Below, one piece after another: positions 1 to 43,145 of a stretch of DNA of 43,145 bases. The stretch is taken from the NCBI GenBank assembly GCA_002281535.1, contig NCGD01000020.1:20510-63654 (forward strand). The letters are read 5' to 3'. This DNA is from Sphingomonas sp. 28-63-12. GTDB lineage: Bacteria > Pseudomonadota > Alphaproteobacteria > Sphingomonadales > Sphingomonadaceae. How positions within the stretch are numbered: the first letter of the stretch is position 1; the number at the start of each line of letters is the position of its first letter. A program made the position numbers and the translations under genes. Below the pieces are notes generated by a model. That model was not told the DNA's origin. It was given only the letters and a program-made list of their open reading frames with translations, and made no database searches.

Positions 1-25
1 GGGGGGGGGGGGGGGGGGGGGGGGG
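1..25. other. Homopolymer G run at contig edge
   Basis: Twenty-five consecutive G bases open the window. Nothing similar occurs elsewhere in it. A run this long at the very edge is more likely a sequencing or assembly artefact (no-signal base calls) than biology, so the first bases should not be trusted. Confidence 0.8.
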
Positions 26-189
26 AACTGTCACGCCATATGGCGGTCGACAGTCGCTGGCGCTGGTCGAGCCCCCCTGTCGCCGGGCGACCGATCGGGG
101 CGGTGGGGGTCGCAGGCCTATGGCGATCGAGCTGGGCGCGCCACGTGGCTGTTTCTGCACTGGCCGCGGCGGGCCGACAATTCCGTCTC
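26..189. other. Region without a convincing gene
   Basis: This stretch lies downstream of the last minus-strand gene. Open frames exist on both strands, but none has a good ribosome-binding site together with a recognisable protein. The plus-strand frame from 40 runs antisense into the next gene and is rejected. It could hold the truncated end of a neighbouring gene beyond the contig edge. Confidence 0.4.
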
Positions 190-771
190 CTATTGGCTAA
201 TGCATTCTGCGGTAGCTGTGCGGGCATCACGTTCTTCGATACATTTTTTCATGATCGCACGGCGTCGGTCTAGCTCTGCCGGTCCGTAGATATTCTGTGT
301 CTCGAACTTTACGCTTTCTGCTTTGATGCCGTCCGCGATGACCTGGGCACGCCGGGCACCGCCGACAATGAGACCTGCCAACGTCGACATCAGCAGCGCG
401 ATCAACGCCAGCGGAATTACCGGCCGCCACATGCGCAGTGTTTCCTTGCCGAAGAGCCAGGTGAGCAATGACGAGACGATTCCCAATATCGCGGTCAGAA
501 CGCCACCGACAATCGCCTCCATCGACGCCCCGGCTATGACGCCGGAAACGCCGCCAATCATGGCGAAGGCCGTAATGAACGACAGGCTTTGCAGAAGGCC
601 GACCCGAGGCCGGATCCGCCATAGAATGACGGAAGTTATGCCGATAATGAATGCAACACACAGCAATATTGGTAACGCGAGTACCAGCATGCCATATTCA
701 AAGTTAAGCCAATAATTTTCGACCTGTGCGTCAAAAACGGCGGTAGCGTTTGATGGCTGCTGATCGTTCAC
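190..771 (-). CDS. Unknown four-helix membrane protein
   Basis: I do not recognise this 193-residue protein. It has four hydrophobic stretches, about residues 26-52, 58-82, 86-108 and 117-140, so it is probably an integral inner-membrane protein. A charged tail of about 50 residues follows, containing a lone cysteine pair (KKC and AEC). The start is GTG, whose G is the last base of the TAG stop of the upstream gene (TAGTG), so translation is probably coupled to that gene. There is no separate ribosome-binding site. It sits where sdhB often follows sdhA, but nothing in the protein resembles an iron-sulfur subunit. Function unknown. Confidence 0.7.
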   Translation of the reverse strand: MNDQQPSNATAVFDAQVENYWLNFEYGMLVLALPILLCVAFIIGITSVILWRIRPRVGLLQSLSFITAFAMIGGVSGVIAGASMEAIVGGVLTAILGIVSSLLTWLFGKETLRMWRPVIPLALIALLMSTLAGLIVGGARRAQVIADGIKAESVKFETQNIYGPAELDRRRAIMKKCIEERDARTATAECISQ

Positions 772-1109
772 TATCGTTTTGATCGCTCAACGGCGGTGCG
801 ATAGCTCTTTATTTCCGAGCGATAGATATCGATTTCGCGCTTATATATTTCGCGTCCTTCGATTCCTGCAGATACTTGCCATGATTCCAGATTCGATCGG
901 TAATCTTCCAGCGCCTTTCGATAATCCTCCAGATTATCGAAATCCTCCCGGTTTGGCCGGAATCGCGGGCCGATCGGCCCCGTCGAGGGCTTTGGCCTCG
1001 GGTTGATCACGATCGGCCCCTGCGCAGGCACGGCCCGCTGATCGCCGGGCGCGCTGGAGATTTGCGCCGATATTATCAAAGACATTACGATAAGTGCTGA
1101 CACACTCAT
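771..1109 (-). CDS. Unknown small exported protein
   Basis: This is a 112-residue protein of unknown function. The N-terminus (about residues 1-18, MSVSALIVMSLIISAQISSA) is hydrophobic and could be a short signal peptide. The middle is proline-rich (residues about 28-48). The rest is a charged, probably helical segment with several YR and tyrosine-rich repeats (EDYRKALEDYRSNLES). A GGGAGG box ends one base before the ATG at 1109, which is too close; the in-frame GTG at 1103 would have seven bases of spacing and may be the true start. The stop codon overlaps the next gene's GTG by one base. Confidence 0.6.
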   Translation of the reverse strand: MSVSALIVMSLIISAQISSAPGDQRAVPAQGPIVINPRPKPSTGPIGPRFRPNREDFDNLEDYRKALEDYRSNLESWQVSAGIEGREIYKREIDIYRSEIKSYRTAVERSKR

Positions 1110-1218
1110 GCCTCCCGCTGATACGCACTATTCACGCATCGCGGCAGGAAGAGTCAAGTCACAGTTAGCAGCCGGCAACAAAAACCTAGAATTCACACCG
1201 CAACAACAGGTGTATCAC

Positions 1219-3021
1219 TCAATAAACCCGCTTCTTCGGCTTGATATACTCGATGTCGTCGGTCAGCGTGTAATCATGCACCGGCCGGTAATCGATCGAC
1301 ACCGTGCCGCCCTTGCCGCCCCAACCGTCAAAGGTCGCGATGGTGTGCTTCATCCAGTTGGCGTCGTCGCGGTTCGGGTAATCCTCGTTCACATGGGCGC
1401 CGCGTGATTCCTGGCGGTTGGCCGCCGAGTTTACCGTGACGACGGCCTGGGCAATGAGGTTATCAAGCTCGAGCGTCTCGACCAGATCGGTGTTCCAGAT
1501 CAGCGAGCGATCGGTGATGCCGACATCAGCCATCGAGGCATAGATTTCGCCGATTTTCTGCTTGCCCTCGGCGAGCAGCGCATTGTCGCGGAACACGGCG
1601 CAGTTCTTCTGCATGGTGCGCTGCATTGCGCCGCGAATCTGGGCGGTTGGCGTTGCGCCCTTGGCACCCCGGAAATGATCGAGCCGGCCGAGCGACAATT
1701 CCTCCGAGCCCTTGGGCAGCGGATTATGCGCCTGTTGCGGCTTGGTGATCTCGGCAATCCGCTTGCCGGTCGCGCGGCCGAACACCACGAGGTCGATCAG
1801 CGAATTGGAGCCGAGGCGGTTGGCACCGTGCACCGACACACAGGCAGCTTCGCCGATCGCGAAGAGACCGGGGACGACGCTGTCGGGGTTGCCATCCCTG
1901 AGGTTAACGACTTCGCCATGGAAGTTACACGGGATGCCGCCCATATTGTAATGGACCGTCGGCGCGACGGGCAAAGGCTGGCGTGTCAGATCGACACCGG
2001 CGAAGATCTTGCCGGTTTCGGTGATACCGGGGAGCCGTTCTGCCAGCACCTTGGGATCGATATGATCAAGGTGAAGGTAAATATGGTCCTTTTCCTTGCC
2101 GACGCCGCGGCCTTCGCGGATTTCCATCGCCATCGAGCGCGAGACGACGTCGCGGCTGGCAAGGTCCTTGGCCGATGGGGCGTAGCGTTCCATAAAGCGC
2201 TCGCCCTCTGAGTTCGTCAGATACCCGCCCTCGCCGCGCGCGCCTTCGGTGATCAGCACGCCCGCGCCGTAAATGCCGGTCGGGTGGAACTGGACGAACT
2301 CCATATCCTGGAGCGGCAGGCCTGCGCGCAGCACCATCCCGCCGCCATCGCCGGTGCAGGTGTGCGCCGACGTCGCCGAGAAATAGCAGCGGCCATAACC
2401 GCCGGTGGCGAGCACCGTCTGGTGGCTGCGGAAACGATGGATCGACCCGTCATCCATGCACATGGCGATCACGCCGCGGCAGACGCCATTTTCCATGATC
2501 AGATCGAGCGCGAAATATTCGATGAAGAAGTCAGTGTCGTACTTCAGGCTCTGTTGATAGAGCGCGTGGAGCATCGCGTGGCCGGTACGGTCAGCAGCGG
2601 CGCAGGTGCGCTGCGCCGGGGGGCCTTCGCCCATATTCTGCATCATGCCGCCGAACGGGCGCTGATAGATCTTGCCCTCTTCGGTGCGGCTGAACGGCAC
2701 GCCGGCGTGCTCCAGTTCATAGACAGCAGCAGGCGCCTCGCGGCAGAGATATTCGATCGCGTCCTGGTCGCCGAGCCAGTCGGAGCCCTTGACGGTATCG
2801 TACATATGCCAGGTCCAGTGATCCGGGCCCATATTGCCGAGCGAGGCGGCGATGCCGCCCTGTGCCGCCACGGTGTGGCTGCGGGTCGGGAACACTTTGG
2901 TGATGCAAGCGGTTTTCAGGCCGCTTTCGGCGATGCCCATTGCTGCCCGCAAGCCAGAGCCGCCAGCGCCGACGACGACGGCGTCATAGGTGTGATCGAT
3001 GATCTTGTAGGCGGCGGTCAT
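1219..3021 (-). CDS. sdhA: Succinate dehydrogenase flavoprotein subunit
   Basis: SdhA oxidises succinate to fumarate in complex II on the cytoplasmic face of the inner membrane and passes electrons to SdhB. The 600-residue length is typical. The N-terminal dinucleotide-binding motif [13 protein letters not shown] spans residues 16-28. The covalent FAD site SHTVAAQGG includes His49. The active-site block ends with [15 protein letters not shown], and the C-terminus KPKKRVY is characteristic. An upstream in-frame extension to 3240 is rejected because it overlaps sdhD and is not conserved-looking. The chosen ATG overlaps the sdhD stop as ATGA, which indicates coupled translation. No sdhB follows within the window. 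Confidence 0.97.
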
Positions 3022-3410
3022 GCGAGCGGTGCTCCGGCGGCGAAAGCGATCTTGAGGATCGAGAAAATGGCGACAGTAGCGGCACCAAGCGTGAAGAAGG
3101 TCAGCAGCACCATCAGTGCGACGCGCATGGCGCCATGGGCGTAATCCTCGATCAGCACCTGCAGGCCCATCCGGAAATGATAGAAAGTGCTGGCGATCAG
3201 CAGGATCATCGGCACGGCCGCCAGCGGGCTGGCGAGCCACAGCGTCAGCGTCGCAAAATCATGCTGGGGCAGGCGCGCCATCGAGCCGAAAAACCACAGC
3301 ATCAGAACCAGGTTGCCCCCCGCCGTCAGCCGCTGATGCCACCAGTGATGCGCGCCTTCGTTCGACGAGCCGAGGCCGCGCACGCGGCCGAGTTCGGTTC
3401 CGCTACCCAT
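3018..3410 (-). CDS. sdhD: Succinate dehydrogenase membrane anchor subunit
   Basis: SdhD (130 residues) forms, with SdhC, the haem b and ubiquinone-binding membrane anchor of complex II. Three hydrophobic segments are visible at about residues 32-47, 54-76 and 95-124. His78 in TFYHFRMG and the Asp89-Tyr90 pair eleven residues later match the spacing of the haem-ligand His and quinone-site Asp-Tyr of E. coli SdhD. The ATG at 3410 is preferred over an upstream in-frame codon at 3440 because that one would extend into sdhC; a GGAAA box sits just upstream. The gene starts two bases after the sdhC stop and overlaps sdhA by four bases. Confidence 0.93.
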
Positions 3411-3412
3411 GA

Positions 3413-3829
3413 TTATTTCCCTGCCAGCAGATAGGCCCAATAGGCGATCGTCAGCACGACCGACGCGAGCATTGTCGATTGCGCCCAGAGCTTGTTGCTC
3501 TTCAATTCATAGCCCGCGCCGGTATCCAGCAGCAGGTGGCGGATGCCGCTGGCCATATGCTGGAAGAACGCGAAGGTCAGCCCCACGCCAAAGATATAGC
3601 CGGGCACATTGAGCGCACCCGATTGCAGCGTGAAAATGTCGAGAAACTGGGCATAGGTCGACGGGCCACCCGCCAGTGCGGCAAGCCACCAGACGAATAA
3701 GAAGGTGCCGACCGTGGCCATGCCATCACCCGTCACGCGGTGGAGAATGGAGACCAGCATGTGCGGCCCCCATTTCCAGATGCTGAGATGCGGCGAGCGC
3801 GGGCGTGCGGCGGATGATGGGATGGCCAA
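3413..3829 (-). CDS. sdhC: Succinate dehydrogenase cytochrome b556 subunit
   Basis: SdhC (138 residues) is the large membrane anchor of complex II. The family signatures are present: RPRSPHLSIWKW at 10-20, SILHRVTG at 27-34, and HMASGIRHLLLD at 91-102, in which His91 aligns with the E. coli haem ligand. Three membrane segments are at about 38-55, 78-98 and 114-135. The start is TTG at 3829, supported by AAGGA eight bases upstream; no in-frame ATG occurs before residue 24, which lies inside the conserved region. It is the first gene of the sdhCDA operon and is transcribed divergently from the chemoreceptor genes; I see no clear promoter in the 222-bp gap. Confidence 0.94.
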   Translation of the reverse strand: MAIPSSAARPRSPHLSIWKWGPHMLVSILHRVTGDGMATVGTFLFVWWLAALAGGPSTYAQFLDIFTLQSGALNVPGYIFGVGLTFAFFQHMASGIRHLLLDTGAGYELKSNKLWAQSTMLASVVLTIAYWAYLLAGK

Positions 3830-4051
3830 GACGAAATCCTTGCTTGCTGTGCCGCCGTATTAGCCGTGGGGCGTGCCGATGCAACCCGGCACAAGGCCCA
3901 GACGCAAATGAGCGTCGCTGTCGGTGCCACGATTCTGCCAATCGGCACGCCTCTTCAGCCTCCTAACCAGCCCTTAACCAAATCCGGATACCCCTCATCA
4001 CGAAGATTGTGAGACGTCCCGTTCCCGGTGCGTCGGCATGGAGGTGATTCC
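3830..4051. promoter_or_regulatory. Divergent control region, sdhC / chemoreceptor
   Basis: This 222-bp gap must hold the promoters for the sdh operon (minus) and the chemoreceptor pair (plus). I find no pair of boxes good enough to name. Its plus-strand end holds the strong ribosome-binding site listed separately. Confidence 0.5.
4040..4048 (+). promoter_or_regulatory. Near-perfect Shine-Dalgarno before a TTG start
   Basis: GGAGGTGAT matches the 16S rRNA anti-Shine-Dalgarno over nine bases. It lies seven bases (counted from GGAGG) before TTG at 4052. This decides the start of the first chemoreceptor: a GTG at 4028 in the same frame would place this box inside the coding sequence. Confidence 0.85.
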
Positions 4052-5410
4052 TTGAATAGCCAGAATTTGCCCGCGATTGGCACGGTTGCCGCTGCGATCG
4101 ACCTGCCCGCCCGGTTGCGTGTGTTCGATTTTGACGGATCGCTCGCCACCGCCAGCCGGGAAGTTTGGGGCACGCTGGAATCCGATATCACTATCGTGTC
4201 CGAAGCGTATTGGCAGCAATGGCTGCGCTGCTTTGCCGACGAACGTGACTGGGCGCCGCATGAAACTGCCAAGATGATCGACCTGGGCGTCACCTTTTTG
4301 CGGAATCGCTTCCTGGATACGAGCGGCCGCGCGTGGGTGGAATCGATCGAACGATCGGTTGCGTCGGCCTATGTGGGTGGGGTCACGCCGATGGCGCTGC
4401 TGTCGATGATCAACGCGAGCGACCGGGCGGCACTGGACATCCTGATGCACCGGTTGGATCGCGCCGATCCCAAATTGCCGTCGCTGATCGATACGCTGCT
4501 GCGCCTGTCCGCACTGGAAGGTGAGATTACGGTCGCCATCTACAATGCCTATCGCGACCACAGCGCCGGCGTCGCCCGCGACCGGCTTGCAAGCGAATTC
4601 CGCGAGGGCATCGCCAAAATGGTCGAAAGCGTGAGCCATGAAGGTGGCGAATTGCGCGCCCAGGCCAGCCGCACCTCCAGCTCCACGCGGGGCATGCTTG
4701 GCAAGACATCCGAAGTAGCCGCCGCCGCCGAGCAATCGGCGGTCGCGATGCGCGAAGCCGCGCAGACCGCCGCCGGGCTGATCCGGGCGATCGAGGACGC
4801 CCGCAGCGAAGTCGAAGCCGCAGCCGACATCGCCAACCGCGCCAGCGGCCAGGCAGGCGCCGCCGTCGGCATGTCCGAAACGCTGAGCGAGCATGCCAAA
4901 TCGATCGAATCGATCCTGGGCCTGATCCGCGACATTGCCGGGCAGACCAATTTGCTCGCGCTCAACGCCACGATCGAAGCGGCGCGGGCCGGTGATGCCG
5001 GGCGCGGCTTTGCCGTGGTCGCGCAGGAAGTCAAAAGCCTTGCCAACCAGACTGCCCGAGCGACCGACGACATTGCCGGCAAGATCGCCGCGATCCAGTC
5101 CGCCACGCGATCGACCGTCGAGACCAACGCCTCGATCCGCTCCACCGTCGCTGAAGTCCAGGCATCGGCCGAGAAAATCCGGCGGGCGATGGAAATGCAG
5201 GCGCAGACGGTGACGGCCATCACCGCCAGCGTCGACGAAACCGCGCTTGCCGCCGATTCAATGTCGCACACGATCGCGGCGATCCGCGAGGACACCGAAA
5301 CCGTCGCCAGCGATATCGACCGGGTCGGCCTGGGCTTCGATGCCTTTGATGTCCAGCTCGGCACCCTGAAAACAACGGCGAGTGATTTTATCTCGAAAGT
5401 TGCAGCGTAA
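4052..5410 (+). CDS. Soluble methyl-accepting chemoreceptor, globin-like sensor
   Basis: This 452-residue protein has no hydrophobic membrane segment, so it is a cytoplasmic chemoreceptor. The C-terminal signalling domain (about 200-450) carries the hairpin-tip signature [20 protein letters not shown] and then [18 protein letters not shown]. Residues about 30-170 are helical and resemble the globin-coupled sensor (protoglobin) fold: Trp95 is followed twelve residues later by Tyr107, where the neighbouring paralogue has His111 in a THEGKIP context like a haem proximal histidine. If that alignment holds, this copy may not bind haem in the usual way. The TTG start is set by the adjacent strong ribosome-binding site. 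No che genes are nearby. The chemoreceptor call is certain; the sensor fold is inference. Confidence 0.9.
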
Positions 5411-5426
5411 AAAAGGATTTTTCGGC

Positions 5427-6797
5427 ATGGCAGACCAGCACCAGACGACCCTGGGTGGGTGGAGCGGTACTGCCCGATCGGCCGCCCAATGCGTCGGCGA
5501 TTATGACTGGGACCGGGCGATCGGCCCGGGCGCAGCCGAAATCTCAAGCCTGATCGCGGGATCGGAAGAGGAAATCGCCGGGGCATTCTGGGAGCATTAT
5601 CTGTCGCTGGCGGTGACGGTCCATATCCGTCGCCTGCTGACCGATGACATTCTGGCGCTGCGCGTCCAGAAGAGCGCACAATATACGCGGTTGAAATATG
5701 CCGATCCGTTTGGCGACAAATGGATGCGCAAGGCGTTCAACCATGCGAGCGAAACGCATGAAGGCAAGATTCCCCTACCCGCCTTGCTCTCCTCGCTCAG
5801 CCTGGCCCATAGCCGGACGCTGGCGATCATCGCCAGCAAGCTGGGCAGCGACACGCAACGCATCCAGCACCTTGCCGATATCGTCCAGCGGCTCGCGCTG
5901 GTCGAGGCCGATGTGATGACTACCTATCTCGGCATGCGCGATTCGCAGCTCGCCCGGGAGGAACGCGGCAGCAGATCCGCGCAGTTTCGCGAAAGCATCG
6001 CCACGTCGATCGAGGGCACGGCCGCGCTGGGGAACCGGATCCGGGTACAGGCGCAAAATGCATCGCGATCGGCGCGCGGGATGCTGGGCAAAACCTCAGA
6101 AGTGGCCAATGCCGCCGAGGAATCGGCAGTTGCGATGCGCGAGGCCGCGCAGACCGCCGCCGGGCTGATCCATGCGATCGAGGATGTACGCCACGAGGTC
6201 GAAGCCGCTGCCGACATCGCCACCCGCGCCAGTAGCCAAGCCGGCACCGCCGTCGGCATGTCCGAAACGCTGAGCGAACACGCCAAATCGATCGAATCGA
6301 TCCTGGGCCTGATCCGCGATATTGCCGGACAAACCAATTTGTTGGCGCTCAATGCGACGATCGAGGCAGCACGTGCTGGCGACGCCGGGCGTGGCTTTGC
6401 CGTCGTCGCGCAGGAAGTCAAAAGCCTTGCCAACCAGACCGCACGGGCGACCGATGATATCGCCAGCAAGATCGCCGCGATCCAGTCCGCGACCCGGTCG
6501 AGCGTTGAGACGAGCAGTTCGATCCGGTCCACCGTCGCGGAAGTGCAAGCCTCTGCCGACAAGATCCGCCACGCCATGGAAATGCAGGCACAGACGGTGA
6601 CCGCGATCACCGCCAGCGTCGACGAAACCGCGCTCGCCGCCGATTCGATGTCCAATACCATTGCCGCGATCCGCGCCGATACCGAAGGCGTCGCCAGCGA
6701 CATCGACTCGCTGGAGCGTGCCTTTGGCGAGGTTGACGACCGGCTTGGCGGGCTCAAAGGGGCGGCCGACACCTTCTCGGCCAGCGTCGCCGCCTGA
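5427..6797 (+). CDS. Soluble methyl-accepting chemoreceptor, putative haem globin sensor
   Basis: This is the tandem paralogue of the upstream gene, 456 residues, again without membrane segments. The signalling half, from about residue 210, is nearly identical to its neighbour's, including the tip motif and [12 protein letters not shown]. The sensor half (about 30-185) is strongly diverged. Trp99 and His111 ([19 protein letters not shown]) fit the F-helix region of globin-coupled sensors, with His111 the likely haem ligand. Such proteins sense oxygen or redox ligands in other bacteria; that role here is inference. The ATG at 5427 follows AAAAGGA by nine bases and lies 16 bases after the first receptor's stop, so the two are probably co-transcribed. 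An upstream start at 5382 would overlap the first gene and is rejected. Confidence 0.9.
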
Positions 6798-6869
6798 GGG
6801 CGATCATCGGGCCATGACCCTGGCAACACCGGGGTGACGTCCGCCGCGAAGAAGCGTAAACTCTTCGGC

Positions 6870-7568
6870 ATGACCAACATCCTTTTGACCGGCTCTTCCC
6901 GCGGTATTGGCGCGGCGATAGCGGGCGCGCTCGATTTGCCCGGCATCAGCCTTGCCAGGCACGGCACGAGCAGTGGCATTGCCGCCGATTTCAGCGACCC
7001 CGCCGCCCCAGCCCGGCTGTGGCAGGCAGCGCTCGACCAGCTCGGCGGCACGATCGACGTGCTGATCAACAATGCGGGCATTTTCGAAGACAATATGATC
7101 GACCAGGACGATGCCGCCTGGTCCGCCAATTGGGCGCGGACCATGCAGGTCAACCTTACCGCGTCGGCCGAACTCTGCCGGCTGGCGGTGCTGCACTGGC
7201 AGCAGCGCGGTTCGGGCGGGCGGATCGTCAATATCGCCAGCCGCGCCGCCTATCGCGGCGACAGCCCGGCGCACTGGCATTATGCCGCGTCCAAGGCCGG
7301 GATGGTCGCGGTGACCAAGACGATCGCCCGGGGCTATGCCAGCCAGGGGATTTTGGCCTTCGCGATCTGCCCCGGCTTCACGATGACGGGGATGGCCGAG
7401 GACTATCTGACGAGCCGCGGTGGCGAGAAATTGCTCGCCGACATCCCGCTTGGCCGCGTTGCCATGCCCGATGAGGTGGCGACCGCTGCGCGCTTCCTCG
7501 CCCTGATGGCGCCGCCGTCGATGACCGGCAGCGTGCTCGACATCAACGGGGCGAGCTATGTCCGATAG
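6870..7568 (+). CDS. Short-chain dehydrogenase/reductase
   Basis: A classical SDR of 232 residues, an NAD(P)-dependent oxidoreductase with unknown substrate. The N-terminal cofactor motif is TGSSRGIG (residues 7-14), the NNAG motif follows at about 70, and the catalytic Ser and Tyr-x3-Lys are in NIASRAAYRG and HYAASKAG. The family's C-terminal PGF(T)xT element appears as CPGFTMTGM. ATG at 6870 is chosen because the motif normally begins within ten residues of the start; a GTG twelve codons upstream is possible. It overlaps prmA by 11 bases, so the two are probably co-transcribed, although no functional link is obvious. Confidence 0.92.
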   Translation: MTNILLTGSSRGIGAAIAGALDLPGISLARHGTSSGIAADFSDPAAPARLWQAALDQLGGTIDVLINNAGIFEDNMIDQDDAAWSANWARTMQVNLTASAELCRLAVLHWQQRGSGGRIVNIASRAAYRGDSPAHWHYAASKAGMVAVTKTIARGYASQGILAFAICPGFTMTGMAEDYLTSRGGEKLLADIPLGRVAMPDEVATAARFLALMAPPSMTGSVLDINGASYVR

Positions 7569-8529
7569 CTGGAAGCTCACCCTGCCCTGCACCAGGGCCG
7601 AGGCCGAGGCGATCGATGCCGGCGATGACCTGGGAATCGCTCCGCCGCCGGTGCTGATGACCTGCGAGATCACCGCCGACGACCCCGATGACTGGCAGCT
7701 CGAAGCCTATTTCGACGGCAAGCCGAGCGCGGCGGCCGTCAAGGCGGTCCGTGCGCTGGCGCCCAGCTCTGCCCGACGCCGGGCCCGGCCCGAGCGGATC
7801 CCCGATCAGGATTGGGTGACGTTGAGCCAGGCCGGGCTGGCCCCGGTCAGGGCCGGCCGCTTCTTTGTCCACACCGCCGCCAGCGACGCCACGATTCCGC
7901 CCGGCCTGCATCCGTTCCAGATCGAAGCGAGTCAGGCGTTCGGCACCGGCCACCACCAGACCACCAGCGGCTGTTTGATGATGCTCGACAGCCTGAAGCG
8001 CGGCGGCCTGCAGGTGCGCAACCTGATCGATATCGGCACCGGCACCGGGTTGCTTGGCTTTGCAGCGCTGCATCTCTGGCCGCATGCCTATGCGACCGGA
8101 TCGGATATTGATCCTGCTTCGATCGCCGTGACCCGCGAAAATGCCGCAATCAACGGCGTCACGATCGGCGACCAGCGCGGTCAGATGGCGCTCGCCACCG
8201 CACCGGGGCTGCAACACCCGTTGCTGATCGCGCGCGCACCCTATGATCTGATTATCGCCAATATCCTTGCCGGGCCGCTGATTGCGCTCGCACCGAGCAT
8301 TGCGATGGCATTGGCGCCGGGCGGCACGCTGGTGCTCGCCGGGCTGCTGACCACCCAGGCGCCCAGCGTGTTGGCCGCCTATCGCCGCCAGGGATTGCTG
8401 CCGCTCGGCCGGATCACGATCGGCGACTGGCCGACGCTAAGACTGCGCAAGCGGCGGCGCTATGGGCAGGACCGCGCCACCCGCCACGCGCCGCCAACGC
8501 CGGAAGCGCCGAATTTCGGCAGCTGGTAG
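7558..8529 (+). CDS. prmA: Ribosomal protein L11 methyltransferase
   Basis: PrmA uses S-adenosylmethionine to methylate ribosomal protein L11. At 323 residues it is about 30 longer than E. coli PrmA. The substrate-proximal motif FGTGHHQTTSGCLMMLD lies near residue 132, the SAM loop DIGTGTGLLGFAAL near 158, and the NILAGPL motif (the NPPY-like post-motif) near 237. The N-terminal substrate-recognition domain is present but poorly conserved. The C-terminus has a basic, proline-rich tail (about residues 300-323) that looks dispensable. The start lies inside the end of the SDR gene. Confidence 0.93.
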   Translation: MSDSWKLTLPCTRAEAEAIDAGDDLGIAPPPVLMTCEITADDPDDWQLEAYFDGKPSAAAVKAVRALAPSSARRRARPERIPDQDWVTLSQAGLAPVRAGRFFVHTAASDATIPPGLHPFQIEASQAFGTGHHQTTSGCLMMLDSLKRGGLQVRNLIDIGTGTGLLGFAALHLWPHAYATGSDIDPASIAVTRENAAINGVTIGDQRGQMALATAPGLQHPLLIARAPYDLIIANILAGPLIALAPSIAMALAPGGTLVLAGLLTTQAPSVLAAYRRQGLLPLGRITIGDWPTLRLRKRRRYGQDRATRHAPPTPEAPNFGSW

Positions 8530-8535
8530 AGGCGC

Positions 8536-8550
8536 CAAAGCGAGGCTTTG
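8536..8550. terminator. Possible convergent terminator hairpin
   Basis: CAAAGC-GAG-GCTTTG forms a perfect six-base stem with a three-base loop, seven bases after the prmA stop and 30 bases before the end of the convergent mocA gene. There is no T tract, so intrinsic termination is uncertain. Confidence 0.35.
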
Positions 8551-8579
8551 TGTGGTCCTTCGCAACCGGGCTCGATCCC

Positions 8580-9155
8580 TCAAGCCAGCGCGCGCAATCG
8601 CTCGAGATCCGCCGGCGTGTCGATGTCGATGAGTTCGGCCGGGCTGGCGACGATATGCTTGCCGGCGCGGATCAGCGCGCGGCCGCCTTCATCGCCCTCG
8701 GCCTGCAGCAACGCCCCGAAACGCCCGGCGGCGAACAAAGCCGGCGGTGTCGGGTGGTTGCCGTCGCTTGAGGCAACCACGGCATCGGCGCTGTCGGCGG
8801 CATCGAGCAACCGCCAGACATGCGCGGCAGTAACGCGCGGCATATCGGCGAGCGCAATCAGCACCGCCGATGCACCGGCTGCCTGCGCGGCAGCAATGCC
8901 GAGCCTGACCGACCCCGAGAGGCCAAGCGCGGGCGCCGGATTGGCGATCTGGCGATAGCCATGGCCGGTAAAATCGAGCTGCGTACCCGAAACGATCGCC
9001 ACCCGATCAAGAAAATCCACGCCCGACAGCGCGGTAACGACATGAAAGGCGAGCGGCTGACCGAGAAAATCGGCCGCGAGCTTGTCAGTGCCGCCGAAGC
9101 GCAGCGACTGGCCAGCGGCGAGCAGCACCAGCAGCGTGCGCCCGGCCGCGATCAT
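8580..9155 (-). CDS. mocA: Molybdenum cofactor cytidylyltransferase (MocA-like)
   Basis: A 191-residue nucleotidyltransferase of the MobA/MocA family. It probably joins CMP to molybdopterin to make the MCD cofactor used by xanthine-oxidase-type enzymes. The nucleotide-binding motif LLAAGQSLRFGGTDK is at residues 11-25, the metal-binding ALADMP at about 101-106, and the family's late GDEGGRALI near 158. The start overlaps the xdhC stop as ATGA. Its place behind a molybdenum hydroxylase and its chaperone supports MocA over MobA or a sugar-nucleotide transferase. The exact nucleotide is inference from context. Confidence 0.85.
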   Translation of the reverse strand: MIAAGRTLLVLLAAGQSLRFGGTDKLAADFLGQPLAFHVVTALSGVDFLDRVAIVSGTQLDFTGHGYRQIANPAPALGLSGSVRLGIAAAQAAGASAVLIALADMPRVTAAHVWRLLDAADSADAVVASSDGNHPTPPALFAAGRFGALLQAEGDEGGRALIRAGKHIVASPAELIDIDTPADLERLRALA

Positions 9156-10075
9156 GGTGCTTTGGCGTGGAAAGCGGCGATCATCGCGGCGGCAACCGAC
9201 AGCGCGATCTCGGCCGGGCCGATCGCACCGATATCCAGCCCGACGGGTGCATCGATCCGGTCGAGATCGGCCGCCGCCACCCCAGCCGCCGCCAGCCTTT
9301 CGCGGCGCGCGGCATGGCTGCGGCGCGAGCCCAACGCGCCGACATAGCCGGTCGGTGCGGCGAGCGCGGCGATCAGCGCGGGATCGTCGATCTTGGTATC
9401 GTGGCTGAGCGTCACCACCGCCGTTGCCGGGCCGGGCGCGTAAGCCGCCACCGCCTCGTCGGGCCAGCGATCATCAAGGGTGACGCCGGGGAAACGTTCC
9501 GGCGTAAGGAAGCGCGCGCGCGGATCGATGACGATCGTGGCGATGCCGAGTTCGCGGGCGAGCCCGGCCAGCGCCTGCGCGATCTGGACCGCGCCGATGA
9601 TCAGCAGCCGCCGCGGTGGATCATAGCGGTTAATGAAGGCCGCGCCCGCGATCGGGCGGAGCGAGCTTTGGCCGCTGGTGAGATCGGTGGTGACGCTGAG
9701 CGCCTGGCCGGCATTGCGCGCTTCGGTGATGCGATCGAACAGTTCAGGATCGAAGCCTTCCGCCGAGACCGGCTGGACGAGCACCTCAATCTCGCCGCCG
9801 CACGGCAAGCCGACTTCCCATGCAGCAGCATCGGCGACACCGTAGCGCTTGAGCTGAAACGGCGCGCCGGCGATGACGTCCGCCGCCGCGGCCATGATGT
9901 CGCTTTCGACACAGCCGCCCGAGACAGAGCCTTCGAACCCGCCATCGGCATGGACCAGCATATGGCTGCCGCGCGGGCGCGGTGCCGATCCCCAAGTGGA
10001 GACGACCGTCGCGATCGCCAGCGGCGCCCCTTTCCAGGCGGCGGCGGCGTTGAGAACGGAGTCATTGTCGGCCAT
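9152..10075 (-). CDS. XdhC/PaoD-family molybdenum hydroxylase chaperone
   Basis: XdhC-family proteins bind the matured molybdenum cofactor, assist its sulfuration and insert it into the large subunit. This one has 307 residues. The N-terminal XdhC/CoxI domain carries SVSGGCVESDI near residues 50-60, with the conserved cysteine. The C-terminal Rossmann-type domain has LLIIGAVQIAQALAGLA near 160 and the closing motif GYVGALGSRRSHAARRERL near 245. The order Fe-S, FAD, Mo, chaperone matches the paoABCD arrangement of E. coli. A long palindromic repeat separates it from the Mo-subunit gene. Confidence 0.92.
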   Translation of the reverse strand: MADNDSVLNAAAAWKGAPLAIATVVSTWGSAPRPRGSHMLVHADGGFEGSVSGGCVESDIMAAAADVIAGAPFQLKRYGVADAAAWEVGLPCGGEIEVLVQPVSAEGFDPELFDRITEARNAGQALSVTTDLTSGQSSLRPIAGAAFINRYDPPRRLLIIGAVQIAQALAGLARELGIATIVIDPRARFLTPERFPGVTLDDRWPDEAVAAYAPGPATAVVTLSHDTKIDDPALIAALAAPTGYVGALGSRRSHAARRERLAAAGVAAADLDRIDAPVGLDIGAIGPAEIALSVAAAMIAAFHAKAP

Positions 10076-10090
10076 TGGATCTCTCTTAAT

Positions 10091-10208
10091 CCGCTCGTCC
10101 TGAGTAGCGACTGAGCGAAGTCGAAGGCGCGTATCGAAGGACAGCGTTTGGGGCGGGTGCTTCGATACAGGTCTTCGACTTCGCTCAGCCCTTACTCAGC
10201 ACGAACGG
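10091..10208. repeat. Long imperfect palindrome, repeat family A, copy 1
   Basis: Two arms, 10095-10139 and 10160-10204, are reverse complements with a few mismatches. Key blocks are CTGAGCGAAGTCGAAG in the left arm, matched by CTTCGACTTCGCTCAG in the right, and TATCGAAG with its complement nearer the centre. The element fills the whole gap between the Mo-subunit stop and the xdhC start, so it is transcribed within an operon. A diverged second copy is at 30766-30882. Confidence 0.93.
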
Positions 10209-10216
10209 GTTTATAG

Positions 10217-12430
10217 CTAAACCGGCGGCAAGCCCGGCAGAATCTGGTCGAGCGTCATTGGCCAGTCGCGCACGCGCACGCCGGTGGCGTTGTAGATCGC
10301 GTTGGTGACCGCCGCGCCCGCGCCCGAAATGCCGAGCTCGCCAATCCCCTTCGCGCCGACCGGGCTGGCGTGATTGTCGATTTCCTCGACGAAATAGGCC
10401 TCGATCTGCGGCACATCGGCATTCACCGGGATATGATATTCGCCGAGATCGCGGTTGACGTAAGATCCGCTGCGTTGGTCGAGCACCGCATCCTCGTGCA
10501 GCGCATAGCCGATCCCCCAGATCATCCCGCCCAGCGCCTGGCTGCGCGCAGTCTTGGCGTTGAGGATGCGCCCGCAATCAAACACCCCAAGCATGCGGCG
10601 CACGCGCACCTCGCCGGTCACCGCGTTGACCGCGACCTCGGCGAATTGGGCGCCGTGGGTCGCCTGGCTGAAGCTGCGGCTGTTCTTGCCGGGGCGAAGG
10701 ATGCCCATCGCCGCGATCTCGGTATCGCCAACCAGCGTCCTGATCGGCACGCGCTTGTTGCCGGCAATGGCGTGGCCGTCCTTGAGCGTCATGTCTTCGG
10801 GCTTGGCGTCCATCCGCCGGGCGAGTTCAGCGACGATGTCATCGCACGCCAGTTGCACCGCCGACCCACTCGACGCGGCACCGAAGGACCCGCCCGATCC
10901 CGCGCCATCGGGATGATCCGAATCGCCCAGCATCACGCGCACCTTGTCGATCGACAGGCCGAGCATTTCGCCCGCGATCTGCGCGAGGATCGTATAGGTG
11001 CCGGTGCCGATATCGGTCATGTCGGTTTCGACGATCGCGATCCCCTCCGGCGTCAGGCGGACCCGCGCGTCGCTGTTGGCGAGGAAATTGACCCGCGCCG
11101 CGGTCGCCATGCCCAGTCCGATCAGCCATTCGCCCTCGCGCACCGAGCCGGGCGTCGCGACGCGCTTGTCCCAGCCAAAGCGTTCCGCGCCCTGATCGAG
11201 GCAGTCAGTCAGGCGCCGGGTGGAAAAGGGCACGCCGCGCATCGGATCGACAACGGGCTCGTTCAGCTTGCGAAAATCGATCGGGTCGAGGCCGAGTTGC
11301 TCGGCCATCTCGTCCATCGCGGTTTCGAGTGCCATCATGCCGACCGCTTCGCCGGGTGCCCGGACCGCGCCGGCGCGGGTGATGTTGAGCTTGACGATCC
11401 TGGTGGTGAACTGCCGCGCAGGGGATTCGTAGAGCGACAGGGCACCAAGCGCGACGGGCTCGAAAAAGCTGACCCCGACTTTCTGGCTGACGACGCTGTC
11501 CTGCGCCATGCCGGTCAGCCTGCCTTCGGCCGTGGCGGCGAGGCGAATGCGCTGAAAGGTATCCGACCGGCCGAAGACCGAATGGAACAGCTGCTGACGG
11601 GTGAGCGCAACCTTGACCGGCCGGCCGATCGCCTGGGCGGCGATCGAGGCGAGCACGATTTCCGGCCCGCCAATCTTGCCGCCAAAGCCGCCGCCGATAA
11701 AGGGCGAGAGCATGTGAATGCGCTCGATATCGATGCCGAGCGACTTGGCCAGCAACGGCCGGGCCGCGCGGAAGATCTGGATCGATCCGTAGAGCGTCAG
11801 ATCGTCGCCATCCCATTCGGCGACCGCGGCATGCGGCTCCATTGCGGCATGAACCTGATAGGGCGTCGAATAGGTGATATCGAGGGAGACCTCGGCCGCC
11901 GCCATGGCTGCATCGACATCGCCCTTGATCGCATCGGGCAGCATCGCGCCCTCGTGCGGCGGCTTGGCGCTGCCAATTTCGGCCATGGTATCGAACTTGC
12001 CTTTTTGCGGCGCGTAATCGACCGTCACCGCCAGGGCGGCAGCGCGTGCCTGCTCAAAGCTTTCGGCGACGACGAGCGCGACGATCTGGCCATAGCTTTC
12101 GACGACGCCGTCGAATCGCGGGGCCATGTCTGCGCCGATATTGGGGGATTCCGCAGGCAGGCGGGGATCATCGGTGATGATCGTAATCACGCCGGGCATC
12201 GTGCTCGCTGCCCTGGTATCGACCGATTTGACGGTGCCGACCGCGATCGTCGCGGTGACGGCATAGCCATAAGCGAGCTTTCCCCTGGGGCGCTGATCAG
12301 CGGCATAGCGGGCGACGCCGGTGACCTTTGCAAGCCCGTCGGTACGGTCGATCCCCTTGCCGATCAGCCCCTGTACACCGCGATCGAGCGCGGAGGCGCC
12401 GTAATCGGCATCCATTTTATGTTCGGTCAT
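10217..12430 (-). CDS. Molybdenum-binding subunit of PaoC-type aldehyde oxidoreductase
   Basis: This is the 737-residue large subunit of a three-subunit molybdenum hydroxylase, which hydroxylates aldehydes or N-heterocycles with water as oxygen source. Family features are [18 protein letters not shown] near residue 28, [13 protein letters not shown] near 194, the glycine-rich [13 protein letters not shown] near 245 and the late catalytic glutamate in [14 protein letters not shown] (Glu698), at a position matching the proton-accepting Glu of E. coli PaoC. The size and gene order fit PaoC (YagR) better than the larger XdhB or AorL. The start overlaps the FAD-subunit stop as ATGA. Real substrate unknown; an isoquinoline-oxidoreductase-like role cannot be excluded. 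Confidence 0.93.
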
Positions 12431-13425
12431 GCCGCATCCTCCGTCACGTCGCCCATCGTCAAATCTCTGAGCGTGGCGATCAGCACCCGCCGCGCGAGCG
12501 GAATCTTGAAATCATTCGTGCCCTGCCCCCGTGCGGGGGCGAGCAGCGCATCGGCGGCGGCTTCGAACACCGCCGTTGTGGGCGCTTGCCCGACCAGAGC
12601 GGCTTCCACCGCCGGATCGCGCCACGGCACGGTGCCAATCCCGCCAAACGCCAGCGCGGCGCCGGCGATCTTGCCCTCGTCGACCGCCACGATCCCGGCG
12701 ACCGAAAGCAGCGCAAAAGCGTATGAGGCGCGATCGCGGACCTTGCGATAGAGTTGCTTGCCGGCCGGCGCAGGCGGCAGTTCGATATGGGTGATGAGTT
12801 CACCGGGCTGGAGGACGTTTTCGATCTCGGGCGTGCTGCCGGGCAGCCGATAGAAATCGCCAAGCGGGATTCGCCGACGGTCGCCACCGGGTTGCAATGT
12901 CACCACCTCCGCATCCAGCGCGCGCATCGCCACCGCCATGTCGCTGGGGTGTGTGGCGATGCAATCGTCGCTGGTGCCGAGCACCGCCATGATGCGGTTA
13001 TAACCGCCCTGCGCCGCACAGCCGATGCCGGGTTCGCGCTTGTTGCAGGCGCGCGCGGTATCGTAGAAATAATAGCAGCGGGTGCGCTGGAGCAGATTGC
13101 CCGCGGTCGTCGCCTTGTTGCGCAATTGCGGCGACGCCCCGGCGAGCAGCGCGCGGGCGAGCACCGGATAGGCACTGCGGATCCGCGCATTCTGGGCAAG
13201 ATCGCTGTTGGTGACGAGCGCGCCGATCGACAGGCCGCCCATCGGGGTTTCCGCGATCGTCGCCAGATCGAGCCGGCTGATATCGACCAGCCGGGCCGGG
13301 GTTTCGATCTGCAATTTCATGAGATCAAGCAAATTGGTGCCGCCCGCGATGAAATGGGCACCATCGCCGCCAGCAGCAACGGCGGCTTCGGGGCTGTCAG
13401 CCTTGATATAATCGAACTGCTTCAT
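12427..13425 (-). CDS. FAD-binding subunit of PaoB-type aldehyde oxidoreductase
   Basis: The 332-residue medium subunit binds FAD and accepts electrons from the Mo and Fe-S subunits. The FAD motif [11 protein letters not shown] is at residues 27-37 and [12 protein letters not shown] at 106-117. Four cysteines, Cys117, Cys127, Cys136 and Cys155 ([30 protein letters not shown]), lie in the insertion that in E. coli PaoB carries an extra [4Fe-4S] cluster and is absent from ordinary FAD subunits. This is the best evidence that the locus is PaoABC-like. It overlaps its neighbours by four bases on each side. Confidence 0.93.
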
Positions 13426-13943
13426 GATCCGGCCACCTCAGCGACAGCGGGCGCAACCCCGGCAATTTCCCTGATTGCGTCGACAATATTGGGATAGGCC
13501 GAGCAGCGGCACAGATTGCCGCTCATCCGCTCCGAAATCTCGTCATCGTTCAGCATGATGTCGTCGAGCGACTCGCTGACATGGCTTGCCCAGCCAGCCG
13601 CGGCCTCATCCAGCATCGCCACCGCCGAGCAGATCTGCCCGGGCGTGCAAAAGCCGCACTGAAAGCCGTCATGCTTCACAAACGCCGCCTGCATCGGGTG
13701 GAGCGTGTCGCCGTCGGCGATGCCCTCGATCGTCACGATCTCGTCATCCTGATGCATTACCGCCAGCGTCAGGCAGGCATTGATCCGACGGCCATTCACT
13801 ATGACGGTGCACGCCCCGCACTGGCCATGATCGCAGCCTTTTTTGGTGCCGGGCAACCCGACATGATCCCGCAGCAGATCGAGCAGCGAGGTGCGGATAT
13901 CGGGGTCGGCCTCGTGACGCTGGCCATTGATCGTAAAATGCAT
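13422..13943 (-). CDS. 2Fe-2S subunit of PaoA-type aldehyde oxidoreductase
   Basis: The 173-residue small subunit holds two [2Fe-2S] clusters. Cys37, Cys42, Cys45 and Cys57 ([22 protein letters not shown]) form the plant-ferredoxin-type cluster. Cys96, Cys99, Cys145 and Cys147 (CGFCTPGQ and NLCRCSAYP) form the second. The start at 13943 is set by GGAGG seven bases upstream; a longer frame to 14012 lacks such a site. E. coli PaoA has a Tat signal, but this protein begins directly at the ferredoxin fold (MHFTINGQ), so the enzyme here is presumably cytoplasmic. First gene of the operon, divergent from glpQ with a 69-bp gap. Confidence 0.95.
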
Positions 13944-14012
13944 GGGTGCCCCTCCTGAAGGGATGCTGTAACGCGCAGATGCTATTTGGGGTTCGCAAAG
14001 AAGGATTGCCAT

Positions 14013-15101
14013 ATGAAACGGATTTGCGGCCGGTTAATCAAGTGGAATCAGGTACTGATCACAATCGCTGTGCTGGCATCCGCCCCGGCAACCGGGCAGA
14101 CTGCCGCCATGGAAAATATTGCCCCTCTTTCGCCGCCGATCGTCATCGCCCATCGCGGCGCGAGCGGGATGCGCCCGGAACATACGCTGGCCGCCTATAC
14201 GCTGGCGATCGAGCAAGGTGCCGATTTCATCGAGCCCGATCTGGTCTTCACCAAGGACGATATCTTCGTCGCGCGACACGAAAATGACATTACCGGCACC
14301 ACCGACGTGGCTGCCCATCCCGAATTCGCCGACCGCCAGGCGACGAAGATCATCGACGGCGAATCGCACACCGGCTGGTTCACCGAGGATTTCACGCTGG
14401 CCGAGCTGAAAACCCTGCGCGCCAAAGAGCGCTTGCCCCAGTTGCGCCCGGACAATGCCAAATATAACGGCCAATTCGCGGTACCAACGCTCGCCGAGAT
14501 CATCGCGCTCGCCAAGGCAGAGACAAAGAAGACCGGTCGGACGATCGGCATCTATCCCGAAACCAAGCACCCCAGCTATTTCGCCTCGATCGGCAAGCCG
14601 ATGGAAGCAAAACTGGTGGCCGAGCTGAAGGCTGCCGGCTGGGACAGCGCCGTCGCCCCCGTGTTCATCCAGTCGTTCGAGGTGAACAATCTGAAGGCGC
14701 TGCACGCGCTGACGGCCATCAGGCTGATCCAGCTGATGGACGCGAGCGGCGGCCCTGCGGATAAAGCGGAACCGAGCTATGCCGCGATGGCGACGCCCGA
14801 CGGGCTGAAGGCGATCGCCGCCTATGCCTACGGAATCGGCCCCAACAAGACGATGATCTGGGACGGCGTGCATGCGCCCTCCAGCCTGGTCATCGATGCC
14901 CATGCGGCGGGTCTCCGGCTCCATCCCTGGACCTTTCGCGCCGAAAATGCCTATTTACCGGTGGCGTTTCGCGAGGGCAGCGATCCCGCCGCGCATGGCC
15001 GGATCGGCGGGGAAATCGCGGCCTATCTGGCCCTAGGGATCGACGGCTTCTTTACCGATTTTCCGCAAATTGGGGTTAAGGCGGTGGCATCGGTGAAATA
15101 G
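14013..15101 (+). CDS. glpQ: Periplasmic glycerophosphodiester phosphodiesterase
   Basis: GlpQ hydrolyses glycerophosphodiesters to glycerol 3-phosphate and an alcohol. The 362-residue protein starts with a signal peptide (basic RICGRLIK, hydrophobic core about 12-27, cleavage probably near residue 30). The GDPD catalytic motif is IAHRGASGMRPEHT, with His47, Arg48 and Glu56; the metal site continues with IEPDLVFT (Glu74, Asp76) and ARHE (His89). The length fits the periplasmic GlpQ group rather than cytoplasmic UgpQ (about 250). ATG at 14013 follows an AAGAAGGA box by eight bases. It faces the PaoA-type gene across a short divergent gap. Confidence 0.92.
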   Translation: MKRICGRLIKWNQVLITIAVLASAPATGQTAAMENIAPLSPPIVIAHRGASGMRPEHTLAAYTLAIEQGADFIEPDLVFTKDDIFVARHENDITGTTDVAAHPEFADRQATKIIDGESHTGWFTEDFTLAELKTLRAKERLPQLRPDNAKYNGQFAVPTLAEIIALAKAETKKTGRTIGIYPETKHPSYFASIGKPMEAKLVAELKAAGWDSAVAPVFIQSFEVNNLKALHALTAIRLIQLMDASGGPADKAEPSYAAMATPDGLKAIAAYAYGIGPNKTMIWDGVHAPSSLVIDAHAAGLRLHPWTFRAENAYLPVAFREGSDPAAHGRIGGEIAAYLALGIDGFFTDFPQIGVKAVASVK

Positions 15102-15116
15102 CACCGGGAGATGACG

Positions 15117-15392
15117 ATGCGGAAAACAGCCATTATCGCCCTGCTGATCGTGCCACTGGCGCTGAGCGGTTGCCTGGCCCAGACTGCCGTCGGCATCGTC
15201 AGCGCGCCGGTCAAAATCGCCAGCCAGACCGCCGACTGGGCAACCACCAGCCAGGACGAGGCCGATCGCAATTATGGGCGCAAGATGCGCAAGGCTGATG
15301 CCCGCGATGCCCGCGAGCGCAAGGCTGCCGAGCGTCGCTGCCGCCATGACCGCGATGCCTGTGATGATGGCTATCGCAATGGGGACTATTGA
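15117..15392 (+). CDS. Small lipoprotein of unknown function
   Basis: A 91-residue protein with a lipoprotein signal: positively charged start MRKT, hydrophobic core, and lipobox ALSGC (cysteine at about residue 18). The mature part is highly charged with an Arg/Ala/Asp-rich helix (RKADARDARERKAAERRC) and two cysteines. ATG at 15117 is preferred to the ATG at 15111 because GGGAG ends directly before the latter. It begins 15 bases after glpQ and may be co-transcribed with it. No family is recognised. Confidence 0.75.
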   Translation: MRKTAIIALLIVPLALSGCLAQTAVGIVSAPVKIASQTADWATTSQDEADRNYGRKMRKADARDARERKAAERRCRHDRDACDDGYRNGDY

Positions 15393-15431
15393 GGCGATTC
15401 GGGCGGCCGCCTGAAAGCACCGTTTTTCGGG

Positions 15432-16439
15432 TCACAACATGCCGATATCGCGCAGCCATTGCTTGACCTGTCCTGGCCACTCTGTGGTGACCGGATCGGC
15501 GGTCGGCCGCATCCCGAAGGCATGGCCGCCCCTGGCATAGAGGCGCATATCGACCGGCACGCCCGCATCATTCAGCGCCAGCGCATAGGCCATTGGCTGC
15601 CGGATTGGATCCGTGGCATCGTTCATGGCATGCAGGATCAGCGTTGGCGGCGCCTTGGGACTGATGGTGACCCATGGCTTGAGTTCGAGACTGTTTTTGC
15701 CCTTGCTGTCGTCCAGCATCCGCGCCGTGTAGGCGATGATCGCGAAATCGGGGCGAGGCGAATGCCGGTCTGCAGCGTCCGCAAGCGGATAGGTGCGCTC
15801 GTCGGTGTTGCTCATGTTCGCCGCCAGATAGGCACCCGCTGAAAAGCCAATCACGCCGATCTTGTGCGGATCGATCCCGTAGAACGAAGCTTGCGCTCGT
15901 AGTAGCCCCATCGCCCGCTGGGCGTCTTCCAGGCCCAAGAGCACTTTGGGCCGCTGTTGCTCGCCATTCTCCTGCGGCCACTTTTGCGGCACCCGGTATT
16001 TCAGCACCGCACAGGTGATCCCCTGTTGCACTACCCAATCACAGATTTCGGTGCCTTCCAGATCGGTCGCTATGACTTCAAAGCCCCCGCCCGGCAGGAC
16101 CAGCATGGCGGCGCCGCGGTTGCGCCCCTTTGGCCGATAGACGGTCATGGTTGGTCGGGTAACGTAGCTCACCCAATGCCATTTGCGCCCGCCCACCAGT
16201 CCCGTACCGTTACCCGTCCCCTCGGGTCGATCGCCGGAGTCAGGCTTGGCGAGCGGCGTGCTCCCCGGCCAGAGCGGCACCTGAACCCCGTCAGCGCCTG
16301 GCTGCCATACGCCCGCCCGCTCCATCGTCGCGATAACGCCCTGCGCAGGCGAGGTATCGACCTTGCTGATCTGGCCGCAGGCTGCGCCGGCGATGCCGAT
16401 TGCAAGGAGCCAGGGTGCGATGGCTCGTTTCCACGCCAA
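15432..16439 (-). CDS. Exported alpha/beta hydrolase (acetyl-esterase type)
   Basis: A 335-residue serine hydrolase of the type annotated as acetyl esterase or acetylxylan-esterase-like. The oxyanion-hole motif LVLPGGGFEVIA, the nucleophile elbow GFSAGAYLA, the acid-region HAMNDATDP and the late GGHAFGM histidine form the expected order. The N-terminus (MAWKRAIAPWLLAIGIAGAAC) is a signal sequence. The start chosen is TTG at 16439, because GGGAGAG lies six bases before it and because it leaves a clean signal peptide; an earlier in-frame TTG at 16460 has no such site. The substrate is unknown; deacetylation of plant polysaccharide fits the family but is inference. Confidence 0.85.
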   Translation of the reverse strand: MAWKRAIAPWLLAIGIAGAACGQISKVDTSPAQGVIATMERAGVWQPGADGVQVPLWPGSTPLAKPDSGDRPEGTGNGTGLVGGRKWHWVSYVTRPTMTVYRPKGRNRGAAMLVLPGGGFEVIATDLEGTEICDWVVQQGITCAVLKYRVPQKWPQENGEQQRPKVLLGLEDAQRAMGLLRAQASFYGIDPHKIGVIGFSAGAYLAANMSNTDERTYPLADAADRHSPRPDFAIIAYTARMLDDSKGKNSLELKPWVTISPKAPPTLILHAMNDATDPIRQPMAYALALNDAGVPVDMRLYARGGHAFGMRPTADPVTTEWPGQVKQWLRDIGML

Positions 16440-16469
16440 ATCCGACTCTCCCGTTTTCAAGTACCCAGG

Positions 16470-16487
16470 GGCGATCAGCTGATCGCC
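16470..16487. promoter_or_regulatory. Perfect 18-bp palindrome, candidate operator
   Basis: GGCGATCAGCTGATCGCC is a perfect inverted repeat without spacer, 30 bases upstream of the esterase start. A symmetric site at this place could bind a dimeric repressor; alternatively it is a short hairpin in the leader. No regulator gene lies next to it. Confidence 0.45.
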
Positions 16488-16614
16488 GAGAACTAAGCTG
16501 TTTTCAGAGCGGGAGGATTACTGGAATCGGTCCTGTCGAGCAATTGCGGTCGATGGCGTGCACGTCCGCTTTCAGAATATTTTTTCGCTCGGCTGAAGGA
16601 CGAGTTTGCCGCAT

Positions 16615-17931
16615 TCACCCCTTCGCCGGATCATCGCTCCACACCGTTGTCGGCATCATCCCGTCGCCCAGCCCGGTGATCAGCCGCGCGCCGCGATCGA
16701 AGGTGATGTAGCTCCACAGCCACTGCGTCCCCACCGTGATCCGGCTGCGGAAATCGGACAGGTAGAAAAGATGCGCGGTTGACCAGACGAACCAGGCCGG
16801 AAAGCCGCTCAGCCGCGTCCGCCCGAAATCGGCAACCGCACGCTTGCGCCCGATCGTCGCGAGATTGCCGTAATCCTTGTAGATGAAGCGCCGGGGCGGG
16901 CGACGGCGGCGGACGGTGGCGCGGATCACGCGGGCGACAAACTGGCCCTGCTGCTTGGCGGCGGGCGCCACGCCCGGCACCGGCCGGCCGCCGGCGCCGT
17001 CGACCGAGGCAGTATCCCCGATCACGAAAATATCAGGATGGCCGGGCACGCTCATATTGGGTTTGACGATGACTCGCCCGGCGCGGTCTGCCGCCGCACC
17101 CAGCCAGGACGCCGCCGGCGATGCCTTGACCCCTGCCGCCCAGACGATCACCGCCGCGCTCAGCCGTTCGTCGCCAATCATCACCGAATCCGCAGTAATG
17201 TCGGTAACGCGATCGCCCAGCCTGACCTCGACGCCGAGATGTTCGAGCGCGGCCTTCGCCTTGTCGGCGAGATCGGCCGGAAACGCGGCGAGCAGGCGGT
17301 TGTCCGACTGGACCAGCATCACCCGCACACAGCTGGGCGACAAGTGGCGGAAATCCAGGCCGGCGGCATGACGCGTCAGCTCGGCAATCGCGCCCGCCAT
17401 CTCGACCCCGGTCGGGCCGCCACCGATCACGATGAAGGTCAAATGCTGCGACCGGGTCGCCGGATTTTCCTGCCGATCGGTCTCGGCGCGCTCCATCGCC
17501 ACCAGGATTCGCGACCTGACCTTGATCGCGTCGTCGATCGTCTTGATGCCCGGCGCGTTCCCGGCCCAGTCGTCCCGCCCGAAATAACTGTGGCGCGCAC
17601 CGGTGGCGATCACCAGCGCATCATAGCGCAACGCAGTGCCGCTTTCGAGATGGACGAGGTGCGCCGCGCTGTCGACCGCAACGACGCTGTCAAGCAGCAC
17701 CCGGGTGTTGCGATAGCCGCGCACGATCGCGCGGATCGGCGCGGCGATATCAGCAGGCGACAGCGCCGCTGTTGCGACTTGGTACAGCAAGGGCTGAAAG
17801 AGATGATGGTTCTGGCGATCGATCAGGGTGATATTGGCGTTGGCCCGGCGCAGCCCGCGCGCCGCGGCGAGGCCCCCGAAACCAGCGCCGATGATGACGA
17901 TTTCAGGCTTGCGCCGTGCTTTTTTGTCCAT
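16615..17931 (-). CDS. ndh: Type II NADH dehydrogenase
   Basis: NDH-2 is a single-subunit, non-proton-pumping NADH:quinone oxidoreductase bound to the inner face of the cytoplasmic membrane. The 438-residue protein has the FAD motif IVIIGAGFGGLAAARGL at about 11-27, the quinone-site region HHLFQPLLYQVATAALSP at 43-60, a second nucleotide motif FIVIGGGPTGVEMAGAIAEL near 165, and the FAD-closing IFVIGDTA near 300. The aromatic C-terminal region (WFVWSTAHLFYLSDF) fits the membrane-attachment helix. It stands between two unrelated hydrolase genes on the same strand. Confidence 0.92.
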   Translation of the reverse strand: MDKKARRKPEIVIIGAGFGGLAAARGLRRANANITLIDRQNHHLFQPLLYQVATAALSPADIAAPIRAIVRGYRNTRVLLDSVVAVDSAAHLVHLESGTALRYDALVIATGARHSYFGRDDWAGNAPGIKTIDDAIKVRSRILVAMERAETDRQENPATRSQHLTFIVIGGGPTGVEMAGAIAELTRHAAGLDFRHLSPSCVRVMLVQSDNRLLAAFPADLADKAKAALEHLGVEVRLGDRVTDITADSVMIGDERLSAAVIVWAAGVKASPAASWLGAAADRAGRVIVKPNMSVPGHPDIFVIGDTASVDGAGGRPVPGVAPAAKQQGQFVARVIRATVRRRRPPRRFIYKDYGNLATIGRKRAVADFGRTRLSGFPAWFVWSTAHLFYLSDFRSRITVGTQWLWSYITFDRGARLITGLGDGMMPTTVWSDDPAKG

Positions 17932-17970
17932 GGTCCGCTGTACCGCAGTCAGGTGCGCTTGTTGGGCGAT

Positions 17971-18696
17971 TCAGGTGCTGGATTCACCCTGAATCGGCCG
18001 ATCGGCGAGAATATCGGCGATTGTCAGCAGCACCGCCGGCCGGAGCTGCACGCCGACATGGCCGCTGCGGACTTCAATGTCGCGCGCGCGGGGCTGGCCC
18101 GGCGCACGGCAGGCCAGGCCGTTGACCAGGCCGTCGCTGCGGCTCCAGATCGCGGTGGACGGAACGTCAAGCGGGGCGGCACAGGCGGCACTCCAGTCCC
18201 GGACCCGGGCGCTGTCGATGCGGTCGCCGCTCAGCCATTCAAAGGCGCGCCAGACATTGGTGTCGCGCGGACTGCCGGCAAAGGGCGCGCTGACGGTGAT
18301 CACTTCGCGGACGAGATCGGGCCGACGGCTGGCGACGAAGCGCGCCATCATCCCGCCCAGGCTGATGCCGATCAGCGTCACCTTGTTACCGGTCTCGGCA
18401 TGAATCGCGGCTATTCGCTCAATCAAGCGCTCACCGTCTTCGCCGATCGCCCGCGGCCCTAGATTGCGGCCGAGGCCCCAAGGGAAAGCGCGATAGCCCC
18501 GATCAGTCAGAAAACGCCGCATCACGCCGTTCGACCAATCGCTATTGGCGAGGCCGGGCAGGATCATCACCGGGCGGCCATCGCCGCACGGGGCAGCGCG
18601 GAGGCGACTGCCGGCGACCGCCAGCGTACCGATCGACCAAGCAGCCCGAGGCCATTCGGCGAGCAATCTGATCGGCGGGGGCGGTCCGAGCGGCAT
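17971..18696 (-). CDS. Alpha/beta hydrolase, lipase-like
   Basis: A 241-residue hydrolase. VMILPGLANSDWSN gives the oxyanion-hole strand, LIGISLGGMMARFVA the GxSxG nucleophile elbow (serine near residue 113), WSRSDGLVN a possible acid residue and RSGHVGVQ the late histidine. There is no signal peptide. The family includes esterases and lipase-like proteins of unclear substrate. The start has a strong GGAGGAGGGG just upstream. It is divergent from phhA with a 56-bp gap. Confidence 0.85.
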   Translation of the reverse strand: MPLGPPPPIRLLAEWPRAAWSIGTLAVAGSRLRAAPCGDGRPVMILPGLANSDWSNGVMRRFLTDRGYRAFPWGLGRNLGPRAIGEDGERLIERIAAIHAETGNKVTLIGISLGGMMARFVASRRPDLVREVITVSAPFAGSPRDTNVWRAFEWLSGDRIDSARVRDWSAACAAPLDVPSTAIWSRSDGLVNGLACRAPGQPRARDIEVRSGHVGVQLRPAVLLTIADILADRPIQGESST

Positions 18697-18738
18697 CCCC
18701 TCCTCCTATAGGGCTATTTATTGCCGCCGGCTGAATGT

Positions 18739-18744
18739 GATAAT
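18739..18744 (+). promoter_or_regulatory. Possible -10 box very close to the phhA start
   Basis: GATAAT matches five of six bases of the sigma70 -10 consensus and ends eight bases before the phhA ATG, so transcription would begin nearly at the start codon. A convincing -35 box at 16-18 bases is missing, so this is tentative. Confidence 0.3.
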
Positions 18745-18752
18745 GGTGACGG

Positions 18753-19631
18753 ATGGCCAATGACACTCATCTCCTCGACCGCCCCCCCCGAGGCGCGGCT
18801 TCCGACTGGACCGTGCCGCAAGACTGGGAGCGTTTCACGACGGCAGACCATGCGGTTTGGGATACCTTGTTCGCGCGCCAGGCCAGGTTGCTGCCCGGCC
18901 GCGCCTCGACCGCCTTTTTGCGCGGGCTCGATGCACTACGGCTGTCGACGTCGGGTATCCCCAATTTCGAGGAGCTGTCCGAACGGTTGATGCGGCTGAC
19001 CGGGTGGCAGGTGGTGGCGGTGCCCGGGCTGGTGCCCGATGACGTGTTCTTCGATCATATGGCCAATCGCCGCTTTGTCGCGGGCAATTTCATCCGCGGT
19101 GCCGATCAGCTCGATTATCTGCAGGAACCCGACGTCTTCCACGATGTGTTCGGCCATGTGCCGATGCTCGCTGACCCGGTGTTTGCCGATTATTGCGTCG
19201 CCTATGGCGAGGGCGGCAAGCGTGCACTGGGGCTGGGCGGGCTGAAATATCTCAGCCGGCTTTATTGGTACACCGTCGAATTCGGACTGATCGCTGACCC
19301 CGAGGGCTTGCGGATTTATGGCGCCGGCATCGTCTCCAGCGCCGCGGAAACCCGCTTTGCGCTTGATGATGCCAGCCCCAACCGGATCGGCTTCGATCTG
19401 GAACGGGTGATGCGCACCGATTATCGGATCGACGATTTCCAGCAGAATTATTTCGTCGTGCCAAGCTATGACGAGCTGCTGCGCGTGACGGTGGAGACCG
19501 ATTTCGCGCCGCTCTATGACAAGATCAAGCCGCTGCCCGATATCGCCATCGCCGATATCCTGCCCGATGACGTGGTGATCACACGCGGGACGCAGGCTTA
19601 TGCGACGGCGCGGGATCCTGGCCAGCGCTAG
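18753..19631 (+). CDS. phhA: Phenylalanine 4-monooxygenase
   Basis: PhhA hydroxylates phenylalanine to tyrosine using tetrahydropterin, oxygen and non-haem iron. The 292-residue length matches the bacterial single-domain enzyme, without the mammalian regulatory domain. The iron ligands are visible: His130 and His135 in EPDVFHDVFGHVPML, and Glu176 in YWYTVEFGL. The GKRALGLGGLKYLSRLYWYT block is also typical. Usual partners phhB (pterin dehydratase) or an Lrp-type regulator are not adjacent. The preceding sequence has a GGTGA box only three bases before the ATG and a possible very close -10 box. Confidence 0.96.
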   Translation: MANDTHLLDRPPRGAASDWTVPQDWERFTTADHAVWDTLFARQARLLPGRASTAFLRGLDALRLSTSGIPNFEELSERLMRLTGWQVVAVPGLVPDDVFFDHMANRRFVAGNFIRGADQLDYLQEPDVFHDVFGHVPMLADPVFADYCVAYGEGGKRALGLGGLKYLSRLYWYTVEFGLIADPEGLRIYGAGIVSSAAETRFALDDASPNRIGFDLERVMRTDYRIDDFQQNYFVVPSYDELLRVTVETDFAPLYDKIKPLPDIAIADILPDDVVITRGTQAYATARDPGQR

Positions 19632-19680
19632 AGCCGATTTGGGGTCGGTTGAACCAGCGCTGCACCCCTTACGAAAGCAG

Positions 19681-19695
19681 GGGGCCAAGGGCCCC
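19681..19695. terminator. Possible convergent hairpin terminator
   Basis: GGGGCC-AAG-GGCCCC is a perfect six-base, all-GC stem between the convergent phhA and exporter permease genes. No T tract follows on either strand, so a termination role is only suggested by position. Confidence 0.35.
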
Positions 19696-19789
19696 AGAGC
19701 GCCGCGCCTGCGACCCTGATTTCCCGCGTTTGGGCAAGAACGGATTCCGTCAAAAAGAGAATGGCGCTATGGCCATGCCGAGGCCCCTT

Positions 19790-21735
<1,946 letters not shown>

Positions 21736-21748
21736 CCGCACGGGGGCG

Positions 21749-23125
21749 TTACTGGCCACCGCCCGCCCCGCTGCGTTGCCGTGCCCCGCTGGTGTTGCCA
21801 CCGGCAGCACCACTGGATGCGCCCGCTGCCAATTGCCCGGTCACGACCTTCATGCCGGGTTTGAGGCTACCGCCGGTCACTTCGGTCATCGATCCGTTGG
21901 TGTCGCCGGTGACGATGCTGATCGGCTTCACGCTGCCATCGTCCTGCTGGACATAGACGGTCTGGGTCGAGCCGCGACCAATCGTTGCCGTACGTTCTCC
22001 GCCGCCCCGGCGCAGGCGCGGCGGACCAAAGGCACTGGCAATTCCCCCGCCCTGCCCGGCAGCGGCGCCGTCGGTGGGGCGAAAGCGCAAGGCGGCATTG
22101 GGTACCAGCAGCACATTGTCCTTGCGGGTCGTGGTGATATCGGCGGTCGCCGTCATGCCCGGGCGCAATTTGATGTCGGGATTGGCAACCGCCAGCGTCG
22201 CGCTGTAGCTGACCACCTGGTTGGTCGTCGTGGTCGTTGTCGTCGCCGATTGCGCCGAGAGGTTGGAGCCGAGATCGACCCGCGTGATCGTCGCCGGAAA
22301 GGTCGCACCGGGAAAGGCATCGACGGTGAAACTCGCCTGTTGCCCGGCCATGACCTCACCGACATCGGCTTCGTCAATCGCGACTTCAAGCTTCATCCGG
22401 GTGAGGTCCTCGGCGATCACGAACAATGTTGGCGTATTGAACGATGCCGCCACGGTTTGCCCCGGCTCGACCTGGCGAGCGAGGATGACGCCGTTGACCG
22501 GCGATCGGATCACTGCGCGGACGAGATTATACTGGTTCGACGACAGGGTCGCTCGCGCGGCGCTGACATTGGCCTCAGCCGCGCGGACATTGGCAATCGC
22601 CCGATCGCGATCGGCAATGGCCTGTTCCATCTCGGTCTTGGCGGGCACGCGACCCTGCGACAAGCGGCTGACATCCTGCAAGCGCGCGAGCTGCGCGCTC
22701 GACTGGGCGAGCGTGGCCTGCGCCTGCGCAACCGAGGCGATGCTCGAGTTGAGCTGGGCGCTGCTCTGGTTGACCGAATCCTGAAAGCGCTGCGGATCGA
22801 TCGTCGCGATCGGCTGGCCCTTGCTGACCCGGTCATTGACATCGACCAGCACCTTGGCGACCAGCCCCGACACTTCGGAGCCGACATCGACCTGATTGGT
22901 CGGCGCGAGCTTGCCGGTTGCCGAGACCGAGACGACCAGCGTTCCCTTTTGCGCGGCTTCGGTGGCATAGGTCGGCTTGGCTGCCGGCGCGAACAGCCGC
23001 AGCGCCAGCAGGATCAGCAGGATCACGCCAATCGCGACCAGCACCCATTTGCCGACCCGGCGCCAGGCGGGCACCTCCCGCTTGCCGAGAAACTCGTTCA
23101 GATCGGTTGCATTTGCATCGGCCAT
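21749..23125 (-). CDS. MacA-type periplasmic adaptor protein
   Basis: A 458-residue membrane-fusion protein (RND/HlyD superfamily). One N-terminal membrane anchor lies at about residues 26-46. The biotinyl-lipoyl half-motifs TLVVSVSATGKLAPTNQVDVGSEVSG and RVSKGQPIATIDPQ flank a long coiled-coil hairpin (about 105-200), followed by beta-barrel and membrane-proximal domains. The last 60 residues are unusually rich in Gly, Ser and Arg, probably disordered. It is the second gene of the export operon and starts 14 bases after the outer-membrane factor gene. Confidence 0.92.
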   Translation of the reverse strand: MADANATDLNEFLGKREVPAWRRVGKWVLVAIGVILLILLALRLFAPAAKPTYATEAAQKGTLVVSVSATGKLAPTNQVDVGSEVSGLVAKVLVDVNDRVSKGQPIATIDPQRFQDSVNQSSAQLNSSIASVAQAQATLAQSSAQLARLQDVSRLSQGRVPAKTEMEQAIADRDRAIANVRAAEANVSAARATLSSNQYNLVRAVIRSPVNGVILARQVEPGQTVAASFNTPTLFVIAEDLTRMKLEVAIDEADVGEVMAGQQASFTVDAFPGATFPATITRVDLGSNLSAQSATTTTTTTNQVVSYSATLAVANPDIKLRPGMTATADITTTRKDNVLLVPNAALRFRPTDGAAAGQGGGIASAFGPPRLRRGGGERTATIGRGSTQTVYVQQDDGSVKPISIVTGDTNGSMTEVTGGSLKPGMKVVTGQLAAGASSGAAGGNTSGARQRSGAGGGQ

Positions 23126-23139
23126 GACAGTTCCCGGGA

Positions 23140-24573
23140 CTATTTTGCGGGCGGTTCGGGCGGGGAAGCACTATCCCACCCGCCGCCCAGGGCGAGATAA
23201 AGCTGAACGAGCGCCTGGGCCTGATCGGCGCGGGCGGTGGTCAAGCCGCTTTGGGCCGAAAGCAGCGCGCTTTCGGTGTTGTTGAGCGTCGTGATATCGG
23301 TGAGCCCGGCGCGATATTGGCTGCGCGCCAGGATCGCGGCATTGCTCGACGCATCGAGCGCGACCGCGAAGTCACGCTGGCGCGCTTCGGCCGTGGCCAT
23401 CGCGGTCAGCGCGTTTTCGACATCCTCAAGGGCGGTCAGCACCGCGCCACGATAGGCCGCCAGCGATTCCTCGGCCGCGGCGCGGCGCGCCCGCACTACC
23501 GAGCGATTGCGGCCGGCATCGAAGATCGTCTGGGCGATGCTGCCGAACACCCGGCCGGTGATGATATCGGTCAGCGTGTTGATCGCGCCGGCATTGGTGC
23601 TCAGACTCGCACCGATGCTGAGCGCGGGATAGAGATCGGCCTCAGCCACCCCGATCCGTGCGGTCGCCGCCGCCAGGGTGCGTTCGGCGGCGCGGACATC
23701 GGGCCGAAGACGGATGATATCAGCGGGGATACCGACCGGGATCGCGGCAGGCCCTTCGGGGATTGGCTTCACCTCGGCGAGATCGGCCTTGAGCGCGCCC
23801 GGCGCCTGCCCGGTCAGCACGCCAAGCCGATTGGCCGCCTGCTGGAAATTCTGTTCGAGCGACGGGATTTGCGTGGCGGTCTGCGCGCGCTGCGAGCGCG
23901 ACTGTTCGGCATCAAGCGACGAGACAAGCCCGGCCTGCACGCGAAAGCCGGCGATTTCGAGATTGTCGTCCTGGATGGCGAGGCTGCCCTTCGCGATTGC
24001 CAGGCTGGCCTGGGCCGAGCGCGCCAGAATATAGTTGCGGGCGACTTCAGCGGCGATCGAGCTCTGTACATTGGCGAGCGTGAACTGGCTGGCCTGAAGC
24101 GCGCCGCGCTGCGCCTCTACGCCGCGACGGATGCCGCCGAACAGATCGAGCTGGTAGGAGGCATCAGCGCTGATCGAGTAATTTTCGTTGACGATGCCGG
24201 CATTGGTGATGTTGCCAAAGCTTTGCCCGCGCACGTTGATGTTGCGCGAATAGCCCGCCGATGCGCTGGCGCTGGGCAACAGGCTGGCACGCGACTGGAC
24301 CAGCGATTCGCGCGCCTGGCGCAGCCGGGCGACGGCCTGGGCGATATCGAGATTCTGCTTGATCGCGGTATCGATGATGCCGGTCAGTTGCGGATCGTTG
24401 AAGCTGGTCCACCAGCGCTGGCCATCGCCAATCGCGCCCGGTGCGGCCGGCGTCGAATAGCGATCGGGAACGGCGAGCTTGCCGAGCGCCGGCGGGGCAT
24501 AATTGGGCCCAACCGCACAAGCGCCAAGCGGCAGCGCGACGAGGATCACCAAGGCAGGACACAAGCGCAACAT
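23140..24573 (-). CDS. Outer-membrane efflux channel, NodT family
   Basis: A 477-residue outer-membrane factor. The signal peptide ends in the lipobox LPLGAC (cysteine at about residue 19), so it is a lipoprotein like most NodT-family channels. CAVGPNYAPP is the usual mature start. The two OEP repeats are visible: WWTSFNDPQLTGIIDTAI and, in the second half, PADIIRLRPDVRAAERTLAAA. It forms the trimeric exit duct used by the downstream adaptor and ABC pump. First gene of the operon; tandem short palindromes precede it. Confidence 0.93.
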   Translation of the reverse strand: MLRLCPALVILVALPLGACAVGPNYAPPALGKLAVPDRYSTPAAPGAIGDGQRWWTSFNDPQLTGIIDTAIKQNLDIAQAVARLRQARESLVQSRASLLPSASASAGYSRNINVRGQSFGNITNAGIVNENYSISADASYQLDLFGGIRRGVEAQRGALQASQFTLANVQSSIAAEVARNYILARSAQASLAIAKGSLAIQDDNLEIAGFRVQAGLVSSLDAEQSRSQRAQTATQIPSLEQNFQQAANRLGVLTGQAPGALKADLAEVKPIPEGPAAIPVGIPADIIRLRPDVRAAERTLAAATARIGVAEADLYPALSIGASLSTNAGAINTLTDIITGRVFGSIAQTIFDAGRNRSVVRARRAAAEESLAAYRGAVLTALEDVENALTAMATAEARQRDFAVALDASSNAAILARSQYRAGLTDITTLNNTESALLSAQSGLTTARADQAQALVQLYLALGGGWDSASPPEPPAK

Positions 24574-24615
24574 GCCGGTGACCTATCCGGCTAGGACAAT
24601 GGCGTCCAACGGATT

Positions 24616-24635
24616 ATTGTCGCAAATTGTCACAA
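24616..24635. promoter_or_regulatory. Tandem 10-bp repeat, candidate operator of export operon
   Basis: ATTGTCGCAA is followed directly by ATTGTCACAA: two copies, nine of ten bases identical, at one helical-turn period. The second contains the perfect palindrome TTGT-C-ACAA. They lie 43-62 bases upstream of the channel gene start, where a promoter would be. This fits a repressor or activator site, but no regulator gene is adjacent. Confidence 0.5.
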
Positions 24636-24646
24636 GCGCTGGGGCG

Positions 24647-26761
24647 CTAGTCGATCTCCAATATCACGGCATCAACGGCCAGGCTGTCGCCCGGCGCGGC
24701 GCTGACCGATTTGACGATACCGGCCTTTTCGGCGCGCAGGATATTTTCCATCTTCATCGCCTCGACCACCGCCAGCGGCTGGCCAAGCACCACCGTGTCG
24801 CCCGCCGCGACATCGAGCCGCATCAGCAGCCCCGGCATCGGGCAGAGCAGGAAGCGCGACAGATCGGGCGGCACTTTCTCGATCAGATGGCGCGCATAGG
24901 GCGCGACATGCGCGGGCAAGGTCCGCACGATATGCGACGCACCGCGCGTGGTGAGCTTGAAGCCGGTGCGGGTGCGCGCGATCTTGACGATCAGCGGTTC
25001 ACCATCGATCTCGGCCTCGACCACCCGGTCGCCCGGGGTATATTCCATTGCCAGATCGAGCGCCACGCCATCGACGCTAATCTCATCCTCGTCGAGTTCG
25101 ATATTGTGATCGACCCCGTCGATCCGGACGGTCCAATCGGCGGGGGGCTGGAGGCGATCACCCAATTGCCCATCGCTACGGCGGGCGCGATCTGCCTCTG
25201 CCGTCGCGGCAAAAGCGGCGATCGCCGCGAGCGAGCGAAGCAGATCGGGCGAGGCGGGCGCGCCATGGAAGCCGTCGGGATATTCCTCGGCAATGAAGCC
25301 GGTGGTGATGGTGCCCGAGCGGAAGCGCGGGTGCTGCATCAGCGCCGACAGGAAATCGATATTATTGCCCGGCCCCTCGATTTCGAACGCATCGAGCGCG
25401 GCGATCTGGGCATCGATTGCCCCTTCTCGGGTGGGGGCCCAGGTGATCAGCTTGGCGATCATCGGATCGTAGAAAATGCTGACCTCGCCGCCTTCGCGGA
25501 CGCCGTCATCGACACGGGTGTAGGGCTGCTGCCCCGCCTCCTCCATATCCGTCACCCCAGCGAAAGCTGGGGTCTCCCCGTTGGAGAGCGCGCCACCCGC
25601 CGCTTGAGACCCCAGCTTTCGCTGGGGTGACGCTTGTGGGTCGGTGTAAGGCGTGCCCTCGCTCTCGGGCGGGCTGTACCGCACCAGCCGCCCGGTGCTG
25701 GGCAAAAACCCGCGATAGGGATCTTCCGCATAGACGCGGTTCTCGATCGCCCAGCCGTTGATGCCGATATCGGCCTGCGTGAATGCCAGCGCCTCGCCGC
25801 TCGCGACGCGGATCATCTGTTCAACCAGATCGATGCCGGTGATCGCTTCGGTCACCGGATGCTCGACCTGGAGCCGGGTGTTCATTTCGAGGAAGTAGAA
25901 CCCCTCCCCCGTGGTGTCCGCGCCCGAGACGATCAGCTCGACGGTGCCGGCCGAATAATAGCCGACCGCGCGGGCGAGCGCGACCGCCTGTTCGCCCATC
26001 GCCTTGCGCATCTTGGGCGTGACGAAGGGTGACGGCGCTTCCTCGACCACCTTCTGGTGGCGGCGCTGGATGCTGCATTCGCGCTCGTTGAGGTAGAGGA
26101 TATTGCCGTGCTGATCGCCGAGAAGCTGGATTTCGATGTGGCGCGGACTTTCGATGAATTTTTCGATGAACACGCGGTCGTCGCCGAAACTCGCCAGCCC
26201 TTCGCGCTTGGTTGCCTCGAAGCCCTCGCGCACATCCTGTTCGGAATAAGCGAGCCGCATCCCCTTGCCGCCGCCGCCCGCGCTCGCCTTCATCATCACC
26301 GGATAGCCGATGCCCGAGGCGATCGTCACCGCCTCCTCGGTATCGGCGATCTCGCCGAGGAACCCCGGCACGACATTGACTCCGGCGGCCTTGGCGAGCT
26401 TCTTCGATTCGATCTTGTCGCCCATCGCGGCGATGGCGGCGGGCGGCGGCCCGACAAAAGCGATCCCTGCTTCGGCGCAGGCGCGCGCGAAACTCTCGCG
26501 TTCGGAGAGGAAGCCATAGCCGGGGTGGATGCAATCAGCCCCGGTCGCCTTTGCAGCGGCGAGGATGAGGTCGGCCTTGAGATAGCTCTCGGCAGCGGGC
26601 GCCGGCCCGAGGCGAACCGCTTCGTCGGCCATCAGGACGTGGGGCGCGCGGGCATCGGCGTCGGAATAGACCGCGACCGTGGCGAGGCCCATCCGCTTGG
26701 CGGTGCGGAACACCCGGCAGGCGATTTCACCACGATTGGCGACGAGGATTTTCTTGAGCAT
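24647..26761 (-). CDS. pccA: Propionyl-CoA carboxylase, biotin-carrying alpha subunit
   Basis: The alpha subunit carboxylates its own biotin with bicarbonate and ATP; the beta subunit then makes methylmalonyl-CoA. ILVANRGEIACRVFRTAKRMG starts the biotin carboxylase domain; the ATP loop KASAGGGGKGMR is at 158-169, EMNTRLQVEHPVTE at 292-305, and the C-terminal biotin site EAMKMEN has Lys670. The chosen ATG gives 704 residues, about 40 more than relatives. The excess is residues about 374-415, encoded by a palindromic repeat inserted in frame; without it the sequence reads through normally (PPESEG into RVDDGVREGGEVS). A longer upstream frame to 26860 is rejected. No pccB is present. The acyl-CoA specificity is inferred from the mcm and mce context. 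Confidence 0.93.
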   Translation of the reverse strand: MLKKILVANRGEIACRVFRTAKRMGLATVAVYSDADARAPHVLMADEAVRLGPAPAAESYLKADLILAAAKATGADCIHPGYGFLSERESFARACAEAGIAFVGPPPAAIAAMGDKIESKKLAKAAGVNVVPGFLGEIADTEEAVTIASGIGYPVMMKASAGGGGKGMRLAYSEQDVREGFEATKREGLASFGDDRVFIEKFIESPRHIEIQLLGDQHGNILYLNERECSIQRRHQKVVEEAPSPFVTPKMRKAMGEQAVALARAVGYYSAGTVELIVSGADTTGEGFYFLEMNTRLQVEHPVTEAITGIDLVEQMIRVASGEALAFTQADIGINGWAIENRVYAEDPYRGFLPSTGRLVRYSPPESEGTPYTDPQASPQRKLGSQAAGGALSNGETPAFAGVTDMEEAGQQPYTRVDDGVREGGEVSIFYDPMIAKLITWAPTREGAIDAQIAALDAFEIEGPGNNIDFLSALMQHPRFRSGTITTGFIAEEYPDGFHGAPASPDLLRSLAAIAAFAATAEADRARRSDGQLGDRLQPPADWTVRIDGVDHNIELDEDEISVDGVALDLAMEYTPGDRVVEAEIDGEPLIVKIARTRTGFKLTTRGASHIVRTLPAHVAPYARHLIEKVPPDLSRFLLCPMPGLLMRLDVAAGDTVVLGQPLAVVEAMKMENILRAEKAGIVKSVSAAPGDSLAVDAVILEID
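25526..25651. repeat. In-frame palindromic repeat insertion in pccA, family B copy 1
   Basis: A 126-bp insert, 42 codons, holds a perfect 26-bp inverted repeat: 25551-25576 and 25606-25631 (outer GTCACCCCAGC, inner GGGGTCTC). Each arm is itself a hairpin, ACCCCAGC and GCTGGGGT around a four-base loop (GAAA or TTTC). GGTGTAAGG at 25643-25651 and GGTGTAGGG at 25517-25525 match at eight of nine bases and flank the insert, like a target-site duplication. The reading frame stays open through the whole element. Confidence 0.93.
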
Positions 26762-26766
26762 TATTT

Positions 26767-27141
26767 TCACCACTTCAATGGGCCGTCCGACGTCGCTGGA
26801 AAACCGGTTTCGAATGACGTTGGAACTCGGCCATCTGGTCGGTAGTGACCCGGTTCGCACCAGAAGCCGGCACCCTCGATGGGGATTTTTCCTTCGGCTT
26901 TCGCTGACGCGACGAAATTTGCGTTGAGCAGCCTTGCGGCCATCGCACAGTTACCGCCGTTAAAATCAGCAGATTCGTTCGCATCAAAAGTGCTGAAATG
27001 TACGCGTTCGTTAAGACCTAACGGTGAGTTTCGATAGAGAGTGAAGCTATGGTCAGGCTCAGAATTGCATCCTGCGAGCGGCAGGATAATCGTTGCAATC
27101 AAGCAAACCGAATAGCGTCGCTGAACTCCCCCCGCTCTCAC
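26767..27141 (-). CDS. Unknown small lipoprotein
   Basis: A 124-residue protein with signal sequence and lipobox LPLAGC (cysteine at about residue 25). The mature region contains two further cysteines (GGNCAMAA and FWCEPG), possibly a disulfide, and ends in PLKW. I do not recognise a family. The start is GTG at 27141 with an AGGAGGA box five bases upstream. It lies between bioB and pccA on the same strand, five bases before pccA, so it is presumably part of that transcript. Confidence 0.75.
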   Translation of the reverse strand: MRAGGVQRRYSVCLIATIILPLAGCNSEPDHSFTLYRNSPLGLNERVHFSTFDANESADFNGGNCAMAARLLNANFVASAKAEGKIPIEGAGFWCEPGHYRPDGRVPTSFETGFPATSDGPLKW

Positions 27142-27158
27142 TCTGCTCCTCCTTTTCC

Positions 27159-27241
27159 GTCATGCCGGATTTGATCCGGCATCCCGCTGCCTTTTCCAAC
27201 CGCGCAGAAGTAGCGGGACCCCGGATCAAGTCCGGGGTGAC
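27159..27241. repeat. Palindromic repeat family B, copy 2
   Basis: Two hairpins facing each other: ATGCCGGAT-TTG-ATCCGGCAT (27162-27182) and ACCCCGGA-TCAAG-TCCGGGGT (27218-27238). The outer ends are GTC and GAC as in the pccA copy, and the inner flanks CCCGCT and AGCGGG also pair. The arms differ by paired changes (TG..CA against CC..GG) that keep each hairpin. The element lies 18 bases after the bioB stop. Confidence 0.9.
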
Positions 27242-27259
27242 GGTCGTGGTTTGGCGTGG

Positions 27260-28249
27260 TCACGCCGCCACCACCCGCATCGGCTCTTCGCCAACCATCG
27301 GCCGCAGCCCCAGCCGCGCGAACATCGCGCCGTCGGCGCTGTCGCCGCGGTTGCCGGTGGTCAGCAGCTTGTCACCGGTGAAGATCGAGTTCGCGCCTGC
27401 CATGAAGCAGAGCGCCTGGGTCGCTTCCGACATGCTCTCGCGGCCTGCCGACAAGCGCACCATGCTCAGCGGCATGGTGATCCGCGCGACCGCGACGGTC
27501 CGCACGAATTCGATATCGTCGATCTTCGCGAGTGGCGTGTCGGCGAGCATATCGCCCAGCACGGTGCCCTTGACCGGCACCAGCGCGTTGACCGGCACGC
27601 TTTCCGGGTGGCGCTCCAGCGTGGCGAGCGCTTGGACGAAACCGACGCGGTCGGCGCGGGTTTCGCCCATGCCGACGATGCCGCCGCAGCAGACGTTGAT
27701 GCCCGCCGCGCGGACATGATCGAGCGTATCGAGCCGATCCTCGAAGGTCCGCGTGGTGATGACATTGCCGTAATTTTCCGGCGAGGTATCGATATTGTGG
27801 TTGTAATAATCGAGCCCCGCCTCGGCGAGCTGTGCGGCCTGATGCGGTTCGAGCATCCCGAGCGTCATGCAGGTTTCCAGCCCCATCGCCTTCACACCCG
27901 CGACCATCGATACGACCGCGTCCATGTCGCGGTCCTTGGGGTTGCGCCAGGCAGCGCCCATGCAGAAACGTTGCGATCCGCTCGCTTTGGCGTCGGCGGC
28001 GGCAGCGAGCACTTCGTCCACCTCCATCAGCTTCTCGGCCTTAAGCCCCGTCTCGGCGGAGGCACTTTGCGAGCAATAGCCACAATCCTCCGGGCAGCCG
28101 CCGGTCTTGATCGACAGCAACGTGCACAGCTGCACTTCACCCGCCGCATGATGCGCGCGGTGGACGGTTTGGGCGCGGAACATGAGGTCGTCGAACGGCA
28201 GATCGAACAGGGCGGCGATTTCAGTGCGGGTCCAGTCGGTGCGGATCAA
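27260..28249 (-). CDS. bioB: Biotin synthase
   Basis: BioB is a radical-SAM enzyme that inserts sulfur into dethiobiotin. The 329-residue length is typical. The SAM-cluster cysteines are Cys52, Cys56 and Cys59 in [37 protein letters not shown] and the [2Fe-2S]-site arginine in [11 protein letters not shown] are also present. The start is TTG overlapping the upstream stop as TTGA, with AAAGGTGG before it. It is apart from any other bio gene; its place beside pccA, a biotin enzyme, makes metabolic sense. A palindromic repeat follows its stop. Confidence 0.96.
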
Positions 28250-28596
28250 TTGACCACCTTTCCAATTTCACTCAAGAAAATGCCCAACCCTGTCGCAAAC
28301 AGACCGCTCGAAATGCCGCGTTCGTAATTGAAGAAGCGCCTCAGCGGCTTGCCGGTCTTGCGATGTGATATAATCGTGTTCATCGCGCCGAATCCCAGGA
28401 CGGTGCCCATCGAGACAAGCGCCAAGCTGACCATCACCAGCGTTGTCCCGGCCCCCCTGTCACCCTGAACCCAGGTCAGCATGGCACCCAGAGTAACGAG
28501 CCCGATGGTACTGAGATGCTTGAAATAATCATATTCCAGCAGCAGCCAGTCGGTGCGCGCGGCACCACTGACCTGTTCGTCCGGCAAGTCGCTCAT
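28246..28596 (-). CDS. Unknown small membrane protein
   Basis: A 116-residue protein with three hydrophobic segments at about 26-45, 49-75 and 94-115, hence probably an inner-membrane protein. A conserved-looking loop [17 protein letters not shown] joins the last two. No family is recognised with certainty. It is tightly coupled: its ATG overlaps the mcm stop (ATGA) and its stop overlaps the bioB start (TTGA). A role in the propionate pathway is not implied by its sequence. Confidence 0.8.
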
Positions 28597-30746
28597 TCGG
28601 CAGCCTCGCTTTCGGGGGGCATATTATGCCCCAGTAACCGCAGCACTTCCGCCGCCGCCTGTACCAGATTGGTCCCGGGGCCGAAGATCGCCTGCACGCC
28701 AGCCTCACGCAGAAAATCATAATCCTGCGCCGGGATGACGCCGCCGGCGATGACCTTGATATCGGCACGCCCCGCGTCCTTCAGCAGGCCGATCAGTTCG
28801 GGGATCAGCGTCTTGTGGCCTGCCGCCAGCGACGAGGCACCGACGACATCGACGTCGTGCTCGATCGCCAGCGCCGCCGCCTCGCGCGGGGTCTGGAACA
28901 GCGGGCCGGGCACGATCTCGAACCCCAGATCGCCAAACATGCTGCTCACCAGATTGGCGCCGCGATCATGCCCGTCCTGCCCCATCTTGGCGACGAGCAT
29001 GCGCGGTTTGCGGCCAAGGCGGCGTTCGGTGGCATCGACGCCTGCCAGAAGCTGCGCCCAGCGCGCGTCATCGGCATAGGCACCGCCATAAATGCCGCTG
29101 ACCGGCGTAGGGCTGGTCGCATACCGTCCGAACACATCTTCCATCGCCGAGGATATTTCGCCGAGCGTTGCGCGAGCCCGGGCGCAGTCGACGGCAAGCG
29201 CGAGCAGGTTTTCGGTACCCTTCGCTCCCGCCCGCAATGCATCGATCGCTGCGCGGCACTTCGCCTCGTCGCGCCCCGCCTTCACCCGTGCGATCCGGGC
29301 AATCTGACCCTCGCGCACCGCGACGTTGTCAATGTCGAGAATCTCGATCGCGTCCTGTTCGGCCAGCGCATATTTGTTGACGCCGACGATCACGTCCTCG
29401 CCACGATCGACCCGCGCCTGCCGGGCAGTGGCGGCCTCCTCGATCATCGCCTTGGGCCAGCCGGCAGCGACCGCCTTGGCCATACCGCCTTCGCCATCGA
29501 CGCGCTCGATGATCGCCCAGGCCTTGTCGACCAGCTCTGCCGTCAGCGCCTCGACATAATAGGAACCGCCCAAAGGATCGACGACCTTGGTAATCCCCGT
29601 TTCTTCCTGCAGCACGATCTGCGTGTTGCGGGCGATGCGGGCGGAGAAATCGGTGGGGAGCGCAATCGCCTCGTCGAGCGCGTTGGTGTGGAGCGACTGC
29701 GTGCCACCAAATGCTGCCGCCATCGCCTCGACGGTGGTGCGGATGACGTTGTTGTACGGATCCTGCTCGGTCAGCGAGACGCCGCTGGTCTGGCAATGGG
29801 TGCGCAGCATCTTGGAGCGCTCGTCCTTGGCGCCAAGATCGGTCATCACCCGGTGCCAGAGCGTGCGCGCGGCGCGCAGCTTGGCGACTTCCATGAAGAA
29901 GTTCATGCCGATCGCGAAGAAGAACGAAAGCCGCCCGGCAAAGGCATCGATATCCAGCCCGGTTGCCATTGCCGCCTTGGCATATTCGCGGCCATCGGCG
30001 ATCGTGAAGGCAAGCTCCTGCACCTGCGTCGCGCCAGCTTCCTGCATGTGATAGCCGCTGATCGAAATGCTGTTGAACTTCGGCATGTTGGCCGAGGTGT
30101 AGGCGATGATGTCGGCAATGATCCGCATCGATGGCTCGGGCGGATAGATATAGGTGTTGCGGACCATGAACTCCTTCAGAATGTCATTCTGAATCGTCCC
30201 GTCGAGCTGCGCGGCGGCCACGCCCTGCTCCTCGCCCGCAATGATGAAGAAGGCGAGGATCGGGATGACCGCGCCGTTCATTGTCATGCTGACGCTCATC
30301 TTGTCGAGCGGGATGCCGTCGAACAGGATCTTCATGTCGTCGATCGTGTCGATCGCGACGCCCGCTTTGCCGACATCGCCGGTAACGCGCGGATGATCGC
30401 TATCGTACCCGCGATGCGTGGCGAGATCGAAGGCAACCGACAGCCCCTTTTGCCCCGCGGCGAGGTTGCGGCGGTAGAAAGCGTTCGATGCCTCTGCGGT
30501 GGAGAAGCCCGCATATTGGCGGATCGTCCAGGCGCGCCCCGCATACATCGACGCGCGCACGCCGCGGGTGAAGGGCGCAAAACCGGGCAGACCGGGATCA
30601 ATACCGGCAATATCTGCCTGCGTATAGAGTGGCTTGACCACAATCCCCTCCGGTGTGTGCCAGGTGAGATCGGCGCCTTTTACTTCCTTCGCGGCAAGCG
30701 CCTGCCAATCGGCGAGCGTTGGTCCGGTGTTGGGTTCGTCAGTCAT
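28593..30746 (-). CDS. mcm: Methylmalonyl-CoA mutase
   Basis: This B12 enzyme rearranges (R)-methylmalonyl-CoA to succinyl-CoA. The 717-residue protein is the single-chain, homodimeric form. The TIM-barrel half carries [21 protein letters not shown] near residue 62 and [20 protein letters not shown] near 103; the C-terminal cobalamin domain has DGHDRG at 591-596, with His593 the cobalt ligand. [14 protein letters not shown] near 345 is also typical. The usual GTPase chaperone MeaB is not in the window. It heads the group mcm, membrane protein, bioB; a family A palindrome separates it from the enoyl-CoA hydratase gene. Confidence 0.97.
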
Positions 30747-30765
30747 GCCAATGCCCTAATCAAAT

Positions 30766-30882
30766 CCGTCCGTGTTGAGTAGGGGCTGAGCGACGTCGAA
30801 GACCCTATCGAAGGATGTGCCACAAAAGCTGTCCTTCGAAACGCCATGTCGCCAAGCTCGATGGCGGCTCAGGACGAGCGGA
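30766..30882. repeat. Long imperfect palindrome, repeat family A, copy 2
   Basis: The left part (CCGTCCGTG, then TTGAGTAGGGGCTGAGCG, then GTCGAAGACCC) matches the right arm of copy 1 read on the other strand. The right part keeps the outer blocks TCCTTCGAAACGC and GCTCAGGACGAGCGGA, but its middle is replaced by a different small palindrome (CGCCAT ... ATGGCG, 30842-30866). The element fills the gap between the enoyl-CoA hydratase stop and the mcm start. Confidence 0.9.
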
Positions 30883-30889
30883 CGTCGCG

Positions 30890-31675
30890 TTATCGGCCCT
30901 TGAACACCGGTTTGCGCTTCTGCAGGAAGCTCATTGCCCCTTCCATCGCGTCGGCACTGTCGCCCGCCATCCCCTGCCGGTCAGCCTCGCCCGCCAGCGC
31001 GGTGGCATAATCGCTTTCGAGCGCCGCGCTCAACCCCTGGCGCATCAGGCCGATCGCCATGGTTGGCCCCGCGGCCAGCCGCGTCGCCATCGCCATCGCC
31101 TCTTCGATCAGCACGACATCGGGCACGCATTTGTAGATCAGTCCCCACTCGGCGGCCTTGGCGCCGGGGATTCGCTCACCAAGCAACATCATCTCCGCCG
31201 CGCGCGCCTTGCCAACCAGCCGCGCCAGCATCCAGGAGGCGCCGCCATCGGGCACCAGCCCGATATTGACGAAAGCCTGCAGGAAATAGCCGCTGTCCCC
31301 CGCAAAGCAGAAATCCGCCGCGAGCGCGAGGCTGCAGCCGATACCTGCCGCCGGCCCCTTGACCGCGCTGACAATCGGCACGGGCAGCCTGGACAGCTTG
31401 ATCATCAGCGGGTTGTAGCTGTTGGTCAGCGATTGCCGCGCCCGTTCGCCGCCCGAAATGCTGTTCGCGCCATCACGCCCCGCCAGATCGGCGCCCGAGC
31501 AAAATGCCCGCCCCTCGCCCGTGATCAGCACCGCACGCGCGCCATCCAGATCGTCAAGCGCGGCCGAGAGTTCGTCGAATAGCTGCGGCGGCGCAGCATT
31601 CAGCCGCTCGGGCCGGTTGAGCGTCAGGACAAGGACGTCTCCTTGGCGCTCAGCGCGGATCATGTCATAGCTCAT
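30890..31675 (-). CDS. Enoyl-CoA hydratase/isomerase family protein
   Basis: A crotonase-fold protein of 261 residues. VLTLNRPERLNA near residue 16, the first oxyanion-hole segment GEGRAFCSGADL near 53-64 and the second, VKGPAAGIGCSLALAAD, near 105-121 are clear. The position of the usual hydratase glutamates is occupied by FVNIGLVPDGGASWMLARLVG, closer to PaaG/isomerase-like members that have Asp/Gly here. Substrate unknown. It lies between mce and mcm on the same strand, which suggests acyl-CoA or branched-chain catabolism. Confidence 0.9.
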   Translation of the reverse strand: MSYDMIRAERQGDVLVLTLNRPERLNAAPPQLFDELSAALDDLDGARAVLITGEGRAFCSGADLAGRDGANSISGGERARQSLTNSYNPLMIKLSRLPVPIVSAVKGPAAGIGCSLALAADFCFAGDSGYFLQAFVNIGLVPDGGASWMLARLVGKARAAEMMLLGERIPGAKAAEWGLIYKCVPDVVLIEEAMAMATRLAAGPTMAIGLMRQGLSAALESDYATALAGEADRQGMAGDSADAMEGAMSFLQKRKPVFKGR

Positions 31676-31714
31676 TCAGCATCCCCTTCATCCCATCCCG
31701 TCAGGGAGAGCGCT

Positions 31715-32131
31715 TTAATGCCCCTTGGGCGTTTCCATAATCTCGGTAAGCACGCCGCCCATGTCCTTGGGGTGGACGAAAAAGATCATCGTCCCATGCG
31801 CGCCGATCCGCGGCTCGCCGAGCACCTTGGCGCCCTTTGCCTCGAACCACGCCTTGGCCGCATGGATTTCGGGCACTTCATAGCAGACATGATGCTGCCC
31901 GCCGGCCGGGTTCTTGGCGAGGAAGCTGTGGATCGGCGATGCCGCCCCCAGCGGCTCGATCAGTTCGATCTGGGTGTTGGGCGTATCGACGAAGCACACT
32001 TTCACGCCTTGTGCCGGCAAGTCGAAGGGCGCGTGAATGGTGGTTGCGCCCATCACGTCGCGGTACAGCGCAACCGATGCCTCGATCGACGGCGTCGCGA
32101 CGCCGATATGGTTGAGCCGGCCGAGCTTCAC
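31715..32131 (-). CDS. mce: Methylmalonyl-CoA epimerase
   Basis: This 138-residue VOC-fold enzyme interconverts (S)- and (R)-methylmalonyl-CoA, linking propionyl-CoA carboxylase to the mutase. Paired beta-alpha-beta modules are visible: LNHIGVATPSIEASVALYRDVMG and HHVCYEVPEIHAAKAWFEAKG. His8, Glu56, His81 and Glu132 are plausible metal ligands (LNHIG, QIELIEP, GQHHVCYE, LTEIM). The start is GTG, overlapping the upstream stop as GTGA. Confidence 0.93.
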   Translation of the reverse strand: MKLGRLNHIGVATPSIEASVALYRDVMGATTIHAPFDLPAQGVKVCFVDTPNTQIELIEPLGAASPIHSFLAKNPAGGQHHVCYEVPEIHAAKAWFEAKGAKVLGEPRIGAHGTMIFFVHPKDMGGVLTEIMETPKGH

Positions 32132-32646
32132 TTGGCCGCCGGCTTGGCGGGTTGCGGGACCACGCCGAATTCATAGCCGCAGGCCGAAAGCACATCCTTG
32201 ATCCCGGCGCTGGCGCCGGGCCCCGGAAAAATTTGCGATACCGAGGCAGTGCCGTCGGTGGTGGTGACAGTGATCGACTTGGCGCTGTTCATCGCGACCG
32301 TCAGCTGTGTGATCGTGCTGGGTTCGCGATTCATCGTCGCCGTGCCGGGGAATTCCCAAGTCGAATCGATCGGTGTGCCGCCATCGACGCTCACCGACAC
32401 GATATGGTCGTCACCCGCCGCGAAGCCGGCCTTGGTGCGCATCTGAATCGACACGACCGGCTCGGCGACGCGATCGCAGCGCACGACAAGCCGGGCGCTA
32501 TGGTCGCTGGTAAAGGCGAACGCCGAAGTCGAGCTGATGCCCGACGCCGCATCGGTGCGCGACATCGCGGTCCAGGGTGGCGGAGGCGCCGCCGGGGTGG
32601 CAGCAGCGGTCGTTGATTGAAGCAGGGCAAACAGAATCGAAATCAT
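32128..32646 (-). CDS. Unknown exported protein
   Basis: A 172-residue protein with an N-terminal signal peptide (MISILFALLQSTTAAA) and a beta-rich mature part containing LVVRCDR and a late cysteine (SACGYEF), which could pair. The pattern vaguely recalls small VasI-like periplasmic beta-sandwich proteins, but I would not name it. Three consecutive start codons exist (TTG 32652, ATG 32649, ATG 32646); the AGGAG box at 32653-32657 is best spaced for the last. Its stop overlaps the mce start. Confidence 0.75.
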   Translation of the reverse strand: MISILFALLQSTTAAATPAAPPPPWTAMSRTDAASGISSTSAFAFTSDHSARLVVRCDRVAEPVVSIQMRTKAGFAAGDDHIVSVSVDGGTPIDSTWEFPGTATMNREPSTITQLTVAMNSAKSITVTTTDGTASVSQIFPGPGASAGIKDVLSACGYEFGVVPQPAKPAAK

Positions 32647-32676
32647 CATCAACTCCTAAAACGCGTGGTGACGACT

Positions 32677-32865
32677 ATGCCGTTATCCGTCGACCCGGGA
32701 CAGTGGCTTGGCGCCAGCCCCCCTTTTCCTGATCGTCTCGACCCTGACAAGCCTTGGATCGCGATTGCGCCACCCGACATGACGGCCCCACCACCGCTTG
32801 CGTGGGCTGGCCGCGCCGCACGCCCCCCCACCGCTTGCGCCACCGCGCGTCGCAGGCGATGGTGA
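32677..32865 (+). CDS. Doubtful 62-codon open frame
   Basis: The frame from ATG 32677 encodes a proline-rich peptide (MPLSVDPGQWLGASPPFPDR...) ending in RRRRW, with GGTGA five bases upstream. It ends 16 bases before the next small gene. It could be a real leader-type gene, but has no recognisable family and the frame is helped by GC-rich composition. A 12-base direct repeat, CCACCGCTTGCG, occurs twice within it. Confidence 0.22.
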   Translation: MPLSVDPGQWLGASPPFPDRLDPDKPWIAIAPPDMTAPPPLAWAGRAARPPTACATARRRRW

Positions 32866-32881
32866 GCGGGGAGACAGGTTC

Positions 32882-33052
32882 GTGCGCACCAAGCTGAGTA
32901 TCTGCGCCAGGAAGAAACGGTACAAATCGGCCGAAGCGGCGCTGGCTGCCGCCCGCGAAACCGGCCTTACCCTGTTCGCCTATCGTTGCGATCGCTGCCA
33001 GCTTTTTCATCTGACCAGTCGCAGCAAAGGGAAATGGGTGAGCCGTGGCTGA
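32882..33052 (+). CDS. Small cysteine-containing protein, possible zinc ribbon
   Basis: A 56-residue basic protein. CARKKRYKSAEAALAAARETG is followed by YRCDRCQLFHLTSRSKGKW, so Cys-x2-Cys plus a nearby His and an N-terminal Cys form a possible zinc site. Small proteins with this layout (basic, KRRY then helix then CxxCxxxH) are common in sphingomonads and of unknown role. GTG at 32882 follows GGGGAG by eight bases; the longer frame to 32798 has an unlikely proline-rich start. It is the only plus-strand gene in an otherwise minus-strand stretch. Confidence 0.65.
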   Translation: MRTKLSICARKKRYKSAEAALAAARETGLTLFAYRCDRCQLFHLTSRSKGKWVSRG

Positions 33053-33116
33053 GCCAGACCAGCGGCATGCAGCACCAAGACGGATGTAAATTTCATCAGA
33101 TTTCAGGCGCGTTTGG

Positions 33117-34223
33117 CTATTTGCCGATCGAATAGGCGATTGGCGCGGTCGTCGATGGCGGGGCAGAGTGCAGCGCGATGACCTGGGTCAACAACTCGAA
33201 GGTCGATTTGGTTTCCAGGTCGTTATCGGCGATATAGAACCACGACCCGCGGTAGCGCACCATGGTTGTGGCGTTTTGCGGTTCATGGTCGGAGACCTGG
33301 ACGCGGAAGACACCGCCGAGCATTTCCTGCCAATCAAACGGTGTGCCATCGGCCCGCGTCGTGCGGCGCACCAGCCCGGCATCAAGGTCGCGGACGGGCA
33401 CTTCCACCCCAGTTGCGAGGAAGTGCAAGGCGGCCATGACCGGCCGGGTGGTGATCGCCAGCGACATCTTGTCGGTTGCATCGCCTGCCAGCACGATACG
33501 GATACGATCGGCGCTCGGGTCGATTCCCGTCAGCGACTTGAAGTGCAGCGCTTCGTCACTGCTGGCCGCCCCCCGCGTAAAGCGCAGTTCGATACCCGGC
33601 TTGTCGCTTGTCGTCTTGACCAGATCGAGCCGGTTGTCGCGCTGCAGCACGCGCAGCATCTTGGCGGCATCGGCGAAATCGTGAAATTCGGGTGCGCGCG
33701 ACGGGGCCGGTCCCGAAGCGGTTGGCGCATTCTTCAGCCCGTTCATTTCGATGACGCCGAGCGAGAAGGCCCGATCGATCGACCAGCCCGAGCGCACGAG
33801 CAGGAAAAGAATGTCCGGGTTGATCGGCGTCATCATCTGCCGGACGAATTTCTCGCCCTCCAGCGGCGCGTAGAAAATGGTGGGCTTCTCATTCATGGCG
33901 ACGGTACCGGGGCCAAGGCTGAGGACGCGACCGATCGTGTCCTTGGCCGCAGTGCTGGCCGTTCGGCTCAGGCTGCCGGAGCTGCCGATCGACATGTTGA
34001 GCTCGAGCGACGCGGCGATGCGTTCGACGCTGGTGAAATAGGTGGTGTCACGGTAGCGAATCCGCACCAGATTGAGCAGCAGTTCCTGATCATTGGTCTG
34101 CGCGATCGCCTGATTGTACAGCGGGCGCGTCGCGATGAGCGAGCGCGGCCCGATATAGCTGCAGCCGCTGAGCAATATCGCCGCTGCCAATATTGTGCCA
34201 ATGGTTGATGACGGCCGGATCAT
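33117..34223 (-). CDS. Unknown lipoprotein, 368 residues
   Basis: The signal peptide ends in lipobox LLSGC (cysteine about residue 21). The start of the mature part, SYIGPRSLIATRPLYNQAIAQTNDQELLLNLVRIRYRDTTYFTSVERI, is a pattern I know from a widespread bacterial family of hypothetical proteins. No catalytic motif is seen; the protein is probably anchored in the outer or inner membrane facing the periplasm. Its ATG overlaps the stop of the MscS-type channel gene (ATGA), so the two are translated together, which suggests a shared envelope role. Confidence 0.85.
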   Translation of the reverse strand: MIRPSSTIGTILAAAILLSGCSYIGPRSLIATRPLYNQAIAQTNDQELLLNLVRIRYRDTTYFTSVERIAASLELNMSIGSSGSLSRTASTAAKDTIGRVLSLGPGTVAMNEKPTIFYAPLEGEKFVRQMMTPINPDILFLLVRSGWSIDRAFSLGVIEMNGLKNAPTASGPAPSRAPEFHDFADAAKMLRVLQRDNRLDLVKTTSDKPGIELRFTRGAASSDEALHFKSLTGIDPSADRIRIVLAGDATDKMSLAITTRPVMAALHFLATGVEVPVRDLDAGLVRRTTRADGTPFDWQEMLGGVFRVQVSDHEPQNATTMVRYRGSWFYIADNDLETKSTFELLTQVIALHSAPPSTTAPIAYSIGK

Positions 34224-35704
34224 GCTGTGGCGATCTGCGCGAGTTCGGGCTTGGGCAGCTTGCGACCCAGGAATCGCGTCATTCCCGCCAGAATCTTGCT
34301 CGCCATTGTCGATCTTTCCTCCGCAATCTGTTCGGGTGGTTTGCTCGATCGCGCGGCGTCGGATGCCAGCCGGCGCTCGGCGGCGGCCATGCTGAGCGCT
34401 TCTGCCGCCGATGGGCTGGATTCGAGCACCTGTTCGATATCCGATTTGTCGATTTCAAAGGCCACGGTGTCAGTGACCGAGACGACGGTGGCGCTGCGCG
34501 GTTCGCCGGTGAGCAACGACATTTCGCCAAAGAAATCCCCCGGGACAAAGGCAGCGACATCGAGTTCGTTATCGCCCTGCGGAATGCGCACTGAGACGAG
34601 GCCTTCGCTCATGACGAACATCGACTGGCCCGGTTCGCCCGCGGTAATGAGGCGCTGACCCGCCGAGAATTTGCGCAGCGTCATCCGATCGGCCAGTTCG
34701 TGCAGCGTTGCCGCATCGATGCCGACAAACAGCTGAACCTGATTGAGCAGCCTGAACCGGCTGCCCGGCGCTTCGGCAAAACGGCCGAAATCCTGTGGCT
34801 CGATCGACCAGTTATCGAGCTTTGGATGCGCCAGCTGCAAGCCCGTGGTAGACAATTGCCGCAGCAAATGGCCGAGGATTAGATGCTTTGCCTTGCCCGG
34901 CGGCAGCTTGGCAGGATCGAGCATATATTTGATCTTGTAGTTGATGCCGTTGCCGGTTGCCTCCGACAAGCGTGCCTTCACATCATAGATTGCGTCATTT
35001 TCGCGGGCGGCCGCCTGAATGACGGCGGTCAGCACCCGCAGCGCGCGATCGGTGCTGACTTCGAAATCGAGCGACACAACCATCTCGAATTCGCCCATGC
35101 GATCTGGCTTCGAATAGTTGAGGACGATCGATTCGCTCATCACTGTGTTGGGGATGACCATCATCGAGTTTTCAGGCGTGAGGATGTAGGTGCTGCGCCA
35201 GTTGATCTCGGTCACGCGCCCCATGATGCGGGTGGTGCCGCCGCGCGAGAGAATCTGCACGAAATCGTTGATGCCAAAGCCACTGTCGAGATTCAGCGCG
35301 ATGCCCGAAAAAGTGTCCGAGATCAGGCTTTTGACAGCAAAGCCGACGACCAGGCCGATCACGCTCGACGTGGCAATTGCCCCGGTGAGTGGGACCTGGA
35401 ACAGCGTGGCTGCCATCGTCAGCGCGACGGTGGCATAGATCAGCACATTGGTGATCTGGATGAGCAGCCGCGGGGTTTTGCGACCGTTGCTCCGGCCGAG
35501 CGGGTTCCAGAACAGGATTTCGGTCAGGCGACAGAGGATGATCGCACCGGCCATCCAGGCGATGATCGCCAGAACGATAAAAATGGCGCGCGCGGAAAGG
35601 CCGGTCCGTGCGCCCACCGCTTCGGCAGCGCCGACGTGGATCGCGCAAAGCCCCGCGAGGAGAATTCCCAAGGGAATCCCCAACAATCGAATTGCCCCCC
35701 GCAT
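34220..35704 (-). CDS. MscS-type channel with cyclic-nucleotide-binding domain
   Basis: A 494-residue fusion. Three or four membrane helices (about 8-28, 41-60, 83-103, pore helix 106-135) lead into an MscS beta domain with VIGLVVGFAVKSLISDTFSGI and RVTEINWRSTYILTPENSMMVIPN. After a linker, residues about 325-420 form a cyclic-nucleotide-binding domain, with the phosphate-binding cassette FGEMSLLTGEPRSATV (393-408) containing the expected Glu and Arg. It could gate ion flow on nucleotide binding as well as on membrane tension; gating is inference. ATG at 35704 has a GGGGGGA box; a longer frame to 35800 is rejected. It precedes the unknown lipoprotein gene. Confidence 0.92.
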   Translation of the reverse strand: MRGAIRLLGIPLGILLAGLCAIHVGAAEAVGARTGLSARAIFIVLAIIAWMAGAIILCRLTEILFWNPLGRSNGRKTPRLLIQITNVLIYATVALTMAATLFQVPLTGAIATSSVIGLVVGFAVKSLISDTFSGIALNLDSGFGINDFVQILSRGGTTRIMGRVTEINWRSTYILTPENSMMVIPNTVMSESIVLNYSKPDRMGEFEMVVSLDFEVSTDRALRVLTAVIQAAARENDAIYDVKARLSEATGNGINYKIKYMLDPAKLPPGKAKHLILGHLLRQLSTTGLQLAHPKLDNWSIEPQDFGRFAEAPGSRFRLLNQVQLFVGIDAATLHELADRMTLRKFSAGQRLITAGEPGQSMFVMSEGLVSVRIPQGDNELDVAAFVPGDFFGEMSLLTGEPRSATVVSVTDTVAFEIDKSDIEQVLESSPSAAEALSMAAAERRLASDAARSSKPPEQIAEERSTMASKILAGMTRFLGRKLPKPELAQIATA

Positions 35705-35994
35705 TGTCCCCCCGACGCTCGATCTAGTATTGTTACATCTATGTGACTCAGGGCTTTGACAAGCGTTTTTTAAGCATGATCGGGTCATGCCGGGATTCAC
35801 CCGGATCGGTCATGCCGGCCCTTCGTTTTGGCGTCATTGCACAGCGCTTCCGGCGCAGCGTTCAGCGCCTCTGCTAGCGTCACACGCAGCCCCGCCGGCC
35901 GACAGTTATGCAGCCAATGATTAAACTGTTGGAGGATTGCGCTGTTTATTGGCTTTCGCGCCGGCGATCGGCGACTATTGGCCGCCCCGTTCGT
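35705..35994. other. 290-bp intergenic region
   Basis: This holds the upstream region of the channel gene and the region after the sugar dehydrogenase stop. TTGACA (35756-35761, plus strand) has no partner -10. The first half of family B appears as a relic, listed separately. No gene with a convincing start is seen. Confidence 0.5.
35784..35818. repeat. Degenerate half of palindromic repeat family B
   Basis: GTCATGCCGGGATTCACCCGG folds as a short hairpin (CCGGG/CCCGG) and resembles the left arm of copy 2 (GTCATGCCGGATTTGATCCGG). A second GTCATGCCGG follows at 35809-35818 without a partner. It looks like a decayed or solo element. Confidence 0.55.
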
Positions 35995-37182
35995 CTATCG
36001 CCGCGCGAGCCTGACCAAATCCCCGCCATCCTCCAGCAGCCACACAGCGCCATCGGGCGCCTGCGCCAGATCGCGGATGCGATCGCCCATCTTCCACTGT
36101 GCCGCTACCCGTGCGGTCATGCCGCTGACCGCCACGCGGATCAGCGCTTCGCCGCCGAGCGCGCCGATCAGCAATTGCCCACGCCATTCGGGAAACATCG
36201 CCCCTGAATAGAGGATCATCCCGCCCGGCGAGATGGACGGGTTCCACCATAATTTGGGTGCTTCAAGATCGGGGCGGCTGGGGTGATCGGGGATGGGCTG
36301 ACCCGAATAATTGTCGCCGTTCGACACAATCGGCCAGCCATAATTGCGGCCCGGGAGGATCATGTTGAGTTCGTCGCCGCCGCGCGGGCCCATTTCCTCT
36401 TCCCACAAATGCCCATCGGCGGTGAAGACCATGCCATAGGGGTTACGGTGGCCGGTTGACCAGGTCATCGCCTTGACCCCGCCCGCCTTATAGTCGGGGT
36501 TGCCGGGCCATGCCTTGCCGTCGAGGGTCAGCCGCAGAATCTTGCCGAGCGCCTGGTTGGGGTCCTGTGCCGGGGTGAAGCGCTGGCGTTCGCCGCTCGC
36601 GAGGAACAGCGACCGGCCGTCGGGCGCGAACAATATAGTGGCGCCGAACTGGCCGCCGGGGCCGTTCTGGCCCGATCGCCAGATCACGCGCAGCCCTTCC
36701 AGCGACGCGCGCGCCGGGCACGGTGCGCGGATACACTGCACCTGTTTGGTCACAAGCGTGGCGCGGGCGAGCGCCAGCGCCGCCCCTGTCGTCCCTTTTT
36801 CCGAATAGCTGAGATAGATGCTGTGGCTGGTCGCGTAATCGGGCGCGATCGCCACATCGAGCAGCCCCCCCTGCCCGACCTGTGCGACGATCGGCGCGCC
36901 GCTGACCTCGACGATCTCGCCATCGGCCCAGCGCGCCCGCAGATGGCCCGCCTTCTCGGTCACCAGCACGCCGCCATCGGGCAGGAAGGCCAACGCAAAT
37001 GGCTCTTCGAAATGGGCGAGCCGGGTAGTCGCAAAAGGCGGCCGGGTTTCGCCGATATTCGCGCGACCGGCCGTAGCGGGGATGTTGCGCAGCCCCAGTT
37101 GCGGGGCGTTGCGCGGCAGCGATTGTGCCGAGCAACCGGCGGCGGCCAGCAGGCTGAGCGGGAGCAGGAAAAGGGTGCGCAT
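35995..37182 (-). CDS. PQQ-dependent sugar dehydrogenase family lipoprotein
   Basis: A 395-residue six-bladed beta-propeller of the soluble glucose/sorbosone dehydrogenase (YliI/Asd) family, probably oxidising an aldose sugar in the periplasm with PQQ. The lipobox LAAAGC (cysteine 17) ends the signal peptide. Typical blocks are FALAFLPDGGVLVTEKAG, GQGGLLDVAIAPDY, GHRNPYGMVF and EMGPRGGDELN, with GRNYGWP after it. A two-cysteine loop QCIRAPCPA near 150-160 looks like an added disulfide loop. ATG at 37182 has GGAGA five bases upstream; two further upstream in-frame ATGs are worse placed. PQQ biosynthesis genes are not nearby. Confidence 0.9.
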   Translation of the reverse strand: MRTLFLLPLSLLAAAGCSAQSLPRNAPQLGLRNIPATAGRANIGETRPPFATTRLAHFEEPFALAFLPDGGVLVTEKAGHLRARWADGEIVEVSGAPIVAQVGQGGLLDVAIAPDYATSHSIYLSYSEKGTTGAALALARATLVTKQVQCIRAPCPARASLEGLRVIWRSGQNGPGGQFGATILFAPDGRSLFLASGERQRFTPAQDPNQALGKILRLTLDGKAWPGNPDYKAGGVKAMTWSTGHRNPYGMVFTADGHLWEEEMGPRGGDELNMILPGRNYGWPIVSNGDNYSGQPIPDHPSRPDLEAPKLWWNPSISPGGMILYSGAMFPEWRGQLLIGALGGEALIRVAVSGMTARVAAQWKMGDRIRDLAQAPDGAVWLLEDGGDLVRLARR

Positions 37183-37236
37183 CATTCTCTCCATTGGGTC
37201 GTCCAGGCGCTAACGCACGGCAGGGCGCGGGGATGC

Positions 37237-37265
37237 TTGCCACTATCGTCTATTCGGCCTATACC
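37237..37265 (+). promoter_or_regulatory. Candidate sigma70-type promoter of the rimP-infB operon
   Basis: TTGCCA (37237-37242, five of six consensus) and TATACC (37260-37265, four of six) are separated by exactly 17 bases. Transcription would start near 37272, leaving a leader of about 80 bases before rimP. Confidence 0.6.
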
Positions 37266-37351
37266 AGTCCTGCGCTTTCTCTACATCGGTAACGCTGCAG
37301 AGGCTGGACCCCACGGGCCCGGCGGCGCGGTCGCTTATGTGGAGAATTTTT

Positions 37352-37942
37352 TTGGCGGATCTCGCCCAGTCATTGTCGCTGTTGATCGAGCCCGAGGCGC
37401 GTGCGCTGGGCTTTGATCTGGTGCGCGTCAAGCTGTTCGGCGGCGCGGGTGACCTGACACTTCAGGTAATGGCCGAGCGCCCCGATACCCGCCAGCTCAA
37501 TATCGACGATTGCGCGGCACTGTCGCGGCGGATTTCCGATGTGCTCGACGCGCTTGAAGAGGCCGGGCGCGATCCGATCAAGGAGGCGTACCGGCTCGAA
37601 GTCAGTTCCCCTGGCATCGACCGGCCGCTGACCCGGCTGACCGATTTCGAGGTCTGGAAAGGCCATGAGGCCCGCATCCATCTGGTCGAACCGATCGACG
37701 GGCGCAAGCAGCTGACCGGCGATCTGGTCGGCGTCGAGGGCGAACAGATCACGATCGACGTAAAGAAGCACAAGGCGATGACGATCGGCTTCGATCAGAT
37801 CGCCGATGCGAAATTACTGTTTACCAACAAGTTGCTTGCCGCCACTGCGCCGCTTTCAAGCGCAGGCGCCGATGAATTTGAAGACGATGATCTAGAACCA
37901 GCGGCCGATCTGGCCGAACCCGATACCCAAGAACAGGATTAA
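37352..37942 (+). CDS. rimP: Ribosome maturation factor RimP
   Basis: RimP assists maturation of the 30S subunit. The protein has 196 residues, longer than the roughly 150 of E. coli because of an acidic C-terminal tail (ADEFEDDDLEPAADLAEPDTQEQD). LIEPEARALGFDLVRVKLF opens the N-terminal domain and YRLEVSSPGIDRPLT is the family signature. The start chosen is TTG at 37352, six bases after GGAGA; an ATG five codons upstream has no ribosome-binding site and would place the box inside the gene. It leads the operon and nusA starts six bases after its stop. Confidence 0.93.
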   Translation: MADLAQSLSLLIEPEARALGFDLVRVKLFGGAGDLTLQVMAERPDTRQLNIDDCAALSRRISDVLDALEEAGRDPIKEAYRLEVSSPGIDRPLTRLTDFEVWKGHEARIHLVEPIDGRKQLTGDLVGVEGEQITIDVKKHKAMTIGFDQIADAKLLFTNKLLAATAPLSSAGADEFEDDDLEPAADLAEPDTQEQD

Positions 37943-37948
37943 GACCCC

Positions 37949-39601
37949 ATGGCCACTGCCCCCGGCGGCTCTGCCGTTTCCGCCAATAAAGCCGAACTGA
38001 TCGCGATTGCGGATGCCGTCGCCAAGGAAAAGCTGATCGATCGCGCCATCGTGATCGAAGCGATGGAAGACGCGATCCAGCGCGCCGCCCGCGCCCGCTA
38101 TGGCGCCGAGAATGACATCCGCGCGAAGCTCGATCCGCAGTCTGGCGATTTGCGGCTGTGGCGCGTCGTCGAGGTGGTCGAGGCGGTCGATGACTATTTC
38201 AAGCAGGTGAACCTGAAGGAAGCGCAAAAGCTCCAGGCCGGCGCGGTCGTCGGCGATTACATCGTCGATCCGCTGCCCCCGATCGAGTTTGGCCGCATCG
38301 CTGCGCAGGCCGCCAAGCAGGTGATCTTTCAGAAAGTCCGCGACGCCGAGCGCGACCGCCAGTTCGAGGAATTCAAGGACCGTGTGGGGGAGATCATCAC
38401 CGGCGTCGTCAAGCGCGTCGAGTTCGGCCACGTTGTGGTCGACCTTGGCCGGGCCGAAGGCGTCATCCGTCGCGACGCGCAGATCCCGCGCGAAGTGGTG
38501 CGCGTCAACGATCGCATTCGCTCGCTGATCCTCAACGTCCGCCGCGAAAACCGCGGGCCGCAGATTTTCCTCAGCCGCGCGCATCCGGATTTCATGAAGA
38601 AGCTGTTCGCGCAGGAAGTGCCCGAGATTTATGACGGCATCATCGAGATCAAGGCTGCGGCTCGTGATCCGGGCTCGCGCGCCAAGATCGGCGTGATCAG
38701 CCATGATTCGTCGATCGACCCGGTCGGCGCCTGCGTCGGCATGAAGGGCAGCCGCGTTCAGGCCGTCGTGCAGGAAATGCAGGGCGAAAAGATCGACATC
38801 ATCCCTTGGTCGCCCGATACCGCGACCTTCGTGGTCAATGCGCTCCAGCCTGCCAGCGTCAGCCGCGTCGTGATCGACGAGGAAGAGGACCGGATCGAGG
38901 TGGTGGTGCCCGACGATCAGCTGAGCCTCGCGATCGGCCGTCGCGGCCAGAATGTCCGCCTCGCCAGCCAGCTGACCGGCAAGGCGATCGATATCCTGAC
39001 CGAGGCCGACGCCTCCGAAAAGCGCCAGAAGGAATTCGTCGAGCGGTCCGAAATGTTCCAGAACGAGCTCGACGTTGACGAGACGCTGGCGCAGCTGCTG
39101 GTCGCCGAAGGCTTTGGCGCGCTCGAAGAAGTCGCCTATGTCGAGGTCGATGAAATCGCCTCGATCGAAGGCTTTGACGAGGACCTTGCCGCCGAGCTGC
39201 AGAACCGGGCGACCGAAGCGCTTGATCGCCGCGAGGAAGCCAATCGCACGTTGCGGCGGGAGCTGGGCGTCGAAGACGCGCTGGCGACGATGCCGCATCT
39301 GAACGAGGCGATGCTCGTCACGCTCGGCAAGGCCGGGATCAAGACCCTCGACGACCTCGCCGATCTGGCGACCGACGAGCTGGTGCAGAAGAAGCGCCAG
39401 GAACAGCGCCGCCGCGTCGAGACCGAGAATAAGCGCCCCGAGGACAAGGGCGGCGTGCTCGCCGAATATGGCCTGTCGGAAGAACAGGGCAATGAGATCA
39501 TCATGGCCGCGCGCGCCCACTGGTTCGAGGACGAGGACGCCACACCTGAGGCCGAAGCAGCCGCTGAACCGGCTGCAGCAGCGGAGGGCGAGGAGGCCTG
39601 A
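37949..39601 (+). CDS. nusA: Transcription termination/antitermination factor NusA
   Basis: NusA binds RNA polymerase and nascent RNA to control pausing, termination and antitermination. At 550 residues it has the N-terminal polymerase-binding domain (about 14-140), an S1 domain (about 148-200), KH1 (GVISHDSSIDPVGACVGMKGSR near 240-280) and KH2 (LAIGRRGQNVRLASQLTG near 328-345), and a C-terminal helix-hairpin-helix repeat region (KAGIKTLDDLADLATDEL) ending in an acidic, Ala/Glu-rich tail. It follows rimP by six bases. The stop overlaps the next gene's start by one base (TGATG). Confidence 0.98.
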   Translation: MATAPGGSAVSANKAELIAIADAVAKEKLIDRAIVIEAMEDAIQRAARARYGAENDIRAKLDPQSGDLRLWRVVEVVEAVDDYFKQVNLKEAQKLQAGAVVGDYIVDPLPPIEFGRIAAQAAKQVIFQKVRDAERDRQFEEFKDRVGEIITGVVKRVEFGHVVVDLGRAEGVIRRDAQIPREVVRVNDRIRSLILNVRRENRGPQIFLSRAHPDFMKKLFAQEVPEIYDGIIEIKAAARDPGSRAKIGVISHDSSIDPVGACVGMKGSRVQAVVQEMQGEKIDIIPWSPDTATFVVNALQPASVSRVVIDEEEDRIEVVVPDDQLSLAIGRRGQNVRLASQLTGKAIDILTEADASEKRQKEFVERSEMFQNELDVDETLAQLLVAEGFGALEEVAYVEVDEIASIEGFDEDLAAELQNRATEALDRREEANRTLRRELGVEDALATMPHLNEAMLVTLGKAGIKTLDDLADLATDELVQKKRQEQRRRVETENKRPEDKGGVLAEYGLSEEQGNEIIMAARAHWFEDEDATPEAEAAAEPAAAAEGEEA

Positions 39602-39837
39602 TGCCGTTTGTCAGCATCCGGATGGCGGGCAGCGCCACGCGCGCGCAGAAGGCGGGGATCGTCGCTGACGTGACCCGTTCGCTCGTCGAGCGGCTGGGCA
39701 AGAATCCGGCGGCGGTGCAAATCGTGATCGAGGAAGTCTCCACCGAGAATTACGGCGCGGGCGGTCAGCTGATCGTCGACCGCGACGCCCATCTCGCTCC
39801 ATCGAGGGAGGACGCGCATGCGGTTCCCCCCCGATGA
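39601..39837 (+). CDS. 4-oxalocrotonate tautomerase family protein
   Basis: A 78-residue member of the tautomerase family. Pro2 is the first mature residue after Met (MPFVSIRMAGSATRAQKAGI), as needed for its role as catalytic base. The KNPAAVQIVIEEV segment also fits. Related enzymes act in aromatic meta-cleavage pathways, but no such genes are nearby and the substrate is unknown. Its start shares a base with the nusA stop (TGATG), so it depends on nusA translation. Its insertion between nusA and ylxR is unusual. The last dozen residues after LIVDRDAHL are beyond the normal fold. Confidence 0.85.
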   Translation: MPFVSIRMAGSATRAQKAGIVADVTRSLVERLGKNPAAVQIVIEEVSTENYGAGGQLIVDRDAHLAPSREDAHAVPPR

Positions 39838-39874
39838 GGCGCTAGGGCTTCAGTCATCTGGCGGAGGCAGTTTG

Positions 39875-39890
39875 CCGGGGTTCGCCCCGG
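39875..39890 (+). other. TTCG-loop hairpin inside the nusA-infB operon
   Basis: CCGGGG-TTCG-CCCCGG is a perfect six-base stem with a UUCG tetraloop in RNA, in the 99-base gap between the tautomerase and ylxR genes. No T tract follows, so it is more likely an RNA processing, stability or attenuation element than an intrinsic terminator. Confidence 0.55.
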
Positions 39891-39936
39891 GTTGTCGCTC
39901 CATGTCCACTACAGATTCGGCTGGGGGGCCGTCGTC

Positions 39937-40683
39937 ATGACCAACCCCATTCGCCGCTGCATCCTCTCGGGTGACCGGGCTGCGCGCGCCAATCTTGTCC
40001 GGCTGGCGCTGGCACCCGATGGTATGATCCACCCCGATATCCGCGCCAAGGCGCCCGGGCGCGGGGCGTGGATCGGCGTGCCGCGCGTCACGCTTGAAAC
40101 CGCCATCGCCAAGGGCAAGCTGAAGGGGGCGCTCGCCCGCGCCTTCAAGACCGGCGATTTTCGCCTTCCAGACGATCTGCCCGGCGCGATTGCCAACGCG
40201 CTGGAGAAGGCGGTGCTCGACCGGCTTGGCCTCGAATCGCGGGCCGGCACGATCGTGATCGGCGGCGAACGGATCGAAAAGGCGGCGCGGAGCGGTAAGC
40301 TCCACCTGCTGCTGCATGCCAGCGATGCCGGCGCCGACGGCACCCGCAAACTCGATCAGGCATGGCGCGTGGGGCGTGATGAAGAGGGCGGTGGACTGCG
40401 CGGGTTGGTGATCCCGCTTGCCCGCCCTATATTGTCCGTGGCGCTTGGCCGCGAAAACGTGGTACATATCGGCCTTACCGACCCCGGCGCTGCCCGGCGA
40501 CTGGGCGAGACGCTCGATCGCTGGCTGCACTTTATCGGACCCGAGCAGGAGTCTGCGCCTTGCGAAACGGCCTCGCAGGGCGCATCGGCGTTTGAAAATG
40601 GGGCCGAAAATTCGGGCGACCTTTCCGGCGAGAATGCCGGCCCGGCTGACGACGATGCGGCGATTGCCGACATGAATATTTGA
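39937..40683 (+). CDS. ylxR: YlxR-YlxQ fusion RNA-binding protein
   Basis: A 248-residue two-domain protein. The N-terminal DUF448/YlxR domain carries RRCILSGDRAARANLVRLAL and GRGAWIG (about residues 4-50). The C-terminal half (about 105-205) resembles the L7Ae/YlxQ fold, ending in VALGRENVVHIGLTDPGAA. In Firmicutes these are separate adjacent genes between nusA and infB; here they are fused, as usual in alphaproteobacteria. The last 40 residues are acidic and disordered-looking. ATG at 39937 is chosen because the family motif starts immediately; an ATG 15 codons earlier is possible. Confidence 0.88.
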   Translation: MTNPIRRCILSGDRAARANLVRLALAPDGMIHPDIRAKAPGRGAWIGVPRVTLETAIAKGKLKGALARAFKTGDFRLPDDLPGAIANALEKAVLDRLGLESRAGTIVIGGERIEKAARSGKLHLLLHASDAGADGTRKLDQAWRVGRDEEGGGLRGLVIPLARPILSVALGRENVVHIGLTDPGAARRLGETLDRWLHFIGPEQESAPCETASQGASAFENGAENSGDLSGENAGPADDDAAIADMNI

Positions 40684-40700
40684 GGACTTTGAGCGACCTG

Positions 40701-43145
<2,445 letters not shown>

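Follow-up and report, generated by a model that had tools for sequence, protein, structure and literature searches.

GTAG REPs and REPINs, which go with RAYT transposases, are short dispersed hairpins in inverted pairs, and MITEs are short, non-autonomous elements with terminal inverted repeats. The described group that most resembles the element reported here is that of the CGTC-1 REPs, which in the excerpts of the source consulted are characterised by a CGTC tag, an 8-bp stem and a 4-nt loop, and are dispersed, mostly intergenic and often present as dimers (PMC3733652). According to the same excerpts they are known from S. wittichii and other alphaproteobacteria, and no dedicated transposase is known for them; complementary A/T in the first and second position of the stem is almost invariable and the tail is mostly CCA (PMC3733652). 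Some CGTC-1 REPs lie inside genes, in recB of two Xanthomonas species a REP is found at a common site in the orthologues, and roles of REPs in mRNA stabilisation and termination have been hypothesised (PMC3733652). The palindromic elements of Rickettsia and Wolbachia provide a second point of comparison. Excerpts of two sources place them in frame inside conserved proteins, at solvent-exposed positions, with different RPE groups near one another in Rickettsia orthologues (PMC3767692, PMC2229807), and Rickettsia Gmk with its insert was reported to be active (PMC2229807). For RPE-4, RPE-6 and RPE-7 the Rickettsia authors favoured one ancient insertion, and the choice between one old insertion and hotspots for insertions of different origin was left open in the text excerpted (PMC3767692).

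The window analysed here is a stretch of 43,145 nt from Sphingomonas sp. 28-63-12. An open reading frame on its minus strand (24647..26860) comprises 737 codons from a GTG start; the ATG at 26761 is the likely start and gives a protein of 704 aa. From the ORF call and Pfam, this gene is pccA, encoding the biotin-carboxylase/biotin-carrier subunit of propionyl-CoA carboxylase. Biotin_carb_N, CPSase_L_D2, Biotin_carb_C, PCC_BT and Biotin_lipoyl were all recovered, which is the domain set of PccA; the best PDB relative is 3n6r_A and the predicted fold matches PCC 3n6r. The Biotin_carb_C match is split into two stretches, the better-scoring of which begins past an insert. This insert lies in a loop of the biotin carboxylase C-terminal domain, with RLVRYSPPESEGTPY on one side and PYTRVDDGV on the other, and the peptide between them reads TDPQASPQRKLGSQAAGGALSNGETPAFAGVTDMEEAGQQ. 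The reading frame stays open through the whole insert, in line with the preliminary description of an in-frame insert in an otherwise normal PccA, and the protein is presumably made with the insert. The loop is 30 residues longer than that of the relative G019 and 44 residues longer than the shortest loops of the genus.

Within the insert, a perfect inverted repeat and the predicted RNA fold define a REP dimer at 25550..25632. Its arms, at 25550-25576 and 25606-25632, are perfect over 27 nt (26 nt had been given initially) and are separated by a spacer of 29 nt. Each arm is itself a hairpin, as had been proposed, with an 8-bp stem, a 4-nt loop (GAAA or TTTC) and a CGTC tag on the outer side of the stem. 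The first hairpin (25554..25573) reads ACCCCAGC-GAAA-GCTGGGGT and has its tag at 25550-25553; the second (25609..25628) reads ACCCCAGC-TTTC-GCTGGGGT and has its tag, GACG on the plus strand, at 25629-25632. None of 60 dinucleotide shuffles of the same pccA loop matched the 27-nt arm, the longest shuffled arm being 8 nt. As RNA, the element has a predicted folding energy of −68.6 kcal/mol (z −9.2), with none of 200 shuffles as good, which agrees with the strong hairpin suggested for the mRNA. Rfam at gathering thresholds matched nothing within the window.

The insert region had been placed at 25526..25651 on the minus strand, and comparison with relatives as well as the model confidence discussed below point to the same region. 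Its size of 126 bp, or 42 codons, rested on a flanking duplication taken for a target-site duplication. The letters of this duplication exist: a 10-nt direct repeat, GGTGTAGGGC/GGTGTAAGGC, is present on both flanks on the plus strand, with the left copy at 25517..25526 and the right copy at 25643..25652, the latter being identical to the former in 9 of 10 positions. Its protein-level counterpart (TPY...PYTRVDD), however, was found in the nearest relatives G019 and G167, which have other loops and both lack this insert, and TPY...Y(V/T)RVDD was also seen in loops without a recognised repeat. We therefore judge the direct repeat to be older than the insert and reject it as evidence of a target-site duplication, so that the insert size derived from it is unsupported.

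The repeat unit, GTCACCCCAGCGAAAGCTGGGGT, occurs 45 times with at most 3 mismatches in the 3.48-Mb assembly of the same genome (G000, 94.8% complete), against none for a reversed-pattern control, and was found twice in the window against none in 100 shuffles. The insert thus belongs to a dispersed, REP-like palindrome, as first suspected. Thirty-six of the 45 units start with GTC, the base before it lying outside the search pattern, and some copies read ATCCCAGC...GCTGGGAT, with A/T in both first stem positions. Merged within 120 nt, the units fall into 37 places, all of which were inspected for open ORFs of at least 150 aa with 25 aa on either side of the repeat. Twenty-one ORFs span a copy. 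Among the 20 besides PccA, one (ribonuclease R) has a Pfam domain on both sides of the repeat, four have a domain wholly downstream of it and 15 have no domain; pccA and the ribonuclease R gene are therefore the two genes of this genome in which Pfam domain sequence lies to either side of an in-frame copy. Elsewhere in the window, at 27157-27243, another CGTC-type inverted repeat has 32-nt arms that are 84% complementary; it lies just past the end of a bioB-like ORF (27260-28249), between that ORF and a small ORF.

With the CGTC-1 REPs the pccA unit shares the tag, the 8-bp stem, the 4-nt loop, the A-T first stem pair and the dispersal in 45 units. It differs from them in its second pair, which is C-G, and in its unpaired tail, CTC, whereas the excerpted description of CGTC-1 gives A/T pairs and mostly CCA (PMC3733652). 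Because of this tail, we file the element, judged by its sequence, as a CGTC-type REP close to CGTC-1 and not as a full member. The comparison with the Rickettsia palindromic elements made at the outset is apt, as here too a dispersed palindrome lies in frame in a conserved protein, in a loop between strands whose low model confidence suggests exposure. The differences are that the host genus is outside Rickettsiales, that the families have other copies in the carrier genome and that they vary between close relatives. Excerpts of PMC3733652 treat RPE-6 of R. conorii as CGTC-1 and its RPE-4 as CGTC-4 elements, so a distant kinship of the pccA element with the RPEs is possible.

The PccA region was present in 197 of 201 genomes of the genus, sampled as one genome per species. 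Loop DNA was taken from 152 of the 197, mostly those with the better scores for a query that covers some of the insert, which biases the sample towards sequences like that of the window. It yielded 146 loops, six genomes giving none, and 145 were usable. The loop of G187 (locus L180) reads as X over a long stretch, its DNA being N there, and is excluded from the counts. One of ten repeat families is present in 75 of the 145 loops, 68 have none and two (G071 and G154) are long and contain no recognised repeat. The family labels are peptide patterns written after the loops had been viewed: A (SPQRKLGS/PAFAGVT, 9 loops, including that of G000), B (SPRRRGS/DPRLRGD, 11), C (SEVEG/STSLSTNG, 16), D (SPSRLREG and PLPQAGG, 15), E (SPSGEGLG/PSPEGEG, 6), F (IASEATQ/LLRSARND, 5), G (HGEGD, 7), I (HSWGG, 2), J (SAPAQAG, 2) and K (ASTGSAA/ASTSSVATQ, 2). 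At least one row with a perfect inverted repeat above all 60 shuffles was found in nine of the ten families, K with its two rows having none. Similar C- and G-rich hairpins are shared by D and E and by G and I; these pairs may be related, so that a cautious estimate would be seven or eight families. Loops from named loci (79 of 80 extracted) show, by reading, comparable inserts in entries labelled Hephaestia, Sphingorhabdus and Croceibacterium besides Sphingomonas.

Palindromes are concentrated in the long loops. Where the core measures 75 nt or longer (77 loops), perfect arms of at least 10 nt are present in 55 and 48 beat all 60 shuffles, the remaining 29 not exceeding all shuffles on perfect arms; in the 68 short loops, arms of this length are present in none and nine beat all shuffles. 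More distant PccA of other orders have loops of 50-69 residues (L121-L130, 9 of 10 extracted; by reading), against 94 in the PccA of the window. These mostly palindromic long loops and the shorter loops of distant PccA speak against an old, non-palindromic protein loop, which the preliminary description had named as the reading opposed to its own. Where the excerpts of PMC3733652 describe a common site in recB of two Xanthomonas species, the PccA loop is occupied by ten families across 75 genomes from different species.

Families B, C, D and F were searched for further copies in four genomes each. The matches count both strands of the palindromes, the number of places being about half, and since 40 candidates were scored in most of these genomes the counts are lower bounds. 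Family B gave at least 84 matches in G009, at least 18 in G091, at least 45 in G214 and one in G000; family C at least 25 in G211, at least 75 in G167, at least 33 in G082 and one in G000; family D at least 85 in G031, at least 86 in G163, at least 52 in G029 and one in G000; and family F at least 80 in each of G155, G020 and G084 and at least 16 in G144. In G084, G163 and G082 the state of the pccA loop differs from the family searched there. In G155, family F copies at other places reach up to 95% identity to the insert over 77 nt. Together with that of the window, the inserts of five families (A, B, C, D and F) are thus multicopy in their carrier genomes. The family B insert of G009 has a CCA tail. 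The window also contains, at 10083-10216, an inverted repeat of 60 nt (80%) that has the CTGAGCGAAGTCGAAG core of family C and lies between two ORFs, one with its upstream end at 10075 and the other ending at 10217, so that G000 has at least one diverged family C copy beyond its single match.

A REP-associated transposase, which had been suggested as a partner to look for, did not emerge: Y1_Tnp (PF01797) had no match in G000, whose assembly is 94.8% complete, and was found in one of 25 genomes, as two adjacent pieces, while the controls of this search gave matches in 10 and 5 of 14. The pccA element thus resembles REPINs in consisting of short dispersed hairpins in an inverted pair, but differs from them in its tag, CGTC instead of GTAG, and in this distribution of Y1_Tnp. 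It resembles MITEs in being short and non-autonomous, with inverted repeats at its ends, but is without a demonstrable target-site duplication, and the search for a parent transposon covered PF01797 alone.

We interpret the PccA loop as a permissive surface loop that has been serially invaded by REPs, a landing pad, and assign this reading a probability of roughly 85%. A dimer of the dispersed CGTC-type hairpin would have landed open in frame in the loop. The loop would tolerate very different peptides, and in-frame insertions would survive selection there and not elsewhere in the protein. Across the genus, different palindromic repeats would enter the loop and be replaced by others between close species, and inserts could also decay by deletion to short hairpin scars. 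The hairpins may be moved by a factor acting in trans or by template switching. For the alternative left open in the excerpted Rickettsia work (PMC3767692), the hotspot answer is visible in PccA, with ten families at one loop, five of them checked as multicopy, and differing states between close relatives.

To gauge how often the loop changes, a codon tree was built with FastTree from 122 pccA genes with the loop removed; 66 of its 119 inner branches were starred and 22 were open. At least 56 changes are required for the 12 loop states on this tree, compared with a mean of 67.6 for shuffled labels and a least possible number of 11, which indicates some inheritance but frequent change. The two genes nearest to that of the window are those of G019, with 89% nucleotide identity outside the loop and a short hairpin only in place of this insert, and G167, with 88% identity and an unrelated palindrome of family C; alignment with close relatives, which had been proposed as a check, thus makes the insert lineage-specific. 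States also differ between G158 (C) and G123 (D), between G020 (F) and G084 (E) and between G171 (A) and G122 (none). Ten close pairs have 87-96% nucleotide identity outside the loop and dN/dS of 0.03-0.11, and pccA outside the loop is under purifying selection; nine of these pairs differ in loop state, G009 and G091 having the same family.

Much of this turnover could represent homologous exchange of pccA segments between species and not new insertion, an explanation that we consider plausible without thinking it probable. Similar alleles of C (G034, G094, G192, G211 and G116) and D (G095, G117 and G151) are interleaved on the tree in one subclade, which may reflect such exchange, and because alleles may spread in this way within a subclade the 56 changes are not 56 insertions. 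Different families, however, cannot come from exchange alone, and the 75 inserts form 35 clusters at 75% identity and 22 at 70%, though one at 60%. Clustering at 60-65% identity is uninformative, since even unrelated inserts reach a mean of 54% when aligned. The number of insertions must be seven or eight at the least and is likely to be some tens.

Comparable inserts are nearly absent from the rest of the protein. In 121 PccA with complete N-termini, insertions of at least 15 aa are confined to the loop, the BT domain of G127 and a garbled C-terminus of G074, which looks frameshifted. By reading, the BT domain of G127 (locus L192) contains a 38-residue peptide of palindrome type, SPVRPELVEG...RPSTSSGRAEV, and insertions of 8-12 aa occur at this place in five more rows. 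An AlphaFold2 model of the 704-aa PccA from a 32-sequence alignment has a mean pLDDT of 83.2; values fall below 50 in the stretch 375-410, which is framed by strands 361-363 and 414-419, and likewise at residues 347-355, outside the insert. In this model the insert has low confidence, as if disordered, and the loop is probably exposed and poorly structured. Since inserts are rare elsewhere, pLDDT is low and the edges of the inserts vary by reading, we consider that a hotspot here would more probably result from the tolerance of an exposed loop than from targeting at the DNA level.

Targeting at the DNA level would mean that REPs home to hairpins or REP remnants in the loop, by insertion of REP into REP or by gene conversion, and that the site stays hot. 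The nested or double elements in G022, G156 and G003 (by reading) and the short hairpins in the loops of G019, G024 and G082 are what such a process would leave. The edges of the inserts, however, are by reading several residues apart from one family to the next, homology cannot drive most swaps since the sequences of most families differ, and the filled loop of G171 has a close relative, G122, with a plain short loop. We consider targeting unlikely on balance.

It appears improbable that the insert is retained for a function, be it as a hairpin in the mRNA with an effect on translation or stability or as a peptide that aids PccA. The predicted RNA hairpin is very stable, and the roles in mRNA stabilisation and termination hypothesised for REPs in the excerpts of PMC3733652 would suit it, but 68 of 145 loops have no recognised repeat and the families and lengths differ. 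The used frame was more hydrophilic than other open frames in 42 of 70 cases, which is not a clear selection for a hydrophilic frame. Still less credit can be given to a single ancient insert that entered PccA once and diverged into all present loops, as argued for RPE-4, RPE-6 and RPE-7: it has the Rickettsia precedent (excerpts of PMC3767692), and some alleles of families B and C are common to several species, but in insert-bearing genomes the repeats of B, C, D and F are present at further places, for F at the identity of up to 95% given above, and the loops read in PccA of other orders are shorter. The view that the loop is simply a hypervariable stretch of protein in which palindromes arose by chance can practically be dismissed, for although its length does vary where no repeat is recognised (43-61 residues, G071 and G154 being longer), perfect 27-nt arms were reached in none of 60 shuffles and 45 unit copies stand against none in the control.

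Intragenic REPs and RPEs are known already; what is new here is the scale and turnover at one loop. Among the literature matches listed, none described one loop occupied in series by so many families, and none dealt with REP inserts in the PccA, RNase R or methylmalonyl-CoA mutase of Sphingomonas, though single cases may figure in the list of REP-bearing ORFs that accompanies PMC3733652. The PccA loops form a natural series, with dozens of insertion genotypes, for measuring the cost of an insert of 20-50 residues and, in a genus with many cultured strains, give a handle on the movement of CGTC-type REPs that have no known transposase.

Other copies inside genes, sought as the preliminary description had proposed, include another REP dimer, of the family seen in pccA and likewise in frame, in G000 (G000:C44:59400-59478, locus L010), within the RNB domain of ribonuclease R, where the domain match (273-626) spans the repeat (414-441). 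The perfect arm of this loop is 8 nt, a length reached by 11 of 60 shuffles, and its assignment as a REP rests on the match of the unit to its own family. RNase R was found in 59 of 61 genomes, and the better-scoring 30 loci were read. Their loops range from 42 to 243 nt. Among the 26 of at least 75 nt, all 60 shuffles are surpassed in seven and arms of 10 nt or longer are present in 11; neither applies to any of the four short loops. The repeats in these loops include C-, D-, E- and G-like types by reading.

One may speculate, though we doubt it, that landing-pad loops of Sphingomonas, at least those of PccA, RNase R and methylmalonyl-CoA mutase, keep turning mobile hairpins into protein, with hairpin remnants as preferred entry points that would draw further REPs into a loop already hit; such a site would then be a self-renewing cassette position rather than a merely tolerated one. 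The mutase gene of the window (28593..30746, minus strand) has a short loop without an insert and was chosen as a negative control for the pccA loop. The mutase was found in 58 of 61 genomes, and its match breaks near residue 510 in eight of them, so the pccA loop is not unique and this mutase loop is a possible further landing pad. The 38 loci read yielded 33 loops, of which 25 are short and eight long; the five other loci had unbroken matches. Five of the eight long inserts (L365-L372) exceed all 60 shuffles and three do not, and by reading they mostly resemble the C- and G-rich family G.
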